In this document: piece by piece, positions 1 through 64,000 of the stretch
How the letters are laid out: each line of letters opens with the position of its first letter
How positions within the stretch are numbered: position 1 is the first letter of the stretch
From: Pseudomonadota bacterium
Lineage (GTDB): Bacteria; Campylobacterota; Campylobacteria; Campylobacterales; Sulfurospirillaceae
Direction of reading: 5' to 3'
Assembly (NCBI GenBank): GCA_017860615.1
Contig: JAGDMU010000005.1
Location: 62,001 to 126,000 of the forward strand
DNA: 64,000 nucleotides
Translations under genes and position numbers: made by a program
The notes under the pieces: generated by a model
The model's input: only the letters and a program-made list of their open reading frames with translations
Databases searched by the model: none
Told to the model about the DNA's origin: nothing

Positions 1-205
1 CTTTTAACCCGTCTAATATCTCCCCATCAAGTGCTTTTGTATGCGCATAGTGGTCAAAGATAGCGATAAAGTGCGCTACGGGATGGGTGGTGATTTTCTC
101 TTTAAAGTACTCAACCAGTTGCGCCATGCCCTTATAGCGAAGTTTCTCTTTCTGTAATGTCAACGAATGAATAGGATATTTGTCCATAAACACTGTTTTT
201 TCCAT
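1..205 (-). CDS. Partial conserved hypothetical protein (3' end outside window)
   Basis: The reading frame starts at the ATG at 205 on the minus strand and is still open at base 1, giving 68 visible residues beginning MEKTVFMDKYPIHSLTL. A good ribosome binding site (AAGGAAA) lies just upstream at about 211-219. The visible part is soluble and mixed charged, with no signal peptide or membrane segment, and contains a phrase resembling HPVAHFIAIFDHYAHT. I recall similar short proteins of unknown function in Campylobacterota but cannot name the family. It follows the TDT-family gene by about 30 bases on the same strand, so the two may be cotranscribed. Function unknown. Confidence 0.6.
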   Translation of the reverse strand, partial: MEKTVFMDKYPIHSLTLQKEKLRYKGMAQLVEYFKEKITTHPVAHFIAIFDHYAHTKALDGEILDGLK

Positions 206-234
206 ATCTGTTTCCTTTTAAATACTATATAAAC

Positions 235-1203
235 TTACTCTTGCACGCAAATTTCGCCTTTGCGCATATGGGTAACCGTTTGATAAATAACAATCGCAAT
301 CACCACCGTTGTCACCGTTACCATCACGTACGAAAGCGCTAAAAGCGTAGCATCTTTGGTTTCATGGTACATCAGCATCGAACTTATAGCCATAGCTGCA
401 AGGGGAAAAACAAATGCCCACCATGAGATAAAAAATTTGATTTTTACAAAATTTTTATACATAAACGCAACCAAAAGTGTAAAAAAGAGTGCGAGATTAA
501 AGAGCATGGTTGCAAAAAAATCAATCACCCCAAACATTTTATAGTAGGCAATAAACCCAACCGCAGGCGGGGCGATCAGAATAAACATTGTTGGCATAAA
601 CTTCACGGCTAATTGATGATGAAAGATAATGCGATTGAGCAAAATGGCAAAGAGGATCACCCAAAAGAAGATACCACAGCTAAAAAAGTACATGAGCACG
701 CCTTGGCTCGCAAACCCTATTCCACCCACAGGGACAAGGACATTGCCCACCACGGGAATAAACCATGCAGGATTGGAGTGGTCTAACTCTTGATTGTTAT
801 TGATCCAAAAAGAGATGGTGTGCATGGTGAGATAAAAATGAAGGATAGCACCACCATACCAAAAGAGTGCTGCAACACTTACATTGACCTCTTTATAAAT
901 AATCGCTAACATCAACATCGAAATGGAAATCGCCGCAAAAAAATTAAGCCTGATAGGGTGCGAAAACTCTTTTTTAACAACGGAAGTGTATTTGATGTAT
1001 TTTCCAAAATAGATCAAAGAGATTACCATAAAAAGTGCGGTTGATAGTACCATCAAAACCATTCCAATGCTCTCACTAAATGCTAGCCAAAGTGCTGCTT
1101 TTTGGTACATAATCGTCAAACCACTCATGCCCATAACCATCGCGTACATCATGATGGGAAAAAATTTTACTCGGTTGTTTTCACATGCAAGAATTTCATC
1201 CAT
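235..1203 (-). CDS. TDT/SLAC1-family (TehA-like) membrane transporter or anion channel
   Basis: The 322-residue protein is almost entirely hydrophobic, with about ten membrane segments, the normal size and layout of the tellurite-resistance/dicarboxylate transporter (TDT) family that includes TehA, the Mae1 malate permease and SLAC1 anion channels. A short soluble N-terminus (MDEILACENNRVKFFPI) precedes the first helix. The start is supported by AGGA seven bases upstream of the ATG. Family members move small anions or act as anion channels; the substrate cannot be read from sequence. It lies downstream of the nap operon on the same strand but is separated from it by a strong hairpin and an AT-rich gap, so it probably has its own promoter. 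Confidence 0.75.
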   Translation of the reverse strand: MDEILACENNRVKFFPIMMYAMVMGMSGLTIMYQKAALWLAFSESIGMVLMVLSTALFMVISLIYFGKYIKYTSVVKKEFSHPIRLNFFAAISISMLMLAIIYKEVNVSVAALFWYGGAILHFYLTMHTISFWINNNQELDHSNPAWFIPVVGNVLVPVGGIGFASQGVLMYFFSCGIFFWVILFAILLNRIIFHHQLAVKFMPTMFILIAPPAVGFIAYYKMFGVIDFFATMLFNLALFFTLLVAFMYKNFVKIKFFISWWAFVFPLAAMAISSMLMYHETKDATLLALSYVMVTVTTVVIAIVIYQTVTHMRKGEICVQE

Positions 1204-1349
1204 TTTTATTCCTAATTATAATTTATACTAAATATAATTATAAGAATATACTTTTATTAATTAGAAAAGTATAAATAAATAGGGCTAGTTTGTGGTATTT
1301 AAAAATATCTTTAGAAAAAATGATCGTGAGAAAATAGATTAAAAGAGGA

Positions 1350-1377
1350 GGATTGAAATGCTTTCACATTTCAATCC
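1350..1377 (-). terminator. Terminator-like hairpin after the nap/PAS operon
   Basis: A perfect 11-base inverted repeat (GGATTGAAATG / CATTTCAATCC) with a six-base loop lies 12 bases after the stop of the PAS gene. On the minus strand the stem is followed by a pyrimidine-rich stretch (CCTCTTTTAATC), consistent with an intrinsic terminator closing the nap operon. The rest of the 1204-1388 gap is AT-rich and holds the probable promoter of the TDT gene. Confidence 0.65.
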
Positions 1378-1388
1378 TAAAGGGAAAG

Positions 1389-1925
1389 TTAGAAGAGTGT
1401 ATCGTTTAAAATCTCATTGATAATGTCATCAGGTGAGCGTTTCTTTTCATGCGCTAATTTTTCGATTTTTTCAACCACATCACTTTGCATGTAAATGACT
1501 GCTCGACTGATATTTTCTTCTTTATTTTTAAGCTCATCGTAGATGCGTTGCATTTTTGCCTTCATTTCATCGTCCATAGGGGCACGAAGGGATTTGTACT
1601 CAACCAAAACACCCTCTTTATAAACACCCGAAACTTCGGCATACACCCAGTAGTAACCATCATCTTTGCGCAAGTTTTTGACATACCCCTTCCACATTTC
1701 ACCTCGTTCCAGCGTTTCCCAAAGTGTTTTAAAAACGGAGTGAGGCATATCGGGATGGCGAACGATGTTATGGGGTTTACCGATGAGTTCGTCGATTTCA
1801 TAGCCCGAAATCTGCGCAAATGTTTCGTTGGCATAGGTTATTTTACCATTTAAATCGGTACGTGAGACGATAAGCTCATCGCTAGGAACAATGGTTTCAG
1901 TAAACATCTGATACGTTGTTTGCAT
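1389..1925 (-). CDS. PAS-domain sensor protein (Aer/CetB-like) at the end of the nap operon
   Basis: The 178-residue cytoplasmic protein has one PAS domain at about residues 12-115, with the typical phrases TDLNGKITYANETF, GYEIDELIGKPHNIVRHPDMP and WKGYVKNLRKDDGYYW. The NIVRHPDMP signature is typical of the FAD-binding PAS domains of Aer and campylobacterial CetB energy-taxis proteins. After a short linker the C-terminal ~45 residues (VIYMQSDVVEKIEKLAHEKK) form a helix pair that resembles a ribbon-helix-helix fold; there is no kinase, cyclase or methyl-accepting domain. It starts 10 bases after napD and shares its strand, so it is probably cotranscribed with nap. Role inferred: redox or energy sensing linked to nitrate respiration, with output through a partner protein. 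Confidence 0.75.
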   Translation of the reverse strand: MQTTYQMFTETIVPSDELIVSRTDLNGKITYANETFAQISGYEIDELIGKPHNIVRHPDMPHSVFKTLWETLERGEMWKGYVKNLRKDDGYYWVYAEVSGVYKEGVLVEYKSLRAPMDDEMKAKMQRIYDELKNKEENISRAVIYMQSDVVEKIEKLAHEKKRSPDDIINEILNDTLF

Positions 1926-1934
1926 GTTTTAACC

Positions 1935-2288
1935 TTAGTGTATTTTCTTTTTCAAATCACCCTTGTAGACAATGTCTTTAAGCGCAACGGTTTCATCATT
2001 CAAGATGGAAGGAACCACCTCTGCACGTTCCAGCTTTTCTCTCTCCGCATCTAGCTCGTCTTCACTGTATGCCATCATCATATCGGCACAGATGACATGA
2101 GGAATCTGCTCGATTTTTTTCATCTTAGACATCTCTTCATCGATGTTTTCACCCTCGATGGTTACAATGATCTTACCTTTTTCCACATCGTGAAAATGGT
2201 AGTCACAAAAATCACTCGCTTCACACACGGCGATGATCTCTTCCACATACTCTGGCTTTGCTTGTATCACGATACTTGAAATATTCAT
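1935..2288 (-). CDS. napD: NapD, chaperone for periplasmic nitrate reductase maturation
   Basis: This small cytoplasmic protein (117 residues) begins MNISSIVIQAKPEYVEEI, the NapD ferredoxin-like fold that binds the Tat signal peptide of NapA and holds it back until the cofactor is inserted. I chose the ATG at 2288 because it sits in an ATGA overlap with the stop of napL and has GGAG upstream; a longer in-frame version would begin at a TTG inside napL and adds only four residues. The C-terminal ~35 residues are an acidic/basic tail longer than in E. coli NapD. It is the last canonical gene of the napAGHBFLD operon. Confidence 0.9.
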   Translation of the reverse strand: MNISSIVIQAKPEYVEEIIAVCEASDFCDYHFHDVEKGKIIVTIEGENIDEEMSKMKKIEQIPHVICADMMMAYSEDELDAEREKLERAEVVPSILNDETVALKDIVYKGDLKKKIH

Positions 2289-3232
2289 GGGAGTCTCCAA
2301 ATCATAATAAATTGATCGTCACTGCTACTGACAAGTTCTTTCTCACTAGCAAAAACGATGGTATTAAGCGTACTTCTTTGCCCTTTAAGCGTATGGGCTT
2401 TGTTCTTGGTTACAAGATCAAAAAGGACAATATCATTTTGTTCATTAAAGGCAAATGCGCCCCATTTTAGGCTCGGACTAAGTGCACCCGCATAGATCAG
2501 AAAGGAACCATCAAAGCGCTCATAGGAGCCATTTTGTACGTTGTAAACAATGCCTCGCCTGTCTTGTCCTGCACACAGCACAACATCTTTTTTAAAGTCC
2601 ACTTTATAGACATTATCGACATTGCCACCCTTGAGTACTTTAATGATTTTGCCACTAAGGGCTTCAAAAAGAGTGATTTCACCTGATTCGCACGAACTGG
2701 CAACCATCGTTCTGTTTTCATTCAACGCAAAGTCACTAAAGTGCGATGGATTGGGCTGTATGCGGTAAATCTCTTTTTTGTTTTTAACATCCCACAACAG
2801 CAGTTCATTGCTGAGAAGTGCGACTAAAATATGGTTTTTATCGACAAATTTGGCTTTGGAGATGAAAAGATTGGCATGTGCGTCAATGAGTACCTTAGGC
2901 TTGCCCTCTTCGACAAGGTAAAGCTCACGTGCACCACTACTGGCTTGAACCACCGCTAGAAGCGTGTTGTCTATCATATCGACTGAGAAGATTTTGGGGG
3001 CAACCTCATCACCTGTAAAGTCTTTGATGTTTGGAAATTCTATTTTTGAGAGCTTTGTTGCGTCGCTTAATTTATACATCTCAAGCGTTCCAACACTTGT
3101 TCCTGCGATGATTTTACCATCCACAAGCGCTATTTGTTGTACATTTCCACCAGCTTGAATGATGCTTCGTGGACTGAGTTCTGCGCTTAAAAGAGTGCTT
3201 AACATCATACCGAAAAGTAGAAAATACTTCAT
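2285..3232 (-). CDS. napL: NapL, periplasmic beta-propeller-like accessory protein
   Basis: The 315-residue protein begins with a signal peptide (MKYFLLFGMMLSTLLSAE) followed by repeats of WD40-like character (for example LLLWDVKNKKEIYRI, GEITLFEALSGKII, DDQFIMIWRLP), which suggest a beta propeller in the periplasm. NapL is found in nap operons of Wolinella, Sulfurospirillum and Campylobacter between napF and napD; its exact role is not settled, and accessory roles in nitrate reduction have been proposed. It overlaps napF by four bases at its start and napD by four at its end, so translation is probably coupled. Confidence 0.85.
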   Translation of the reverse strand: MKYFLLFGMMLSTLLSAELSPRSIIQAGGNVQQIALVDGKIIAGTSVGTLEMYKLSDATKLSKIEFPNIKDFTGDEVAPKIFSVDMIDNTLLAVVQASSGARELYLVEEGKPKVLIDAHANLFISKAKFVDKNHILVALLSNELLLWDVKNKKEIYRIQPNPSHFSDFALNENRTMVASSCESGEITLFEALSGKIIKVLKGGNVDNVYKVDFKKDVVLCAGQDRRGIVYNVQNGSYERFDGSFLIYAGALSPSLKWGAFAFNEQNDIVLFDLVTKNKAHTLKGQRSTLNTIVFASEKELVSSSDDQFIMIWRLP

Positions 3233-3747
3233 ACTTGCTCCTCACGTTTGATAGCAATCGCATTGCTCGGACAAATACCTATACACATACCACAGCCATT
3301 GCACGCATCCATCTCTATGTGTGGACGAAAAAGTCCCAAAAATAAAATAGCTCTTGGCTCACACGCATCCAAACAGCTGTTGCACAAACTTTGATGCCAT
3401 GCCATACAGCTCATTATATCAATCTCTGCTTTGACATGCAACTCTTTTTGATCTTTACAGGTAAGGCTTAAAACACCGCTAGGGCAAGCGCTTGCACACG
3501 CTTCACAAAACGTACAACCCCGTTTGGTAAAGTCTAAGCAAGGTGTATGGGCAGCATCAAGGAAGATGATGTTTTCTTCACAGGCGTTCACGCAAAGTGA
3601 CTCTTGACATGTAACGCATAGTTCAGAAAACGCATACCCCTCTTGATGGTATGGAGGGCGCACTACACACAACTCATTTTGAATTTTTTGCGCCTTTTTC
3701 ATACCAAAAAGAGAGGTAAGAACCCCTCTTCTGCTGCCATTTTGCAT
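3229..3747 (-). CDS. napF: NapF, ferredoxin-type maturation protein
   Basis: The 172-residue cytoplasmic protein carries cysteine clusters for several [4Fe-4S] centres: CVTCQESLCVNAC near residue 45, CTFCEACASACP near 80, CNSCLDACEP near 125 and CNGCGMCIGICP near 150. This pattern of four cysteine groups matches NapF, which assists assembly of the NapA iron-sulfur centre before Tat export. No Tat signal is present, although the N-terminus is arginine rich (NGSRRGVLTSLFG), as is common in NapF. It starts two bases after napB and overlaps napL by four. Confidence 0.88.
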   Translation of the reverse strand: MQNGSRRGVLTSLFGMKKAQKIQNELCVVRPPYHQEGYAFSELCVTCQESLCVNACEENIIFLDAAHTPCLDFTKRGCTFCEACASACPSGVLSLTCKDQKELHVKAEIDIMSCMAWHQSLCNSCLDACEPRAILFLGLFRPHIEMDACNGCGMCIGICPSNAIAIKREEQV

Positions 3748-3749
3748 GG

Positions 3750-4274
3750 TTATCTCACGCCTTCATTAAGGTTATCAATGAGGTTAGAACGAGCCGATCC
3801 ATTCTCTTTACGATACTCTGGTTTAAACTCATTTTTAACCAAAGGCTCGTTTGCCGATTGTGGAGCATGACATGCTGAACAGTTGTAGCGAGCTTGACTC
3901 ATCTCAGTGAGCACTTTTTGCGTTCGCATATCGAAAAAGTGCGACTTTGGAATCGGAGTTGCTTTCACTGCTTCAGCCACTTCTGGTAAGTGACATCCTG
4001 TGCACGCATTGCTATCTTTCGTCATATCCATCATGCCTTCGACATCATGCGGGATCATCGGTGGCGCGTTTTCAAACGATCTTTGAATCATTTTTGATTC
4101 ACCTGCGGCTACCGTAGAGTACGATGTTGGTTCACCTACAACGGTTTTTTCGCTGTAGAGATCCACCTTTCTAAGCCCTAATTCCTCTTCTTTGTATGAC
4201 TGAGACACCGCGCATCCGCTGGCTACCATAACGCCTAACAAAGAAACCATTATCAACGTTTTTGTACTAATCAT
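3750..4274 (-). CDS. napB: NapB, diheme c-type cytochrome subunit of periplasmic nitrate reductase
   Basis: The 174-residue protein has an N-terminal signal with a lipobox-like stretch (VMVASGCAVS) and two heme c motifs, CTGCH near residue 92 and CSACH near residue 132, with the histidines of NapB (for example PIPKSHFFD). NapB passes electrons from the NapGH quinol dehydrogenase to NapA in the periplasm. The possible lipid attachment at the cysteine is unusual for NapB; it may simply be part of a cleaved signal. The start overlaps the stop of napH in an ATGA. Confidence 0.92.
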   Translation of the reverse strand: MISTKTLIMVSLLGVMVASGCAVSQSYKEEELGLRKVDLYSEKTVVGEPTSYSTVAAGESKMIQRSFENAPPMIPHDVEGMMDMTKDSNACTGCHLPEVAEAVKATPIPKSHFFDMRTQKVLTEMSQARYNCSACHAPQSANEPLVKNEFKPEYRKENGSARSNLIDNLNEGVR

Positions 4275-5104
4275 TCTTTTTCTCCTACATTTGTGTTAAT
4301 GTAATTCCTCACACCAAAAGAGAGTGCATCACTCTCACACACCTCAACGCATCTGCCACAGTTCGTACACTCTCCTGAAACAATCGCACCGCTTTGTTTG
4401 GAGATAATGCCAAGAACCTGTTTTTCAGGGCAAATCTCTTTACACTTCATGCACAACGTACATTTTGTGTGATCGTGTTTAACACGTATCAGACTTAAAC
4501 GTCCCACAAGAGAGTAAAAACCTCCCAAAGGACAGATGTGTCCGCACCAGCCATTTTTCACAGCAAAAAGATCAAACAAATAAATACAGAGTATAGGTGC
4601 AACGCTCATGCCCATGCCAAAGATGACGCCTCTACTTAACATTCCAATGGGGCTTACCATCTCAAATGCTGCAACACCTGTGATGAACGACAACATAAGC
4701 GTAAGGGCTAAAACCCAGTACCTTACATTACGGCTAAGCCAGAGCTTTTTCTGAGTTGCATTATCCACAAGAAGGACTCTGCGTGTCCAGTTTGCCGCAT
4801 CGGTCACCATATTGAGTGGGCAGACCCATGAACAAAAAGCGCGTCCACCAACGACGATGTAAAACAGCAGTATCAATGCACCGCCTAAGAGAACATCAAG
4901 TCCTAAAAGTGCCCCCGCTGAGAACATCTGCAACAGTGCAAACGGATCGGCTAGAGGAAGCTTTTTCATGACCAAAGAGGAGCTTAGATTGCCACTTAGT
5001 AGCATAAAGCCATAGACATTGGCTGCCACATACAACCCAAGGATGCCCAGCTGAGTGAAGCGTCGTGCCATCATAAAACGATGACTTCGTATCCATTCTC
5101 TCAT
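4271..5104 (-). CDS. napH: NapH, membrane-bound quinol dehydrogenase subunit
   Basis: The 277-residue protein has four to five membrane helices, a CSWVCPLNMV motif after the second (family-typical CxxxCP), a second CGHICPLGG motif, and two C-terminal [4Fe-4S] motifs, CTLCMKCKEIC and CTNCGRCVEVC. These are the hallmarks of NapH, which with NapG oxidises menaquinol and replaces NapC in Campylobacterota. It overlaps napG and napB by four bases each, so it is translated in a coupled chain. Confidence 0.92.
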   Translation of the reverse strand: MREWIRSHRFMMARRFTQLGILGLYVAANVYGFMLLSGNLSSSLVMKKLPLADPFALLQMFSAGALLGLDVLLGGALILLFYIVVGGRAFCSWVCPLNMVTDAANWTRRVLLVDNATQKKLWLSRNVRYWVLALTLMLSFITGVAAFEMVSPIGMLSRGVIFGMGMSVAPILCIYLFDLFAVKNGWCGHICPLGGFYSLVGRLSLIRVKHDHTKCTLCMKCKEICPEKQVLGIISKQSGAIVSGECTNCGRCVEVCESDALSFGVRNYINTNVGEKE

Positions 5105-5916
5105 TTGAACAACTCCTCGTGCGTATTAAGATAGTCCTGTGCAGACTTCTCGCTACGTTTGGTATGCGTCGTGACATCGCTGCCCGCTTTTTCTAAACGC
5201 TTCTCATCACCCTGCTCCCAGCCCTTGATGTAGTGCGAACCAATAGCCCCTTTAGCAATCTCCAAAGGCAACACATGAATCGCCGCTTTCTCAGTGACAC
5301 ACGCCCTCTCACACAAACCGCATCCCGTACAGGTGAGGCTGTTGACGATAGGCGTTAAGTAGGCATGTTTACCCGTTCGCTCATTTCGTCTATACTCTAA
5401 CTTGATCGCACTATCCATGATTGGACACGCTCGGTAACATGCGTCACACTGAATGCCCCAAAATGCGATACACGACTCAACATCAACGACGGCAAGTCCC
5501 ATACGCGCTTTGGTGATATCAAACTCTTTGACACCTTCAGTGATTTTAGAAACACTCTTTGCATCAAGCGCTCCTGTTGGGCATACAGGCACACAGGGTA
5601 TGTCTGTACACATATAACACGGTACCTCTCTTGGGTTGAAAAAAGGCGTTCCCATAGGTTTGCTATCACCTGGTTTGGCTAAATGTAGCGTATCGTACGG
5701 ACAGGCTTCAACGCACTGCCCACACTTGATACACAAGCGCATAAAGTCAACCTCAGCAACAGCCCCAGGAGGTCTTAAAATCAGCGGAGCCGATTTTGCC
5801 TCTTCCAAGTACCCTGTCCAAACCAGACCACCAAGTGCTGCCAGACCACCACCTTGAGCTAACAAGGTTAGAAATCTTCTGCGTTCGGTGATTGCGATTT
5901 TATTTGTTGTTTCCAT
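5101..5916 (-). CDS. napG: NapG, Tat-exported ferredoxin-type electron carrier
   Basis: The 271-residue protein starts with a Tat-type signal (ERRRFLTLLAQGGG) and has four [4Fe-4S] motifs: CIKCGQCVEACP near residue 62, CYMCTDIPCVPVCP near 100, CDACYRACP near 157 and CTGCGLCERAC near 197. This matches NapG, the periplasmic partner of NapH in electron transfer from menaquinol to NapB/NapA. The gene begins eight bases after napA without a strong ribosome binding site, consistent with translation following that of napA. Confidence 0.92.
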   Translation of the reverse strand: METTNKIAITERRRFLTLLAQGGGLAALGGLVWTGYLEEAKSAPLILRPPGAVAEVDFMRLCIKCGQCVEACPYDTLHLAKPGDSKPMGTPFFNPREVPCYMCTDIPCVPVCPTGALDAKSVSKITEGVKEFDITKARMGLAVVDVESCIAFWGIQCDACYRACPIMDSAIKLEYRRNERTGKHAYLTPIVNSLTCTGCGLCERACVTEKAAIHVLPLEIAKGAIGSHYIKGWEQGDEKRLEKAGSDVTTHTKRSEKSAQDYLNTHEELFK

Positions 5917-5924
5917 TTTTTTAG

Positions 5925-8711
5925 TTACGCTTTATAGAGTTTAACCGCACATTTTTTATAGTCTGTCTGTTTAGAGATCGGACATGTTGCATCAAGGCAC
6001 ACTTTGTTGATGAACACTTTCTCATCAAACCAAGGAACATAGACTAAGCCTCTTGGCGTTCGGTTACGTCCACGAGTCTCAACACGTGCTTTACATGAAC
6101 CTCTACGGCTCTCAATCCAAATAAGCTCACCTTGTTTAAAGCCTTTGACTTTTGCATCTTCTGGGTGCATATAGCACAATGCTTCAGGAACAGCGCGGTA
6201 AAGCTCAGGAACCCTCATCGTCATCGTACCACTGTGCCAGTGCTCAAGAACACGACCTGTGCTTAACCACATATCATACTGCGCATCAGGCATCTCGCAT
6301 GGATCCATGTAAGGTCTAAAGAAGATTTTCGCTTTATTTTTCAAAGAGAATGTCTCTTCGGTGGTTGGTTTAACAAGATCGCCACGTTTGAGTGCTTTTG
6401 CAGCATCACCGTAGAATGCGAACTCACCATTGTTTGCTTTAACCGCATACGGATCGTACTTCGCGTTAAAACGCCATTGGGTCTCTTTACCATCCACAAC
6501 TGGCCACTTAAGTCCTCTTACTTTATGGTAGGTGTCAAAGTCAGCAAGATCATGTCCATGACCATTACCAAATTGGCGATACTCTTCCCAAATTGCTTTT
6601 TGTAAGAAGAAGCCATACCCTTTCCACTCTTTACCATCACTGCCCATCACACCACGTTTGTCACCAAATACTTCAGTGTTGTCGAAACCTTCACCGATAG
6701 CATCTTTTGGTTTAAATGATTTAAAGAAATCATTGGCAAACAGAACGTCATATAGGGTATCGGTCTCTTTATAACCCATGGCTTTTGCCGCTTCAATCAC
6801 ATTTGGAAGCTTGCCATCTTTAATCGGTTGCTCGCCCCATACATCTTTGATGGTAAAGCGTTTTGAAAGCTCAACCCATTGCCATGTATCGCTCATCGCA
6901 TCGCCTACTGGGATAACTTGCTGTTTCCAGTGCTGAGTACGACGCTCTGCATTACCGTAAGCGCCCCATTTCTCATAGATCATCGCTGAAGGTAAGATAA
7001 GATCAGATACTTTGGCAGAGATGCCAGGATACGCGTCTGAACAAACGATAAAGTTTCCTTCTTTACGTGCCGCTTTGATCCAGTGCTCTGCATTGGCTGT
7101 ATCTTGGTATGGATTACATACGTTGACCCATGCAAATTTGATTTTTCCACTCTCGATTTGTCTGTGGATATTCATAATGTGTTGGTAACCCATAGGGTTT
7201 AGAGTACCCGCAGGTAACTTCCATACTTTTTCAGTAATTTCTCTGTGTTTAGGAATCGAAACGTCCATATCCGCAGGCAATCTGTGTGTAAAGGTACCAA
7301 CTTCACGCGCTGTTCCACATGCACTTGGTTGTCCTGTAAGTGAGAACGCGCCATCACCTGGTTTTGCTTGTTTGCCAAGAAGGAAGTGAACCATGTACGC
7401 TTGTTCATTGACCCACGTACCACGTTGGTGTTGGTTCATACCCATTGTCCAGAAACTGACTACTTTTCTACTTTTTTCGATGTAAAGGTTTGCAAGTGTT
7501 TGAAGTTTTGCTTTGAAGTCTGCAAGGCTCTCGTCTGGATTACCTTTAGAAATTTTAGCAACATAATCAAGTGTATAAGGAGCAAGTCCTTTTTTGAAAT
7601 CTTCAAAGCTAATTTCCCAGTGAACACCCGCAGCAGCAGCTTTGTCCATTTTCATGGTATCGCCCGCTTTGACACCTAAGTGTGCAAGACCTGGAGCTTC
7701 TTTCTCAGAGATAACTTTTGCATCTTCTTTTTTGATGATTTCAAGTTCTTTATCAGAATAGCCCAATTTTTTAGCAGCCGCTTCGGTGTGCATACCATAA
7801 CCGATGTTTGCAAAGCCTGTTGCAAAAATGGTATTTTTCTTAACGAAATCCCAATCAATCGCTTCTGGGTGATTGTAAACAATCTCACGAGCGATGTAGT
7901 TCCAAATCGCTAAGTCCGTACTTGGTGAGAAAATAATCTCAACATCGGCAAGGTCAGAACTTCTATGTGTGTACGTAGAAAGGTTGATAACTTTTACGTT
8001 AGCATTTGAAAGTTTACGATCGCTGACGCGTGACCACAAAATTGGGTGCATCTCAGCCATGTTCGCGCCCCATGTCACAATTGTGTCAGTGAGTTCGATG
8101 TCATCATAACAGCCTGATGGCTCATCGATACCAAAGGTTTGCATAAAACCAGCAACCGCTGAAGCCATACAGTGACGGGCATTGGGGTCGATACCGTTAG
8201 AGCGGAAGCCCGCTTTCATCAATTTTGCAGCAACATAGCCTTCTTGAATGGTGTATTGACCTGAACCAAACACGCCGATCGCTTCTGGACCGCCCGCTTT
8301 CATTGCGGCTTTCATGTGTTTTTCCATCTCGTCAAACGCACGTTTCCATGAAACAGGTTTGAATTGACCTTTTTTGTCAAATTCACCTTTGTCATTCATA
8401 CGTAACAATGGTTCTTTTAAACGATCAGCACCGTACATGATTTTGGCATTAAAATAGCCCTTGATACAGTTAAGTCCACGATTTACTGGAGCTGCTGGAT
8501 CACCTTTAACTGCGACAATTTTACCCTCTTTGGTCGCAACCATAATACCACAACCGGTACCACAGAAACGGCAAACGGATTTGTCCCAACGCCAACCAGC
8601 TTCTGCTTGTTCACCAGCGGCTTTAAGCTCGGCTGGAACACTGATGCCCACAGCAGCAGCAGCACTAGCAGCGGCAGTTGTTTTTAGAAAGTCTCTTCTT
8701 GAAAGCGACAT
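5925..8711 (-). CDS. napA: NapA, catalytic molybdopterin subunit of periplasmic nitrate reductase
   Basis: The 928-residue protein begins with a Tat signal ([16 protein letters not shown]), then the [4Fe-4S] motif [17 protein letters not shown] with a fourth cysteine in [11 protein letters not shown], and the molybdenum-ligand cysteine in [12 protein letters not shown]. It is the length expected for epsilon-type NapA. It reduces nitrate to nitrite in the periplasm with a Mo-bis-MGD cofactor. It is the first gene of the nap operon, with an excellent ribosome binding site (AGGAGGT) and a Crp/Fnr-type promoter upstream. The high G+C of this gene compared with the NACHT gene just upstream marks a sharp composition border at about 8.9 kb. 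Confidence 0.97.
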
Positions 8712-8742
8712 ATTGATACCTCCTGATTTGAGTTACGAGGTC

Positions 8743-8784
8743 ATTCTATCACTTAGCGAAAATCCAATCTATGACTTAAGTCAA
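8743..8784 (-). promoter_or_regulatory. nap promoter with a class II Crp/Fnr-type site
   Basis: On the minus strand a near-perfect palindrome TTGACTTAAGTCAT (8771-8784) is followed after 22 bases by TAGAAT (8743-8748). If TAGAAT is the -10 box, the centre of the palindrome is at -41.5, the standard position for FNR/Crp activators that overlap the -35 region. The predicted start of transcription is about 25-30 bases before the napA ATG. The same architecture is found at the nrf promoter near 40.6 kb. Confidence 0.75.
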
Positions 8785-8947
8785 TAATTTAATTTATAAA
8801 TTTTAATGTTTGCCTTAGTTTGGGCATTGTAGTTAAAAGGGTTGTTGAATTTTGTTGTAGGCTTGTGTGAGATTGGGACAGGTTAAAGTACTTTATCAGA
8901 CTCTCCATTCCCTTTAGTTTTTTAATATTTTTTGAGCTCAATTATTT

Positions 8948-8953
8948 TATAAT
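8948..8953 (+). promoter_or_regulatory. Probable -10 box of the NACHT gene
   Basis: TATAAT at 8948-8953 lies in a T-rich stretch 30 bases before the NACHT start codon, with CTGGAG as ribosome binding site at about 8972-8977. No clear -35 box is seen, which is usual for campylobacterial sigma-70 promoters. Confidence 0.5.
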
Positions 8954-8983
8954 GAAATTTAGTTAAAAAATTCTGGAGAAAAA

Positions 8984-11900
8984 ATGAAAAAAGAAAAAAT
9001 CCAAGATATTCTAAAAGTGATGCCAGATATATTAAAAAATGTTGGGAACTATGTCAAAGATTCTTTTGACAAAAATGGACAAGAAGCCTTAGATAATGCT
9101 AATGGTGTTGTTGGTATTTTGATAAAACTTTTTGCTCAAGATTGTGTAGATAAGTATTTTGATAAAAAGACAAATAATAAATTAAAAGATTTTGGATTGG
9201 CAACGTACTTAAAAGCTGCATTATTACAAGCTGGAAAATCAATTAATGAAACAATTTCAGAAAATGAAACTTGCATTAATACTAACGATAATAGTATTTC
9301 TACGCATATTCAAGATATTATTTCAGCTAAATTTGAAAAATTTGAAATCAATAATACAATTACAATTTTTCAGCCAAAATATCATCCAATAATGCAGTTT
9401 ATTAAAAATAGTGTTAAACAAATATTTCTAGAATTTGGATTTACGTCTTCCCTCTACAACAGTTTTTTAAAAAATTTTAATGAAAACATTGAAAATACTG
9501 TCATAAATACTTTTGGTCAAGATGCTTATAAAAAGCATAAAGAAGAAGTGCAGCAATTCATAATGAATGAGCGAGAAGCAGAATTTTTATCAGATATGTT
9601 TGCCCTAAATAAAATTGGATTTAAAGATGAAGAAAATCTCAAATATGAAGATACATATGGACAATGGGAAAACATATCAAAACTTTATTCTCCTAATCCA
9701 TTACAAGAATATGATTCTCAGCATAATGATTTTATTAGAAATACAGAACCAAATCAATTACTTCATGTAGAAGATTTAATAGAAAAATATTATAAATCAA
9801 AAGATAAAATTACGTTAAGAGAGATTGTTTTTATAATAGCTGATTTTGGGAAAGGTAAATCAGTTTTTCTAAGGCATTATGCATCAAAACTAGCCAAAGA
9901 GTATATAGAATCGCTTGATGGTTATTTCCCAATTTATTTTAATCTGAGAAATTTTAAAAATTATCAGTCAAATACAACGGCAGGAATAATTGCAGAATTT
10001 TTGAGAAAAGATTATGGAATTGAAATTACTAGTGATGAGTTTAAAAATAAAAAGTATATTTTTTTGATTGATTCTCTCGATGAAAGTGGGGAATTAAATA
10101 AACATACAATTGATAATGTAATCAGTTCAATAAAAGAGATACAAAATATAGATCCTACATGCTGTCGAAATAATAGAATAATTATAACCTCTCGTCCTTT
10201 TGAAGATGGACTTAATACTCATATTAAAAATAGCCTACCATATACAGATAAAGATAAAATCCAATATTTCATATCAGTGCATGGATTTACAAAAGAACAA
10301 TTTAATGATTGGATTACAAATAGTATAAAAGATTATTTACAAAAACATGATATTAAAACAAATGATTTTACAAAAAAAATTGTAGATAATGTAAAAAACA
10401 ATAAAAAAATTGATATTTATGCTTTACTTATTAAAAATAATACACTTACTCAAGAAGAGTTAAAAAGACCAATATTTGCTTATATGATTTATCAACTAAT
10501 CATAAACAATATTGATTTTTCTACAATAGGTAAGACAGGTGTGTATTTATCATTTTTAAATCTTTTAACAAAAGAAGCAAAGCATATGGAAGACGCTGAT
10601 TGCCAATTCAATCTTCAAGAAGAAATAGAATCAAGAAATATTCTGCACTCAATTGCTGCTCTTTGGATGTATGAAAAACAACAAGGAAAGCATGGAACAT
10701 TAAAAAAAGCAGATATCTTTAGAGTTCTTGAAGGTAAAAAAATAAACGATAACGACGCAAAAGTTTTAGAAGATAATATAAATAGCAATGTATCTGATAT
10801 AAAGTTCTTGTCTCATTCGTATTTTGGAGCGAAGGATGATTTACTTCATTTTCAGCATCAATCTTTTGCAGAAATGCTACTTGCGGAATACTATTTAAAA
10901 ATATTTATAAAATATGCACTAGATGATGGCATAGAAATTGAAGATGCAAGAATCTTACTTAATCTAGGCGAACCAACAGAACAAACCATAAGCTTTTTTA
11001 AAGAGCTGTTGCAATTGTTAAAAAATAGTTGTTCAAGTAATGAAAAAGAAAAGAGAAACCTTCTTTTTCCACTATTAGCTTCGTTGGCGACCGAAAAGCA
11101 CAATAAAAGAATTAGATGTAATAGTCTGTTTTATGAATGGTTAAAACCAGTCAAGCTAGATAATTTAACATCTTATCCAAATGAATTAATTGACAATTGG
11201 TGTATTAATGATGAAAAATTATTGAAAATTATTGAACTTTCTAAATCTATATTAGAATCAAAAAAAGAATATTTAACGGCTAAATCTAATACTTGTAAAG
11301 CCCTTTTTGACAATGAAGTTCTTGCAATAGAAGATGAAAAATTAAATAGAATTCCTCATAATATTGATAAATGGTTGGCTTTACTTGTTGGGAATATTTT
11401 AAAAAACGATGAAAAGAATAAAATATTTTTTAATGCTTCTATAAGGTTTCCCGTAGTTTTTTTTAATATGATGAAAGACTGGTTTTATTCATACAATATT
11501 GCTGTTCCAAAGTGGGCAAACGGATATTTAAAAGGAATTAATACTAGTAAGAATAAGGAACGTATACTTGCTGAATATCTGAAAATTGATAATGTAGACT
11601 TCTCCTTTTCAATTTTTAACAATATCTCATTTAATTATTGTTTTATTATTAATTCATATTTTAATAATTGTAGTTTTATAAATACAGATATCTTTATAAA
11701 AACCTTTCGTACAACCTTTCATAATATCACTACAATTGAAAACTCTAGAATAACGTTTGATAATGATATATTACCCGTAGAACTAATGTGTAATTTTTTA
11801 CCAGAAAACATTGGCATAGGAGAATCAAGAAAAGCATTTATTACTTCTACCGAATATGCATATTGGTCAAATAAGCAAGATTTTATGCAACATAATGTGG

Positions 11901-12055
11901 ATATTGAAGAAATTTTTAGTTCTTTACAAGGCTTTTTTGTTTACGGATTAAAACAAAAGACTTTTACTGTTCAAGAAATCATAGATGCCTATGAGTATAA
12001 TTCAGAGGAAACAAAAGAGTTGTTTTCAGAAAAAGTGAAGGCATTAGTAGATTAA
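8984..12055 (+). CDS. NACHT/STAND NTPase with pentapeptide-like C-terminus, candidate bacterial NLR defence protein
   Basis: The 1023-residue protein has three visible parts. Residues 1-270 are an alpha-helical region of unknown kind. Residues 280-490 are a NACHT-like P-loop domain with a Walker A (ADFGKGKSVFLRHYA, about 286-300), a Walker B with following acidic residues (YIFLIDSLDES, about 358-368) and an arginine-bearing sensor strand (NRIIITSRPF, about 397-406). After a long helical stretch, residues 866-930 show pentapeptide-like repeats (NVDFSFSIFNNISFNYC). Bacterial NACHT proteins of this plan often act in anti-phage defence, sensing a phage product and triggering an N-terminal effector. 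The first glycine of the usual GxxGxGKS loop is alanine. The gene is far more AT-rich than its neighbours and sits beside a toxin-antitoxin pair, which suggests recent transfer. Target and effector action are unknown. Confidence 0.8.
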   Translation: MKKEKIQDILKVMPDILKNVGNYVKDSFDKNGQEALDNANGVVGILIKLFAQDCVDKYFDKKTNNKLKDFGLATYLKAALLQAGKSINETISENETCINTNDNSISTHIQDIISAKFEKFEINNTITIFQPKYHPIMQFIKNSVKQIFLEFGFTSSLYNSFLKNFNENIENTVINTFGQDAYKKHKEEVQQFIMNEREAEFLSDMFALNKIGFKDEENLKYEDTYGQWENISKLYSPNPLQEYDSQHNDFIRNTEPNQLLHVEDLIEKYYKSKDKITLREIVFIIADFGKGKSVFLRHYASKLAKEYIESLDGYFPIYFNLRNFKNYQSNTTAGIIAEFLRKDYGIEITSDEFKNKKYIFLIDSLDESGELNKHTIDNVISSIKEIQNIDPTCCRNNRIIITSRPFEDGLNTHIKNSLPYTDKDKIQYFISVHGFTKEQFNDWITNSIKDYLQKHDIKTNDFTKKIVDNVKNNKKIDIYALLIKNNTLTQEELKRPIFAYMIYQLIINNIDFSTIGKTGVYLSFLNLLTKEAKHMEDADCQFNLQEEIESRNILHSIAALWMYEKQQGKHGTLKKADIFRVLEGKKINDNDAKVLEDNINSNVSDIKFLSHSYFGAKDDLLHFQHQSFAEMLLAEYYLKIFIKYALDDGIEIEDARILLNLGEPTEQTISFFKELLQLLKNSCSSNEKEKRNLLFPLLASLATEKHNKRIRCNSLFYEWLKPVKLDNLTSYPNELIDNWCINDEKLLKIIELSKSILESKKEYLTAKSNTCKALFDNEVLAIEDEKLNRIPHNIDKWLALLVGNILKNDEKNKIFFNASIRFPVVFFNMMKDWFYSYNIAVPKWANGYLKGINTSKNKERILAEYLKIDNVDFSFSIFNNISFNYCFIINSYFNNCSFINTDIFIKTFRTTFHNITTIENSRITFDNDILPVELMCNFLPENIGIGESRKAFITSTEYAYWSNKQDFMQHNVDIEEIFSSLQGFFVYGLKQKTFTVQEIIDAYEYNSEETKELFSEKVKALVD

Positions 12056-12172
12056 GGAGTCCGAGCTAAACTTTTAAATTATAGAATCTAAGCCTTGCAC
12101 CCTTTTAAGAAAATGTGAGGCTTGAGGTGTTAAAGAAGAACAGAAGCCTAGGGGTCAGGGCTAAACTTTTAA
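12056..12172 (+). repeat. Two direct copies of a 22-base repeat after the NACHT gene
   Basis: Copies at 12056-12077 and 12151-12172 match at 19 of 22 positions and share GCTAAACTTTTAA exactly. The first begins at the base after the NACHT stop codon. A partial third copy (TAAACTTTTAA) lies at 21168-21178. They look like remains of a mobile or repeated element. A weak stem (AAGCCT / AGGCTT, 12090-12123) lies between them. Confidence 0.5.
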
Positions 12173-12176
12173 CTTT

Positions 12177-12449
12177 TTATTTAAACAATTTAGAATGCTT
12201 GCCAACTTCCACCAAAACCAACTCTACTTCATCGTTATTGATTTTATAGATGAGTAGTAAATCAGGTTTGATGTGGCACTCTCTACATCCTTTATAGTTG
12301 CCTATCAGAAAATGATCTTTGTATTTTTCATCCAAACTTTCACCATTAGCAAGTTTTACAACAATAGCTAAAATAAGTTCTTGCTCAGATGAAGCAAGCT
12401 TTTTGTATGCTTTTTTAAACGAAGAGGTACGAAAGATGGCGTATTTCAT
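12177..12449 (-). CDS. YafQ-type mRNA interferase toxin (RelE superfamily)
   Basis: The 90-residue protein follows the YafQ pattern closely: YKDHFLIGNYKGCRECHIKP, then PDLLLIYKI and a C-terminal GKHSKLFK. The histidines and aspartate known to be catalytic in YafQ (His in KDH, His and Asp in CHIKPD, His in GKHS) are all kept, so the toxin looks active. YafQ enzymes cut mRNA on the ribosome. The gene overlaps its antitoxin by four bases (ATGA). Confidence 0.88.
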   Translation of the reverse strand: MKYAIFRTSSFKKAYKKLASSEQELILAIVVKLANGESLDEKYKDHFLIGNYKGCRECHIKPDLLLIYKINNDEVELVLVEVGKHSKLFK

Positions 12450-12697
12450 GACTCAAGATCAGCTTTTAATGCTTCGATAGAATCGAATGATTTTCCTTCT
12501 CTTTTTTCTAACTCTTTGAGTGCTTTTTTCATTCGCTCTGTTGGCACTTTTAACTCGAAAGGAATAGAATACGTCATAGCGACTTGCTTACAAAAAAGGT
12601 TAATTCCTTCACTCAAACTCATACCATACTGCTTTAATACTTCCGAGGCAATAAGCTTTGTCTCTTCATCGATGCGAACGCTCGTACTGGTTCTCAT
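12446..12697 (-). CDS. DinJ/RelB-type antitoxin
   Basis: The 83-residue protein begins MRTSTSVRIDEETKLIA, the ribbon-helix-helix N-terminus of DinJ/RelB antitoxins, and ends with an acidic helix (SFDSIEALKADLES) of the type that wraps the toxin. I chose the ATG at 12697 because AAGGAGA lies seven bases upstream; a longer in-frame start would run over the operator. It is followed by the YafQ-type toxin with a four-base overlap. The dimer is expected to repress its own operon at the inverted repeat upstream. Confidence 0.88.
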   Translation of the reverse strand: MRTSTSVRIDEETKLIASEVLKQYGMSLSEGINLFCKQVAMTYSIPFELKVPTERMKKALKELEKREGKSFDSIEALKADLES

Positions 12698-12718
12698 GAC
12701 ATCTCCTTTTTTGTAAAA

Positions 12719-12740
12719 TTGTACCACAAACGTAGTACAA
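12719..12740. promoter_or_regulatory. Probable antitoxin operator (inverted repeat)
   Basis: TTGTAC (12719-12724) and GTACAA (12735-12740) form a perfect inverted repeat separated by 10 bases, 22 bases upstream of the antitoxin start codon. This is the expected place for the autoregulatory binding site of a ribbon-helix-helix antitoxin. Confidence 0.55.
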
Positions 12741-12795
12741 ATACAACTCATTTAATGACATTTTTGGGAAGAATAGAGAAAGTTAAAAGAAGAAG

Positions 12796-12817
12796 CTCCG
12801 CCTCAAACGAGGCGGAG
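12796..12817 (-). terminator. Terminator hairpin of the porin gene
   Basis: A perfect nine-base stem CTCCGCCTC / GAGGCGGAG with loop AAAC lies seven bases after the porin stop. On the minus strand it is followed by TTCTTCTTTTAAC, so it reads as an intrinsic terminator. Confidence 0.8.
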
Positions 12818-12824
12818 GAGAGAA

Positions 12825-14162
12825 TTAGAATTTGTAGTTCGCTCTAAATCTCATATCGCTTGTATTTTTTGTAGATGCTGTTTCTACTTTGCCATCTTCA
12901 TACTCTAAAGAGAGTGTTAACCCTTTAATAGATGGAAGATCGTAAGAAACTTGTGCTTCTAAGTACGTAGACTCTGTATCAGCAGTTGCACCGTTCAATA
13001 CAGTTCCTGTAACCGTTGGTCTGTCTTGATTGATTTTTGCATATTGACCTAAGACTTTAAGACCAGTAACACCGACTTTTGAAAAGTCATAACCTACTTC
13101 AACTTTGTAGGCATCTGTATTTGCTCCAGAAGTTACTTCCGCACCTTTGATGAGTGGAGCTGTATAGGTTGTTGGGCCATTTCCTGCACCTAAAAGAACA
13201 GATTGGTCACTCGATACGGTACTATACGCAAAAGATGCATTAAAGCCTGCTAGCTCTTTAAAGCCAACACGTCCTTGGTACATATCGCCTTCAACATGGA
13301 AACTATCAAATGTAGCATTTGATGTTCTAGAACCACGGTATGTTGCATCAAAAAGCACTTTTGCATTGCTTAAAGGCAATACATAGTTACCCTCTGCGTA
13401 GAAAACATTGGCATCGCCACCATCAGTGAATTCAACAGCATTAACAAAGAGGTATTGACCTGTTAAGGTTAAGTTTGTGATAGACTTGTTAATCGCAGCA
13501 GCTGTGTAAGCACCATCAAATCCAAAAACGTTTGATCCCGCAGTCGTGCCTGTTCCGTAGAATACTGCTTCTTTTTTAAAGCTAGGCATCTCTGAATCAG
13601 CACCCGCAACACTTCTGTCATAATCCGATGTTCTACCTTGGAATTTATCAGAGTAACCCGCAACTAAGGTTGTGTTTGGAAGGTCTGTGTTAATAAGAAC
13701 AGCTGCTTGGAACGCTTCTTTGAACATACGTGAGCCAGAGCTTGCTACAAGTGGACTTGCAATAAATTGGCGACCCACTTTAGCCGTTGTTTTACCAATG
13801 GTATAAGTAACATATGCTTCTGAAAGTACTGCACCTGAACCGTACATATCTGTACCGTAAAGATTTTTTGCATTACTGTCAGCAAAAGGAGCATAGTTTG
13901 ACTGGAATGTCGTACCAAGGCTCAAACCATACAATGAATCTGTGACATAACCAAGCATAACACCTGTAGAGAAAATGTCAGCGTTACCTTTCGCTAGTGT
14001 ATTCGTATTTTGATCACCCGTATCTCTATCGAAATACCAAGCTCTTAATTCACCCGTTACTTTACCGTTCTTAAATGCATCAGCAAGTGTATCTGCTGCG
14101 AATGAGCTAGACGCGAGTCCAGCAACGACGATAGCCACCAAGCTAAGTTTAGCTAATTTCAT
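12825..14162 (-). CDS. Major outer membrane porin, OprD/campylobacterial MOMP type
   Basis: The 445-residue protein has a signal peptide (MKLAKLSLVAIVVAGLASS, cleavage near SFAAD) and a body of alternating beta strands ending in aromatic FRANYKF, the C-terminal signature of outer membrane barrels. The pattern GELRAWYFDRD, GKTTAKVGRQFI and the total length match campylobacterial Opr-type porins. A close paralogue lies at 52606-53859, with almost the same signal peptide and N-terminus. It forms a water-filled pore; its substrate preference is unknown. An AGGAGGC-type ribosome binding site precedes the start, and a strong terminator follows. Confidence 0.88.
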   Translation of the reverse strand: MKLAKLSLVAIVVAGLASSSFAADTLADAFKNGKVTGELRAWYFDRDTGDQNTNTLAKGNADIFSTGVMLGYVTDSLYGLSLGTTFQSNYAPFADSNAKNLYGTDMYGSGAVLSEAYVTYTIGKTTAKVGRQFIASPLVASSGSRMFKEAFQAAVLINTDLPNTTLVAGYSDKFQGRTSDYDRSVAGADSEMPSFKKEAVFYGTGTTAGSNVFGFDGAYTAAAINKSITNLTLTGQYLFVNAVEFTDGGDANVFYAEGNYVLPLSNAKVLFDATYRGSRTSNATFDSFHVEGDMYQGRVGFKELAGFNASFAYSTVSSDQSVLLGAGNGPTTYTAPLIKGAEVTSGANTDAYKVEVGYDFSKVGVTGLKVLGQYAKINQDRPTVTGTVLNGATADTESTYLEAQVSYDLPSIKGLTLSLEYEDGKVETASTKNTSDMRFRANYKF

Positions 14163-14182
14163 ATTGCCTCCTAAATGCAGAT

Positions 14183-14238
14183 TAGACTTCTCTCATACCC
14201 TCATGCAATAGAATGAGCTAAGTTATGTAAGAAGTCTG
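14183..14238. repeat. Short inverted-repeat element in the porin leader
   Basis: AGACTTCT (14184-14191) and AGAAGTCT (14230-14237) are perfect inverted ends, extended imperfectly inward (CATAcC / GTTATG). The ends match those of the larger inverted-repeat element at 28715-28879 (AGACTTCTTTCATAACC). It lies in the untranslated region upstream of the porin. The whole porin-alkylsulfatase gap (14163-14527) otherwise holds AT-rich promoter sequence. Confidence 0.4.
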
Positions 14239-14369
14239 TCAAAATCTTACATCAACTGTATAGCATGAAAATAGCATAGAAATTTAAGACTATTTTAAAA
14301 AATATAAGGTGTTAAATATTTAACAGTAAAAAGTTCAGAAGAAAAAAAAGATTTACAGCTTGACTTTAG

Positions 14370-14454
14370 TTAGATATCTAATTATAATTTCTGCAATATT
14401 ACAAGTGAAAACTTAGTAGCATGGTGCCAATTAATTAGATATAAAACTATATCT
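14370..14454. promoter_or_regulatory. Two TTAGATAT-type palindromes upstream of the alkylsulfatase gene
   Basis: TTAGATATCTAA (14370-14381) is a perfect 12-base palindrome, and AGATATA-AAAC-TATATCT (14437-14454) is a perfect seven-base inverted repeat; both share the core AGATAT. They are 67 bases apart and 74-158 bases before the alkylsulfatase start, so they could be operator sites for that gene. AT-richness means chance cannot be excluded. Confidence 0.35.
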
Positions 14455-14527
14455 GATGCAAAAGATATTGCTTTCATCAATACAATAATGCATCACACTC
14501 AAAAATAAATTTCTAAAAGGAAAAGAT

Positions 14528-15871
14528 ATGAAATATACTCTCTTATGCACTTTAGCCATTATGGCTAGTAGTCTATTCGCAGCACCAGAATCAATCAAAA
14601 TAGGTGATGAACAATCCTTAAAAACGTTTTCATCGACAGCCTATCCAAAGCAAGTCACAGAAATCATCCCAAATAAAGTCTATCATGTCATGGGATATGC
14701 ACACAGTAATGCGAGCTTTATCATTGGTGATACATCGGTTATTTTAATTGATACACTTGATTCGGAATCAAGAGCGATGATGTTGAAGAAAATTATTGCA
14801 GAGCATACCAATAAGCCTGTAAAAACGATTATTTATACCCATGGTCATCCCGATCATAGAGGCGGTGCTGGGGTTTTTATGGATACTCAGCCAGAAATTA
14901 TTGCGGCTGCTCCACTCAAACCAGTTTTAGGAAAAATGAATGCTTTAAAAGAGGTCTTTGATCTACGGAGCATCAGGCAACATGGCTATGCGTTAAGTGA
15001 TGAAGAAGCGGTCTCTCAAGGCATTGGCATCCGTGAGGGCATCACTACAAAACAAGGCGATAAACAACTTTTTGTTGCACCAAACACTCTTATTACGGAG
15101 CGAAAAGTAGTGCGTGAAATTGACGGTGTGACCTTTGAACTAAATGGCGTTCTTGGGGAGACAGATGATCATTTCTTAATTTGGCTACCTTCCTACAAAG
15201 TGCTTTTCAGTGGCGATAATTATTATGGTTGTTGGCCAAATATCTCTCCAATTCGCGGTGGTCAATATCGTGATATAAGTGCATGGATTGATACGTTAGA
15301 AAAAATGCTCTCGTATAATGCCAAGTATGTTTTACCTGGGCATACGCGTCCACTTATGGGTGAGTCTAATGTTAAAGAAGTTCTCACAAATTACCATGAT
15401 GCTATTGAGTTTGTCTTTATCGAAACGCTTAAATCTATCAATCAAGGTCTAAGTATAGACCAAGTCGCTGAAGCGGTTAAATTGCCCGAGAAATGGGCTA
15501 AACTTCCTTACCTTGGTGAATATTATGGAACGGTTGAGTGGACTGTTCGGGGTATATTTACTGGCTATATTGGGTGGTTTGATGGCAACCCAACAAAACT
15601 GCATCCTTTACCCGCAAAAGAGCATGCTCAAAAGACCATTGCACTTATGGGTGGTAAAAAAACTGTCATGAGAGCGATACAAGATGCTTTAAATAAAAAA
15701 GATGCACAGTGGGCTATTGAATTAGCAGATATTATTTTGGCGGTAGAGAGCAACAATAAGGCTGTTAAACAGTATAAAGCACAAGGTCTTATCATCTTAG
15801 CGCACAAGGAAACAAGTGCAAACGGACGGCATTATTACTTTGCTTATGCTAAAGAGTTATTGGCTGATTAA
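14528..15871 (+). CDS. Exported metallo-beta-lactamase-fold alkylsulfatase (SdsA/YjcS family)
   Basis: The 447-residue protein starts with a signal peptide (MKYTLLCTLAIMASSLFAA). The zinc motif THGHPDHRGGAG near residue 105, the phrase ETDDHFLIWLP, FSGDNYYGCWPN and PGHTRPLMG match type III (SdsA1-like) alkylsulfatases, and the region around residues 285-380 fits their helical dimerisation domain. Family members cleave long alkyl sulfates such as SDS to alcohol and sulfate. Compared with SdsA1 of Pseudomonas (about 650 residues) the protein is short and seems to lack most of the C-terminal SCP2-like lipid-binding domain. The ribosome binding site is AAAGGAAAAG. It converges with a NarL-type regulator and shares a terminator hairpin with it. 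Confidence 0.8.
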   Translation: MKYTLLCTLAIMASSLFAAPESIKIGDEQSLKTFSSTAYPKQVTEIIPNKVYHVMGYAHSNASFIIGDTSVILIDTLDSESRAMMLKKIIAEHTNKPVKTIIYTHGHPDHRGGAGVFMDTQPEIIAAAPLKPVLGKMNALKEVFDLRSIRQHGYALSDEEAVSQGIGIREGITTKQGDKQLFVAPNTLITERKVVREIDGVTFELNGVLGETDDHFLIWLPSYKVLFSGDNYYGCWPNISPIRGGQYRDISAWIDTLEKMLSYNAKYVLPGHTRPLMGESNVKEVLTNYHDAIEFVFIETLKSINQGLSIDQVAEAVKLPEKWAKLPYLGEYYGTVEWTVRGIFTGYIGWFDGNPTKLHPLPAKEHAQKTIALMGGKKTVMRAIQDALNKKDAQWAIELADIILAVESNNKAVKQYKAQGLIILAHKETSANGRHYYFAYAKELLAD

Positions 15872-15881
15872 GCGTGACATT

Positions 15882-15922
15882 TTGTAAAGGGGTAAGATAA
15901 AATCTGTCTTATCTCTTTACAA
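15882..15922. terminator. Shared bidirectional terminator-like hairpin
   Basis: TTGTAAAG (15882-15889) pairs with CTTTACAA (15915-15922), with an inner GATAA/TTATC pairing. It lies between the converging alkylsulfatase and response-regulator genes and reaches into the last codons of the latter. Confidence 0.55.
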
Positions 15923-16556
15923 GCCCCTGACGCCATGCATATACCGCAACTTTGGTTCGATCCGTTAAATAGAGTTTACTTAAAATATTGCTAACATGCG
16001 ATTTTACAGTTTTTTCTGAGATATTAAGATGCGTTGCAATATCCATATTTGACAATCCTTCTGCAATATAATGCAACACTTCCATTTCGCGACTTGTTAA
16101 ATCCTCATGGAACTGTTCATCTTCCATTTTTAGTGTGACAACCTTTTCGAGAGCTTTAGCGACACGCGAACTTATGATACTTTCTCCTCGTGCCGCTTTT
16201 CGCACGGTACGAATAAGGTCTTCAGGCGTTGTATCTTTGAGTATATACGAAATAGCTCCTGCTTGTGTTGTTGGCACCACATATTCATCACCTTCGTGTG
16301 AAGTTACCATGATAATCTGACTACGAGGGCTCACTTTTTTAATCTGCCGTATTGTTTCAACGGCTGGCTTATCGGGCATAAATAGATCAAGCAATACAAC
16401 ATCAGGAGCATAGTGCATCGCAGCACTCACCGCTTCCATACCCGATTCCACAACGGCCATCACTTGAATATCTTCGGCGGTGGAAAGAAAGGCCGTTAGC
16501 CCTTTGCGCACCATTGCATGGTCGTCAGCAAGAATAAGTGTGATTTTTTCAGTCAT
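15909..16556 (-). CDS. NarL/LuxR-type response regulator
   Basis: The 215-residue protein has a receiver domain (residues 5-120) with the phosphoacceptor aspartate in VVLLDLFMP and acidic pair near residue 11 (LADDHAMVRKG), then a LuxR-type helix-turn-helix (LTSREMEVLHYIAEGLSNMD; SEKTVKSHVSNIL). It overlaps the upstream kinase gene by four bases (ATGA), so the two form one two-component system. Likely targets are its neighbours: the MipA/OmpV gene divergent from the kinase, and perhaps the alkylsulfatase. Candidate binding sites are the inverted repeats at 18036-18094. Confidence 0.9.
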   Translation of the reverse strand: MTEKITLILADDHAMVRKGLTAFLSTAEDIQVMAVVESGMEAVSAAMHYAPDVVLLDLFMPDKPAVETIRQIKKVSPRSQIIMVTSHEGDEYVVPTTQAGAISYILKDTTPEDLIRTVRKAARGESIISSRVAKALEKVVTLKMEDEQFHEDLTSREMEVLHYIAEGLSNMDIATHLNISEKTVKSHVSNILSKLYLTDRTKVAVYAWRQGLVKR

Positions 16557-18004
16557 GATTCATTTCTCCATGAAAGGGTGATTTGACTTCCCACACCTAC
16601 GGTACTTTGAATGTCTAATGTTCCATCTGGCAGCTCTTGTACGCGTTCATGCATGGAAACAAGCCCGAGTCCTCCTGTTTTTTGCGCAGTCATAAAGCCT
16701 ACTCCGTTATCGGTAATCGTAAGGGTAATAGTATCGTCGTTTCTTTCACTTGCGATCACGATCTTAGACGCCTTACCATGGCGCACTGCATTGATGAGCG
16801 ATTCTTGAACAATGCGTAAAATATGATGCTCCGTATATGCATTACACTGAAGGAGTTCAGCATACTTTAGTTCTATGCTTATGCCAAAACGGCGCTTGAA
16901 ATCTTCTGCAATCATAACGATACGTTCAAAAAATGAAGTGTTATTGCCTTCGGTGGGGTGCAGTTGCGTGATAATTTCCATAAGATCATGCTGTGCTTCA
17001 CGCGTGATGGCTTCCGCCTCAAAGATATGTTCACCAGCAATTTCCATTGCGGCTGACTTAGTCTTGATGGTTGCTAGTTGTAAACCCAAAGCAAAGAGCT
17101 TCTGTTTTACCGTATCGTGAAGTTCACGCGCCAGACGGTTTCGCTCATCACTTATGGCAAGATTTTGTTTCAAATTCAGATACATCTCCAAATCCCGTGC
17201 CATGTTATTAAGATGTTCACTATGCCGCATCAGTACATCATCATTTGGCAGAGAAATCTTCTTTTGAAAGTTACCTTGCCGCCAGCTTTCAGTAATCTCA
17301 TTCATCTTTTGCAATTGCTTCGTTACATAACGAGATGCAATGAGTCCACAGATAATACCTATCGGCACCGAAAGCAATAAAACCTTACCCCATATGTGAA
17401 ACAGAAAAAGCATGACACTCTTAAACTGTATCCATGGATCAAATTCAGCAATATACACAATGCGTAAATGCCCGATGCGTTCTTCATTGTCATGCTTTAT
17501 GAGTTCCTTATCCGCTAAAATAGGTCCATTTTTTGCTAGCCATTGAACACTGTTTTTTACTGCGTACTGACTTTTTATTTTACTAAGATAAGGTGATATT
17601 TTGTTTGAAAAATTATCAAAATCCGAAAATACGAGAGAACCGTTTTTATCGATAATCTCGATATACACTTCAGGAGAACTAGAGCTCGTAATACGGTAAA
17701 TCGAAGAACCGCTACCCTGCTCCAAGTTTATCAATTTTTCACGGATATTATTGCGAGCTTTGTTCAACCATTCGACGCTATTCGTATCAAGAATGGCTTG
17801 TGTAACAATAAGCTCTTCACTGTCTATTATTCTTTCAACATTTTCAAGCGTAATGGCTGTATGAAAATTAGTGTAATTGTTTATGCTGTTGAGCATTATG
17901 GCAATTAAGATTATGGCAAAAAAAGAAAGCAACGCATAGCTTATCGCAAGCTGACACCACAAACGATTCATAAAAGTCAGATAATAGTTGAATAAATTTT
18001 TCAT
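16553..18004 (-). CDS. NarX/DegS-type sensor histidine kinase (HisKA_3)
   Basis: The 483-residue protein has an N-terminal membrane helix (about 18-40), a periplasmic domain of about 160 residues, a second helix (about 195-220), a HAMP-like region (YVTKQLQKMNEITESWRQGN), a HisKA_3 domain with the phosphoacceptor histidine in RNRLARELHDTVKQ, and an HATPase domain (ESLINAVRHG, TDNGVGF, GLGLVSMHERV). The periplasmic domain is not one I recognise. The nearby alkylsulfatase and MipA genes suggest it may sense envelope stress or an amphiphile, but this is inference. Confidence 0.88.
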   Translation of the reverse strand: MKNLFNYYLTFMNRLWCQLAISYALLSFFAIILIAIMLNSINNYTNFHTAITLENVERIIDSEELIVTQAILDTNSVEWLNKARNNIREKLINLEQGSGSSIYRITSSSSPEVYIEIIDKNGSLVFSDFDNFSNKISPYLSKIKSQYAVKNSVQWLAKNGPILADKELIKHDNEERIGHLRIVYIAEFDPWIQFKSVMLFLFHIWGKVLLLSVPIGIICGLIASRYVTKQLQKMNEITESWRQGNFQKKISLPNDDVLMRHSEHLNNMARDLEMYLNLKQNLAISDERNRLARELHDTVKQKLFALGLQLATIKTKSAAMEIAGEHIFEAEAITREAQHDLMEIITQLHPTEGNNTSFFERIVMIAEDFKRRFGISIELKYAELLQCNAYTEHHILRIVQESLINAVRHGKASKIVIASERNDDTITLTITDNGVGFMTAQKTGGLGLVSMHERVQELPDGTLDIQSTVGVGSQITLSWRNES

Positions 18005-18035
18005 ACCTTCATTATAAAATAATTTTCAAAAAAAT

Positions 18036-18094
18036 ACATCAGTCTAAAGTCTGATGCGTCATTATTGGTTGTATCTCATACTTTAGACCGATGT
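18036..18094. promoter_or_regulatory. Inverted repeats between the kinase and mipA genes, candidate response-regulator sites
   Basis: ACATCAGTCTAAAGT (18036-18050) recurs in reverse orientation as ACTTTAGACCGATGT (18080-18094), 14 of 15 positions matching, with centres 44 bases apart (about four helical turns). The left arm is itself part of a perfect CATCAG-N8-CTGATG repeat (18037-18056). The position, in the divergent promoter region, suits regulation of both genes. Confidence 0.5.
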
Positions 18095-18156
18095 GCAAAA
18101 TATAATAATCCGCTATATTTCCAAACAAGAAAATCACACTCAAAAGGAGCTATACT

Positions 18157-18984
18157 ATGCCATACAATTCACGTTTAATCTCATTAAAGAGTCTGGCTAT
18201 ACTTACTACAATGTTAACCATAAATGCCTTTGGTACAAGCATTCCAAGTCGTCCTGAGCCTATACAAACAAAGCAGGTTACATCTTCGTTATTTGCAGAG
18301 GAAAACTGGGCTTTTGCACTTGGTGGTGGCGTGATGTATAGAGCAAAATATGAAGGTTCGGACAATTACCATGCTGTATTTATCCCTGATATCTCAGCTC
18401 GGTATAAAGACGGTTTGATTTTTGCAAATTGGAATGGGATCGGAAGCTATCCTATTTACGGAGAAAACTATAAAATCGGTGCTTCAATAAGCCCCTCTTT
18501 TGGTAGAAAAGAAAAGGATGATAGAGAAAATCTACGAGGCATGGGCGATATTGATACGGGAATAGTAGTCAATCTTCTTGGAGAATATGATTTTGGTCCT
18601 ATGAAACTTTCAGGCAAAATCTCAAAGGGAGATAAAGAATATGGAACAACGGCAAAACTAGAAATAGGCAAGATATTCGCACTGACAGAAAAGCTTAAGT
18701 TAAAGGTTGCTGCGGGTAATACATGGGCGGATGAAGAGCATATGCAAAGTTATTTTGGCGTTTCTCCAGCACAATCAATGCGTTCTGGCTATAACCAATA
18801 TGAGGCCAAATCAGGTATTAAATCTGCTGGAGTTTCAATCGGTACATTCTATTCGATAACTAAAAGTTGGGAAGCAAGAGCTATGGTCACGGCAGATAAA
18901 TTTTTAGATGATGCTGCGGATAGTCCACTCACAAAAAAAGATTTGAACACGGCTACCATGGTCACTTTAAGCTATAAATTCTAA
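18157..18984 (+). CDS. MipA/OmpV-family outer membrane protein
   Basis: The 275-residue protein has a signal peptide in the first ~27 residues and a body of beta strands starting NWAFALGGGVMYRAKYEGSD and ending TATMVTLSYKF, the barrel end signature. This is the MipA/OmpV family, whose E. coli member is a scaffold for a lytic transglycosylase and a polymerase, while others respond to metals, osmolarity or antibiotics under two-component control. It is preceded by AAAGGAG and lies divergent from the NarX-type kinase, a common arrangement for a regulated target. Nothing in the sequence shows a substrate. Confidence 0.82.
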   Translation: MPYNSRLISLKSLAILTTMLTINAFGTSIPSRPEPIQTKQVTSSLFAEENWAFALGGGVMYRAKYEGSDNYHAVFIPDISARYKDGLIFANWNGIGSYPIYGENYKIGASISPSFGRKEKDDRENLRGMGDIDTGIVVNLLGEYDFGPMKLSGKISKGDKEYGTTAKLEIGKIFALTEKLKLKVAAGNTWADEEHMQSYFGVSPAQSMRSGYNQYEAKSGIKSAGVSIGTFYSITKSWEARAMVTADKFLDDAADSPLTKKDLNTATMVTLSYKF

Positions 18985-19116
18985 TCTGAAAATAACGTGG
19001 TCTTGTCATAATCTGTTTCAAAGTTTAGCTCCGCTCCCTTTTATTATTATTTTATTTAAGAGAGCGAAGCCTTTCAATTTTTGGTTAAAAAGTTAATACA
19101 TGACATGAAAATAGAT

Positions 19117-21054
19117 TCATCTCAAAATCCACTCTTTAATCTTCTCGATATGCTCCATAAAAGAGGACTCCTGTTCACTCTCTTTGCTCATCGGTGGAAG
19201 TATATGCTCATAATAGGTGTCTTTCAAAAATTTGCGTAAAATGCCTTCCCCGATAAACGGTTGATCGTCATTAAGAGCCTTAACGGCTTTGAGTAGTTGG
19301 CGTATATCGTACTGAAGTGGGTTGATGTCAGGGACTTGTTTGTTGAGATTGAGAAGCGTATAAACCGCAATTCTTGCCGTTCTTACGGACGATTCCATCG
19401 TAAAAACGATGTCATTGTTTGTCTCGACAAATTGACCGATTAGGCCTAGATTTTTACATCCTTTTGGGACGATTCTTGGGCGGTCACCTTTGGCTCTTGG
19501 CATAAACATGGAGGTAATATAGGGCATAAATGCGGTACGAACAATGGTATTTTTCAACACATTTTCCAAATCATCCTTGATGCCTAAGTGATAGCACAGC
19601 TCTGTGAGTATCTCATCGCCACTACACTCTGGCATCGTTTTTTTGACACAATTTCCCTCTTTATCCATAAACAAAGCATAAAGCCAAATCACCAAAATGT
19701 CATCAGGTTGTCCTATAAAATGAGGTTGCCTGTTGCACGTGAAGCTCATCAACCAATTAGAATCGGTGATGGTGATGATGCCACCCGTAACCGTTTTACC
19801 CGAATAGGGGTCATTCACCGAAAGCTTTTTTAATTTTTCCACAAAGGCTGAGGGTTTACATGTAAGCGTTGCTGACTCCCAAGAGGAGTGCTCTATGGTG
19901 CTGCAAAATTTCTCTGGCTTGCCAAAAACTTCTGATTTTTTCGCTAAATTTTTCCACAATTTCCAACCCGAACTTTGCCCACTCGTTGTGTTGTCGATGC
20001 TGATAATGGGAGCGGTATGATTGTCTCCATAAAAGGTATCTTCGGTCATAGAACCCGTCGTAACGATGACATAATCATCTCTACCAACGGCGATTTTAGC
20101 ACTTTTCTCATTGTGAATCGTCACGATATTCTCGACTATTTTTTCATTATGTGTCATCGTAATTTCTAAATCTTCCACCAACGTATCAAACTGAAACTGC
20201 ACCCCTTTTTCCTGTAATAATTTTCGCAATGGGGATATAAAGGTGTCGTATTGGTTGTATTTGGGGAAGACCAATGCCGACAGATCTTTCATACCATCGA
20301 GTACATGTAAAAAACGGTGCATGTAGAGTTTACACTCGAGAACGCTATGCCAATTCTCAAACGCAAACATCGTGCGCCACAATGTCCAAAAATCACTGGC
20401 TAAAAAAGAGTCTGAAAAATAATCTTGCACCGTTACATCATCCAAGTCCTCTTTTTTCTTCAATAAGAGCTTAATAATGGCTAATTGATCTTTTTTAGAC
20501 AATCCAAATTTACTAAAATCGGTAATGTGTCCTTTGTTATGGATGAAGCGAGCCTTGGAGTAGTTCGAGTCGTTGTCGTTGAGGAGTCTGTATTCATCCA
20601 GCACGCTGTAAGGTTCGGGTAATTCAACCGCAGGAACATCTTGAAACATATCCCAAAGATTTTCATAGGTCATATCCATTTCGCGTCCACCTCGAATGAT
20701 ATAACCCCCAGTGGCATTGCCAGCCCCATCCATTGAGCCGCCCTCGATCGATAGTTTTTCTAAAAAAGTAATGTTTTGAGCCAGAATGCGCCCATCGCGT
20801 ATCAAATAAAAAGCAGCACTCAATCCCGCAATGCCACTGCCAACAATATACACCTTAGACTCATCGTAAGAGTAGGCAGGAATGCCTCTGTTTCGTTGGT
20901 AATTTCCGATTTGATCCGAAAAGGGCATCGTTTTTTGGGGAGTATTTCGCTGTATCTCTTTGCTAGAGTCGGGTTCGTGCTCTATGAAGGTCTGTGAGCT
21001 ACCTAGCACGTTGTCAAATTTTGATGTATCTATTGTACTTTTTTGGTTACGCAT
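19117..21054 (-). CDS. Oleate hydratase (MCRA family, FAD-dependent)
   Basis: The 645-residue protein has an FAD-binding Rossmann motif ([17 protein letters not shown], about 67-83), the oleate-hydratase signature [20 protein letters not shown] just after it, and the region [15 protein letters not shown]. Length and motif order match OhyA-type oleate hydratases, which add water to the cis-9 double bond of oleic acid to give 10-hydroxystearate, often to detoxify unsaturated fatty acids. No signal peptide, so it is cytosolic or membrane-associated. The gene is alone between the MipA gene and a nicotinate phosphoribosyltransferase. Its presence in a campylobacterial genome suggests transfer, and it fits with the amphiphile-related genes to its left. 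Confidence 0.9.
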
Positions 21055-21162
21055 AGTTTTCTCCTATGAATCATATTAACAGGTTTCATTATGCGATAGA
21101 TGGGTCACAATATGGTGATTGAGCAGATGAATGTGAAGTAATATAAGGAGTCAGTAGGAGGA

Positions 21163-21200
21163 TGGGATAAACTTTTAATTTTTCTTTTTAGCTTATCCCA
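21163..21200 (-). terminator. Stem-loop after the nicotinate phosphoribosyltransferase gene
   Basis: TGGGATAA (21163-21170) pairs with TTATCCCA (21193-21200) over a 22-base AT-rich loop, 19 bases beyond the stop. There is no clear U-run, so termination is only possible. The left side of the stem overlaps a partial copy of the repeat seen after the NACHT gene. Confidence 0.35.
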
Positions 21201-21218
21201 CCTCTTCGGCAGAAAAAT

Positions 21219-22346
21219 TTAGCGGTTTTTTTTCAACAAAAATTCCCGTCCAACTTTAACTCTTGGAGTGCTTCCATAAGCGATGATGTCGGCAGTAGCA
21301 TTGGTTTCACTCCAACGATCTGGAAGGAATGAGCCTGTACCGATGATGTCGATAGGAGCTTTTGCCCATGCCATCGAACGGCACTTTTGCGGTGTAAAAC
21401 CCGAAGATGCGATGATGCGCACTTTTGAAAAACCTGCATTATCGAGGTTTTCTCGCATACTCCAAATAGCTGCGGCAGAAACGCCTGTGCCAATAAGATC
21501 GTGCAGTTCCGCTTCGGTACGGTAGTCACGCACAGCGTCAGGTGCATGGCGACCTAAAACATCATAGCTTTTTTGGGTGTCAAGTCCCTCTAAAAAACGT
21601 CCACCGTGGGTGTCGAGGCGTACGGCTATTTTTCCCTCTTGCGCTAAAGTAGCAAAAGCGTTGCACACTTCTAGGGTATCGGTGATTTCACGTCCGAAAT
21701 AGTCTGCTAAGATGGGGATATTTTCTTTTGGGAAACATTCATGGAACATCTGAGCAGCTTTAAGTGTCGAGCCTGCATAGCCGATGAGCGCATGAGGAAC
21801 CGTACCCAGACCTTTTTCTCGTCCAAAAAAATGCGCCGTTGCATCGGTCGCATTACCTATGAAACCGACCGCTCCCAGTTTACTTTGCGCAACTTTTGAG
21901 CCGACCGATGCGCCATACGCCATCATCTCAGCCATTTCTGTTCCTGCGCAATGGCGTGCGTCCATCGCTAAAAAAGCGACGTGGGGAAGTATTTGGCACA
22001 TCTCATACGCGTTGTAAGCGGCGACACACGCTGAACCTAACTTTTGTAAAATGAGTGTTTCAAGCTCCGCCAGAAAAGCAAAAGAACCGCTGAGATAAAA
22101 CAGAGGCTCCCCAGCCCCTACCCATTCGCCCTCTTCGTGCAGCACTTCGATGGTAACGCTCATGCCATGCTTTTGTGCTTGTGCTTGAGCCCATTCGGTA
22201 GCTAGGCGTGTTGCAGAAAGGACAGGACGGCGTAAAAAGAAAGCATACGTGACTTCGGTATCACCAAAATGTTCGATGATCGCTTTGGTATTGGAAAAAT
22301 ATTTATCTGTCCATGCAGATACATCAGGTTCATTACTGTTTTGCAT
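21219..22346 (-). CDS. Nicotinate phosphoribosyltransferase-family protein
   Basis: The 375-residue cytosolic protein has the type II phosphoribosyltransferase barrel pattern: DARHCAGTEMAEMMAYGASV, FIGNATDATAHFFGREKGLG, HALIGYAGSTLKA, VRLDTHGGRFLEGLD and SSGFTPQKCRSM, ending in IDIIGTGSFLPD. It probably converts nicotinate and PRPP to nicotinate mononucleotide in NAD salvage. It is somewhat short compared with E. coli PncB (about 400) and matches the archaeal/short bacterial form. Start supported by GGAGCT upstream. It diverges from the ferredoxin gene. Confidence 0.85.
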   Translation of the reverse strand: MQNSNEPDVSAWTDKYFSNTKAIIEHFGDTEVTYAFFLRRPVLSATRLATEWAQAQAQKHGMSVTIEVLHEEGEWVGAGEPLFYLSGSFAFLAELETLILQKLGSACVAAYNAYEMCQILPHVAFLAMDARHCAGTEMAEMMAYGASVGSKVAQSKLGAVGFIGNATDATAHFFGREKGLGTVPHALIGYAGSTLKAAQMFHECFPKENIPILADYFGREITDTLEVCNAFATLAQEGKIAVRLDTHGGRFLEGLDTQKSYDVLGRHAPDAVRDYRTEAELHDLIGTGVSAAAIWSMRENLDNAGFSKVRIIASSGFTPQKCRSMAWAKAPIDIIGTGSFLPDRWSETNATADIIAYGSTPRVKVGREFLLKKNR

Positions 22347-22551
22347 ACAGCTCCTTCTGTTTTCATTTTCACTTTATAGTCTCCTTTTGCTATACAATTG
22401 CTTAGAAGAAACGAAAATGTATCTAACTAGGTACTCTTTTGCACATAGACTAAAAGAAAATAATTAATTTTATGAATTTATTTTAAAAGCTATTTTCATG
22501 CTACGAACTTGTTGTAATATTTTTTCACAAAACCCAAAATTAGGAGAAGTT

Positions 22552-22764
22552 ATGGCAGTAAAAATTACAGATATCTGTATTTCATGTGGAGCCTGTATCG
22601 ATGAGTGCCCAGTAGAAGCTATTGTAGATGATAGCGACAATCCAACAGGTGCAGATATTTATTATGTTTATGCAGACAAATGTGTTGAGTGTGTAGGTCA
22701 CCATTCATCACCTGCATGTATGGAAGCCTGTCCAACAGAAGGCTGCATCGTTTTAGATGCTTAA
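22552..22764 (+). CDS. 2[4Fe-4S] ferredoxin
   Basis: The 70-residue protein has the motif CISCGACIDECP and the second, spaced motif CVECVGHHSSPACMEACP, the pattern of Allochromatium-type 2[4Fe-4S] ferredoxins common in Campylobacterota, where they act as carriers for pyruvate and 2-oxoglutarate oxidoreductases. I chose the ATG at 22552, which has TAGGAGA upstream; the in-frame start 18 codons earlier has no such site and gives an unusual N-terminus. It converges with the radical SAM fusion gene; as a low-potential carrier it could reduce that enzyme, but this is conjecture. Confidence 0.92.
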   Translation: MAVKITDICISCGACIDECPVEAIVDDSDNPTGADIYYVYADKCVECVGHHSSPACMEACPTEGCIVLDA

Positions 22765-22791
22765 TACATTGGTTCGTAACCGCTAGTCTAA

Positions 22792-22828
22792 AAGTGGTTG
22801 AAGCTAAAGACTTTAGTTTCAACCACTT
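22792..22828. terminator. Bidirectional terminator between ferredoxin and radical SAM genes
   Basis: AAGTGGTTGAA (22792-22802) and TTCAACCACTT (22818-22828) form an 11-base perfect stem, extended by an inner CTAAA/TTTAG pairing. It lies between two convergent genes and is followed on the minus strand by TTAGACTAG. Confidence 0.7.
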
Positions 22829-22843
22829 CTCCTCCAACACTCA

Positions 22844-25831
22844 TTAAAAGATCGGGCACTCTTTACCATAGCAATACTGGTTAAATTTCTTCTGATCGCA
22901 TTTTGTTTCCATCTCCGCTAAAAGTTTGACATTTAAAAACGTCTCAGACAATGATGAAGCGATGTTGAGCGCTGTCCACACCTCTCTATGACAACAACGA
23001 GCTGCTTCATACTCCGCGATTTTTCCAAGCACTGCATACGTGACTTTTTGCGCTTGGCTTCGTGCTTTTTTTGCCACAGGTGAAGACTCTAACACAATGG
23101 CAAAACCAATGCCCACACCACTGGCTGCTCCACAAATGCCTAAAAATCCACATGATCCACCCATCACACTAGAACCTCTTGAAAGCGCTGTTTTCAGAGC
23201 GCTTTCGCTGACTTTGCCACCACTGTTTTTATACGCCGTCACAATGATAGCAGGCACCATCACATGGTGTTCTGGTCCGTGTTTGGGGATGCTAGGATGC
23301 TCTCGGATCTGCTGAAATAGTTTAAGCATATCGCGCTCTTTAGATGTTTTACAGATATGCTCTATCACCACTAACGCCTCTTTAGCATGGCACGCATCGC
23401 ACACATAATGTCCCGCTTTGCATGTCACACTTTGGTGGCTCACACTGCCACAGTAGTAGCATGTAGCTTCTTGCAATGTCGCCTCATACACAAGCTCCGA
23501 TGTGCACACCATACAGTTATGGCTCTGTTTTGGTGGTGTTAAACCAAACGAAATTTTCACCGTTGGTTTGGGACTCAGGAAAAGGCTCGGTTTTGCCTCA
23601 GGAGGTGTCGCACAACAACAGCTCTGCCCCTCTTGGTTACGCACATCTCCTTTGGCATCCAGTATAAACAGCTCGCTTTCCAACCGTTTGGCTAAAGCCT
23701 CATCAATGCGTGTTTTAATGCCCTTAAAAAGTGTGATACCATTTTCAAAGGTAAGGCTTTCGGCAATTCCTTTGAAGATCACGTCAACCTGTTTTTGCGC
23801 ATTTGGCTTGTGCGCCTCAAACGTGAGCGAGTAAAAGGTGTGCCCCTGCACTTCACGGTAAAAAAAACGTTTAATAAGCGAAATATTTTCAAACCCACTC
23901 TCACGAAGAAGCCCTAAAAGATGGGCTTGCGTAAGCGCTCCACCGATGCACTCACCGCTTAGTTTCGCGTCATTGCGAATGATGGCACTCGCCTCTTCAT
24001 CGCAGATGACATCAGAAACCACAAGCCTTCCACCTTTTTTTAAGACTCGAAAGATTTCTGCAAACAGCTTGCGTTTGTGACTGGAAAGGTTCAGCACGCA
24101 GTTGGAGGTGATGACATCAAAACGCTCATCTTCCTCTGGCAATGCTTCAAGATAGCCTTTTTTAAAGTTTAGATTATTATATCCTAGGCTTTGTGCCACT
24201 TCTTCCGTGCCACTTCGGGCAATTTTCAGCATGGAATCCAACATATCGACTCCGACAACACGCCCACTTTTACCTACCAGTTTAGAGGCGATGAAACACT
24301 CAATGCCTCTGCCAGAACCTAAGTCTAACATCGACTCGCCCTGCTTTAGCTTCGCATCTAAGATGGGACTGCCACAGCCATACCCACGGAATCGCAAATG
24401 CACAGGAATATGCGAAAGGTACTGCTCTTCGTAGCACGCAGGATTGAGGATGCTTTCTTTGTCCGCCAATGCCGCGTCATGGTAAAAAGCTTTTACCAAT
24501 CGCAACGATTCGCTCTCGCCTGGAGCAAGCAGACAATTCGCATGGGTATGTGCCACACCCTCATTTGCCCCACAACTCTGTAAAATGTCGCCCATTTCTA
24601 GGCATAAAGCAGGTTTTTCAAGTCTATCGTAACGCTTTGCTTCTTGACAAATCAGCCATAACGCAAGTTTCTCTAAAAGTGGCTCATACAGGTCATTGCC
24701 CATAAAGGTTTTGGCATGAGCAAAGCTATGGTCTAAGTCGCCACCTCCAAGTAAAAAACGAAGAGGCGAAGTCAGTGACGTAATGGACTGTGAAGCAATT
24801 GCTTTAGCCACCTTACTCCTCAGTGCTTCAGTAATGCTTTTTCCTTCCATTAAAAGCGCACTCTCCCCAACCATCGCGGCACTGGGGTAAAAATGCCCAT
24901 CGTACCCTAACGCAATGGAACTGCGTCCCGAGCTAGAGCCATCGTGTACCGTGCCTTTCGGGGCGAAGATTTGTGTTTTGAGCGCTTCAAAATTGTCGAT
25001 GACTAAGCCTAATTTTTGCGCTTTTTGATACGCGTTGATGAGGGTTTTAAAGAGAACATCGTGCGCGATAAAGCCCTCATTTTCACCACGTCCGCGCGAA
25101 AAATACCACAAGCAATGCAAATGCCCCGCTTTAAGCTCACTTGATAATGCTACAATTTCTTCTAAACTCTGAATATTTAAAGGATGCAAACAAACGGAAA
25201 GAGAGAACGAATAACCCGCTTTTTGAAGCCAAGCAATGTTTCGCTCTAACTTCTCAAAACTCCCCTCACCTCGAATCGCATCATGCTCATAAGGAAGTCC
25301 ATCAAGACTGATTTGAAAGTGCAGTCGCGATGTGGGAAATGCTTGTTGGCTAAAGACTTTTTCAAGCAACATGCCATTGCTCAAGATGACCACTTCGGTA
25401 TCGCTCAGTGCTAAAATCATCTGGGTTAAAGCAAGTAGATCAGGATGCACCAACGGTTCACCACCACTGATGATGAAAAGACGACACCCCAGCGTGTACG
25501 CCTCGTTTACATGTACAATTATTTCTTCCAAACTCAGCATATCTTTCTCTGTGGGTGCAGAGCTAAAAAGGCAGTGTGAACAGGTAAGATTGCAACGATT
25601 GGTCAGGTGTATCCAAAACTCTTGGAGTGTTGTTTGAGAGGGTTTTTTTGGTACATACACTAAAGGATTGGGTGCAGAGATGCGGTGTTGTAACTGCTGA
25701 TATCCCACTGTATTTTCACCATTTTGCAACAACTCATCCGCACTCGCATTGGGCACAAACCAGTCCGCACTGTGACGATGCACGTAAATAGAGCATCCCT
25801 CAAAAACCATTCTTTGCCAGTTATTTTTCAT
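22844..25831 (-). CDS. Three-part fusion: radical SAM + ArsM-like methyltransferase + DUF5714-like domain
   Basis: The 995-residue protein has three regions. Residues 70-350 are a radical SAM domain with the cluster motif CNLTCSHC (Cys80, 84, 87), GGEP at 123-126 and a SPASM-like tail with more cysteines (410, 420, 433). Residues 460-680 are a SAM methyltransferase with the SAM motif LDLGSGRG (502-509) and the three arsenite-binding cysteines of ArsM in their usual settings: GYGCGSPI (486), TSNCVLNL (578) and SGECIGGAL (628). A CCC triplet follows at 738-740. Residues 770-993 are cysteine rich, with paired zinc-ribbon-like motifs (CMVC, CYYC, CDAC), GGSCGFLGICGAASG and RCCHRE, matching what I know of DUF5714. 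It overlaps the TVP38 gene upstream by 11 bases and ends the operon. It probably methylates and further modifies a metalloid such as arsenic; the exact reaction is inferred. Confidence 0.8.
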   Translation of the reverse strand: MKNNWQRMVFEGCSIYVHRHSADWFVPNASADELLQNGENTVGYQQLQHRISAPNPLVYVPKKPSQTTLQEFWIHLTNRCNLTCSHCLFSSAPTEKDMLSLEEIIVHVNEAYTLGCRLFIISGGEPLVHPDLLALTQMILALSDTEVVILSNGMLLEKVFSQQAFPTSRLHFQISLDGLPYEHDAIRGEGSFEKLERNIAWLQKAGYSFSLSVCLHPLNIQSLEEIVALSSELKAGHLHCLWYFSRGRGENEGFIAHDVLFKTLINAYQKAQKLGLVIDNFEALKTQIFAPKGTVHDGSSSGRSSIALGYDGHFYPSAAMVGESALLMEGKSITEALRSKVAKAIASQSITSLTSPLRFLLGGGDLDHSFAHAKTFMGNDLYEPLLEKLALWLICQEAKRYDRLEKPALCLEMGDILQSCGANEGVAHTHANCLLAPGESESLRLVKAFYHDAALADKESILNPACYEEQYLSHIPVHLRFRGYGCGSPILDAKLKQGESMLDLGSGRGIECFIASKLVGKSGRVVGVDMLDSMLKIARSGTEEVAQSLGYNNLNFKKGYLEALPEEDERFDVITSNCVLNLSSHKRKLFAEIFRVLKKGGRLVVSDVICDEEASAIIRNDAKLSGECIGGALTQAHLLGLLRESGFENISLIKRFFYREVQGHTFYSLTFEAHKPNAQKQVDVIFKGIAESLTFENGITLFKGIKTRIDEALAKRLESELFILDAKGDVRNQEGQSCCCATPPEAKPSLFLSPKPTVKISFGLTPPKQSHNCMVCTSELVYEATLQEATCYYCGSVSHQSVTCKAGHYVCDACHAKEALVVIEHICKTSKERDMLKLFQQIREHPSIPKHGPEHHVMVPAIIVTAYKNSGGKVSESALKTALSRGSSVMGGSCGFLGICGAASGVGIGFAIVLESSPVAKKARSQAQKVTYAVLGKIAEYEAARCCHREVWTALNIASSLSETFLNVKLLAEMETKCDQKKFNQYCYGKECPIF

Positions 25832-26429
25832 ACGCTTCTAACCTCTTCTTGACACGTTGTTTTAAAACCATCGACACCACCACAAGTACTATCAATAACC
25901 CAACTGAGATGTAAAACTCCCTACTTCCAAAACTCAGCGACTGCGCACCTATGTTGGCATATACCAAAACACCTGGAAACATGCCCAAAAGCGTTGCGAA
26001 GAAAAAATCACGGTAGCGAATCGTTGAAAATCCTGCGCTGTAACTGATGATATTAAAAGGAACGAGTGGCACAAGACGAAGAAGTAAAATCATCACAAAA
26101 CCATGCTTTTTGACACGAGTTTGAAAGTTAATCAGTTTTTCATGCGCCAATTTTTCACGCATTTTGTTCCCATAAAGTCGTGCAAGGTAAAATGACAACG
26201 TACCGCCACACAGTGCGCCGAAAACAATGTAAAGACTTCCCCACGCAAAGCCAAAAATAAGCCCACCTGCAAGGGCTAAAATGCCATCAGGAAAAAAAAT
26301 AAGTGGTGCCAATGTGAAAAGAAGTATGAAGATAAGCGGTGCGTAGATGCCAAAGCTAAGCACAAAGGTCTTGATCGATTCGACGTGTGAAAAGGAGAGA
26401 ATACCATTTTTATAAAAAACAAACATCAA
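25821..26429 (-). CDS. TVP38/TMEM64 (DedA-like) membrane protein A
   Basis: The protein has five to six hydrophobic stretches with the SNARE-associated/TVP38 core: PLIFFPDGILALAGGLIFG, FGALCGGTLSFYLARLYG, LLLRLVPLVPFNIISYSAG and LGMFPGVLVYANIGA. Family members are membrane proteins linked to lipid scrambling or transport. The coordinates start at a TTG (26429) followed by ATG (26426), but neither has a ribosome binding site and the first membrane helix would be cut. The frame is open upstream to an ATA codon at 26463-26465 with AAGGA six bases before it, which would give an N-terminus of KKVILFLAFGLLMFVF type; see findings. It overlaps the radical SAM fusion by 11 bases. Confidence 0.75.
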   Translation of the reverse strand: MMFVFYKNGILSFSHVESIKTFVLSFGIYAPLIFILLFTLAPLIFFPDGILALAGGLIFGFAWGSLYIVFGALCGGTLSFYLARLYGNKMREKLAHEKLINFQTRVKKHGFVMILLLRLVPLVPFNIISYSAGFSTIRYRDFFFATLLGMFPGVLVYANIGAQSLSFGSREFYISVGLLIVLVVVSMVLKQRVKKRLEAYEK

Positions 26430-26461
26430 AAGCCCAAAGGCTAAAAAAAGAATGACTTTTT

Positions 26462-27565
26462 TTATGCGTTATCCTTTAAGGCGCTGATCATCTGACGTGA
26501 GCTAAAACGGTTGTACCATTTTTTAAGTGTGCCCTGCTCTTCTTGTTTCATCTCAAATGCAGGGTTAAAAATGAGATCAAGCAGATGCACGCCATTTTTG
26601 CCCCCTTTGCTCATGGACTCAGCGCAACTTTGGCAGTAACTCACGATGCTTTCACATTCCGTTTGGTGGGCGCGTGTGCGCATCTGTTCATGTGCCAATG
26701 CCGCATGGGTAGACTCCAACATGCCGCCACTACCACAACACAAGGTTTTTTCACGGTTATTTTTAAACTCTTCATAGGGCAGTTGTAAAACGTCTAAAAG
26801 CGCTCGAACATCATCGTGTATTTTTGTTTCATAACGTGTCGGGCATGGGTCATGCAGTGCCATCATAGGAGTGTTTTTATGACGCTCTTTTGCACTAACA
26901 GGTAGTCCAATCTCTTTTAAGAGTGAATAGAGTGAAATGATTTTGATATGTGGCGCATAGGTTTTAAGACTCATAAAACAGTTCTCACACGCCGTTACAA
27001 CGGTAGTTGCGCCCATACTTGCCAAGTCTGTTTCAAGCTGTGAGTGGTATGTGTTAAACTGTTTCATGTCACCCATCATACGCGTAGGGGTACCACAGCA
27101 CTGCTGAATAATGCCAATACCTGAGCATTTGGTCTGTAAATAATTAAATACCGTATGAACAAGACTCGGAGAGTACGAACTAAGTGCACATCCTGGCATA
27201 AATGCCATGTGGGTGTACTCTCCTTTGGTAAACTTTTTTGTAGTAGAAAAAAGTTTTGAAAAACTACTTTTTTGGTGAAAGATTACGCCACCATACCCAT
27301 ACTTTTTCAACACTTTTTTATCTTCCGCATAACTCTTTTTAGAAGCGGTAAACACTCCTCCAAAATCAATATCTTTAGGACACATATGCACACATAACCC
27401 GCAATTTGCACACGCAAACGCCATCTGCGAACTTGGAAGTTCTGTTGTAAATTTTGTAAGCAATTTTTTGGGTGAAATGGTAAAACTGTAGAGCATCGGA
27501 CAGCCCTTCATACAGCTCCTACAATCCAAACACTCACGCTCATACGCTTTGATCTTAGCGTCCAC
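26462..27565 (-). CDS. Iron-sulfur protein with two [4Fe-4S] motifs and CCG domains (GlpC/HdrD-like)
   Basis: The 367-residue cytosolic protein has N-terminal ferredoxin motifs CLDCRSCMKGCP (about 14-25) and CANCGLCVHMCP (about 51-62), then two CCG-type domains: FMPGCALSS with CCGTPTRMMG and CENCF, and HDPCPTRYET with CCGSGGML and CQSC. This is the build of GlpC, LldE and HdrD-type subunits that carry electrons or act on disulfides and quinones. The start is a GTG at 27565 overlapping the TVP38-B gene by 11 bases, and the ribosome binding site is weak. It is sandwiched between two TVP38 genes, so it may act at the membrane with them. The partner and substrate are unknown. Confidence 0.78.
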   Translation of the reverse strand: MDAKIKAYERECLDCRSCMKGCPMLYSFTISPKKLLTKFTTELPSSQMAFACANCGLCVHMCPKDIDFGGVFTASKKSYAEDKKVLKKYGYGGVIFHQKSSFSKLFSTTKKFTKGEYTHMAFMPGCALSSYSPSLVHTVFNYLQTKCSGIGIIQQCCGTPTRMMGDMKQFNTYHSQLETDLASMGATTVVTACENCFMSLKTYAPHIKIISLYSLLKEIGLPVSAKERHKNTPMMALHDPCPTRYETKIHDDVRALLDVLQLPYEEFKNNREKTLCCGSGGMLESTHAALAHEQMRTRAHQTECESIVSYCQSCAESMSKGGKNGVHLLDLIFNPAFEMKQEEQGTLKKWYNRFSSRQMISALKDNA

Positions 27566-28226
27566 GATACACCCGCTTGATAAGATAGATCAAAATAGAA
27601 ACAGAAAAGAGAATCAAAAGCCCGTAAACAATGGTCTTTGCCCCACCTGTGAGCATCTCTCCTGCATAGGAGTACACAAGCGTTGCAGGCAGTTGTCCCA
27701 CACCTGTAGCCAATAAAAATGAGCGAAGTTTCATCGACGTGAGTCCTGCAGCATAACTCACCACATCAAACGAGATAAACGGAAGCAGCCTTGCGATGAG
27801 GATCGCATAAACGCCATGCCTTTCAAAAAAGGCATCAACACTCTCTAACGCCATTTTACTGGTCAGCTTTTCCACCACATCACGCCCCAAAAATTTGGCG
27901 ATGTAAAAACACAACAATGCCCCAACCATGGCACTTACCCAAGAAAGAGCAGCTCCATACATCCAACCAAACAGTGCGGCATTGGCAAAGGTGATGAGAA
28001 ACGCTGGCAAAGGTGCGAGTATGGCTTGAAAGACCATCAGCAAAAACGAAATGAGAGGTGCGAGTATACCAAACGAGAGGATGTACTCTTTGATTTTATC
28101 AATGTCCAAACTTTGAAACAGCGCCACTAATTCAAAAAAATAGTTTCTGCTTTGAGGACAGATGAAAAAGAGGGTAAGCGCGACACTACTTAAAAGCAGT
28201 ATCGCGATTTTAGAAGGTTTGAGCAT
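27555..28226 (-). CDS. TVP38/TMEM64 (DedA-like) membrane protein B
   Basis: The 223-residue protein has an N-terminal helix (IAILLLSSVALTLFFIC), then the TVP38 core: APLPAFLITFANAALFGWMY, GALLCFYIAKFLGRDVVEKL, LIARLLPFISFDVVSYAAG and GVGQLPATLVYSYAGEM. It is paralogous to protein A on the other side of the iron-sulfur gene. The start overlaps the stop of the rhodanese lipoprotein by one base (TAATG). Two TVP38 proteins in one operon suggest a heteromeric membrane unit or transport of product or lipid. Confidence 0.85.
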   Translation of the reverse strand: MLKPSKIAILLLSSVALTLFFICPQSRNYFFELVALFQSLDIDKIKEYILSFGILAPLISFLLMVFQAILAPLPAFLITFANAALFGWMYGAALSWVSAMVGALLCFYIAKFLGRDVVEKLTSKMALESVDAFFERHGVYAILIARLLPFISFDVVSYAAGLTSMKLRSFLLATGVGQLPATLVYSYAGEMLTGGAKTIVYGLLILFSVSILIYLIKRVYRGR

Positions 28227-28672
28227 TATTTGCTAACGGCTAAAACGTCTTTGATTTTATCGCGTGGCCAACCGTATTGACCGTCTTTAAGCGTTAAAAG
28301 TTGCTCTTTTTTGAGCCCTTTTTCTAAGAAAAAGTCATACGCTCTATCTGCTCCTCCACCGCCTCTTGGGCAGACGATAATCACTTTTTGATCAGGCTTG
28401 ATGTTAGGAATAATAGCCGCTAATCTTGCTTTTTCATCATCCGTTTTGACAGGATACGCATAGGTATCAAGCGCACCTTTGAGGTGTTCTTCCTCAAAAT
28501 CTTTCTTCTCTTGGATGTCCACCAAGACGATTTTAGAGGCGTCTTCACGCATCAATTTTGCAGTCGCTTCTGCATCAATATAGTTATATTTAGCCTTTGG
28601 CTCAACTTTTCCACCACATCCAATGAGCAATAATGCTGCAAAGAGTAACGCTAACAATGAAGAGAGTTTCAT
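28226..28672 (-). CDS. Rhodanese-domain lipoprotein
   Basis: The 148-residue protein starts MKLSSLLALLFAALLLIGCGG, a lipoprotein signal with cysteine in LLIGC, followed by a rhodanese domain: IVLVDIQEKKDFEEEHLKGA and the active loop VCPRGGGGADRAYDF with a catalytic cysteine. Rhodaneses move sulfane sulfur (or can reduce or bind arsenate or selenium species). I chose the ATG at 28672 with GGAG upstream; a longer frame would run into a repeat element and has no lipoprotein signal at its start. It is the first gene of the minus-strand operon rhodanese-TVP38-CCG-TVP38-radical SAM fusion. Confidence 0.85.
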   Translation of the reverse strand: MKLSSLLALLFAALLLIGCGGKVEPKAKYNYIDAEATAKLMREDASKIVLVDIQEKKDFEEEHLKGALDTYAYPVKTDDEKARLAAIIPNIKPDQKVIIVCPRGGGGADRAYDFFLEKGLKKEQLLTLKDGQYGWPRDKIKDVLAVSK

Positions 28673-28714
28673 CGATTCTCCTAAAGGAAATTTTTTCATG
28701 TAAGGATTTGGGAA

Positions 28715-28879
28715 TAGACTTCTTTCATAACCCTTGAAAAGATAAAGAGTTTGCTCAGAGTGCATTAATTTTTGAAACTCAAAATTGAGTCATAGCTGAA
28801 GCTATGGCGATGTTTTTAGTTTCAAAAAGTGATGGGCTATCAGCAACACTCTTTTTCAAGGGGTTATGAAAGAAGTCTA
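28715..28879. repeat. 165-base nested inverted-repeat element, MITE-like
   Basis: The left end TAGACTTCTTTCATAACCC (from 28715) matches the reverse complement of the right end (to 28879) over about 25 bases with one extra base, and the ends close on TA. Inside are further inverted repeats: TTTTTGAAACT / AGTTTCAAAAA and the hairpin CATAGC-tgaa-GCTATG, so the whole element folds on itself. It lies between two divergent genes, which argues against a terminator. No coding capacity for a transposase. A short relative with the same ends lies at 14183-14238. Confidence 0.55.
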
Positions 28880-28987
28880 ATGTATCAAAAAGAGCAGTTT
28901 CATGTCACTTTTGATGTACGCTTAAACCTTAAGCCATTACATGAGTTAGGTGGTATGATAAGCTTTTGTGACTTAGAAAAAGGTTAA
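28880..28987 (+). CDS. Possible small protein of 35 residues
   Basis: An ATG-started frame directly after the inverted-repeat element encodes 35 residues (beginning MYQKEQFHVTFDVRLNL and ending SFCDLEKG). The sequence looks more protein-like than random and ends 63 bases before the kinase gene. The ribosome binding site is poor (AGAAG). It may be a leftover of a gene interrupted by the element, or noise. Confidence 0.2.
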   Translation: MYQKEQFHVTFDVRLNLKPLHELGGMISFCDLEKG

Positions 28988-28991
28988 CACG

Positions 28992-29022
28992 GTCAATGTT
29001 TGTTGACTACTTTTGCTATAAT
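28992..29022 (+). promoter_or_regulatory. Promoter and inverted repeat upstream of the kinase/transferase genes
   Basis: TATAAT at 29017-29022 is a good -10 box. GTCAA-N6-TTGAC (28992-29007) just upstream is a perfect five-base inverted repeat, possibly an operator overlapping the -35 region. A GTG start with AAGGA follows about 30 bases later. Confidence 0.5.
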
Positions 29023-29050
29023 AGCGCTTTGACGCGTAAGGACTTAAATC

Positions 29051-30145
29051 GTGAAAACTGAACATGAGATTCTACAATATATCGATAATACACCTGCTTT
29101 AAAAGCTTTTTTCCAAAGCCCTCCTTTGCGTGTAGAAGAGATTGGAGATGGTAACTTAAATTTTATCTTTCGCATTCGTGACGAAAGTGGAGCTTCACTC
29201 ATTCTCAAATACGCAGCGCCCTATCTTAGGCTATTGGGTGAAGATTTTCCTCTCCCGCAAAATCGTATTTGCGTCGAGATGCACACACTAACCTATTTTA
29301 AAAGCATTGCGCCTGCATTCATCCCTCGTATGTATCACCTCGATGAAGAGGCGTTTTGTTTTACCATGGAAGATCTAGCAGGTTATCAGCTCTTACAAAC
29401 GGCTCAATTCGATCAGTTTATCGCCCCCTCCGTGTACTCCAAACTAGGCTCGTTTTTAGCAACCCTTTATACCAAAGCACCTCCACCAAAGCATGAAGTA
29501 CATTACTATGAAAACGCAACCCTAAAACGCATCAGTGAAGAGTATATTTTTATCTTTCCATACATTGAAAATCACCCTGCTCTGATACTTCCTTCCCATT
29601 TTACGCCTTCGCCTAAAAGTCCTCTGTTTATGCAGAACATTGAACAGCTCTTACATCTTTTTCAAACGGAAAAAGAGTGTTTGATTCACGGCGATTTCCA
29701 CACAGGTTCGGTGATGATCAAGCATGAAAGTCTTGCCATTATTGATGCCGAATTTTCACTTTTTGCCCCTTTGGGATTTGACATCGGCACACTCTTTGCG
29801 CACATCATTTTTGGTGAGATTTACAACTGCTTTGAGAAAAAACCTGTTCAGTTTCAGCCCATTATTCGTTCCCTTTGGAAAACCTTTGCAAAGAGTATTG
29901 GCAATGTTCCTGAACACATCGTGCAGCAGAGTGTTGGGTTTTGTGGAGCGGAGCTTTCACGCCGTTTGGTAGTCCCTGCTAAAGCCAAACCTCTTGAAGC
30001 TATACGCACGTTGGAAGGAAAAACCAACGCTTATACCGTGTGTGAAAAACTCAGCATTGAAATGGTTGAGCGCTTTTTAGAGATGAAAAGCGTGGAAGAT
30101 TTTATCAGCCTTGTGGAGCGGCATTTATGCGTCAAAACGCGCTGA
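29051..30145 (+). CDS. Methylthioribose-kinase-like (MtnK/APH-fold) small-molecule kinase
   Basis: The 364-residue protein shows the choline/aminoglycoside kinase fold in the version used by 5-methylthioribose kinases: EEIGDGNLNFIFRI, SLILKYAAPYLRLLGEDFPL, catalytic loop CLIHGDFHTGSVMI (about 216-229) and IIDAEFSLFAPLGFDIG. MtnK phosphorylates 5-methylthioribose at C1. The start is a GTG with AAGGA upstream. The gene overlaps the transferase fusion by 19 bases, so the two products likely act in one route. Given an ArsM-like protein next door, a methylated-metalloid ribose is an attractive substrate, but ordinary methylthioribose cannot be excluded from sequence. Confidence 0.78.
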   Translation: MKTEHEILQYIDNTPALKAFFQSPPLRVEEIGDGNLNFIFRIRDESGASLILKYAAPYLRLLGEDFPLPQNRICVEMHTLTYFKSIAPAFIPRMYHLDEEAFCFTMEDLAGYQLLQTAQFDQFIAPSVYSKLGSFLATLYTKAPPPKHEVHYYENATLKRISEEYIFIFPYIENHPALILPSHFTPSPKSPLFMQNIEQLLHLFQTEKECLIHGDFHTGSVMIKHESLAIIDAEFSLFAPLGFDIGTLFAHIIFGEIYNCFEKKPVQFQPIIRSLWKTFAKSIGNVPEHIVQQSVGFCGAELSRRLVVPAKAKPLEAIRTLEGKTNAYTVCEKLSIEMVERFLEMKSVEDFISLVERHLCVKTR

Positions 30146-31446
30146 TTCTTTTTATGAAAGCTCCCGTGCTTGGTCGTGTGAAAACACGCCTTGCGCAAAG
30201 CCTTGGCGAGGAGTCTGCTACCACGCTGTACCGCTTGATGTGCGAACACCTCCTCACGCTGCCACACAACAGCGATGTTATGGTAGCTTATGATGATGAA
30301 GCAAGAGCCTCTTTGCCTCCTTACTTAGAAGGAACACCTCTTTTTTATCAAACGGGTGATGATTTGGGAGCGCGGATGAAAAACGCCTTTGAAACGGTGT
30401 TTGCTCAAGGCTATAAGAGCGCTATCTTGGTGGGTTCTGACATCCCCGAAGTAGATGAGCGCATTTTAGACGAAGCCTTTACCTTACTTGCTCAAAACGA
30501 TGCGATTCTTAGCCAAACACACGATGGTGGGTACTACCTCATCGGCTTTCATCAAAAGACGTTTTGCAAAGCTGCATTTGAGGGCATTGCGTATAGCCAA
30601 AGCGATGTGTATGCCAACACCCTTTTAAAACTCGTACATCTACGTGTAGCGCAAGGTGTTATGCTTCGGGACATTGACACGTTAGACGATTTGCGTACAT
30701 TTTTAAAAACTGCATTTTCAAGCCCTTTGTGTGATTTTGCTAAACACGCTTTAAAGGCACTTCCTAAAATCAGTGTGATTATCCCTGTATACCATGAAGA
30801 TGAAACATTGCTTCTCACCATAACGCATTTAAGGGCTATGGCTTACACCCAATCTTATGAAATTATTGTCGTTGATACCCATGCCATTACCACAGTACAC
30901 CGCTTCACGCTTGAAAATGTGCACCTAGCTTACGCCAAAAAAGGCAGAGCCAATCAGATGAACGAAGGTGCACTTAAAGCGCGCGGTGAAATACTGCTTT
31001 TTTTACACGCCGATACGCGAACACCACAGCACTGGGATAGATACGTAGAAGAAGCATTACAGCATCATACAGCAGGAGCATTTTCACTTGGAATTGATGA
31101 TAAACACCCGGCACTTAGGTTGATCGAAATGATGGCAAATCTTCGCACCTCCATCACCCAACTTCCTTACGGCGACCAAGCCCATTTTTTCAAAACCTCT
31201 TTTTTCAAAAGTCTTGACGGCTACGCAAACATTCCCTTGATGGAAGATGTGGAGATGATGCAACGCCTAAAAAAACGAGGTGAGAAGATCGCTCTTTTAA
31301 AACCTAATGTCTTAACATCTGCTAGAAGATGGCATAAAGAGGGCATCCTTTACACGACGCTTCGCAACCGAGTTTTAAGTTTTCTCTATAGTGTAGGTCT
31401 TTCGCCAGAAAAATTAATCCAATACTATCAAACGCATCGAAACTAA
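30127..31446 (+). CDS. Fusion of TIGR04282-like (DUF2064) and TIGR04283-like glycosyltransferase domains
   Basis: The 439-residue protein joins two enzymes that are usually separate. Residues 1-195 are the DUF2064/CofC-like nucleotidyl- or glycosyltransferase domain (LILFMKAPVLGRVKTRLAQ; VGSDIPEVDER; THDGGYYLIG). Residues 214-439 are a GT2-type domain with the TIGR04283 marks KGRANQMNEGALKARGE, LFLHADTRTP, LPYGDQAHFF, PLMEDVEMM and TSARRW. These families are known as rSAM/selenodomain-associated transferases 1 and 2 and are now linked to arsenosugar biosynthesis. No membrane segments are obvious apart from a weak C-terminal one. It follows the kinase with a 19-base overlap. Confidence 0.85.
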   Translation: MRQNALILFMKAPVLGRVKTRLAQSLGEESATTLYRLMCEHLLTLPHNSDVMVAYDDEARASLPPYLEGTPLFYQTGDDLGARMKNAFETVFAQGYKSAILVGSDIPEVDERILDEAFTLLAQNDAILSQTHDGGYYLIGFHQKTFCKAAFEGIAYSQSDVYANTLLKLVHLRVAQGVMLRDIDTLDDLRTFLKTAFSSPLCDFAKHALKALPKISVIIPVYHEDETLLLTITHLRAMAYTQSYEIIVVDTHAITTVHRFTLENVHLAYAKKGRANQMNEGALKARGEILLFLHADTRTPQHWDRYVEEALQHHTAGAFSLGIDDKHPALRLIEMMANLRTSITQLPYGDQAHFFKTSFFKSLDGYANIPLMEDVEMMQRLKKRGEKIALLKPNVLTSARRWHKEGILYTTLRNRVLSFLYSVGLSPEKLIQYYQTHRN

Positions 31447-31452
31447 ATTCTG

Positions 31453-31458
31453 TATAAT
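31453..31458 (+). promoter_or_regulatory. Probable -10 box of lrgAB
   Basis: TATAAT lies seven bases after the transferase stop and 26 before the lrgA start, with TAGGAAAG as ribosome binding site. This suggests lrgAB is transcribed apart from the sugar-transfer genes. Confidence 0.5.
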
Positions 31459-31484
31459 CGCTCATATCAAACTTTAGGAAAGCC

Positions 31485-31832
31485 ATGTTACACGGTATCT
31501 TAACCCTTTTACTCTTTCAATTTATCGGAGAGTGTATCAGTAAATTTTTTGAGCTTAAAATCCCAGGTGCCATCATCGGCATGGTATTGCTCTTGCTCTT
31601 TTTAGTGATCAAAAAAGGAAGCTTTCATGCGCTTGATAGTTCCGTATTTTGGTTGTTACGTTATTTGCCACTTTTCATTATTCCTGCGGCTGCGGGCATT
31701 ATCACCCAAGTCGAAACCATTTCCAATGAACTTTTTGCCATTCTTGCATCGCTCATTTTTGGAACATTTTTAGCCTTAGCGTTTAGTGCGAAACTTATGG
31801 ATAGTTTGATCTCGCGAAAGGAAAAGCGATGA
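31485..31832 (+). CDS. CidA/LrgA-family holin-like membrane protein
   Basis: The 115-residue protein has four membrane helices and the family phrases FQFIGECISKFFELKIPGAI, GMVLLLLFLV and LPLFIIPAAAGII. CidA/LrgA proteins are holin- or antiholin-like and affect murein hydrolase export, cell death or, as now proposed, transport of small carboxylates such as pyruvate. The stop overlaps the start of the LrgB gene by four bases. Confidence 0.88.
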   Translation: MLHGILTLLLFQFIGECISKFFELKIPGAIIGMVLLLLFLVIKKGSFHALDSSVFWLLRYLPLFIIPAAAGIITQVETISNELFAILASLIFGTFLALAFSAKLMDSLISRKEKR

Positions 31833-32539
31833 ATATTGATGCACTTATTGCTTATGTGACCAGCACACCTTTAACGTGGATTATCATCACTATCAGTGCC
31901 TATAAAATCGGCGTTTTGATTTATGAAAAAAATGGTAAACACGCTTTATTACAACCTATTGTCATTGCTTATATCATTATGTTACCCATACTCATTGTGG
32001 CGCAAATTCCCTATAAACAGTATTTTGAATCTGTGAGCATTCTTCACTTTTTTCTAGGACCAGCTACGGTTGCGCTCGCACTTCCGTTGTATAAAAATCT
32101 TAAACTGATTCAAGCCTACTTTTTCCCTATTCTCATTACTCTTTTTGCGGGAGGCGTGTTTACGATACTTAGTGCACTTGGTATTTTGTGGCTCTTTGAT
32201 GCTTCGAAAATTACAATGCTCTCCATGACTACGAAGTCTGTCACAGCACCCATTACACTCATCACCGCGCAAGACATCGGAGCGATTCCCTCTTTGGCGA
32301 TGGGCTTTGTGGTGATTACAGGACTTTTGGGAGCACTCTTTGGCACTTTCGTTTTTAAACTCTTGAACATTAAACATGACGCGGCAAAAGGGTTTGCGTT
32401 AGGGCTTATCTCTCATGCTGTAGGAACAGCAAGAGCCTTTGAGATCAGCGAGAATGCTGCGGCATTTGCAGCGTTGGCGATGGGTTTAGTGGGCGTATTT
32501 ATTGCTGTTTTATTGCCAATTGTGATTGGGCTTTTATAA
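31829..32539 (+). CDS. LrgB/CidB-family membrane protein
   Basis: The 236-residue protein is highly hydrophobic, with about six to eight helices and the LrgB phrases FLGPATVALALPLYKN, SMTTKSVTAPITL and GFALGLISHAVGTARAFE. It is the membrane partner of LrgA, translated from an ATGA overlap. It converges with the RBBP9-like hydrolase gene with only seven bases between the stops. Confidence 0.9.
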   Translation: MNIDALIAYVTSTPLTWIIITISAYKIGVLIYEKNGKHALLQPIVIAYIIMLPILIVAQIPYKQYFESVSILHFFLGPATVALALPLYKNLKLIQAYFFPILITLFAGGVFTILSALGILWLFDASKITMLSMTTKSVTAPITLITAQDIGAIPSLAMGFVVITGLLGALFGTFVFKLLNIKHDAAKGFALGLISHAVGTARAFEISENAAAFAALAMGLVGVFIAVLLPIVIGLL

Positions 32540-32546
32540 AAATACG

Positions 32547-33116
32547 TTAAGAATATTTTGTAATCATCTGCCTAAAAATCTCATAAAGTTCGGGGAACGT
32601 TTCAAACCCTTCAATGCCAAGAAAATGCCCTCCGCGAGGGATTTCAAGAAGCGCACTATCGAGTTTGACTCCTAAAGTTTTGCTGATAGAAGGCGGTACA
32701 TACATATCGTTATCAGAGAAGATGACATGCTTTTGAAGGGCATTGCGTGAGAGCTTTGCGTAGTCAAGCGCCACATCGACAAAAGGGTCAAGATTTGGGA
32801 AAACTTCAAGGGGTTTATCAAAGGGAGAGACTAAGATCATACCACCGAGCGTAAAGCTCTCTTGGAGGCTATCAAGGTAGCGCAAAAGGGCTACACAGCC
32901 TAAACTGTGCGCGACGATAAACATCTCATTGTTCGGTATACCGATCTTGTCATGAAGTTTTTCAAGCCATGCCTCAACATAAGGAGATTCTGGTGTTGGC
33001 ATTCGCAACACTTCAACCTCTATGCCATACACCGCATAGACTTTTTCAACAAACCACGGAAACCAATGCTCATTCGGCGAAGCGTAGTAGCCATGAATAA
33101 CCATTACTTTTTTCAT
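32547..33116 (-). CDS. RBBP9/YdeN-type alpha/beta hydrolase
   Basis: The 189-residue cytosolic protein is a small alpha/beta hydrolase: HGYYASPNEHWFPWF at the N-terminus, nucleophile in VAHSLGCVALLRYL (Ser near 71), aspartate in SDNDMYVPP and histidine in PRGGHFLG. This is the RBBP9 family of serine hydrolases; natural substrates are unknown in bacteria. Confidence 0.85.
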   Translation of the reverse strand: MKKVMVIHGYYASPNEHWFPWFVEKVYAVYGIEVEVLRMPTPESPYVEAWLEKLHDKIGIPNNEMFIVAHSLGCVALLRYLDSLQESFTLGGMILVSPFDKPLEVFPNLDPFVDVALDYAKLSRNALQKHVIFSDNDMYVPPSISKTLGVKLDSALLEIPRGGHFLGIEGFETFPELYEIFRQMITKYS

Positions 33117-33172
33117 TCTAGCCTCTTGTAGTATCTTTACAACTATGATACATCAAGAGTTTAAATAAATTG

Positions 33173-34549
33173 TTACTCGACCTTTTTTTCGTCCATTTGG
33201 TTGCTGCTCTCGACCATTGCATTGAGGCTTTTTTTCAACTTTTGCAACATACGGTTAACATGGATGAGATTTTCCGCTGATTGAATAGCGATGTCTTCGG
33301 TAGCGTTCACATTTTTATCAAACCTCTTCTTTTCATTCTCATCAATGCCCATATCTTCGATGACATCTTCGACTTCAAGCGCCAGTTGTTGCAGTTGAGA
33401 AACGGCATTTTCTGCTTTTTTGAGGGCATCCTCAGAGTCTTTCATCGCGAAATTGACCTTTTGAACAAAGAGCGAAATATGCGAAGAGGCTTCTTTAAGT
33501 TCATCTTCACTGTTGGCAGAGAGCGTTACAGGCTGAGTTGAGAAGCTACTTATATCGCCATGGGCTAGCTCTTTAGCTTTTTGTACAAAACCCTCTAAAT
33601 GCTCGATGATCTCTTTGGTCATCACAAACGCATAGACGATGATAATCAAACCAACCAAAAGAGCGATGTATTGAAATTTGAGGAACATGTCGTTTTTGGC
33701 TTCGCTGTGGTCGGTGTAAAGCCACACGGCTTCATCCATCGCATTGAGGAGCTGCACATTTTTTTCATACACAAACGCCATATGCTTATTGATTTCACCC
33801 TCTTCTTTAATGATATGGTCTAAGTAAAGAATATACTCTTCCCAATACGCATTGGTCTCTTTAACAATAGCATACACTTCAGAGGAGCTTTTCACCGCTG
33901 GATCGTCCAAAAAGCTTTTGATGGTTTTGTTATAAAGGGCTTTAGCATCTTCAAAAACAAGTAAATCTTGCGCATTGGCGGTACGTAAATAACGGTTTAC
34001 ATACAGTCCCATACGTTGAGAGAGCATACGTTGGCGACCCGAAAGGTCTATGTGAATGTTACTAAGATTGGCTCCAACCATACGTTGAACAACGTTGTCA
34101 GAGAGTACTAAAAGTTTTTCGATACGAGGTGTGAGAACTTCCATATCGGAGCGTACCTCTTCGATCCCTGACTTTAACGCTTCAACTTCTTCACGAAATG
34201 GGAGCCAAAGACTCATAACCTCTTCGAGTTTGGTTTTGATACGCTCATTTTGTGGGGCATAAATACCTTTGGCATCATTACCGTATAAAAGGTCTTTGAG
34301 ACTGTTTTCAAAAAGATTGACAGCCGTATTGAGTTCTCTAAAATCATTGGTATGACGATGCACAATGAAGAACACTTCTTTGCTCATCTTTTGTGAAAGC
34401 ATACGCTGTTTACCTGCAATGTTGATAATATACGAATCTTTTTTACTCATCTGGTTCATCATCACGGTTAAAGAGATGATAAAAATGATAACAAACGACA
34501 ACAATCCCCCAGCGAGGCGCATCTTTGCACTAATAGCAGTTGGCTTCAT
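33173..34549 (-). CDS. Orphan membrane sensor with two PilJ/NarX-like modules and HAMP, no output domain
   Basis: The 458-residue protein has a membrane helix (about 12-32), a long periplasmic domain with two copies of the NarX/PilJ-type motif (IINIAGKQRMLSQKMSKE near 42 and HIDLSGRQRMLSQRMGLY near 167), a second helix (about 292-310), a HAMP-like region (TKEIIEHLEGFVQKAKELAH) and a C-terminal coiled coil rich in charged residues. The motif resembles the P-box that binds nitrate in NarX/NarQ. There is no kinase, cyclase or MCP signalling tip. It is the last gene on the strand after nrfHA-ccsBA-nrfJ and a Crp/Fnr gene, 11 bases after the latter, so a link with nitrate or nitrite sensing is likely. 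Confidence 0.8.
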   Translation of the reverse strand: MKPTAISAKMRLAGGLLSFVIIFIISLTVMMNQMSKKDSYIINIAGKQRMLSQKMSKEVFFIVHRHTNDFRELNTAVNLFENSLKDLLYGNDAKGIYAPQNERIKTKLEEVMSLWLPFREEVEALKSGIEEVRSDMEVLTPRIEKLLVLSDNVVQRMVGANLSNIHIDLSGRQRMLSQRMGLYVNRYLRTANAQDLLVFEDAKALYNKTIKSFLDDPAVKSSSEVYAIVKETNAYWEEYILYLDHIIKEEGEINKHMAFVYEKNVQLLNAMDEAVWLYTDHSEAKNDMFLKFQYIALLVGLIIIVYAFVMTKEIIEHLEGFVQKAKELAHGDISSFSTQPVTLSANSEDELKEASSHISLFVQKVNFAMKDSEDALKKAENAVSQLQQLALEVEDVIEDMGIDENEKKRFDKNVNATEDIAIQSAENLIHVNRMLQKLKKSLNAMVESSNQMDEKKVE

Positions 34550-34560
34550 TTTAAAATGTC

Positions 34561-35223
34561 CTATTCATAAATATCTTTTAGCTCTTGAATATTCAAGATT
34601 ACAACGCTGTTTTTTTCAATCTCAATGGTTCCATTACGGGTTAATTTATTTAAAATACGTGAAAGTGTCTCAGGCTGAATGTGCAACATATAGGCAATTT
34701 CATGTTTTTTAAGGCGATTAAACGTGGTAAGTTCATTCACCAGCATGTGTGCAACTTTTGCCGTTCCATCAAACACCACATCGCGGCTAATGATACACTG
34801 CATCTGCTGGATCATCTTAAACGACTCTTCCAAAATCTTGGTCATTAAACGATGGTTGGAATAGATCATCTCACGAAAAGGCTCACTCTGGATAGAAAGT
34901 ACTGTGCTATCTTCCAAAAATTCAGCATTGGCGTAACAGCTGATAAAAAAGCTATCAATGAGCTTTGAGACATTGAAAATCAGTGAATTTGAGTAGAGTT
35001 TGTAGAGGAAGATTTCATTATCAAAACGATCAACTTTGTAAAACTTGACCGAGCCTTTCATAATATAATAAATCGAATCTTTGGTATCTTTTTCATAAAA
35101 GAGTACGTCACCTGCTTTATGGTGACGCACACTGCAAAATGAGGCTATTTTTTCGATATCTTCGAGCTCTAGTGAATCGAACAGTGGCAATGAAGAAATG
35201 AGTGCCAAAGAATCGTTTGCCAT
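34561..35223 (-). CDS. Crp/Fnr-family transcription regulator A (Nss-like)
   Basis: The 220-residue protein has a cyclic-nucleotide-binding-type fold (FYEKDTKDSIYYIMKGSVKF) and a C-terminal helix-turn-helix with recognition helix QPETLSRILNKL. The E-xx-SR residues match those of FNR that read TTGA. The four N-terminal cysteines of FNR are missing, so it does not carry the oxygen-sensing cluster. In Wolinella such regulators (NssA, B, C) control nap and nrf in response to nitrogen oxides. The ATG at 35223 is used, with AGAGG upstream. It follows the NrfJ-like gene by 16 bases. Confidence 0.85.
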   Translation of the reverse strand: MANDSLALISSLPLFDSLELEDIEKIASFCSVRHHKAGDVLFYEKDTKDSIYYIMKGSVKFYKVDRFDNEIFLYKLYSNSLIFNVSKLIDSFFISCYANAEFLEDSTVLSIQSEPFREMIYSNHRLMTKILEESFKMIQQMQCIISRDVVFDGTAKVAHMLVNELTTFNRLKKHEIAYMLHIQPETLSRILNKLTRNGTIEIEKNSVVILNIQELKDIYE

Positions 35224-35239
35224 CAAACCTCTTTATGAT

Positions 35240-35890
35240 TTATTGTTTAAAGGTAGCGTTTTCAACAATGATTTTGTAAAAATAGCCTGAACCAAAGTCT
35301 TTCTCAACGCTCACAACACCAGAGGCTGTCACGATGTCCCCAACTTTTGGAAGCTCTTTTGAAGTAAATACAATGCGCCCTACTTCACTTCCTTCACCCG
35401 TACCATCTTGAATATGAATCCAGTTACGTCCAATAATATTGGGCGATGCTTTAACCACCTTACCACGAATGGCAATGGTTTTGTCTTTCAAACTGGCACG
35501 TTTTTCCCATGCCTCTTTGATACTCATTGTATCTTTTTGTTTGTAAGGAGACTCTTTAACCTGCTCGCTAATCAGCTCTAAATTGCCTTTTTCAGGAACA
35601 TTGGTGCGGTGCTGTAAGTTAGAAGCAAAAACGATTTCATCAAATTTACGGTTTAAGGCTTTACTCTCAAAGTTTTTAGCGCGTAATTCTTCGGTAAAAC
35701 GAACTTCGGTTCCTTTTTCAATCTTAATACCCTCAACCGCGACCCAATATTTTTTCTTGGTGTCATCAATTTGCAAATAGGTATATCCACCGCCATTGAT
35801 AGTATCGACAACGGTTCCTTCAAACACGTCACCCGCATGGAGGTTACCAATCAGTGCTAACGAAAGAGCTACTAATTTCATTTTATTCAT
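35240..35890 (-). CDS. nrfJ: NrfJ-related periplasmic protein with two OB-like domains
   Basis: The 216-residue protein has a signal peptide (MNKMKLVALSLALIGNLHAG), a first small beta domain (VFEGTVVDTINGGGYTYLQI, VAVEGIKIEKGTEVRF) and a second OB-like domain (TIAIRGKVVKASPNIIGRNW, IHIQDGTGEGSEV, GDIVTASGVV). The position right after the fused CcsBA gene matches nrfJ of the nrfHAIJ operon of Wolinella; the function of NrfJ is unknown. The start overlaps the CcsBA stop by eight bases and has AAGGA upstream. Confidence 0.7.
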   Translation of the reverse strand: MNKMKLVALSLALIGNLHAGDVFEGTVVDTINGGGYTYLQIDDTKKKYWVAVEGIKIEKGTEVRFTEELRAKNFESKALNRKFDEIVFASNLQHRTNVPEKGNLELISEQVKESPYKQKDTMSIKEAWEKRASLKDKTIAIRGKVVKASPNIIGRNWIHIQDGTGEGSEVGRIVFTSKELPKVGDIVTASGVVSVEKDFGSGYFYKIIVENATFKQ

Positions 35891-38261
35891 TTTTTTCCTT
35901 TATTTGTCTATTTTTATACGATATTATCATCAGTAATGCTACCACAAAAGTACAAACATAAACCCAACCAGGAATCGGCACAGGATCGCCCGTAGCGTAA
36001 GAGTGCATACCTGCTAGGTAAAAGTTCACCCCAAAATAGGTCATCAAGATAGAAGCAAAACCTAAAAGAGAGAGTACGGCGAAGAGGTAATGAGAATAGA
36101 GTTTAGGCACAAGTCTTACATGTAAAATAATCGTGTAAACGATGATGGAAATATACGCCCATGTCTCTTTAGGGTCCCAGCCCCAGTAACGTCCCCACGA
36201 CTCATTTGCCCACACACCGCCTAAAAAGTTACCGATGACTAAAAGAGAAAGCCCTAAAATAAGGGTGATTTCATTGATTGATGTAAGATGTTTAATGGTC
36301 GCAATAGTTTTAGAGGAAGTTCTAAAACTAAAAAGTACCAATGTGAAAAATCCCAATGCACATCCCAGCGCTAAAAAGCCGTAACTTGCCGTGATGATAG
36401 AAACGTGCACCGAGAGCCAAAACGATTTTAACACAGGCACAAGATTGGTAATCTCTGGGTCAATATGCCCAAGATGTGCTACAAACATAAAGATGCCCGC
36501 CATCATCACCGAACCTGAGAGTGCAAAGAGTGAACGACGCAAGAAAAGCATACAAAAAAGCAGGCACGACCACGCGATGTAAACGATGGACTCATACGTG
36601 TCGCTTAAAGGTGCATGACCGCTTATGTACCATCGAAGTGCCAAACCACAGGTATGGATAACAAACAGCAATGCGACGATGACAAAAAGCGTTTTGTCGA
36701 TTTTTGTTGAAAATTTTTGAGGAGCAAAAACACGCCCAAAAGCGACGACTAAAAGTACCAAACCAAACAGCACATACACCAACGTTAAGCGCTCAAAAAT
36801 CATCAGTTTATTAAAGAGTATTTCTACCTCAATGTGCGTATGTGATGGCATAATATCAGTGCCATACTTGGTTTGAAACGCTGAAAATATGGCGACATAA
36901 GAGAGCGCTTTGGCATAATCACGCTCGAACAATGCCCCAATAAAAGCCGTTGAACTCTCTTGCAGTTTTTCAGCCTCGACGCCTTCTAACTGCGCAAACA
37001 TCTGCTCGAACGCTAGCCATGTATGGTTTGCATCATTCGGCAATGGGAAGATTTTAAAAAGTACCCCTTGGTAGAGCATAAAGGCGATGCTGAGGCGTTC
37101 ATCGACTTTGATAAGATCGTTCTCAAACGTTCCTCGCTGGCTTGGTTTCATTGCAAGCGCTTTTTGAAGCTCGTCATCTAGCTTGTAACGATGTCCTTCA
37201 AAAAAGTCTTCAAAAGAGGCAAGTTTTTGCTCTTTGGGTATGCCTATAAATTCTCTCAGACGTGGTGTTTTGGTTTGAATCATCGGCAAGTTTTTCCACA
37301 CACTAGGATGGGAGAGCATTCCCAGAGAGACTTGCATCGCATCCATACCGTAGAGACTGTTTTTTCCACTCAGTTTATACAACACCTCAAGGCTCAGCGT
37401 ATCAAAGGGTTTCATACGTCCCATACGTGATTGTACGACGAGTTTGCCAAACGCGTTACTGACCTCTTTACTTTTACTTTGGTGTTCATCTAAGTAATTT
37501 TGCACATATTCACTGTGTGAGAAAAGAGGTACTTGTGCAAACAGTAAAAAAGCAACGATCAACGTACTGCTTTTGACCTGTGCAATCAGCTTTCTAAAAC
37601 GCGATTTTGGATCAAACAAGTTTAAAATAAGCCCTAAAAACAGAAGCGCATAACCAACATAAGTCACCTCCACACCAGGGTCTTTGGTGACAGAGAGAAT
37701 CGTTCCTTTTTCATCGGGATCGTAAAAGGTTTGAAAAAATTTATACCCTTTGTAGGTTAGCGTGTGATTCATATAAATCTGAGCATCTAAAGAGGTGTTG
37801 CCATCAATGATACGCACATCGCTGTTATAAGCCGAAGGTGCACGACTGCCGTAGTAACGCTCCATCTCGAAGTCTTTAAGATGCACCGAAAAAGGAAGCA
37901 TGATTTCGGCATTTTTCTCGGTAGAGAAAATGACATTGGAGCTTGCGCCTTCGCGTATTTTCATCACACCATCCACACCAAAATAGCGTGTCATCCCTGC
38001 GCCTATAAGGATGAGAATAAAAGCAGCATGAAAGACAAATTTACCTATATGTGAAATCATGGAAGATCGGTAAAGCATCAGTGCCATATTAAGCGCAGCA
38101 AAGCTTAAAAGCATTTCGTACCAAATGGCGTTGTACACATAATGGCGCGCTACAGCTGTGCCAAAATCGTTTTCAATAAAGGTCGCGATGGCTGCACCAA
38201 GTGCCAACAAAAAGAGCACAAAAAGCATCGTTTTGTAAGAGCTAAGTATTTTAAATAGCAC
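35883..38261 (-). CDS. nrfI: NrfI, fused CcsBA-type cytochrome c synthase (ResB-ResC)
   Basis: The ~792-residue protein has an N-terminal ResB-like part (several helices and a large periplasmic domain to about residue 470) and a C-terminal ResC/CcsA part with the heme-handling WWD motif WGRYWGWDPKETWA near residue 700. It attaches heme to apocytochromes; in this group NrfI is needed for the special heme at the CxxCK site of NrfA. The start I chose is a GTG at 38261, with AAGGA five bases upstream; the frame extends 13 codons upstream to another GTG at 38300, but that N-terminus is polar and lacks a ribosome binding site. Confidence 0.88.
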   Translation of the reverse strand: MLFKILSSYKTMLFVLFLLALGAAIATFIENDFGTAVARHYVYNAIWYEMLLSFAALNMALMLYRSSMISHIGKFVFHAAFILILIGAGMTRYFGVDGVMKIREGASSNVIFSTEKNAEIMLPFSVHLKDFEMERYYGSRAPSAYNSDVRIIDGNTSLDAQIYMNHTLTYKGYKFFQTFYDPDEKGTILSVTKDPGVEVTYVGYALLFLGLILNLFDPKSRFRKLIAQVKSSTLIVAFLLFAQVPLFSHSEYVQNYLDEHQSKSKEVSNAFGKLVVQSRMGRMKPFDTLSLEVLYKLSGKNSLYGMDAMQVSLGMLSHPSVWKNLPMIQTKTPRLREFIGIPKEQKLASFEDFFEGHRYKLDDELQKALAMKPSQRGTFENDLIKVDERLSIAFMLYQGVLFKIFPLPNDANHTWLAFEQMFAQLEGVEAEKLQESSTAFIGALFERDYAKALSYVAIFSAFQTKYGTDIMPSHTHIEVEILFNKLMIFERLTLVYVLFGLVLLVVAFGRVFAPQKFSTKIDKTLFVIVALLFVIHTCGLALRWYISGHAPLSDTYESIVYIAWSCLLFCMLFLRRSLFALSGSVMMAGIFMFVAHLGHIDPEITNLVPVLKSFWLSVHVSIITASYGFLALGCALGFFTLVLFSFRTSSKTIATIKHLTSINEITLILGLSLLVIGNFLGGVWANESWGRYWGWDPKETWAYISIIVYTIILHVRLVPKLYSHYLFAVLSLLGFASILMTYFGVNFYLAGMHSYATGDPVPIPGWVYVCTFVVALLMIISYKNRQIKEKNE

Positions 38262-38336
38262 CGTTTTCCTTGGAATTTCAAAATTATTATGATGACACAC
38301 TAAAAGTGCCTTTGGAAGTTTTAGTATATCATAAGG

Positions 38337-38362
38337 CAGGAGAGAGAATCTTCTCCCTCCTG
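38337..38362 (-). other. Hairpin between nrfA and nrfI
   Basis: CAGGAGaGAGAA and TTCTCcCTCCTG form a stem of 11 pairs with one mismatch and a two-base loop, 10 bases after the nrfA stop. There is no U-run, so it may trim or stabilise the nrfHA message and lower expression of nrfI rather than end transcription. Confidence 0.5.
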
Positions 38363-38372
38363 TTTGAAAACC

Positions 38373-39902
38373 TTACTTTTTGTTTTTATCGAAGTAAGAA
38401 GATTTGCTGTCCACTGCTGGATCAAGAGCTACAGAATTTGGAGCAAGTCTGCCTTTAGCAGCTGCCTCTTTTTTCCACTCTTTCTCTAGAGTTTCTTTAA
38501 ATTTCAACTTCTCAGCAATGAGAGCTGGCATATCGACTTTCGCCAATTTCTGAGCTTTGTCTTTTGTGTCAAACTCAGGAGCTGCGTAATCCATTACGCC
38601 ATGTTTTGCAAGAACACTGACAAGTTTAATACGTGCTTGTTGTGCTTGATCGTTTGCTGATCCTAAAAGTCTTAAGACCTCTTCAGGAGCATGGAAGAAT
38701 GCACCATGACCTGCAATAGCCATATCGCCTCTCCATTGAGCATGACGAATCAATGTTCTGATCTCTTTAAGTTCCGTATCACTTGCACCCGCTTCGATCG
38801 CACGACCCGTTTCAATGTGAGCCTTACCAATGTTATCAAACGCGATATCCATCAAGAAGTCTTTACGCTCCATTTTTTGATGTACGATGCCTTTAAGTTT
38901 CTCTTCGCTCTCTCTATGGCAGTTCATACAACTTTTATCCATCGTTTTAAGAGGACTTTGGATTTGGTGGTCTGAGTACTTAACTGCACCTTCTTGGGTA
39001 TAAGGCATATGACAATCCGCACATGAAACGCCTTTTTGCCCGTGAATACCCGTTCTCCAAAGCTCCCAATCAGGGTGTTGCGCTTTGATCATCGGTGTTT
39101 TAGAGATGCTGTTTGTCCAGTCAGAGAAGTTAATCTCATCATAGTACTGCTCCATCGCTTCTACGCTCAAACCTTTAGCGTATGGAAGGGTTACAACCAT
39201 TGCTGTTTTATTGACGTCTTTAGCATCTTTCCACTCTGTCTTTTTGAAGTAGTACTCTACGTGACATTGAGCACATACAAGTGAACGTTTCTCTTGGTGA
39301 GTTGATTCTTCAAATGTTTTAAGACCAGCTGCTTGTAAACCACGGTTTAAGTGTGGAACACGTACGCTTAATTGTGCTGTTTTATCATCGTGACATGTAG
39401 CACAGCCGACAGAGTTAACCACTTGTGAGCCGTATTTTGCCCATTTGCCTGTGTAGTACTCTAACTCACCATCTTCTTCGATCAAACGAGGAACGTCTGG
39501 AGATTTACATGTCCAACATGCGGTTGGAAGAGGACCTGTTTTTGCATCCGTTGGTGCACCCGTTCTAAGTGAATTGATGTTATCTTGAACTGCGTAGTAG
39601 TGACCACGTGGTGCATTGTAATCTTTAGAGAATGGATAACCTGCCCATGCAACAGCAAGGTAAGGCTTTTTAGAAAGCATATCTTCAAGCTGATCGCCCT
39701 CTTTTGTTTTTTTCCAAGAATCAAACTGTCTTGGATAGTATTTTGCCCACTCTTCACTCTTTGCTTTACCTTCAATACCTGCTTGGCTTGGAGCTTTAGC
39801 AAGTTCGACTCTCTCTTTCTCTTTTTCTGTTATATTGCCAGCAAGTAGTGCCATTGCTCCGATAGCCACTAATGAGCCAACAAGTAACACTTTGAACTTC
39901 AT
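38373..39902 (-). CDS. nrfA: NrfA, pentaheme cytochrome c nitrite reductase
   Basis: The ~509-residue protein has a signal peptide (MKFKVLLVGSLVAIGAMALL), the active-site heme motif CWTCK and four CxxCH motifs (CATCH, CAQCH, CADCH, CMNCH), exactly the pattern of NrfA. It reduces nitrite to ammonium with six electrons. The sequence is very close to what I recall of Wolinella and Sulfurospirillum NrfA throughout. Three ATG codons in a row (39908, 39905, 39902) follow GGAG; the third has the best spacing. It sits downstream of its quinol-oxidising partner nrfH with an interval of about 14 bases. Confidence 0.97.
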   Translation of the reverse strand: MKFKVLLVGSLVAIGAMALLAGNITEKEKERVELAKAPSQAGIEGKAKSEEWAKYYPRQFDSWKKTKEGDQLEDMLSKKPYLAVAWAGYPFSKDYNAPRGHYYAVQDNINSLRTGAPTDAKTGPLPTACWTCKSPDVPRLIEEDGELEYYTGKWAKYGSQVVNSVGCATCHDDKTAQLSVRVPHLNRGLQAAGLKTFEESTHQEKRSLVCAQCHVEYYFKKTEWKDAKDVNKTAMVVTLPYAKGLSVEAMEQYYDEINFSDWTNSISKTPMIKAQHPDWELWRTGIHGQKGVSCADCHMPYTQEGAVKYSDHQIQSPLKTMDKSCMNCHRESEEKLKGIVHQKMERKDFLMDIAFDNIGKAHIETGRAIEAGASDTELKEIRTLIRHAQWRGDMAIAGHGAFFHAPEEVLRLLGSANDQAQQARIKLVSVLAKHGVMDYAAPEFDTKDKAQKLAKVDMPALIAEKLKFKETLEKEWKKEAAAKGRLAPNSVALDPAVDSKSSYFDKNKK

Positions 39903-39916
39903 CATCATCTCTCCTT

Positions 39917-40450
39917 TTACTTAACTTCTTTGACACCTAAATTATTAGGTGTTGTTGTAAGACCTCTAACTTTACCATGCGGTACGCCTTTATGACATTC
40001 CCAACAACGTCTGCCCGTTGCCACGCTTGGATCATCATAATTGTGATTTGCATCAGCATTTTTAACCATTTGTGAGGTTAAACTCGCATGACAAGAAATA
40101 CAATTCTCCTGTACTCTTCTCGCTCCATCGTCACTAATCTTAATGGCATTTTTGTACGTATTGAATGTAAAAGCAACACTATGGTTATACCCATCTCGTG
40201 CTTTTGCAATGTACTTATTAACCATATTATCACGTGGTAAGTGACAATCGATACAGCCAGCCCGTTCAGCATGTGAACTGTGTTGCCATGTCGCATATTG
40301 CGTATTCATGACGTGACAGTTTATACAGGCTTTAGGATCGCTGGAGAGATACGACAACGCTTTTGATGTATGCACCATGTAGGCAAAAAAGCCTATGGCA
40401 ACTACAAAAACCAAAAGTGCTGCGTACTTTAGGAAATTACTATTTTTCAC
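39917..40450 (-). CDS. nrfH: NrfH, tetraheme quinol dehydrogenase (NapC/NirT family)
   Basis: The 177-residue protein has one N-terminal membrane anchor (FLKYAALLVFVVAIGFFAYM) and four heme c motifs: CINCH, CIDCH, CISCH and CWECH. It oxidises menaquinol and feeds NrfA. I chose the GTG at 40450, preceded by AGGAGG; it gives an N-terminus and total length like those of Wolinella NrfH. A longer frame from an ATG at 40489 would add 13 polar residues and has no such site. Confidence 0.95.
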   Translation of the reverse strand: MKNSNFLKYAALLVFVVAIGFFAYMVHTSKALSYLSSDPKACINCHVMNTQYATWQHSSHAERAGCIDCHLPRDNMVNKYIAKARDGYNHSVAFTFNTYKNAIKISDDGARRVQENCISCHASLTSQMVKNADANHNYDDPSVATGRRCWECHKGVPHGKVRGLTTTPNNLGVKEVK

Positions 40451-40614
40451 ATTTCCTCCTTTGATATTCTTTGTCGCTTCTTTTTGCATCTAAAGCAACA
40501 ACGCCTAACTCGACCCAAAATACACGATAAAAAACTCATCGTGCGCCAAAAGACTTACAACCTCCTAATTATTAATTTTAAATTAATCTAATAATCTAGT
40601 GAAAGCTATAGGGT

Positions 40615-40656
40615 ATTGTATAAAGAAAGGCGAAAAAAAACCTTGACCTATGTCAA
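40615..40656 (-). promoter_or_regulatory. nrf promoter with a class II Crp/Fnr-type site
   Basis: On the minus strand TTGACATAGGTCAA (40643-40656) has perfect TTGAC/GTCAA arms, and 22 bases further is TACAAT (40615-40620). With TACAAT as -10 the palindrome is centred at -41.5, the same spacing as at the nap promoter. The site lies 17 bases after the stop of Crp/Fnr gene B. The leader to nrfH would be about 155 bases long. Confidence 0.78.
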
Positions 40657-40673
40657 GCAGGTATGAAAAAAAG

Positions 40674-41312
40674 TTATAAAACCTCTTCGAGTTTTTGAGG
40701 GTTCAGCACACGAATATGATGCTTGTCATCAAGCTCAATGAGTCCAGAAGATTTGAATTTAGAAAGGGTGCGAGAAAGCGTTTCAGGAGTAAGGTTTAGA
40801 ATGGAAGCCACTTGAGTATTTTTGAGCGTTTTAAACAAATCGCCGTTTTCCAAAATAAACTTCGCAACTTTGGCATCAGCGGTTAAAATAACCTCTTTTT
40901 GAATGACATCAATGAGGATTTTATGCTTTGCAATGAGGGATTTAATAATCTCAAACGAGATTTCAGGGTTTTTGAAAAAGTCCTTTTCTAGGGCTTTGTA
41001 GTCAATGCGAAGCACTTCGCTGTCACTCATAAACTCTGCCGTCGCTGGGTAAGGAATGTTTTCAAAATTAGCAAGCTCCGCAACAAGTCCACCTGGATAA
41101 AACTGGTGTAAAAAGATCTGTTGCCCTTTGTGATTCGTTTTATACACTTTAAGTGTTCCTTGAAGGAGTACATAAAGGTAGATAGGCGCATCGCCTTCGT
41201 AGAAAAGAATCTCTTTGCCTTTATACTTTTTAATAACGGAAATCTTCTTAAGCTTTTCAAGCTGCTCATCGGTCAGTTTGGAAAAACATGAGACATTTCT
41301 AATTCTATCCAT
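40674..41312 (-). CDS. Crp/Fnr-family transcription regulator B (Nss-like)
   Basis: The 212-residue protein has the cyclic-nucleotide-binding-type fold (FYEGDAPIYLYVLLQGTLKVY) and a helix-turn-helix with recognition helix TPETLSRTLSKFKSSG, again with the FNR-type E-xx-SR residues. It has no FNR-type cysteine cluster; only one cysteine is near the N-terminus. It is related to regulator A and to the Nss/Nar regulators of Campylobacterota. It lies just upstream of the nrf promoter on the same strand and is a good candidate to activate it and nap. Confidence 0.87.
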   Translation of the reverse strand: MDRIRNVSCFSKLTDEQLEKLKKISVIKKYKGKEILFYEGDAPIYLYVLLQGTLKVYKTNHKGQQIFLHQFYPGGLVAELANFENIPYPATAEFMSDSEVLRIDYKALEKDFFKNPEISFEIIKSLIAKHKILIDVIQKEVILTADAKVAKFILENGDLFKTLKNTQVASILNLTPETLSRTLSKFKSSGLIELDDKHHIRVLNPQKLEEVL

Positions 41313-41453
41313 AATATAAAGCCTTTACAATCAAAGTAAGCTATCCTAACTTAAGCATGATTAGAACTTTCTTTAAATGATAAAATATTTTCTTTGTGCT
41401 CGCCACAACATTATTAAAGTTTCCAGCAATAATAGACATTATTCTAAAAAGAT

Positions 41454-41489
41454 AAACCCGTTTGAGACTCTTTTTCAGCAAACGGGTTT
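41454..41489 (-). terminator. Terminator of the mfrABE operon
   Basis: AAACCCGTTTG and CAAACGGGTTT form a perfect 11-base stem with a 14-base loop, nine bases after the mfrE stop; on the minus strand it is followed by ATCTTTTTAG. Confidence 0.78.
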
Positions 41490-41497
41490 AAAAAATG

Positions 41498-42352
41498 TTA
41501 TCCTAATTTACTCGCATCAATGACGTTGTAATCAAGTCCCAATTGTTTTGCAGAAAGACCAAGTGCTAGACCTACTAATTGTGAGAGGTGAAGCACAGGT
41601 ACGCGTGCTTTTGACTTGGTGGTATCTTGTGCGTCATCTTGGTAGATGTCTAATTGCATTTGGCAAAGAGGACACGGAGTTACCACACAATCCGCTTTTG
41701 ACTCCGCCGCACTGTTAACTATACCGCTGGTCATTTTCATAACTGACTTCTCTGCAGGATATACCGCGTGGAAACCACAGCAATCCAAACGTTTTGTAAA
41801 TGGTACAACCTCAGCGCCCAAAGCTTTGACAACCGTTTCAAAACTGGTTGGGTTGGTTGAACTTTCAAATCCAAGATCTTTACCAGGTCTTACACTGTGG
41901 CAGCCGTAAAAAACAGCTACTTTTAAACCAGAGAGAGGTTTTTTCACTTTCGATTTAATCATCTCAGCATTTTGTGCCAATACCCAAAGAAGGCTTGTGA
42001 CTTCACTGGTTCCTTTGTAGTTCATATTACCTTTGGCGAGGTAGGTATTGATTTTCTCTTTTTCTCCATGATCTAACTGCGCTTTTGCACGACGTAACAT
42101 CAATAAACAGGTGCTGCATGTGGTAAGAACAGGCAAGTTCATCTTCTCTGCCAGAGCAAGATTACGTGCATTGGCAACCAATGTCGCTAGAGGATCAACA
42201 TCTTGTGCTTGAGACGCACCACAACAACTCCATCCATTGATCTCTTTCAGTTTAATGCCTAAAATTGGGGCTATCGCTTCAAGAGACATTTTCGCTTCAA
42301 TAGCGGCTTGAGTAAGCACGCATCCAGGGAAAAAAGCAAATTCATTTTGCAT
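41498..42352 (-). CDS. mfrE: MfrE, CCG-domain subunit of methylmenaquinol:fumarate reductase
   Basis: The 284-residue protein has two CCG domains: FFPGCVLTQ with GWSCCGASQAQ and CSTC, and FYGCHSVRPG with DCCGFHAVYP and CPLC. This is the SdhE/MfrE subunit (HdrB-like) that links the flavoprotein complex to the quinol pool in Campylobacterota; it has no signal peptide of its own. It is the last gene after mfrA and mfrB, starting three bases after mfrB. Confidence 0.87.
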   Translation of the reverse strand: MQNEFAFFPGCVLTQAAIEAKMSLEAIAPILGIKLKEINGWSCCGASQAQDVDPLATLVANARNLALAEKMNLPVLTTCSTCLLMLRRAKAQLDHGEKEKINTYLAKGNMNYKGTSEVTSLLWVLAQNAEMIKSKVKKPLSGLKVAVFYGCHSVRPGKDLGFESSTNPTSFETVVKALGAEVVPFTKRLDCCGFHAVYPAEKSVMKMTSGIVNSAAESKADCVVTPCPLCQMQLDIYQDDAQDTTKSKARVPVLHLSQLVGLALGLSAKQLGLDYNVIDASKLG

Positions 42353-42355
42353 ACG

Positions 42356-43204
42356 TTACTCCTTGTTTGCAGCTGCACGAAGCGCTGTACTCATTCCCTC
42401 TGTTCTTAGTGCCAAACGAATCTCATTGAGGCGACCTGAGTCTTCCACTAAGTCTGTGTAGAATGATTTTGCGTGTGCTGGACCAACACCAGAGTTTAGA
42501 CCTTTTCTCATAGCCATCGCACGAAGTCCTGCGATGTCTTCTGCTGCACTAATGTGTTTTGGACAACGGTTGGTACACTCATGGCAGTGAACACAGTTCC
42601 ATAAACCATTGGTTACGGTTGGTTTAACGTGAATCATTGGATCTTTTGTACGTGAATCATTTGCCACTTTCCATGCTCGTGTATAGACAAATGGTTCCAT
42701 GTAATCACTACGATCTGCTGAGAGTTTATTACACTCAGACGCACACACACCACATAAGATACAATCCCATTGTCCTACAATACGGTCATACTCCTCTTGA
42801 TTTTGGCGGCAACCCTCTTTTTCTGAAAATTCCGATTTTGCAACCAAGCCTGGTTTTACTTTACGAAGATTCTCAATAGAAGGCTCCCAATCCACTGCAA
42901 GATCTGAAATGACCGTATAATTAGAGAGCGGAGAGATACGAAAGGTATCGGCATCTTTGTACTCTTCAAACAACTCTGTCATTTTAGTATCGCACGCAAG
43001 ATACGCATGTCCATTGACACGTACACCACAGGCACCACAAATCGCCATACGGCATGATGCTGTAAAATTAAGCGTAATATCTTGATGTTGTTTAATAAAC
43101 AGTAACGTCCCCAACAAGGTCAACGCTTCAATATCTTTTTTCTCTACCGTATAGGTTTGTTGATAATTTTTTTTGCCATCAAAGCGATCAATGATAAATT
43201 TCAT
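42356..43204 (-). CDS. mfrB: MfrB, iron-sulfur subunit
   Basis: The 282-residue protein has the [2Fe-2S] motif CRMAICGACGVRVNG with a further cysteine in YLACDT, and two C-terminal clusters, CILCGVCASECN and CVHCHECTNRCP, as in fumarate reductase/succinate dehydrogenase B subunits. It passes electrons between MfrE and the flavin in MfrA. The start overlaps the mfrA stop by one base. Confidence 0.92.
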   Translation of the reverse strand: MKFIIDRFDGKKNYQQTYTVEKKDIEALTLLGTLLFIKQHQDITLNFTASCRMAICGACGVRVNGHAYLACDTKMTELFEEYKDADTFRISPLSNYTVISDLAVDWEPSIENLRKVKPGLVAKSEFSEKEGCRQNQEEYDRIVGQWDCILCGVCASECNKLSADRSDYMEPFVYTRAWKVANDSRTKDPMIHVKPTVTNGLWNCVHCHECTNRCPKHISAAEDIAGLRAMAMRKGLNSGVGPAHAKSFYTDLVEDSGRLNEIRLALRTEGMSTALRAAANKE

Positions 43205-45009
43205 TAGTATTTCCTCTCTTCAATTTTAAACTGACCGACAACAACATCTTTCCAGTCTAAGAAGTTTGCATCATCACGTTTTAAATAATCTTCACGGTAA
43301 TGTGAACCACGTGACTCTTTACGCGCCGTAGCACCCATAAGTGCGGCACGAGATGCAAGCAACAAGTTACCAAGTTCAACATACTCTGTATAGGCTGTGT
43401 TAAACACTGGGTTTGCATTTGGAATACGAATCGCATTGTAGCGGGCTTGGAATTCAGCGTGTTTGTCTGCTAATTCAAGTAATTTAGACTCTGTTCTAAA
43501 GATACCCATGTTATACCAGTTTGCAGCACCAAGCTCTTCACGAAGTGCGTACATATCGTTTACATTGCCTTTACCTGAGCCTGTGATTTCTTTAAAATGA
43601 CTTGTCCATTTAAGCGTTAAATCATTCAAACGTTTACCTGCACCAAAGTCTGCTTTAGCTGCGTACTCTGCGGCATTGGTTCCTGCGATTTTTCCTGTAA
43701 CGGTTGCATCACACAATGAGTTACCACCCAAGCGATTTGCCCCGTGAATCGAAACACACGCTGCTTCACCTGCTGCATAAAGACCAGGAGCAGGCGTTGC
43801 CATCGTATCAATACTGGTAACGTGAATACCACCCATAGAGTAGTGTGCTGTTGGACGAATCGCAATTGGTTTTTCAACCAAGTCCATGTTTTCAAACAAC
43901 ATACCAATGTGACGAATTTGAGGTAAATCTCTCATGATTTTTTCTTTACCCAAATGCGTTACATCAAGAAGAACATACGCTTCCATATCGTGACCAAACG
44001 CACGACCTTCACGAATTTCTGTCTCAATCGAACGTGCGACAATATCACGAGGTGCAAGTTCCATTTTGTTTGGAACATAACGTTTCATAAAACGCTCGCC
44101 TTGGTTGTTAAGCAAGATACCGCCTTCACCACGCGCCGCTTCGGTAATGAGCGTACCACCATGGCAAACACCCGTTGGGTGGAATTGGAGCATCTCAGGG
44201 TCTTTAAACACTAAGCCTGCACGAAGGACTGCAGCCGCACCATCACCTGTTGCGATGAATGGAGTGGATGTTCTGTTCCAAAATACTCTGGTGTAACCAC
44301 CTGTGGCTAAAACAACCGATTTTGCGCGAACAGGAGCGATGTCGCCTGTACGAATGTTACGAAGAACAACACCCTCACAACGACCGTTTTCAATGCTAAG
44401 ATCGAGCATATGATGATCCATCAAAAACTTAACGCCGTGTTTTAGGGCATCGTCTAAACAGGTATGGGTAAGAATATGTCCTGTTTTATCGGAAGCAAAG
44501 TTACAGCGGATTTTTGAAGCACCACCTGCGTAGCGTTTATTAACCTCACCTTTGGCATTACGAGAAAACGGCATACCAAGGTAGTCAAGTTCATGAATCG
44601 CTGCACCTGCGTAGGTAGCAAATTTAAGTGCGGTATCTTGGTCAACCAAGAAGTCACCACCTTTAACCGTGTCTTTCGCATGAAGTTCAAACGAGTCGCC
44701 TTCGCTAAAATCGATAACACCGTTAATGCCACCCTCTGCCATCGTTGTAGCACTTCTGGTTGGCATCACTTTACTGACAACAACAACGCTTAAATTTGGA
44801 TTTTTTTTACGCGCTGCTACAGCCGCTCTCAGACCTGCGGCACCTGAACCAATAATCAAAACATCACAGCTTGGCATTCCTGATGTATTGGGTGTAGAGG
44901 TTGAAGTTGCAGCAAACGCTTTGTCAGCGCCCGTTGTACTTACAGCCAACGCACCCATGGTAATACAGGCCGACTGCAGAAACTCTCTTCTGGTAAACTG
45001 TTCACTCAT
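43204..45009 (-). CDS. mfrA: MfrA, Tat-exported flavoprotein of fumarate reductase
   Basis: The 601-residue protein begins with a Tat signal (FTRREFLQSACITMGALAV), which distinguishes periplasmic MfrA from cytosolic FrdA. It then has the FAD motif CDVLIIGSGAAGLRAAVA, the flavin-linking region TMAEGGINGVID and the active-site region LQFHPTG / HYSMGGIHV. It reduces fumarate (and mesaconate or crotonate in some species) with electrons from methylmenaquinol. The ATG has AGGAAA upstream. Confidence 0.92.
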   Translation of the reverse strand: MSEQFTRREFLQSACITMGALAVSTTGADKAFAATSTSTPNTSGMPSCDVLIIGSGAAGLRAAVAARKKNPNLSVVVVSKVMPTRSATTMAEGGINGVIDFSEGDSFELHAKDTVKGGDFLVDQDTALKFATYAGAAIHELDYLGMPFSRNAKGEVNKRYAGGASKIRCNFASDKTGHILTHTCLDDALKHGVKFLMDHHMLDLSIENGRCEGVVLRNIRTGDIAPVRAKSVVLATGGYTRVFWNRTSTPFIATGDGAAAVLRAGLVFKDPEMLQFHPTGVCHGGTLITEAARGEGGILLNNQGERFMKRYVPNKMELAPRDIVARSIETEIREGRAFGHDMEAYVLLDVTHLGKEKIMRDLPQIRHIGMLFENMDLVEKPIAIRPTAHYSMGGIHVTSIDTMATPAPGLYAAGEAACVSIHGANRLGGNSLCDATVTGKIAGTNAAEYAAKADFGAGKRLNDLTLKWTSHFKEITGSGKGNVNDMYALREELGAANWYNMGIFRTESKLLELADKHAEFQARYNAIRIPNANPVFNTAYTEYVELGNLLLASRAALMGATARKESRGSHYREDYLKRDDANFLDWKDVVVGQFKIEERKY

Positions 45010-45158
45010 AAGATTTCCTCTAAATGATTTTATAAATTTAAAATTATTTTTTTCAAATACATTTTAAATTTAATAACAGCAAAATATTAATACACTTTCA
45101 TCCATAAGTCAAAGTTGATTTTACGCATATAGTCATAGGTTTTTTATTATGATAAAAA

Positions 45159-45175
45159 ACACTACAAAATAGTGT
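45159..45175. promoter_or_regulatory. Inverted repeat in the mfrA-LysR divergent region
   Basis: ACACTA-N5-TAGTGT is a perfect six-base inverted repeat (17 bases), 17 bases before the LysR start and 150 before mfrA. It has the size of a LysR-type recognition site (T-N11-A is present), suggesting autoregulation and perhaps control of mfrABE. Confidence 0.45.
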
Positions 45176-45191
45176 ATTTTAGGAGTTTTTG

Positions 45192-46091
45192 ATGAGTTTT
45201 AAACAAATAGAATGTGTTGTCATGGTGGCAAAATTAAAAAGCTTTACAAAGGCGGCGCAAAAGCTTAAGATTGCGCAACCTTCCTTAAGTCAAAGTATTA
45301 ACATCCTAGAAAAACATATTGGGGTACCACTGTTTGATCGAAGCACAACGCCCATCAGTCTCACACACGCGGGAGAGATTTATCTCTCAAAAGCCAACGC
45401 CATCATAGAACTATACAATGATCTTAATGTGCAAATGCGCGATGTGACGGGATTTGAAAATGGTAAATTAAGGCTAGGGATCACACAAACGGGTTATCAT
45501 TTTATCCATGACGCGGTATCAACATTCTTTAAAAAATTCCCAAAAACGGATCTGAGCATTACACAAGTCTTTTCAACACTCAATATGAAAAAAATGCTTT
45601 TGGATGGAGATGTTGATATCGGAACGCTTATCTTGCCCCTACATACAGATGAATTAAGTTATAAGATCATTAAGGAAGAACAAGTGTGCCTTGCATTACC
45701 TATAGCGCATCCTCTTGCTCAAAAGGTAAAGAAAAAAGCGAAAGGTTACCCTACGATTGCCTTAAGTGAACTCAAAAATGAAAAATTCATTCTCCCTAAA
45801 GATAGCCAACGCAGTCGTGCTATCTACGATGCTATCTTTAAAAAAGCAGGATATGAACCCACTATTTTTTGTGAAACAGAAACCTTTGATATAGCCAACT
45901 CCATTGTAGCATCTGGCATTGGTGCTTGTTTTACTCTGCCTCAGTTTATTAAAGAAGATAAAGAAGACAAACTTATGCTTTTTAGCATTGATGAGCCTCT
46001 TCTTACGCGCACCGTTGTTTTAGCATACCGCAAAGACAAACGCTTATCAAGGATAGCACATGAGTTTTTAGCAATTGCCAAAAATCTATAG
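45192..46091 (+). CDS. LysR-family transcription regulator
   Basis: The 299-residue protein has an N-terminal helix-turn-helix (SFTKAAQKLKIAQPSLSQSI) and a periplasmic-binding-type effector domain (LRLGITQTGYHFIHDAV, DVDIGTLILPL, ASGIGACFTLPQFI). The ATG at 45192 is preceded by AGGAG; the TTG just before it is not needed. It is divergent from mfrABE, which is the likely target; the inducer is unknown. Confidence 0.88.
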   Translation: MSFKQIECVVMVAKLKSFTKAAQKLKIAQPSLSQSINILEKHIGVPLFDRSTTPISLTHAGEIYLSKANAIIELYNDLNVQMRDVTGFENGKLRLGITQTGYHFIHDAVSTFFKKFPKTDLSITQVFSTLNMKKMLLDGDVDIGTLILPLHTDELSYKIIKEEQVCLALPIAHPLAQKVKKKAKGYPTIALSELKNEKFILPKDSQRSRAIYDAIFKKAGYEPTIFCETETFDIANSIVASGIGACFTLPQFIKEDKEDKLMLFSIDEPLLTRTVVLAYRKDKRLSRIAHEFLAIAKNL

Positions 46092-46107
46092 ATGATGCCA
46101 AAAAAGA

Positions 46108-46752
46108 TTATTTTAGCACTCGTCCCATAGCAATGGGGTGTTGGTTCTCTTTTTTCGCTTTACTTGACCAGTAAAGTCCTATGGGAAAGCCTTTTTCATC
46201 AACACGGAACCACATATCGCCACTACCAATTCCATCACTTCCTTCAGCTCGTGTGTCATTGGCATGTTTACCCTTTGACGCATCCATCACACGAACTCTG
46301 TAAAGATGAGCCTCTTCTTGAACTGGCTTTTCAGAAACGATCACAACATGCCCTGTGTCTTTTTTTTGCAATGAAGGGTCATATTTCCATGCGATCATAT
46401 CACCACGCTCAAGTTCAGCAACAGTTTTAATAGCCATCCAATGGCTATTGGGGCTCTCTAAACCTTTAAAATAGTCGTAATAATTCTGCGCTCTTGAGCG
46501 GGTATGTTTAGCGTCTATTGGTAACAAAGCAAGCGCTAAAGGTGCTTTTTTACTCAAAACATAACTTACAAATGAGGAACAATCCACACGGTAATAGCCT
46601 TTAGCTTCATTAATAACTGTTTTATGATCATAATGGCTCTCTTGGTGCGTTTGCAGAATCGTCTGTGCTTCTTGAAAAACCTCATCGGAAACGGTTCCAT
46701 AACCACACGTTACGCCCACAAAGAAACAGCAAAGAACTCTAAACACTTTCAT
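46108..46752 (-). CDS. Exported NlpC/P60-like cysteine peptidase-fold protein
   Basis: The 214-residue protein has a signal peptide (MKVFRVLCCFFVGVTCGYG) and a papain-like pattern with a cysteine in YYRVDCSSFVSYVL (about 57-64) and a histidine in DTGHVVIVSEKP (about 128-140). This suggests an NlpC/P60 or CHAP-type amidase or peptidase acting in the periplasm or on murein. The family member is not certain. It follows the Cache-protein gene by three bases and converges with the LysR gene. Confidence 0.6.
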   Translation of the reverse strand: MKVFRVLCCFFVGVTCGYGTVSDEVFQEAQTILQTHQESHYDHKTVINEAKGYYRVDCSSFVSYVLSKKAPLALALLPIDAKHTRSRAQNYYDYFKGLESPNSHWMAIKTVAELERGDMIAWKYDPSLQKKDTGHVVIVSEKPVQEEAHLYRVRVMDASKGKHANDTRAEGSDGIGSGDMWFRVDEKGFPIGLYWSSKAKKENQHPIAMGRVLK

Positions 46753-46755
46753 AAT

Positions 46756-47676
46756 TTATAGATTCTCACTACTTTGATTAGTCATACGTATCAAAATCAT
46801 CACAGTAAGGACAATCATCAAAAAACCCATAACCCAGTAGAGTTTTAACATACTATGATTAAACGCATATGCTTTGTCATTTGCAACGCAGACAACACTA
46901 AACCAGCCATTGCGTAATTCTCCAAAGGTAATAAGCTCTTTCATCCCGTCAAACTCATAGGTGTATGAACCCTCTTTATGGGTTGTCATATACGTGTACA
47001 TTTTTTTCAAAGCGGGATTTTGCTCTTGTAAATTCACATTGATCATGGCTTTATCGGGATGGATAATAATTTTACCCTGTGCATTGACAATAAAGGCATG
47101 GCCATCTTCCATAGGCACTGCTTTAATTTTGCGGTAAAGCTTATTGACATAAAAGGATGCCGCCACAACACCCTGCTTTTTACCATTCACCCATACAGGT
47201 GTCATAATCGTTACCGTGAGTTGGTTGCTGGCAAATCCTACAAAAGGCTCTGAAATAACCGTTTCATTGGCCTCCAGTCCTTCTGCATACCACGATCTGT
47301 TACGAGGATCATACCAGTCACGACTAAGCTCTTTTCCCGTATCGTACATCATTCGCCCATCTTCCAAACCAAAATAGACCTGAACGGCATTAATCGCTTT
47401 TTTAGAACGTGCCAAAATAGGAACGATCTCCTCTTTAATGAAAGGAGCATGTATCTCAAGCTCTTTGGCAACATCTTGCACTTGGCGCATACTCGGTTGC
47501 ATCCATCCATTAATGTCGGTTTGAAGCGATTTCATAATGCTCATCTGTTTTGCCGTGATCTCTTTTTCCAAATAAAACTTCATTTTGAAGTACGACACAC
47601 CGCCAAAAAGGAGTAAAAAGAACGTGAGTAAAACGCCTGCAACAAGGGCAATGCGCTGGTTAAATGTCCATGACAT
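46756..47676 (-). CDS. Orphan double-Cache membrane sensor without an output domain
   Basis: The ~306-residue protein has an N-terminal helix (IALVAGVLLTFFLLLFGGVS), a dCache periplasmic domain with the ligand-type motif WYDPRNRSWYAEG, EPFVGFASNQLTVTIMTPV and DGHAFIVNAQGKIIIHP, then a second helix (VMGFLMIVLTVMILIRM) and a stop ten residues later. Normal receptors continue with HAMP and MCP or kinase domains; here none is present and no downstream frame resumes them. I chose the ATG at 47676 because AAGGA lies five bases upstream; the frame extends ten codons further to another ATG. Confidence 0.75.
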   Translation of the reverse strand: MSWTFNQRIALVAGVLLTFFLLLFGGVSYFKMKFYLEKEITAKQMSIMKSLQTDINGWMQPSMRQVQDVAKELEIHAPFIKEEIVPILARSKKAINAVQVYFGLEDGRMMYDTGKELSRDWYDPRNRSWYAEGLEANETVISEPFVGFASNQLTVTIMTPVWVNGKKQGVVAASFYVNKLYRKIKAVPMEDGHAFIVNAQGKIIIHPDKAMINVNLQEQNPALKKMYTYMTTHKEGSYTYEFDGMKELITFGELRNGWFSVVCVANDKAYAFNHSMLKLYWVMGFLMIVLTVMILIRMTNQSSENL

Positions 47677-47758
47677 ACCTATCCTTATCTGTAAAGCTTT
47701 TAGCATACCATAACGTGATTACAATAGCCAAAAAAAGTTGCGTTAAAGTTGCTTTCAC

Positions 47759-50188
47759 TCATAAATTATGAGGTCTTGGAACGGTGACACAAAACGCCAC
47801 CCCATCATCGACATTTCCAACCGTAATAATGCCTTTCATATTGTTTTCAATAATCATCCGTGACATAAATAGCCCAATGCCCGTACCATTGCTCTTCTCT
47901 TTGGTGAAAAAAGGCTCAAAAATATGAGAAAAATCTTCATCTTTGATGCCTCCCGCATTATCAATGACAGAAACTTTAGAGTATTCCGCGTTTTGATCGA
48001 TTTCAATGACAATATGCCCTTTTGCTACTGCTCTTACAGTCAAAATATCTTTTGCATTAGAAATGAGGTTGATGATGACTTGGGCATACTCATTTTTGAG
48101 CCCATATGCCATGGCATTGGGAAGATGCTCTATCACCTCTAAGGTAATGCGGTGATGATGCAGGGTTGCTTTCATAATGTTGATGGCTTCAGCCACCACT
48201 TCGTTAATGCAAAAAGCACTCAACTCTTTTTGCGGTGAAAAGAAGTTTCTAAAATCATCAATCGTATGAGACATAAATTGAATAACACGGTTTGAAGAGA
48301 CGATGGTATCAACCACATCATGTTCCGTTACTTTGGTTTTAAAATGAATCGCCGCTTGCAAATCCATCAAAATGGCCGATAACTCCATCAAAGGTTGGCG
48401 CCATTGATGGGCGATATTGCCTATCATCTCGCCCATACTTGCAAATCTGCTTTGTCGGTACATCACCATATCTTTTTCACGACTGATCTCAACTTCTTCT
48501 TTAATGCGTGATTCTAATTCATGATTGAGGGTATCCAGAGACTTCGTTGCCTCTTCCAAGCGGCTTTTTTTCAGTCTCACCTCGAAATAAAGGGCAAAAG
48601 CAATGGCAGAGAAAAGAATAAAAAAGAGAACCAACTGCAATACAACACTGTAATCAAACCCTTTGGGAGAACGCTCAGGAATCCATTTTTGGATCAAACG
48701 CTGCATTTCATTCTGTAAAACACTCTGAGTCGATTGTTCTAAAATCGAATAGAGAAGTTGATTTTCAGCCAAAAGGGTGAAGCCAACAGGCATCGTAAGA
48801 GGAATTTGGGCAGAGACTTTGAGATTATTGGCAATGTGATGTGCAAAGAGATGCGAAACCGTAAAATTAGAGGTGATAAACCCATAATATTGCCCCTCTT
48901 CTACCCATCTCAATCCATCCACTTCGGAAGGAACCAACGTAAGCTTTAACGCAGGGAATAAAGCGCGCAAAGAGGAGATCATCGGATGATCTTTTTGGAT
49001 CACAAAAGAGCGATCTGCAATCTCTTTAAAATCCGAAACATAAAGCCTATCGTCGGTGGTTAAAACAACAAGAGGAATCTGTAAAACAGCCGATGTAAAC
49101 GCCATTTTCAAATCAGCGTCTGATGTTTCACTCGACATTGCAATAAAATCACATTTTTTACTCAGCAACTTTTGAATGGACTCTTCTTTCGAGTGTGTTG
49201 GCACAAGCTGGATGGGAATATCTAAATTTTTTTCTAAAAGGGATATGACATCAGCCCCCATCCCATCGTAGCGATTTTGTACAATATCACCGTAAGGAAG
49301 GCTGTTTGGGATAGCACAAAACTGTAAAATATGTTGTCCCATTAAGAAAAATTTCTCTTCTTCACTCAAGGGTACTTTGATATTGGTTTGACGAAATGAA
49401 TTGGAAGGGAAAAAGCGATTTCTTGCAAATACCAACTCTTTATAATCAATTTCTGCCATGGCTTTATTCAAAATTGAGATAAAAACAATATTCTCTTTAG
49501 CCGTGGTTAAAAACATCTTGACCATTGGAAAATCTGCATTGTTGTGCAGAGGGATACTTTGCAATGTCGAGATCATTTTAGACTCTAAATGTGCTGTAAA
49601 AATTTCATGCAACCCAATGGCAAGATCAGCCTCTTGCTCAGCAACCCTTAAAACAGCCTCTTCCACACTACTGACAATTTCAATACTAGCATCGGGGTTT
49701 TTATCTTTGATGGTGGAGGCAAACGCATCTTCTTTGAGCATTACAATGCGTAATTTTTCAATGGACTCTAATGTGGGAGAGAGTTGATAAATCTTTGGCA
49801 TCAACAAAGCGGGCTGTAAAACACCTATTGGGAATTTGCTAAATTGAAACGCATTGTCATCCAAAGGCTCAAAAGTAGGAAACAGTGCTACATCTAAAAT
49901 TCCTGAGGCAAGCTGCTTTTTTGCTTCTTCTCGTGTGATATGGGTCACAAAATTAAGATTAACATCGAGTTTTTTCGCTAAAAGACGTAAATAGTGTATG
50001 GCATAGCCATTGAGATAATTATCATATGTGTAGCTGTAAAAATAGACATCAGGCTCTACGTAAACGTTTAAAGTAGGTTTGGCATCAATGTAGGCTTTCT
50101 CTTTTTTGTTTAAAAATGTTTCTGTCCCAGCCAACAGAGTTGATGACACTAAAGCCAATGTGAGAACAAAATAGGAGAGTCGCTTCAT
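47759..50188 (-). CDS. Sensor histidine kinase with two periplasmic solute-binding domains (BvgS-like input)
   Basis: The ~809-residue protein has a signal/anchor (MKRLSYFVLTLALVSSTLLAG), two tandem bacterial solute-binding (family 3-like) domains (about 25-270 and 275-500), a membrane helix (VVLQLVLFFILFSAIAFALY), a coiled coil, a HisKA domain with phosphoacceptor His in GNIAHQWRQPLMEL and an HATPase domain (NLISNAKDIL, VIDNAGGI, GTGIGLFMSRMIIEN). It probably binds a small organic ligand in the periplasm. The start is uncertain (ATG at 50188 or 50200); neither has a good ribosome binding site. It is divergent from the DASS transporter and its likely partner is the regulator at 51734. Confidence 0.87.
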   Translation of the reverse strand: MKRLSYFVLTLALVSSTLLAGTETFLNKKEKAYIDAKPTLNVYVEPDVYFYSYTYDNYLNGYAIHYLRLLAKKLDVNLNFVTHITREEAKKQLASGILDVALFPTFEPLDDNAFQFSKFPIGVLQPALLMPKIYQLSPTLESIEKLRIVMLKEDAFASTIKDKNPDASIEIVSSVEEAVLRVAEQEADLAIGLHEIFTAHLESKMISTLQSIPLHNNADFPMVKMFLTTAKENIVFISILNKAMAEIDYKELVFARNRFFPSNSFRQTNIKVPLSEEEKFFLMGQHILQFCAIPNSLPYGDIVQNRYDGMGADVISLLEKNLDIPIQLVPTHSKEESIQKLLSKKCDFIAMSSETSDADLKMAFTSAVLQIPLVVLTTDDRLYVSDFKEIADRSFVIQKDHPMISSLRALFPALKLTLVPSEVDGLRWVEEGQYYGFITSNFTVSHLFAHHIANNLKVSAQIPLTMPVGFTLLAENQLLYSILEQSTQSVLQNEMQRLIQKWIPERSPKGFDYSVVLQLVLFFILFSAIAFALYFEVRLKKSRLEEATKSLDTLNHELESRIKEEVEISREKDMVMYRQSRFASMGEMIGNIAHQWRQPLMELSAILMDLQAAIHFKTKVTEHDVVDTIVSSNRVIQFMSHTIDDFRNFFSPQKELSAFCINEVVAEAINIMKATLHHHRITLEVIEHLPNAMAYGLKNEYAQVIINLISNAKDILTVRAVAKGHIVIEIDQNAEYSKVSVIDNAGGIKDEDFSHIFEPFFTKEKSNGTGIGLFMSRMIIENNMKGIITVGNVDDGVAFCVTVPRPHNL

Positions 50189-50242
50189 GGCAATTATCAT
50201 AACATACAAACAAAAAAAAGCTTATTAGCGACTTTTTTTGCT

Positions 50243-50248
50243 TATAAT
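50243..50248 (+). promoter_or_regulatory. Probable -10 box of the DASS transporter gene
   Basis: TATAAT lies 34 bases before the start codon after a T-rich stretch; AAGGA is the ribosome binding site. The divergent region to the kinase gene is only about 90 bases, so both promoters must overlap. Confidence 0.5.
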
Positions 50249-50281
50249 AACACTACCTTCTTTTACACGTAAGGATCGAAG

Positions 50282-51718
50282 ATGCAGGATAATGTCAAAA
50301 TCATCCCTCTTTTTACCATTGCACTTGTTGCATCCATTGCGTGGTTTATTAGACCCGATGCCATAGAATTGCACTCATGGCATACCCTCATTATTTTCCT
50401 TAGTACCATCACAGCTATTATGTTTAACGTTATGCCTATGGGCGCTATCGGTATTTTGGGGATCACTATTTTTGCGATCACGGGAGCTGCGGGTGCTATT
50501 TCATCGAAAAAAGCGGTCACAGACGCACTGAGTGGTTTTAATAGCGATCTTATTTGGTTGATTGTCATTGCATTTTTTATGGCAAAAGGATTTATCAAAA
50601 CAGGGCTTGGTGAACGTATCGCACTTTTAATGATTCGCTATTTTGGCAAACGTACCCTTGGGCTTGCGTATGCACTCTCTTTGGCAGACCTCATCTTAGC
50701 ACCTGCAACGCCTAGCAGTACGGCTCGCTCGGGTGGCGTTATCTATCCCATCACAACGGCTTTAGCACATACTTTTAAATCTTACCCCAATGATCCAAGT
50801 CGCCATAAAATGGGCGCTTATCTTATGATGTGTATCAGCCATGTCAACGATATTACAGGAACACTGTTTATTACAGCCTATGCGGCAAACCCACTCATTG
50901 TTAAATTTGCCAGTAGTTTTGGGGTTCAGCTAAGCTGGGGCGATTGGTTTATTGCGGCAAGTATCCCTGCATTGGTCTCTTTATTTTTTGTACCAATTGC
51001 ACTTTATTTTATTATGAAACCTCGTATTGAAGAGACACTTGAAGCGCATCATTTTGCCACACACGAACTCGCAAAAAAAGGAGCTCTCTCTCGTAATGAA
51101 CTCATTATGGGCATGACGTTTTTAGGCGTTTTAGTCCTTTGGATTTTTGGAGCAAGTTTTGGTATTCACGCGACAACAACAGCGCTTATCGGTCTTTCGA
51201 CGTTGATTGTCACAGGGGTGCTGAGTTGGGATGATGTCAAAGGTGAAAAAACGGCATGGGATACGCTTATCTGGCTCTCTGCGCTTTTAATGATGGCAGA
51301 ATTTTTACATAAACTCGGTTTTACAAAGTGGTTTGGCGCTATGATTGGAGAGCATCTTTACAGTATGACCTCTATGCACTGGGTCATTATTTTAGTCGTA
51401 CTGAATGCCATTTATACCTACACCCACTACTTTTTTGCCAGTGGTACCGCACAAGTAGCCGCTTTATACGTTGTCTTTTTGGGCGTTGGTGTCAAGCTGG
51501 GTATTCCTATCTATCCATTAGCCCTACTTTTGGGCTTTTCCAGTAGTTTATACGGTTCACTCACACCCTATACCCATGCAAGAGGTGTCATACTGTTTGA
51601 TTCGGGATATGTCAGTAAAAAAGAGTGGTTGAGTGCTGGATTTACCATCAATCTGCTCAATCAACTTATTTTCATTGTGGTGGGTTTAGCATGGTGGAAA
51701 ATGGTTGGATTTTATTAA
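50282..51718 (+). CDS. DASS/SLC13-family anion symporter (CitT-like)
   Basis: The 478-residue protein has about 12 membrane helices and the DASS marks LAPATPSSTARSGGVIYPI, MCISHVNDITGTLF, and a C-terminal SGTAQVAALYVVFLGVGVKL with SSSLYGSLTPYTHARG. These are typical of CitT/TtdT/SodiT1-type carriers of di- and tricarboxylates. The exact substrate is unknown. It is followed 15 bases later by a response regulator gene and probably cotranscribed. Confidence 0.88.
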   Translation: MQDNVKIIPLFTIALVASIAWFIRPDAIELHSWHTLIIFLSTITAIMFNVMPMGAIGILGITIFAITGAAGAISSKKAVTDALSGFNSDLIWLIVIAFFMAKGFIKTGLGERIALLMIRYFGKRTLGLAYALSLADLILAPATPSSTARSGGVIYPITTALAHTFKSYPNDPSRHKMGAYLMMCISHVNDITGTLFITAYAANPLIVKFASSFGVQLSWGDWFIAASIPALVSLFFVPIALYFIMKPRIEETLEAHHFATHELAKKGALSRNELIMGMTFLGVLVLWIFGASFGIHATTTALIGLSTLIVTGVLSWDDVKGEKTAWDTLIWLSALLMMAEFLHKLGFTKWFGAMIGEHLYSMTSMHWVIILVVLNAIYTYTHYFFASGTAQVAALYVVFLGVGVKLGIPIYPLALLLGFSSSLYGSLTPYTHARGVILFDSGYVSKKEWLSAGFTINLLNQLIFIVVGLAWWKMVGFY

Positions 51719-51733
51719 AAACAAGGATGAATT

Positions 51734-52444
51734 ATGTCGTACCACGTTGAAAATGATTTTTCCCTACAAACGACCCTCAAATCGCTTCATATTCTTTATA
51801 TCGAAGATGATGCTTCGATTCGTGGGACCATCACCAAGGTTCTTCATTACTTTAGCGATTCCATCTTGTCCGTTGAATCTGCTGAAGAAGCCATGAAGGC
51901 GTATGAAAGTTTTCATCCCGATATTATTATTTGCGATATTAATCTACCTGGTATCAATGGCATTGAATTTGTCAAATGGGTACGCCAATTTGACGAAACA
52001 TCACAAATCTTTCTCTTAACTGCTTATACCGATAAAGAGTATCTTTTAGAAGCCGTCAAACTCTCTTTAGTCGATTATCTTACCAAACCTATTGACTTTA
52101 CTATTTTAGAAAAAACATTGAAAAATGCTGCTCGAAAAGTGGTCCAGCACAAAACAGTGACCGTACAATTTATCACGGGTGCTATCTATTGTTATCAACA
52201 ACGAAGTATCACTTTTCGCAATGAAACACATCCACTTACTGCCAAAGAAGTCAAACTTTTAGACCATCTTATCTCCAACAAAAGCCGCATGACCTCTAAA
52301 GAGGAGCTTCAAACATCCTTGTGGGAAGAGGATATGGGAAGTGAAAGTGCCTTTAAAAGTCTAGTGAATAAACTGCGCACTAAAATAGGTAAAGAAGCCA
52401 TTGAAAATATTTCAGGGGTTGGCTATCGTATTCTTCTCTCCTAA
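51734..52444 (+). CDS. OmpR-type response regulator
   Basis: The 236-residue protein has a receiver domain with acidic pair (LYIEDDASIRG) and phosphoacceptor aspartate in IIICDINLPGINGIEF, then a winged-helix DNA-binding domain (HPLTAKEVKLLDHLISN, ESAFKSLVNKLRTKIG, ISGVGYRILLS). The ATG follows AAGGATGAATT. It sits between the transporter and the second porin and is the likely partner of the solute-binding-domain kinase. Confidence 0.9.
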   Translation: MSYHVENDFSLQTTLKSLHILYIEDDASIRGTITKVLHYFSDSILSVESAEEAMKAYESFHPDIIICDINLPGINGIEFVKWVRQFDETSQIFLLTAYTDKEYLLEAVKLSLVDYLTKPIDFTILEKTLKNAARKVVQHKTVTVQFITGAIYCYQQRSITFRNETHPLTAKEVKLLDHLISNKSRMTSKEELQTSLWEEDMGSESAFKSLVNKLRTKIGKEAIENISGVGYRILLS

Positions 52445-52605
52445 AGACTCTTTTTGTTTCCTGTGGTGACTTTTTTACAGATCAAATCCTTTTTAAAGCT
52501 CCCAAGGGAACCATTTTTTTAAGAAGTTCAAAAAGCGACTTTCCAGAAACTTTTTTCTCCTACACTTCTCTTGTCCCCAGAATTATTTCACATAAGGAGA
52601 AAGGT

Positions 52606-53859
52606 ATGAAATTAGCTAAACTTAGTTTGGCGGCTATTGTCGTTGCTGGTTTAACCACCAGTTCATTTGCAGCAGATACCCTTGCTGACGCATTTAAAGA
52701 GGGTAAAATTAGTGGAGAACTTCGTGCATGGTATATTGACCGTGACAAAGACCTTGCCAATTCAAGCTCTGATCTTTTTTTGACAGGTATGCAGTTACGC
52801 TATAACACAGGCACTTTTTACGGATTTAGCCTAGGGTTTACAACACAAACCAGTGCGGCTCCTTTTGCAGATGATCAAGCAAAAGAGGTCTTTGGAACGA
52901 ACCAAAATGATGACCTCTATGGCTCTGGTACACAACTCTCAGAAGCGTATGTTAACTATACCATTGGTAAAACAACTGCAAAAATTGGTCGCCAATTCAT
53001 TAAAACACCTTTGGTTGGAAGCAGCACATCACGTATGATTACACAATCATTTGAAGCGGCGTTAGTAACCAATACAGATCTTCCTAGTACAAGTATTATG
53101 GTGGGTGCTGTTAGTAAATTCCAAGATAGAACCGATGGGGATGGTGGCGTTGGCCAATTTGAAGAGCTCAATAAAGACCATGATTATGCTTATACCGCGA
53201 TGGTGATCAACAAATCGATCCCCAATGTTGAACTTACTGTTCAATACTTAACGTTTGATGATGATGCAAAAGGCTCAACAGCAAGCAGTCGTATTCAAGG
53301 CTATAAAGACTACTACTTTGAAGCTGAGTACACCAACAAATACAACAATTTTGACTATGGTATAGCAGCGAATTACCTTTATACTGACTGGAAACATTAC
53401 GATGAAGCAACCATGTACGGTGTAAAACTTAACCTTGGATACGGTGATTTTAAAACCTATGTTGCTTACTCTTCTATCAGTGATGATGCGGGTAATAAAG
53501 GTGTTAAAGCAGGACTTGGTGGTGGTGCGCAACCTAACTATGTCAAAGGTAAACAGATCAGAGTCGGTACGTATAGCTCCGATACAACAGGTTACAGTGT
53601 GGATGCAAACTACAACTTTAAACAAATTGGACTAACCGCAGGTGCTCGCTATACACAGCTCGATGTTGCGTCCAAAGCAGCTGATCAAAATGATCAAAGT
53701 ATTACTGATTTTTACGGCAGTTACAAATTCCTTGGTGCGCTTAAAGGCTTAGAGACAGAACTGCTTTATACCATTTTAGGAGATGAGTCTGCAAAAACAG
53801 CAGCCGCAGGAACAGGTAAAGGTGAAGAACTTTGGTTTAAAGCCAACTATAAATTTTAA
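52606..53859 (+). CDS. Outer membrane porin, OprD/MOMP type, second copy
   Basis: The 417-residue protein has a signal peptide nearly identical to that of the porin at 12.8 kb (MKLAKLSLAAIVVAGLTTS), the same N-terminal body (DTLADAFKEGKISGELRAW) and GKTTAKIGRQFI, and ends in FKANYKF. Later parts diverge, suggesting a different pore lining. Its place between a regulator and a secreted hydrolase suggests specificity for the same substrate as the transporter. The 161-base gap before it is T-rich and must hold its promoter; a strong AAGGAGA site precedes the start. Confidence 0.88.
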   Translation: MKLAKLSLAAIVVAGLTTSSFAADTLADAFKEGKISGELRAWYIDRDKDLANSSSDLFLTGMQLRYNTGTFYGFSLGFTTQTSAAPFADDQAKEVFGTNQNDDLYGSGTQLSEAYVNYTIGKTTAKIGRQFIKTPLVGSSTSRMITQSFEAALVTNTDLPSTSIMVGAVSKFQDRTDGDGGVGQFEELNKDHDYAYTAMVINKSIPNVELTVQYLTFDDDAKGSTASSRIQGYKDYYFEAEYTNKYNNFDYGIAANYLYTDWKHYDEATMYGVKLNLGYGDFKTYVAYSSISDDAGNKGVKAGLGGGAQPNYVKGKQIRVGTYSSDTTGYSVDANYNFKQIGLTAGARYTQLDVASKAADQNDQSITDFYGSYKFLGALKGLETELLYTILGDESAKTAAAGTGKGEELWFKANYKF

Positions 53860-53878
53860 CACATCCTTTTTGTAAGTT

Positions 53879-53908
53879 CCTTTGAGGCAGTTTCGGCTGC
53901 CTCAAAGG
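53879..53908 (+). other. Strong hairpin between porin and hydrolase genes
   Basis: CCTTTGAGGCAG (53879-53890) and CTGCCTCAAAGG (53897-53908) form a perfect 12-base stem with loop TTTCGG. There is no U-run, so it likely protects the abundant porin message or partly limits read-through into the hydrolase gene. Confidence 0.6.
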
Positions 53909-53940
53909 GTGTAAAGCATAACGATATGGAGTAATCTATC

Positions 53941-55290
53941 ATGAAATCTAAACCAAAATTATCATCAATTTTAATCAAAAGCTGCCTTTTAGCAAGCACC
54001 GCACTCTCTTTTTCTTTTGCTGCACCTACAGAGCAACCGTGTCCTGATGAAGTGAAAAACCTTCCATCTGGGACGACATGTTGGTCAGGACAAGATGAAG
54101 CAGGTGCCTATTATTGGGTTGCAAAACCCAAAGAGTGGAATGGTAATCTCGTCTTACATTCACACGGAGGACCCGCCCTTGGAAAACTTCCAAAAGCAGA
54201 ACGTGCTATCGAAGATTTTGATCGTTGGTCTATTTGGGTCAGAAGTGGTAATGCCCTAGCTGTCACCTCTTACAGACAAGGTGGCGTAGCCCTTATGTCA
54301 GCCGCAGAAGATACCGCACGTCTTTTACCGATAGCATCGAAGCTCGTTGGAAAGACTAAAAAAGTCATTTTACACGGCCAGTCATGGGGTGGCGGTGTTG
54401 CGGCACGCGCAGCTGAAGTGGGTGGTCCACTTTCAAAAGTTCAACCCAAAATTGATGCTGTTCTTCTCACCAGCGGTGTTTTAGCAGGGGGCACAAAATC
54501 ATATGATTTTAGACTCGATCTAAGGGTTGTATGGCAAGCTATGTGTGAAAATCATCCACGTGCCAATGAGATGCAGTACCCACTCTGGCAAGGATTGGCC
54601 TCAAAAGATGCCAAAATGAGTAAAGAAGATCTCACCCAAAGAGTCAATGAATGTCTAGGGCTTAATAAACCTGAAGCTGAACGCTCTGAAAAACAAAAAG
54701 AGAATCTTAAAACCATTGTCAACGTCATTAAAATCCCAGAAAAAAGTATTCAAGGTCATCTTGGTTGGGCAACCAATCACTTTCAAGACATCGTCTTTAA
54801 CCGCTTAAATGGTCGCAATCCTTTTGGTAATGATACGATCAAATACGTTGGTTCATCCAATGATGAAGAGCTCAATAAAAAAGTACTCCGCTATAAAGCT
54901 GACCCAAGCGCTGTTGCTGATTTTGGTAAAGATACCGATCCAACAGGAAACATTGCATTGCCTATGATTACGATGCGTGGTATTAATGATTCTATTGCGT
55001 TTGTTGAACTTGCAAGCACATGGGAAGAAAATGTCGCAAAAGCGGGTCGAAGTAAAAATTTAGTACAACTTTACACCAACGACAAAGAGCATAGTTATCT
55101 CAGCGATGCCCAATATGTGGCAGCAATGAGTACGCTTTTAACATGGGTTGATACAGGTAAAAAACCAACACCTCAGGATGTTGTACAAAAATGCAGCGCT
55201 CTTGATGCAAAATGGAATCCACAAAGTGATTGCCGTATTTTGCCAGAGTATAAACCAGCGCCACTTTCAAGTCGCGTACCTGCACGCTAA
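53941..55290 (+). CDS. Secreted alpha/beta hydrolase
   Basis: The 449-residue protein has a signal peptide (SILIKSCLLASTALSFSFAA) and an alpha/beta hydrolase core: NLVLHSHGGPALGKLPKAE with an oxyanion-type HGG, the nucleophile elbow LHGQSWGGGVAARAAE (Ser near 144), and a late region LPMITMRGINDSIAF with a histidine in NDKEHSYLSDAQ. Paired cysteines (CPDEV / CWSGQ, and near the C-terminus) suggest disulfides in the periplasm. It may hydrolyse an ester or amide to release an anion that the DASS carrier imports; the substrate is unknown. I do not recognise a named family. Confidence 0.7.
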   Translation: MKSKPKLSSILIKSCLLASTALSFSFAAPTEQPCPDEVKNLPSGTTCWSGQDEAGAYYWVAKPKEWNGNLVLHSHGGPALGKLPKAERAIEDFDRWSIWVRSGNALAVTSYRQGGVALMSAAEDTARLLPIASKLVGKTKKVILHGQSWGGGVAARAAEVGGPLSKVQPKIDAVLLTSGVLAGGTKSYDFRLDLRVVWQAMCENHPRANEMQYPLWQGLASKDAKMSKEDLTQRVNECLGLNKPEAERSEKQKENLKTIVNVIKIPEKSIQGHLGWATNHFQDIVFNRLNGRNPFGNDTIKYVGSSNDEELNKKVLRYKADPSAVADFGKDTDPTGNIALPMITMRGINDSIAFVELASTWEENVAKAGRSKNLVQLYTNDKEHSYLSDAQYVAAMSTLLTWVDTGKKPTPQDVVQKCSALDAKWNPQSDCRILPEYKPAPLSSRVPAR

Positions 55291-55300
55291 TAAACTTTTT

Positions 55301-55330
55301 CCAAGAAGAGTTTTATCCTACTCTTCTTGG
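55301..55330 (+). terminator. Hairpin after the hydrolase gene
   Basis: CCAAGAAGAG and CTCTTCTTGG form a perfect ten-base stem with a ten-base loop, 10 bases after the hydrolase stop. There is no U-run downstream, so terminator function is likely but not certain. Confidence 0.55.
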
Positions 55331-55348
55331 CTATCATCGAGAAATGGC

Positions 55349-55450
55349 ATGAATATGAAAACATTCTTTTGGCTGATAATTCTTTTAAATCTCTTGTTAA
55401 TATCATGGTCAATGTTTATTATGCATTATATTGATAAACATCGCCGATAA
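55349..55450 (+). CDS. Possible 33-residue single-helix membrane protein
   Basis: A frame from the ATG at 55349 encodes 33 residues: a short start, one strongly hydrophobic helix (FFWLIILLNLLLISWSMFIM) and a basic tail (HYIDKHRR). The hydrophobic block and basic end are typical of real small membrane proteins and unlike random sequence. A weak GAGA site lies upstream. No partner is evident. The rest of the 55291-55614 gap holds the hydrolase hairpin and an AT-rich region with a TAAAAT-like box before glnS. Confidence 0.4.
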   Translation: MNMKTFFWLIILLNLLLISWSMFIMHYIDKHRR

Positions 55451-55614
55451 GGTGTTTCATTCATCGCCTCTCTCGTTCATCTCCGATACTTTAATACACT
55501 CCTTATCGCACATAAGATAAAATTACTCATACCCATAAAATCCTGTTAATTAATCTAGTGCATGATAAAATACAGAATTTTATAAGAGTTTTACATCATA
55601 AAGGTTTGAATCAA

Positions 55615-57864
55615 ATGAGTGAGAGTAAAGATTTTTTACGCACAAAAGTCGAAGAGGACTTAGCCTCAGGAAAGTATAAAAATATCATTACAAGGTTTCC
55701 TCCAGAGCCTAATGGCTTTCCACACATTGGACATGCCAAATCCATCTGTATCAATTTTGGCATTGCGCGGGATTATCACGGGCATTGTAACCTCAGAATG
55801 GATGACACAAACCCTACCACTGAAGACATGAAATACGTTGAAGCTTTGAAAGATGCTGTAACGTGGCTTGGATTTAAATGGGCTGATAAAGTGTACTTTG
55901 CCTCTGATTATTTTCCTCAAATCTACACTTATGCCGTTAAACTTGTCCAACTGGGCAAAGCCTATGTGGATAGCCTAAACGAAGAAGAGATACGTGAATA
56001 TCGTGGGACGGTTACCGAAGCAGGGAAACGTAGCAAATTTGCAGAGCGCAGCATTGAAGAAAATCTAGACCTTTTAGAGCGCATGAAAAACGGCGAGTTT
56101 AAAGACGGTGAACACGTGTTAAGAGCTAAAATTGACATGTCTGCCGCCAATATGAAAATGAGAGACCCACTTTTGTATCGTATCCGTCATGCGCATCATT
56201 TTAGAACGGGGGATACATGGTGCATCTACCCAATGTACGACTTTGCACACTGTTTGTCCGACTACATCGAAGGGGTAACACACTCTATCTGTACGCTTGA
56301 ATTTGAAAACAACCGTGACATCTATGACTGGGTACTGGACGCACTTGAGTTAACTCCTCCTCGCCCTTACCAACATGAGTTTGCTAGACTTGGTATGAAC
56401 TATACTGTTATGAGTAAACGAAAACTGTTGGAACTCGTCAATGGCAACTACGTAAATGGCTGGGATGACCCTCGCCTTCCTACCATTGCAGGCTATAAAC
56501 GAAGAGGCTATACACCCGAATCTATTCTAAATTTTTGCGATCAAATCGGCATCGCCAAAGCAAACTCAATGGTCGATGTGGCACAGCTTGAATTTTGCAT
56601 CAGAGATGATTTAAACCAAAAAGTCCCACGTGTGATGTGTGTGCTTGAACCTCTTAAAATCACCATTGAAAATTATGAGGGCGAAGAAGCGATTGATGCC
56701 TCTTACTATCCACATGATGTCCCCAAAGAGGGTTCACGCAAGCTTCCTTTCTCCCGTGAGATTTTCATCGAGCGTGATGACTTTATGGAAAATCCTCCAG
56801 CAGACTACTATCGTCTCACACCAAATCAACCCGTAAGACTTAAACATGCGTATATCATCTCTGTCAAAGAGGTCGTAAAAGATGCTAGTGGTGCTGTCAT
56901 TGAAATCAAAGCCGAGTATCATGCAGACTCTAAAAGTGGTTCAGACACGAGTGGTATTAAGGTTAAAAGTGCTATTCATTGGGTCAGTGCAAAACATGCT
57001 AAGCACGTTGAAGTAAGACTTTATGAAAGGCTTTACAAAGTCGATGCACCTGAGGGCTTAGAAGATCTTAACCCTGATTCATTGCATATCATCAAAAATG
57101 CTTACGTAGAACCAGCGGTTATTACAGAAAAGCCCGATGTTAGATTCCAGTTTGAGAGACAAGGGTATTTTTACGCTGATCCTGTGGATTACACCGCTGC
57201 ATTGCCTGTCTTTAACAAAATTGTAGGACTTAAAGACTCTTGGTCTAAAAAGGCAGAGTCAACCGAGAGTGCACCAAAATCTCATGTTCCAAAAGCACAT
57301 GTCGAAGGTGAAGTAGTTCCTATGAACGAGATGGAGAGAGCGCTGTTTGATAAGTACACAACCGAGTTAAAACTCAACACAGAAATCGCCAATACACTTG
57401 CAAGAGATGCAGGGCTCTCTGCATTTTATAACGAAGCATTGTGCATACTAAACAGCCCTGTAAGTCTTGCAAATATTGTCGCCAATGAAGTCGCACGTGA
57501 ACTTAAGCAAGCAAATGAACTCAAATTTAGTGCTCAACACGTAGCTGAGTTAGTCAAGATGATGGACGAAGGGGTTATTTCCAATAAGATTGCTAAGCAA
57601 GTCTTTGAAGAAATAGCACAAACGGGCGAAAATCCAAAGGCTATCGTTGAATCAAAAGGGCTCGTGCAAATGAGTGATCCTGAAAAGCTCAAACCGCTCA
57701 TTGATGGAGTCATTGCTAAAAATCCTGACAATGTCGCAAAGTACAAAGCAGGCAATACCAACCTTTTTGGCTTCTTTGTAGGGCAAGTGCTTAAAAGCAG
57801 TGGTGGGAAAGCCAATCCAACGGTGGTCAATGAACTTGTGGCAGAGAAGTTGAAGCATGTATAG
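55615..57864 (+). CDS. glnS: Glutaminyl-tRNA synthetase with a YqeY-like C-terminal domain
   Basis: The ~749-residue protein has the GlnRS signatures PPEPNGFPHIGHAKSICINF with HIGH, RMDDTNPTTED, and MSKRKL (KMSKS region), then the anticodon-binding barrels to about residue 560. The last ~150 residues (KLNTEIANTLARDAGLSAFY to the end) are a GatB/YqeY-type helical domain, as in Deinococcus GlnRS. It charges tRNA-Gln directly. I use the ATG at 55615; a GTG-started frame begins 19 codons earlier. Most studied Campylobacterota lack GlnRS and use GatCAB, so this gene is notable. Confidence 0.93.
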   Translation: MSESKDFLRTKVEEDLASGKYKNIITRFPPEPNGFPHIGHAKSICINFGIARDYHGHCNLRMDDTNPTTEDMKYVEALKDAVTWLGFKWADKVYFASDYFPQIYTYAVKLVQLGKAYVDSLNEEEIREYRGTVTEAGKRSKFAERSIEENLDLLERMKNGEFKDGEHVLRAKIDMSAANMKMRDPLLYRIRHAHHFRTGDTWCIYPMYDFAHCLSDYIEGVTHSICTLEFENNRDIYDWVLDALELTPPRPYQHEFARLGMNYTVMSKRKLLELVNGNYVNGWDDPRLPTIAGYKRRGYTPESILNFCDQIGIAKANSMVDVAQLEFCIRDDLNQKVPRVMCVLEPLKITIENYEGEEAIDASYYPHDVPKEGSRKLPFSREIFIERDDFMENPPADYYRLTPNQPVRLKHAYIISVKEVVKDASGAVIEIKAEYHADSKSGSDTSGIKVKSAIHWVSAKHAKHVEVRLYERLYKVDAPEGLEDLNPDSLHIIKNAYVEPAVITEKPDVRFQFERQGYFYADPVDYTAALPVFNKIVGLKDSWSKKAESTESAPKSHVPKAHVEGEVVPMNEMERALFDKYTTELKLNTEIANTLARDAGLSAFYNEALCILNSPVSLANIVANEVARELKQANELKFSAQHVAELVKMMDEGVISNKIAKQVFEEIAQTGENPKAIVESKGLVQMSDPEKLKPLIDGVIAKNPDNVAKYKAGNTNLFGFFVGQVLKSSGGKANPTVVNELVAEKLKHV

Positions 57865-59032
57865 AGTTGCCCTCTTCCCTACGGGTGATATGCCCCTAGG
57901 CGATCTTAGAATCGCGCTTTTGAATTACATCTGTTCCAAACAAGCCAATAAACAGCTTATCGTACGGGTTGAAGATGGCGATAAAGCCTGTAACATCGAT
58001 GGAAAAGACCAAGAGCTTTTAGAGATGTTAGCACTTTTTGGTATGAGTTATTCGCATCTGTATTACCAAAGTGACAATTTCAAGTACCATCTTCAGTTTG
58101 CCTCTACATTGCTAGATCAGAAAAAAGCTTTTATCTGTTTTTGCGCTGAGGACAAAGCAGCTCCTTACGATGGCAGATGCGAGAATTTGAGCAGTGACGA
58201 AGTTTTAAATAACCCAAATCCATTTGTGATTCGAATGAAAACAAAGCCTATTCATGATAGCTTCGTCATTATGGCGCAAAACAAGTACCCGACGTATACT
58301 TTTGCCTGTGCGTGTGACGACATGCTTCAAGGAGTTACTAACATTATCCGTAGCGAAGAGCATCTTGAGGGTAGCCCTAAAGAAGAGCTCATCCGCCAAT
58401 CCATAGGCTACGATCAAGCGATGCACTACGTGCATTTACCGATGATGCTTGATAATGACATGAGCGTTCAGTGGCTTTTGGATAAAGGATTTATGCCTGA
58501 AGCGATTGTAAACTATCTGCTACTTTTAGGAAATCCGACACCAAGAGAGATTTTTACACTTGAAGAGGCCATTTCGTGGTTTGACATTACAAAGATGTCA
58601 AAATCTCCTGTGCATTTTGACATGCAGAAACTTGGTGTTATCAACCGAGAACATATCAAAAGAATTTCCGATATGGAACTTTCAAAACGCATTGGGTATG
58701 CGTGTGAGAACATTGGGAAACTGGCGAAGCTTTACAGTGAAGAAACACATACAACCCATGAAATTAAACAAAAAATAGACGCTCTTTTTGCTAAAAAAGC
58801 ATTTTATGCAGCGTTTGAAGCTGAGAGTAAATGTTTACAAGAGCTGATTCTCAAAGCACCTTATTGTGAAACTTTTGATGAATTTCAAGCGTACTTGAGT
58901 GAAAAAAGTGGTCTTAAAGGAGAGCCCTTCTTTAAACCGCTTCATTTTTGGCTTACAGGCGCTGATCATAGTCCAGAACTTCCACTGTTATATCCATTTA
59001 TTAAAAACTATCTGAAGGAGATTGTTAGATGA
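57857..59032 (+). CDS. Degenerate glutamyl-tRNA synthetase paralogue (GltX2-like)
   Basis: The 391-residue protein aligns by eye with campylobacterial GluRS2 (GltX2, the enzyme that charges tRNA-Gln with glutamate), for example in ALLNYICSKQANKQLIVRVE and LYYQSDNFKYHLQFASTLL. Key residues are changed: the normal APSPTG reads ALFPTG, the HIGN-type ATP motif reads PLGD, and the RIEDTD motif reads RVEDGD. The KMSKS region is kept (ITKMSKSPVHFD). The C-terminus is shorter than normal. It overlaps glnS by eight bases. It is probably inactive as an aminoacyl-tRNA synthetase or has a new role. Confidence 0.8.
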   Translation: MYRVALFPTGDMPLGDLRIALLNYICSKQANKQLIVRVEDGDKACNIDGKDQELLEMLALFGMSYSHLYYQSDNFKYHLQFASTLLDQKKAFICFCAEDKAAPYDGRCENLSSDEVLNNPNPFVIRMKTKPIHDSFVIMAQNKYPTYTFACACDDMLQGVTNIIRSEEHLEGSPKEELIRQSIGYDQAMHYVHLPMMLDNDMSVQWLLDKGFMPEAIVNYLLLLGNPTPREIFTLEEAISWFDITKMSKSPVHFDMQKLGVINREHIKRISDMELSKRIGYACENIGKLAKLYSEETHTTHEIKQKIDALFAKKAFYAAFEAESKCLQELILKAPYCETFDEFQAYLSEKSGLKGEPFFKPLHFWLTGADHSPELPLLYPFIKNYLKEIVR

Positions 59033-59325
59033 TCGTTTTAGCAACACTTATTGAAGCTTTTGCCACCATTTTGCATACTTTGATTAACATTTACATCTGG
59101 GTTATCATTATTGCAGCCCTTATTACCTTTGTGCGTCCTGATCCGTACAATCCTATTGTGCAGATTCTCTTTCGCTTAACCAATCCTGTCTATGCGTTTA
59201 TTCGCAAAATGGTTCCAACCTTGATTGGGGGTATTGATCTTGCTCCGCTGATTGTCATTTTGACGTTGCAATTTGTCGATCTGTTTGCAGTTAAACTTCT
59301 TTTTGCGCTTGCCAATGCTTTATAA
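59029..59325 (+). CDS. YggT-family membrane protein
   Basis: The 98-residue protein has two hydrophobic segments with the YggT pattern (IYIWVIIIAALITFVRPDPY, PTLIGGIDLAPLIVILTL). YggT proteins are small membrane proteins of unclear role, linked to osmotic stress or septum formation. It starts in an ATGA overlap with the GluRS paralogue and ends eight bases after the next start. Confidence 0.85.
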   Translation: MIVLATLIEAFATILHTLINIYIWVIIIAALITFVRPDPYNPIVQILFRLTNPVYAFIRKMVPTLIGGIDLAPLIVILTLQFVDLFAVKLLFALANAL

Positions 59326-60958
59326 ACTTTTTTTAGGCCTTTTTTTCTGCCTTTGTATTTGCATTGACCTGTTCGCTGATGAGCCTGTAAATTTTGCTTT
59401 TTTTAATGATAAACCACGCAGTCTTGCGAAAGATTTTTATATCTACGAATACGTACAAAGTGATGCCTTAACCCCCAAAGAAGCCAAAGCGCTCTTTGGG
59501 ATGGTGCATACGATGAACATTCGTTTTTTCCACCTTTTTGCCAAAAAAATGGATAACGTTGAGTATAAAAAAATCTCTAAATGTATTGATCTTGATGTCA
59601 CAGCATTAATGAAAGAAGATGATGAATGCCTAAACATAGGTATCAATATCGCTAAAGTAACCTCGATGGCAAAGGGGCAGCTTAAACTGATCAAGCCTCG
59701 ATTAAAAAACAATAAAGAGCTTGTAAACCTCATCACCCTAATGGAAAGTGAAAATGTTTATGAAGCAGCTCTTAATAGCGATGCCAACACCTTTTTAACC
59801 CTTTTTAATGGCAGTATTACCGCCTATAAAGCCGCTATCTTTAACCAACAGATCATTCCAAAAGCGCAAATGGACATGCTATCGCATTATCCAAAGTTCA
59901 ATCAACTTGCCTACAATGTTGTGCAAAATGATAAGCTAGAGAATGTCCAAAGATCACTTATAAGCGTTACTCCTGCTGTGGGCGTGACGGCTAAAGCGCT
60001 CTTTTATTTAGGACTTAATGCCCTCAAATATGAAGAAAAAGAGAGAGCGCTCTACTTTTTTGAGCTTTCCGTTGAGCGAGCGACTAAAAGTGAAGAAAAA
60101 GACAAAGCTTTATTTTGGCAATACTTAGTCACAAAAAATAAACGTATTTTAGAGCGTATCGTGGAAGGCAGTGATATCAATATGTACTCACTTTATGCCT
60201 ATGAAATACTAGACCTTCCTTACAAAAACATAGTTTCACCTGTTCTTGAAGGTACCCATCCTAGCTTTAATGTAAGCGATCCTTTTGCATGGATCAAAGT
60301 CATGAATAAAGTATATCGTATGAGCGGTGAAGAGGTGGAAGCACTTGCGCAAACGTTTAAATATGCCAATACATTACCACACTACAGCTATTTGATGGAG
60401 CGCGCTACTCGTTATAGCAAAAACTACTATCCTATTCCTTATCCTGAGGAGATTAGCAGTTATTCCATACATCGCCAAGCACTCATGCTTTCCATCGCAC
60501 GCCAAGAGAGCCGTTTTATACCATCCGTTGTTTCGACTTCGTATGCTCTTGGTATGATGCAATTTATGCCATTTGTCGCGCGAGATATTGCTAAAAAAGA
60601 GAAACTAGAAGATTTCTCCATCTCTGCGATGTTTGATCCACGTATGGCGTATCTTTTTGGGAATATTCATCTCAATTTTTTAGAGAAAAGTTTATACCAC
60701 CCTCTTTTTGTAGCGTATGCCTACAATGGCGGTATGGGCTTTACCAAAAAACATCTTCAAGCGGGTGCATTTAGCGATGGCGCTTATGAGCCATTTTTGA
60801 GTATGGAGAGCATGATTAACGAAGAAAGCCGTGAGTACGGCAAAAAAGTGCTTGCAAATTACGTGGTTTATCGTCATCTTCTCGGTGAAGATGTCTCTAT
60901 TAAAAATCTTTTTGAAATTTTACTGATACCCTCTGTAACGGATCGTTTTCGAAACTAA
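59318..60958 (+). CDS. Soluble-type lytic murein transglycosylase (Slt family)
   Basis: The 546-residue protein has a signal peptide (MLYKLFLGLFFCLCICIDLFAD), a long helical superstructure, and a C-terminal SLT domain with catalytic glutamate in SIARQESRFIPSVVS and the phrases SYALGMMQFMPFVARDI and FVAYAYNGGMGF. It cuts the glycan chain of murein in the periplasm. I use the ATG at 59318, inside the end of the YggT gene, because it gives a proper signal; a frame starting 15 codons earlier does not. Its 3' end overlaps that of the lipoprotein gene on the other strand by 59 bases. Confidence 0.9.
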   Translation, partial: LYKLFLGLFFCLCICIDLFADEPVNFAFFNDKPRSLAKDFYIYEYVQSDALTPKEAKALFGMVHTMNIRFFHLFAKKMDNVEYKKISKCIDLDVTALMKEDDECLNIGINIAKVTSMAKGQLKLIKPRLKNNKELVNLITLMESENVYEAALNSDANTFLTLFNGSITAYKAAIFNQQIIPKAQMDMLSHYPKFNQLAYNVVQNDKLENVQRSLISVTPAVGVTAKALFYLGLNALKYEEKERALYFFELSVERATKSEEKDKALFWQYLVTKNKRILERIVEGSDINMYSLYAYEILDLPYKNIVSPVLEGTHPSFNVSDPFAWIKVMNKVYRMSGEEVEALAQTFKYANTLPHYSYLMERATRYSKNYYPIPYPEEISSYSIHRQALMLSIARQESRFIPSVVSTSYALGMMQFMPFVARDIAKKEKLEDFSISAMFDPRMAYLFGNIHLNFLEKSLYHPLFVAYAYNGGMGFTKKHLQAGAFSDGAYEPFLSMESMINEESREYGKKVLANYVVYRHLLGEDVSIKNLFEILLIPSVTDRFRN

Positions 60959-61376
60959 TTTCCATCTTAATTTCATCTGTTTTAGGCGCTTGGACTAACA
61001 CATAGTTGGTCCAAGTATTGGCAGTTGGAACCAGCTTGAGCAATGGAAAGTCTTTATGTAAAGGTTCAACTGTGATGTTTTCATCGGAACCATTAACTTG
61101 AAAACCTGAAAGTGTCACTTTTTCAAAGGAGCTATCTCCTGATGCTTTGTAAGTTCCTACAATAAACTTCTCACTCTCTTGTGTCACTAGCTCATGATTG
61201 ATAGGGTTTAGATAAGTGATAATGACAAATGTTTTAGAGGTTTCAGAGTTTTTAATTTCAATCTTTTTAGAGTTAGCCATACTATAATCCAGTGTCTTCT
61301 CGCCTTCATTGTCTGCTAACTTTGAAACACAACCACTCATCAAAAACGCTACTAAAATCACTGCCAAATATCGCAT
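60900..61376 (-). CDS. Conserved hypothetical lipoprotein
   Basis: The ~158-residue protein has a lipoprotein signal (MRYLAVILVAFLMSGCVS, cysteine in LMSGC) and a beta-rich body (TFVIITYLNPINHELV, SFEKVTLSGFQVNG, WTNYVLVQAPKTDEIKM). Three ATG codons in a row are at 61382, 61379 and 61376; the last has the best distance to GAGG. No known family was recognised. It converges with the transglycosylase gene and overlaps its end, so it may be expressed in opposition to it. Confidence 0.75.
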   Translation of the reverse strand: MRYLAVILVAFLMSGCVSKLADNEGEKTLDYSMANSKKIEIKNSETSKTFVIITYLNPINHELVTQESEKFIVGTYKASGDSSFEKVTLSGFQVNGSDENITVEPLHKDFPLLKLVPTANTWTNYVLVQAPKTDEIKMEISFENDPLQRVSVKFQKDF

Positions 61377-61476
61377 CATCATTCCTCATTCTTAACTCTT
61401 GCTCATATCAACTCATCAAAAGCTAAATCTTTTTTTGCTATTATTACTATGATAATAACATAAAAAGCAGGAAAAA

Positions 61477-61974
61477 ATGAAATCCTTGGCTGTAGCATTT
61501 ACTGGACCATCGGATAGTGGAAAAACAACACTGATCCTTAAAGTTGCAAACATTCTTAAAAAAGATCATGCACTTGCTATCATTAAAAATGACCCCAGCG
61601 ATAAAGCCATCTTCGATGTTGAAGGCAAAGACAGCTGGAAGTTTGCACAAACAGGTGCTGAAGTGGTTGTTACATCCCCTACGCGTACCACACTTTTTTC
61701 CAAACATCACAAAAGTTTGGATGAAATCATCGCAATGCTAGGTGATTTTGACTTTTTGTTGGTCGAGGGGCTTAAAAATTTGCCACTACCTCGCATTGCG
61801 ATTTTTCGCAATAAACTCAATGAGGACTATTTTGACTGTTCGGATGCGATTGCAGTTGATGAGAGTATCAATCTTAAAGATTATAACCTCCCCTCACACA
61901 TTGCAATTTTAGATCTCAATAACCCTGAGCAAGTTGTTGCTTGGATACTCAATAATGCTAAGAAAGTGAAATAA
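61477..61974 (+). CDS. mobB: MobB, molybdopterin-guanine dinucleotide biosynthesis GTP-binding protein
   Basis: The 165-residue protein has a P-loop in [17 protein letters not shown], then [12 protein letters not shown] and [18 protein letters not shown] with the VEG(L/F)K-type motif of MobB. It helps supply the bis-MGD form of the molybdenum cofactor, needed by NapA. AGGA lies upstream of the ATG. It ends one base before the fructose-bisphosphatase start. Confidence 0.88.
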
Positions 61975-61975
61975 T

Positions 61976-62812
61976 ATGCAAGAAATTTATGATGCTATAA
62001 AACGTTCCGCTATCCGAATTCGTGAGGCGATTGAATTTGATGATACAGGCTATTCTGAGAACATCAACTCAACAGGGGATACCCAGCTTAAACTCGACAT
62101 CAAAAGCGACCAAATCATTGAAGAAGAGTTTGCTAAAGTAGCTTCGATTAAAGAGATTGTGAGTGAAGAAAAAGAGGATAAAACACCTCTACATGCAAAC
62201 GGTATTTACGGTGTTGGGTATGACCCATTGGATGGTTCAAGCCTTATTGATGTTAACCTCAGTGTTGGTTCCATCTTTGGCATTTACGAAGGTGGCTATG
62301 CAGGAAGCAACCTCAAAGCGGCTGTTTATGTTGTCTATGGCCCTCGTGTTGAGTTGGTCATTGCCGAAGAAGATGTCAAGATGTACCGCCTCAATAAAAA
62401 CAACGAATTTGTTTTCATCAAAGAGATAAAGCTGAAAGAAAAAGGTAAACTCAACGCTCCAGGTTCAACCCAAATGTGTTGGGAGCCTAAACATAAAGCC
62501 CTCATTGATGCCATTTTTGCAGATGGGTATCGTTTGCGTTACTCTGGAGGCATGGTGCCAGACCTTCATCAAATCCTCCTCAAAGGTGGTGGACTGTTCT
62601 CTTATCCTGCAACCAGCGATGTACCTAAAGGCAAACTTCGTATGATTTTTGAAGTCTTCCCTTTTGCATTCGTTTATGAAAAAGCGGGTGGCGAAGCGAT
62701 TGATGGCAAACGAAGAGTACTTGATCTCATCCCTTCTCATCCACATGACACCACACCGTGTTTCTTTGGCTCTAAAGTAGAGATAGAACGTGTTCGGAAG
62801 TGTTATGAGTAG
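61976..62812 (+). CDS. fbp: Class I fructose-1,6-bisphosphatase
   Basis: The 278-residue protein has the metal and catalytic motifs [24 protein letters not shown] (DPLDGSS) and [13 protein letters not shown], and ends in the region [17 protein letters not shown]. It makes fructose-6-phosphate in gluconeogenesis. It is shorter than the E. coli enzyme (332), as is usual in Campylobacterota. The 3' end overlaps a small cysteine-rich gene by eight bases. Confidence 0.94.
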
Positions 62813-63002
62813 TGAAGTAAGCGATATTTACGAGCAAGATTTACAAGAGAAAAAAGCAATCCTACAAGCGTGTCAGAATGCTAAAAACGTTACGACTTGC
62901 AGTGACTGTGAAAAAATGTTTGAGTGTGATACCCGCAAAACCTATGTCAAAGCCGTTTACGAAAGTATGGCAAAAGGACAAGGTGGCGGATTTGAGTTTT
63001 AA
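62805..63002 (+). CDS. Small conserved cysteine-rich protein
   Basis: The 65-residue protein starts [20 protein letters not shown] and has four cysteines in a short span ([19 protein letters not shown]), suggesting a zinc or iron-sulfur site, and a glycine-rich end (GQGGGFEF). The start overlaps fbp by eight bases and has GGAAG five bases upstream. I do not know a function; similar small proteins seem to occur before metG in relatives. Confidence 0.65.
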
Positions 63003-63016
63003 CAAGCTATTTAAAA

Positions 63017-63035
63017 AAAGTTCTTTTAGAACTTT
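63017..63035. other. Hairpin between the small protein and metG
   Basis: AAAGTTCT-TTT-AGAACTTT is a perfect eight-base stem 15 bases after the small gene. A second weaker stem (GTCTTTA / TAAAGAC) follows. They may stop transcription partly before metG; the gap 63003-63144 shows no gene. Confidence 0.45.
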
Positions 63036-63144
63036 CAATACGTCTTTAAAGCAAAGCTCTAAAGACTACGTTAACACTAGGTTCTCTTCGGCAGAGCGCC
63101 CACGCACCTTTGGTGCTTTATATTAATTTTAACTAGGAAAAACG

Positions 63145-64000
63145 ATGTCCCAAAAAGCCTACATTACCACCCCCATTTACTATGTAAACGATGTTCCGCA
63201 TATCGGACATGCGTACACGACCATCATCGCAGACACCATGGCTCGTTACTATCGTCTTAAAGGCTATGAGACTTACTTCTTAACAGGAACCGATGAGCAC
63301 GGTCAAAAAATCGAAGAAGCCGCAAAATTACGCAACAAAACACCACAAGCCTATGCGGATGAGATCAGTGGCAAATTCCGCGCCCTTTGGGATGAGTTTG
63401 AGATCAGTTACGACAAATTTATTCGTACCACCGATGCTGAGCATAAAACAGGGGTTCAAAAAGCATTTCAAGTCATGTTTGACAAAGGTGACATCTACAA
63501 AGGTGAATACGAAGGACACTACTGCGTGAGCTGTGAAACGTTCTTTACCGACACGCAACTGGTGGATGAAGACAAATGCCCAGATTGCGGCAAACTAACA
63601 CGCCTCGTTAAAGAAGAGAGCTACTTCTTTAAACTCTCCAAATACCAAGAAGACCTCATAAAATGGTACAACAACGATGAGAAATGTGTTCTTCCAAAAG
63701 GCAAAAAGAATGAAGTCATCAGCTTTGTCAAACAAGGACTTCGCGATCTCTCCATCACCCGTACCAGTTTTGACTGGGGTGTCAAACTACCTGCAAGCAT
63801 GAACGATGATAAACACGTGATGTACGTTTGGTTGGATGCGCTTTTAAATTACACAACAGCCCTCGGATACGGCACCGATGAGAAAAATATGGACTTCTGG
63901 CCTGCAACCATGCATCTTGTAGGCAAAGACATTCTTCGCTTCCATGCCATCTACTGGCCAGCATTTTTGATGAGCCTTGGGTTAGCTCTTCCAAAACACG
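63145..64000 (+). CDS. metG: Methionyl-tRNA synthetase, partial (3' end outside window)
   Basis: The visible 285 residues begin MSQKAYITTPIYYVNDVPHI and contain the HIGH-type motif PHIGHAYTT, GTDEHGQKIEEAA, a zinc knuckle (CVSCE / CPDCG) and the core region VWLDALLNYTTALG, as in MetRS of the Campylobacterota/Aquifex type. It charges tRNA-Met. AGGA lies nine bases before the ATG. The frame remains open to the window end, so the KMSKS loop and the anticodon domain are not seen. Confidence 0.96.
   Translation, partial: MSQKAYITTPIYYVNDVPHIGHAYTTIIADTMARYYRLKGYETYFLTGTDEHGQKIEEAAKLRNKTPQAYADEISGKFRALWDEFEISYDKFIRTTDAEHKTGVQKAFQVMFDKGDIYKGEYEGHYCVSCETFFTDTQLVDEDKCPDCGKLTRLVKEESYFFKLSKYQEDLIKWYNNDEKCVLPKGKKNEVISFVKQGLRDLSITRTSFDWGVKLPASMNDDKHVMYVWLDALLNYTTALGYGTDEKNMDFWPATMHLVGKDILRFHAIYWPAFLMSLGLALPKH

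Follow-up and report, generated by a model that had tools for sequence, protein, structure and literature searches.

The closest described relatives of the locus reported here are the arsenosugar clusters in which the methyltransferase ArsM is found with ArsS (TIGR04167), an arsenic enzyme carrying out adenosylation (PMC12159101), and with members of the TIGR04282 and TIGR04283 families. A nucleosidase step has been proposed for an algal arsenolipid (PMC10456119). ArsM is paired with a radical SAM enzyme, ArsL, also in the arsinothricin cluster arsQML (PMC8552651), which features no sugar pathway, and whose radical SAM enzyme reportedly transfers a 3-amino-3-carboxypropyl radical (PMC12159101). 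In the literature searched we found no description of the bacterial steps following ArsS; subscription papers on ArsS fell outside the search, so these steps may be known elsewhere.

In this work, we describe a seven-gene block, located in a 64,000-nucleotide stretch of a Sulfurospirillaceae genome (the window), which probably encodes an arsenosugar-type pathway where a single protein does the work of both ArsM and ArsS. As in ArsM plus ArsS clusters, a putative arsenic methyltransferase and a radical SAM enzyme are accompanied by TIGR04282/TIGR04283, TVP38, CCG and rhodanese proteins; the block differs from them in that the radical SAM enzyme is not ArsS, both steps are combined with a DUF5714 domain in one protein, and a gene for an MtnK-like kinase (MtnKL) is included.

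The limits of the conserved block, 22844-31446, and the coordinates of all its reading frames were confirmed by ORF check and Pfam/NCBIfam searches (Table 1). An earlier note, made from the sequence alone, had listed two VTT/TVP38 proteins, a CCG iron-sulfur protein, a rhodanese, a methylthioribose-kinase-like protein and a TIGR04282-TIGR04283 protein, and Pfam/NCBIfam models recover every one of them; the rhodanese lipoprotein is present as proposed, but with a different, more likely start. The five genes of the minus-strand set overlap or almost abut, and the two plus-strand genes share 19 bases.

Table 1. Features of the conserved block, in window coordinates.
Feature	Position	Strand	Evidence
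995-aa fusion: radical SAM, SPASM-like fold (res 1-~440) + ArsM-like methyltransferase (~458-680) + DUF5714/MbdU-like Cys-rich part (~735-995)	22844..25831	-	Pfam/NCBIfam, alignments, structure model
TVP38/VTT membrane protein B	25821..26429	-	PF09335; conserved in genus
CCG/4Fe-4S dicluster protein, resembling the C-terminal half of NF045663	26462..27565	-	Pfam/NCBIfam
TVP38/VTT membrane protein A; weakly similar to the undecaprenyl phosphate transporter UptA	27555..28226	-	Pfam/NCBIfam
Rhodanese lipoprotein; likelier start 28672 (MKLSSLLALLFAALLLIGCGG), frame open to 28765	28226..28672	-	ORF list, Pfam
Divergent promoter region	28673..29050	.	comparison of related species
MtnK-like kinase (MtnKL), proposed arsenoribose 1-kinase	29051..30145	+	TIGR01767 match, 2OLC likeness, tree
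TIGR04282 (DUF2064, nucleotidyltransferase-like) fused to TIGR04283 (GT2 glycosyltransferase)	30127..31446	+	NCBIfam cut-offs passed

Within the intergenic region a conserved extended -10 element, TTTTGCTATAAT, lies ahead of the kinase gene and would serve the plus-strand operon. In several related species, palindromes of the TTACATGTAA type are found by both start codons (28640-29080), possibly as a shared operator. A nicotinate phosphoribosyltransferase-like gene (21219-22346) is retained downstream of the fusion gene in most members of the genus.

The fusion protein does contain the ArsM-like and radical SAM domains recognized in the earlier note, which had missed its third part, DUF5714, and had likened its radical SAM part to ArsS-type enzymes. 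The radical SAM domain occupies residues 75-228 (Pfam/NCBIfam), and the cysteines of its CX3CX2C motif (C80, C84, C87) are invariant across 26 sequences. Membership of the ArsS family was rejected on three grounds: the 995-aa protein scores 47.6 bits with TIGR04167, below the family threshold of 300; DUF3641, the C-terminal domain of ArsS, is absent from the fusion and present in the ArsS-ArsM protein of G116, a genome of a sister genus; and, in profile comparison with ArsS, the alignment covers 138 columns at 20% identity and does not extend beyond the radical SAM core.

In the predicted structure of the fusion protein (mean pLDDT 81.7), the folds nearest to the radical SAM part are those of peptide-modifying SPASM enzymes, CteB (Z 28.3 over 381 residues, starting from residue 3) and anSME (Z 25.9). 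As read from the aligned range, the first 50 residues or so appear to match the CteB peptide-binding domain, while no SPASM auxiliary-cluster cysteine is conserved in residues 290-375, where they are replaced. The placement outside the ArsS family, the closeness to CteB and other SPASM enzymes from residue 3 onwards and the replaced cysteines would all suit a chemistry unlike that of ArsS, for instance one in which a different fragment of SAM is transferred, or in which a carrier peptide or the Cys-rich tail of the fusion itself is modified, resulting in a different organoarsenical glycosylated by the same transferases. We consider this unlikely, because the fusion replaces ArsS while the genes for the later steps, one of them for a ribose-type kinase, stay the same, and these would call for a 5-deoxyribose product.

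The ArsM-like methyltransferase corresponds to residues ~458-662, and scores 206.7 bits with NF008823, under the cut-off of 263. Its C486, C578 and C628 are the counterparts of CmArsM Cys72, Cys174 and Cys224, which have a role in As(III) binding (PMC12608789), and are invariant in 26 homologues. The predicted model matches the ArsM fold (CmArsM, 4fr0: Z 27.5, rmsd 1.8, 213 aligned residues, 40% identity).

The third part is assigned to DUF5714 (PF18978) with 198 bits, and residues 735-995 share a Cys-rich region with MbdU (NF045648), listed as a predicted selenoprotein (PMC13188914), with 134 bits, under the cut-off of 600. In contrast to MbdU, which has two selenocysteines, the region contains cysteines only, without UGA-coded selenocysteine, and is fused to radical SAM and ArsM-like domains; 15 cysteines between 740 and 992 are invariant in 26 sequences. 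Fold searches gave no significant match of DUF5714 to a solved structure, which does not by itself show a new fold, and no mention of this domain was found in the literature searched. A C_GCAxxG_C_C protein is encoded after ArsS in Campylobacter-type clusters (L096:9566-9988, L095:8819-9211); its kinship with DUF5714 was rejected, with a profile-comparison probability of 0.3%.

The full fusion was found in 11 of 200 genomes of the order, all within the family of the window, 10 being of its own genus and the eleventh of a neighbouring one; in G020 it is broken into two reading frames, for which a sequence error is the probable cause. The earlier note had named the lack of a conserved neighbourhood in other genomes as telling against its reading, whose core idea withstands this test: the seven genes and their divergent layout are conserved in the genus, and in G116 part of the block is set alongside ArsS-ArsM. 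In S. arcachonense (G091) the set kept together is reduced to the fusion, MtnKL and TIGR04282/TIGR04283 genes, a minimal cluster which marks the core of the block.

Outside the family, a collection scan detected the fusion, at 41-47% identity, in 28 further loci, some of them cut by contig ends, mostly from Desulfuromonadales and other Desulfobacterota, and one in a record titled Candidatus Anammoximicrobium. Frequent neighbours are TVP38, CCG, rhodanese or pyridine-nucleotide oxidoreductase genes; TIGR04282 and/or TIGR04283 genes are present in the surrounding piece examined at 7 of the 28 loci, and do not adjoin the fusion in most Desulfuromonadales. Among 21 fusion genomes from outside the Campylobacterota, two have no TIGR04283 match and seven more only one below the cut-off. 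Both the distance at most Desulfuromonadales loci and these missing or low matches weigh against the proposed pathway. At one locus (L055:1063-3744) genes for a double-cubane-cluster reductase, a possible electron donor, and its activator ATPase lie between the TVP38 and fusion genes, and at another (L065:9103-9936) the fusion has a fatty acid hydroxylase gene as its neighbour, a hint that the product may be a lipid. A second TIGR04283 gene (263 bits), along with a TIGR04282-like one, was met at L097 (G000:C23:8000-23000), on a contig of 63% GC, as against 40% in the window, and with betaproteobacterial-looking genes, which is probably a contaminant.

A link to arsenosugars is provided by the exchange of the fusion with ArsS. 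TIGR04283 is found above cut-off in 14 of the 200 genomes of the order, a set that consists of the 11 fusion genomes plus three with ArsS above its own cut-off, and of no others; no genome has both, and ArsS is missing from all 21 fusion genomes of other groups. The odds of the overlap in the order arising by chance are near 1e-21, a figure not to be taken as a true probability, because the genomes are related and the counts therefore not independent. The clearest case is G116, where the same rhodanese-TVP38-CCG-TVP38 set adjoins an ArsS-ArsM fusion of the canonical kind (TIGR04167, 360 bits), the MtnK-like kinase gene being located with TIGR04282/TIGR04283 elsewhere in the genome. Mutual exclusion and the G116 arrangement indicate that the fusion replaces ArsM plus ArsS; as alternative partners of TIGR04283, the two lend support to the earlier proposal of a new enzyme fusion in a pathway of the arsenosugar type.

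The earlier note had left room for selenium, and the same kind of pathway might act on selenium, antimony or tellurium, or produce a mixed metalloid sugar: the DUF5714 part resembles a selenoprotein family, the block has neither arsR nor an arsenite pump, and Acr3 is missing from several fusion genomes. Acr3 is, however, encoded elsewhere in the genome of the window, all the As-binding cysteines of ArsM are retained and the fusion exchanges with an arsenic enzyme, ArsS (PMC12159101). Selenium is less likely than arsenic on these last two accounts, and we hold any other element to be quite improbable. An anti-phage role was also considered, and rejected, only distant viperin and methyltransferase matches being found.

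The two halves of the TIGR04282-TIGR04283 protein pass their cut-offs (166.6 bits against 134, and 226.9 against 182, respectively). The kinase is related to MtnK (TIGR01767; 2OLC), with which it shares the HGDxHTGS motif, the overall sequence and, as we propose, 1-phosphorylation of a 5-substituted ribose. It differs from MtnK by a VPAK motif, by an identity of about 27% to the MtnK proteins of the same order, and by a TIGR01767 score of 231.6 bits (177 for the G116 copy) which misses the cut-off of 275. In the tree, MtnKL proteins form a separate clade with support 100/100, within which the G116 kinase is nested among those of fusion genomes.

Homology to MtnK could suggest a role of the kinase and transferases in methionine salvage or in sugar metabolism at large, in which case their position in the block would be accidental. 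True MtnK proteins, however, are 403-411 aa long and score 490 bits, and at all six loci read their gene adjoins mtnA, which was confirmed by a model match in two cases and by similarity of the reading frames in the others. No mtnA was found in any fusion genome checked within the family of the window, where methylthioribose salvage would thus have no follow-on enzyme, and the methionine salvage role was rejected. Together with the separate clade of MtnKL and the fusions of a kinase to TIGR04282 that accompany ArsS in other families, this makes salvage or chance association highly improbable.

Across the 32 Campylobacterota genomes with TIGR04283, linkage of this gene to an MtnK- or APH-type kinase is seen in 31; the remaining one, G205, has a contig end at this locus. 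The kinase is MtnKL in 16 genomes (14 fusion genomes, the ArsS genome G116, and G458); in 12 others, each of which has ArsS, it is of the APH type and forms an in-frame fusion with TIGR04282; an MtnK-like gene is divergent to TIGR04283 in one, and in two a true MtnK-mtnA pair lies 3-6 kb off. The last two (L145 and L146) are canonical ArsS-ArsM clusters with methionine-salvage mtnK-mtnA genes at that distance. In-frame fusion points to consecutive steps for kinase and TIGR04282, and the kinase step postulated in the earlier note is thus backed, by these fusions and by the absence of mtnA, beyond what its reader could know.

Postulated there as well was a housekeeping nucleosidase, and an MTA/SAH nucleosidase (MTAN) gene is nearly universal in the genomes of the family. 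No MtnKL was found in the 21 non-Campylobacterota fusion genomes, in a search with no positive control in the set; MTAP is present in 19 of these, versus none of 16 Campylobacterota tested. This fits MTAP on the one hand, and nucleosidase plus MtnKL on the other, being two routes to the same sugar 1-phosphate, since MTAP would yield the 1-phosphate in one step; MTAP also tracks phylogeny, and the two routes are therefore something that we infer.

Arsenic as the element, adenosylation, the order of the steps, the acceptor and the roles of the DUF5714, CCG, TVP38 and rhodanese proteins are likewise read from gene content and relationships. The ArsM-like part, which has the necessary cysteines, would methylate As(III); the radical SAM part, judging from mutual replacement rather than family membership, would add a 5'-deoxyadenosyl group as ArsS does, and DUF5714, rich in invariant cysteines, may hold or pass on trivalent arsenic. 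The housekeeping MTA/SAH nucleosidase, if it accepts this substrate, would strip adenine, and MtnKL would then form 5-arseno-ribose 1-phosphate, to be converted by the TIGR04282 half to a nucleotide sugar, from which the TIGR04283 half would move the arsenoribosyl group onto a glycerol- or lipid-type acceptor. CCG might donate or accept electrons, and the TVP38 pair might work at the membrane. More tentatively, the fusion may represent a second As-adenosylating radical SAM enzyme, originating on the SPASM/peptide-maturase side of the superfamily and not in ArsS, contained in one chain with ArsM and with DUF5714 as a Cys-based arsenic carrier, and supplying a nucleosidase-kinase-nucleotidyltransferase-glycosyltransferase route shared across arsenosugar synthesis in bacteria.

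Candidate enzymes for the steps after ArsS can now be named, tied to each other by fusions between their genes and by a complementary pattern of gene loss, and the later steps of the pathway become directly testable. If the proposal is true, arsenosugar synthesis reaches Sulfurospirillum, Desulfuromonadales and others by way of a non-ArsS enzyme, and surveys based on arsS would overlook these organisms.

Follow-up and report, generated by a model that had tools for sequence, protein, structure and literature searches.

A single 995-residue protein encoded in the window analysed here, a stretch of 64,000 nucleotides from a Sulfurospirillum-like bacterium, joins a radical SAM domain, an ArsM-type methyltransferase and DUF5714, and it probably replaces the pair of ArsS and ArsM that heads an arsenosugar-type pathway, making dimethylarsinyl-deoxyadenosine. 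The fusion itself, its conservation, a radical SAM domain that is not ArsS, an ArsS-type place in the gene cluster and a distribution complementary to that of ArsS are established. According to the available text of PMC8552651, ArsS and ArsM cooperate in the initial steps of arsenosugar synthesis, and arsenic adenosylation by a radical SAM enzyme is reported in the available text of PMC12159101. More tentatively, the protein could represent a radical SAM family in which arsenic adenosylation evolved independently for a second time, joined to ArsM and a metalloid-handling DUF5714, that converts arsenite to an adenosylated arsenical within one chain and leaves toxic trivalent species unreleased.

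A conserved three-domain fusion

Profile searches with Pfam and NCBIfam placed all three domains in one chain, as the initial annotation had claimed; the ORF lies on the minus strand (Table 1), and the plus-strand reading of 22844-25831 is full of stops. The CNLTCSHC motif reported at residues 80-87 is present, and the combination of CxxxCxxC with a PF04055 match identifies a member of the radical SAM superfamily. Across 16 orthologues the cysteines of CxxxCxxC and those of the predicted arsenite site are invariant, as are most of the cysteines and histidines of DUF5714. A CCC triplet described earlier did not hold as a unit, since C738 and C740 are constant in 16/16 but the middle cysteine occurs in only 7/16.

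Table 1. Features of the fusion gene and its neighbourhood, by position in the window
Feature	Position	Strand	Basis
Radical SAM / ArsM / DUF5714 fusion, 995 aa	22844..25831	-	ORF, Pfam, NCBIfam
Radical SAM core, residues 74-227	25151..25612	-	PF04055, 81 bits; non-ArsS clade
CNLTCSHC, residues 80-87, [4Fe-4S] motif	25571..25594	-	Cysteines kept in 16/16 orthologues
Extension of radical SAM part, residues 228-460	24452..25150	-	No Pfam match
ArsM-type methyltransferase, residues 464-735, C486/C578/C628	23627..24442	-	Pfam, NCBIfam, ArsM chains
MbdU-resembling region, residues 734-994: CxC, zinc-ribbon-like cysteines, DUF5714	22850..23632	-	NF045648
DUF5714, residues 822-993: HGPEHH, C894, C900, C946/C947, C978, C987, C992	22853..23368	-	PF18978
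VTT-domain membrane protein, overlaps fusion gene start	25821..26429	-	PF09335; neighbourhood
4Fe-4S dicluster / CCG cysteine-rich protein (Hdr-like)	26462..27565	-	PF02754, Fer4, NF045663
VTT-domain membrane protein	27555..28226	-	PF09335
Rhodanese-domain protein	28226..28765	-	PF00581; hydrophobic segment ends LLIGCGGK
S-methyl-5-thioribose-kinase-like kinase, divergent	29051..30145	+	TIGR01767, 231.6 bits, cut-off 275; co-occurrence
Fused TIGR04282 + TIGR04283 arsenosugar glycosyltransferases	30127..31446	+	166.6 + 226.9 bits, over cut-offs

A survey of 397 Campylobacterota genomes, in which the DUF5714, TIGR04283 and ArsS models were run on the same set, gave matches over cut-off in 15, 29 and 17 genomes, respectively. 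DUF5714 was fused in one ORF in 14 of its 15 genomes, with unbroken frames of 989-1004 aa; in the remaining genome, G017, small linker indels split the fusion into 726 + 269 aa at a stop/start overlap (TAATG), a split that may be a sequencing error. The fusion is full length in many genomes of the same genus and in three other genera. Among 23 other genomes of the same genus, 17 matched the fusion protein strongly (a hand count that includes some split or ending at contig ends), one (G013) had a remnant only, and five had none. G013 lacks the block, and the outermost genes, those for the glycosyltransferase and the fusion, survive there as broken ends that nearly abut; further weak DUF5714 matches were the decayed tail in G013 and one of 20.7 bits in G295. 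The fusion is therefore real and conserved far beyond chance, and no assembly accident. The earlier statement that the domains are normally separate genes fits the stand-alone plasmid cases read but not Campylobacterota, given the 14 fused genomes. No relative was found in the E. coli genomes searched or among nine stretches in the viral contigs searched with the alignment, and residues 235-465, the radical SAM extension, had no match in plasmids. A literature search returned no mention of the fusion or of DUF5714, although an earlier mention may exist.

The ArsM and DUF5714 regions

The methyltransferase region matched an ArsM model best, although below the whole-protein cut-off: the top NCBIfam match was arsenite methyltransferase NF008823 (residues 457-661, model positions 39-238 of 272) at 206.7 bits against 263, with other ArsM models ranking behind it. 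Pfam Methyltransf_31 matched residues 495-644 at 104 bits, and the closest solved chains were ArsM structures (E about 1e-36). Alignment to the ArsM chains 4kw7/4fr0 (E about 6e-37) bore out the claim that the three arsenite cysteines stand in standard ArsM settings, because C486, C578 and C628, kept in 16/16 orthologues, align with the YGCGS, SNCV and GEC motifs. We take their counterparts in CmArsM to be C72, C174 and C224. In a tree of ArsM domains (7 fusion, 4 ArsS-ArsM, 9 annotated or ArsM-like and 1 unassigned rows) the sequences fell into three separate groups, with long branches in three rows and support of only 79/77 for the ArsM group, so that the two kinds of radical SAM-ArsM fusion look independent. 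Less probably, an ancestor shared by both fusion types exchanged its radical SAM part.

DUF5714 (PF18978) scored 198 bits against a gathering threshold of 26.2 and covered 172/173 model positions. HGPEHH, C894, C900, C946, C947, C978, C987 and C992 are invariant among four fusions and three stand-alone clostridial or negativicute proteins; the zinc-ribbon-like cysteines preceding DUF5714 are absent in Lachnospira eligens. Residues 734-994 matched MbdU (NF045648, metal-binding double selenoprotein) at 134-138 bits, far under the cut-off of 600. MbdU has two selenocysteines and the fusion ORF has no internal stop codon, placing the fusion outside that family.

Seven plasmid records with DUF5714 were found, and four were read for neighbours. 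On the Paraclostridium plasmid the stand-alone gene adjoins arsM, with arsR two genes on, and on the L. eligens plasmid the order is arsR, DUF5714 and a low-molecular-weight phosphatase, which we read as ArsC-like. No ars gene lay around the Selenomonas gene, and none was recognised by eye among the ORFs of the unannotated Acetoanaerobium plasmid. Two of the four inspected genes thus stand beside ars genes, lending modest support to a role of DUF5714 in arsenic handling, and the other two count against an arsenic-linked reading. Comparison of DUF5714 with solved structures gave nothing better than E 0.1, and comparison with PHROGs gave no match. Homology to the C-GCAxxG-C-C protein beside ArsS was considered and rejected (hhalign probability 0.2). 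Structure prediction from a shallow three-row alignment gave a mean pLDDT of 33.4 and a pTM of 0.28 for the full chain, and likewise from three rows a mean pLDDT of 42.9 for the DUF5714 core; both models were set aside.

The radical SAM domain lies outside ArsS

As had been proposed, the radical SAM part is not classical ArsS. The ArsS model TIGR04167 gave 47.6 bits against a cut-off of 300, on the radical SAM core only, and was outside the best 25 of 80 matching models. DUF3641 (PF12345), which is present in all three ArsS proteins scanned (L104, L108 and L110), had no Pfam match in residues 2-460 at E 0.1. In hhalign the radical SAM part scored 105 against ArsS, compared with 164 for other radical SAM proteins from within the phylum, and in a tree of cores (6/16 fusions, 10/17 ArsS and 6 others) the fusions grouped with other radical SAM proteins at 100/99, apart from ArsS; the joining of L102 to the fusions was flagged as long branches meeting. 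Model scores, hhalign and tree all make a diverged ArsS the less likely origin.

The best radical SAM family matches were SPASM-type peptide and cofactor maturases, all far below cut-off, and the core is nearer to MftC/NirJ/Rv1681-type enzymes than to ArsS, so that its chemistry is unreadable from homology, a point against ArsS replacement. The description of this part as SPASM-like did not stand: Pfam SPASM had no match at E 0.1, and the SPASM cysteine positions hold serine. The corresponding motif reads GSSSGRSSIALGYDGHFYPSA, without cysteine in 10 aligned sequences, and looks like a SPASM motif with serine for cysteine. The part could be called SPASM-like at most. Its extension (residues 228-460) carries this degenerate motif together with GGGDLDHS and CGANEGVAHTHANC, conserved across the 10 aligned orthologues.

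Gene neighbourhood and distribution relative to ArsS

Five minus-strand genes, most of them overlapping, follow one another in the order rhodanese-VTT-dicluster-VTT-fusion, and the genes for the kinase and the glycosyltransferase lie divergently to them on the plus strand. The dicluster protein matched NF045663 at 242.7 bits over its dicluster half, and the rhodanese-domain protein is, judged by eye, a possible lipoprotein. Among 16 fusion loci (L050-L064 and L066; L002, L003, L068 and L069 were left out as gapped or short), rhodanese, VTT, dicluster and MTR-kinase-like genes each occurred in 15, and a TIGR04282/TIGR04283 gene lay within the fetched stretch in 14. The two exceptions are L066, where the contig ends, and G364, whose kinase and glycosyltransferase genes are on another contig (L116). 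TIGR04282 and TIGR04283, both over cut-off beside the head enzymes, mark an arsenosugar cluster, where "arsenosugar" in the family names is NCBI annotation and not a test.

ArsS loci, inspected in 11 of the 17 ArsS genomes, had similar neighbours: a TIGR04283 homologue in 9/11, VTT in 9/11 and dicluster in 7/11. A clear rhodanese homologue occurred in only 1/11 and the dicluster gene was absent in 4/11, which argues against ArsS replacement, as does the lack of a recognised nucleosidase in the fusion cluster. In G024 the order rhodanese-VTT-dicluster-VTT lies one gene, a flavin disulfide oxidoreductase, from an ArsS-ArsM fusion, and the ArsS locus L110 has a fusion of TIGR04282 with an APH-type kinase, indicating that the set of kinase, TIGR04282 and TIGR04283 recurs in both cluster types. 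The divergent form of the MTR-kinase-like protein (149-220 bits, below cut-off) was found in 15/15 fusion genomes and otherwise only in G024 and G360; an MTR kinase over cut-off adjoins arsenosugar genes in G208, G333 and G359.

The 29 genomes with TIGR04283 divided into 15 with the fusion (G017 included) and 14 with ArsS, with none having both and none neither; in the other three ArsS genomes TIGR04283 scored 170-180 bits, just under the cut-off of 182. Fusion and ArsS were together over cut-off in 0/397 genomes. A simple Fisher value of 1e-19 ignores kinship, with 12/15 fusion genomes from one genus, and independent fusion events are few, about four genera. Four of the 17 ArsS genomes (G024, G033, G333 and G359) encode ArsS-ArsM fusions of 663-705 aa, so that the joining of a radical SAM domain to ArsM has apparently happened at least twice. 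G024 and G028 belong to one genus and G033 and G027 to another, the second of each pair having the three-domain fusion; within these genera (g2 and g5) the fusion thus alternates with ArsS-ArsM from one species to another. The replacement of ArsS in arsenosugar-type clusters and the presence of ArsS-ArsM in sister species agree with the proposal in the initial annotation of a single arsenic atom that undergoes both methylation and radical chemistry.

Proposed function and alternatives

Since the fusion occupies the ArsS slot, the ArsS reaction is the simplest reading of its function. As(III) would be bound by C486, C578 and C628 of the ArsM domain, as the conserved residues suggest, and then methylated. 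The radical SAM domain, judged from its genomic slot, would add a 5'-deoxyadenosyl radical to the methylated As(III) to give dimethylarsinyl-5'-deoxyadenosine, like ArsS, and the His/Cys set of DUF5714 might, more speculatively, hold, reduce or relay trivalent arsenic between the two sites. MTR kinase phosphorylates 5-substituted ribose at C1, and 5-deoxy-5-dimethylarsinyl-ribose is a close analogue, which would explain a kinase in the cluster; once adenine had been lost, the MTR-kinase-like enzyme would, by its family chemistry, make 5-arsino-ribose 1-phosphate. TIGR04282 has relatives among the nucleotidyltransferases, CofC for example, from which we infer that it may activate this product, and TIGR04283 would then transfer it to an acceptor.

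It is unlikely that the radical SAM domain forms another C-As bond, for example with a 3-amino-3-carboxypropyl group as ArsL does or with a different alkyl group, giving a new organoarsenical and not a classical arsenosugar: the domain falls outside the ArsS clade and a second radical C-As chemistry, that of ArsL, is described in the available text of PMC8552651, but the MTR-kinase-like enzyme, TIGR04282 and TIGR04283 are common to ArsS clusters and point to a 5-substituted ribose. Distinctly unlikely is a protein that handles Se, Sb, Te or another group, or whose radical SAM domain serves to mature a peptide or the fusion chain while ArsM only detoxifies. SPASM-type maturases among the top radical SAM matches, the resemblance of residues 734-994 to a selenoprotein family, and several further selenoprotein families named for ArsM-type methyltransferases would fit such a protein; the invariant arsenite cysteines, the complementarity to ArsS and the ars genes near two of four stand-alone DUF5714 loci speak against it.

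That the domains are joined for co-expression only, each acting on its own, with no hand-over and with DUF5714 as a regulatory or Zn-binding appendage, seems rather unlikely. The linker indels in G017, which make DUF5714 an ORF of its own, fit such an arrangement, but they may be a sequencing error, and DUF5714 stays attached in 14/15 genomes with nearly all of its cysteines and histidines invariant.

If the fusion is such an independent arsenic-adenosylating enzyme, it would provide the first function for DUF5714 and a single-chain system for the hand-over of trivalent arsenic between active sites, and both that function and the MTR-kinase, TIGR04282 and TIGR04283 steps would become directly testable. 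Radical enzymes that form C-As bonds are few, with ArsS and ArsL named in the available text of the cited literature, and the addition of a third from Campylobacterota, unrelated to them, would imply more than one invention of arsenosugar-type chemistry.

Comparison with known systems

The closest known system is the pathway of ArsS (TIGR04167) and ArsM, which shares the VTT pair, dicluster protein, TIGR04282, TIGR04283 and a sugar kinase as neighbours, and the pairing of radical SAM with ArsM, fused in the same order in 4/17 ArsS genomes. In contrast, the fusion has a radical SAM domain of another lineage, lacks DUF3641 and adds DUF5714. The two-domain ArsS-ArsM fusion likewise has an N-terminal radical SAM domain, a C-terminal ArsM and the same three cysteine motifs, but its radical SAM domain is classical ArsS, it lacks DUF5714 and its ArsM part forms its own tree group. 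ArsM-AhpD/DUF2284 selenoproteins in NCBIfam similarly carry a redox or metal-binding module C-terminal to ArsM; they and MbdU differ in being named selenoproteins without a radical SAM domain, and the fusion scores far below their cut-offs. ArsL and ArsM of arsinothricin synthesis, as described in the available text of PMC8552651, also direct a radical SAM enzyme and a methyltransferase to one arsenic atom, but are separate genes and transfer a 3-amino-3-carboxypropyl group. Against the fusion, the ArsM models for arsinothricin gave 173 and 76 bits, under their cut-offs.

A divergent kinase subfamily tracks the fusion

The genome survey recovered a divergent subfamily of S-methyl-5-thioribose (MTR) kinase-like proteins, scoring 149-220 bits against TIGR01767 and thus below its cut-off of 275 bits, in all 15 genomes with the radical SAM/ArsM/DUF5714 fusion and elsewhere only in G024, which carries an ArsS-ArsM fusion, and G360. 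The subfamily therefore tracks the fusion, and arsino-ribose kinase is a candidate role for it. The nicotinate phosphoribosyltransferase-like gene is frequently close to the fusion, yet is retained in the same-genus genome G013 despite loss of the fusion block.

Locations of features
Feature	Location	Basis
MTR-kinase-like protein, divergent	window 29051-30145	TIGR01767 below cut-off
Nicotinate phosphoribosyltransferase-like protein	window 21219-22346	every family score below cut-off
Second TIGR04283 gene, stand-alone	own genome, contig 23, L115:9977-10672	264 bits
ArsN1-like acetyltransferase	G024, L117:6778-7278	score below cut-off
629-aa ORF	G208, L106:9604-11493	C-terminus is ArsS

Related genes and ArsS clusters

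The second gene for a TIGR04283 glycosyltransferase lies on a different contig from the fusion, two genes away from an acetoacetyl-CoA-reductase-like gene. The ArsN1-like acetyltransferase and a HAD phosphatase are encoded immediately upstream of the kinase-glycosyltransferase pair of G024; in G333, mtnA (MTR-1-P isomerase) adjoins an MTR kinase on the stretch carrying the ArsS-ArsM fusion (L108).

The ArsS clusters of six stretches (L110-L114 and L118) encode small cysteine-containing proteins. The only one scanned, from L110, matched a C-GCAxxG-C-C family slightly below cut-off, and by profile comparison these proteins are not homologues of DUF5714. The 629-aa ORF, in which about 320 N-terminal residues without an assigned family precede ArsS, is a further type of ArsS fusion.
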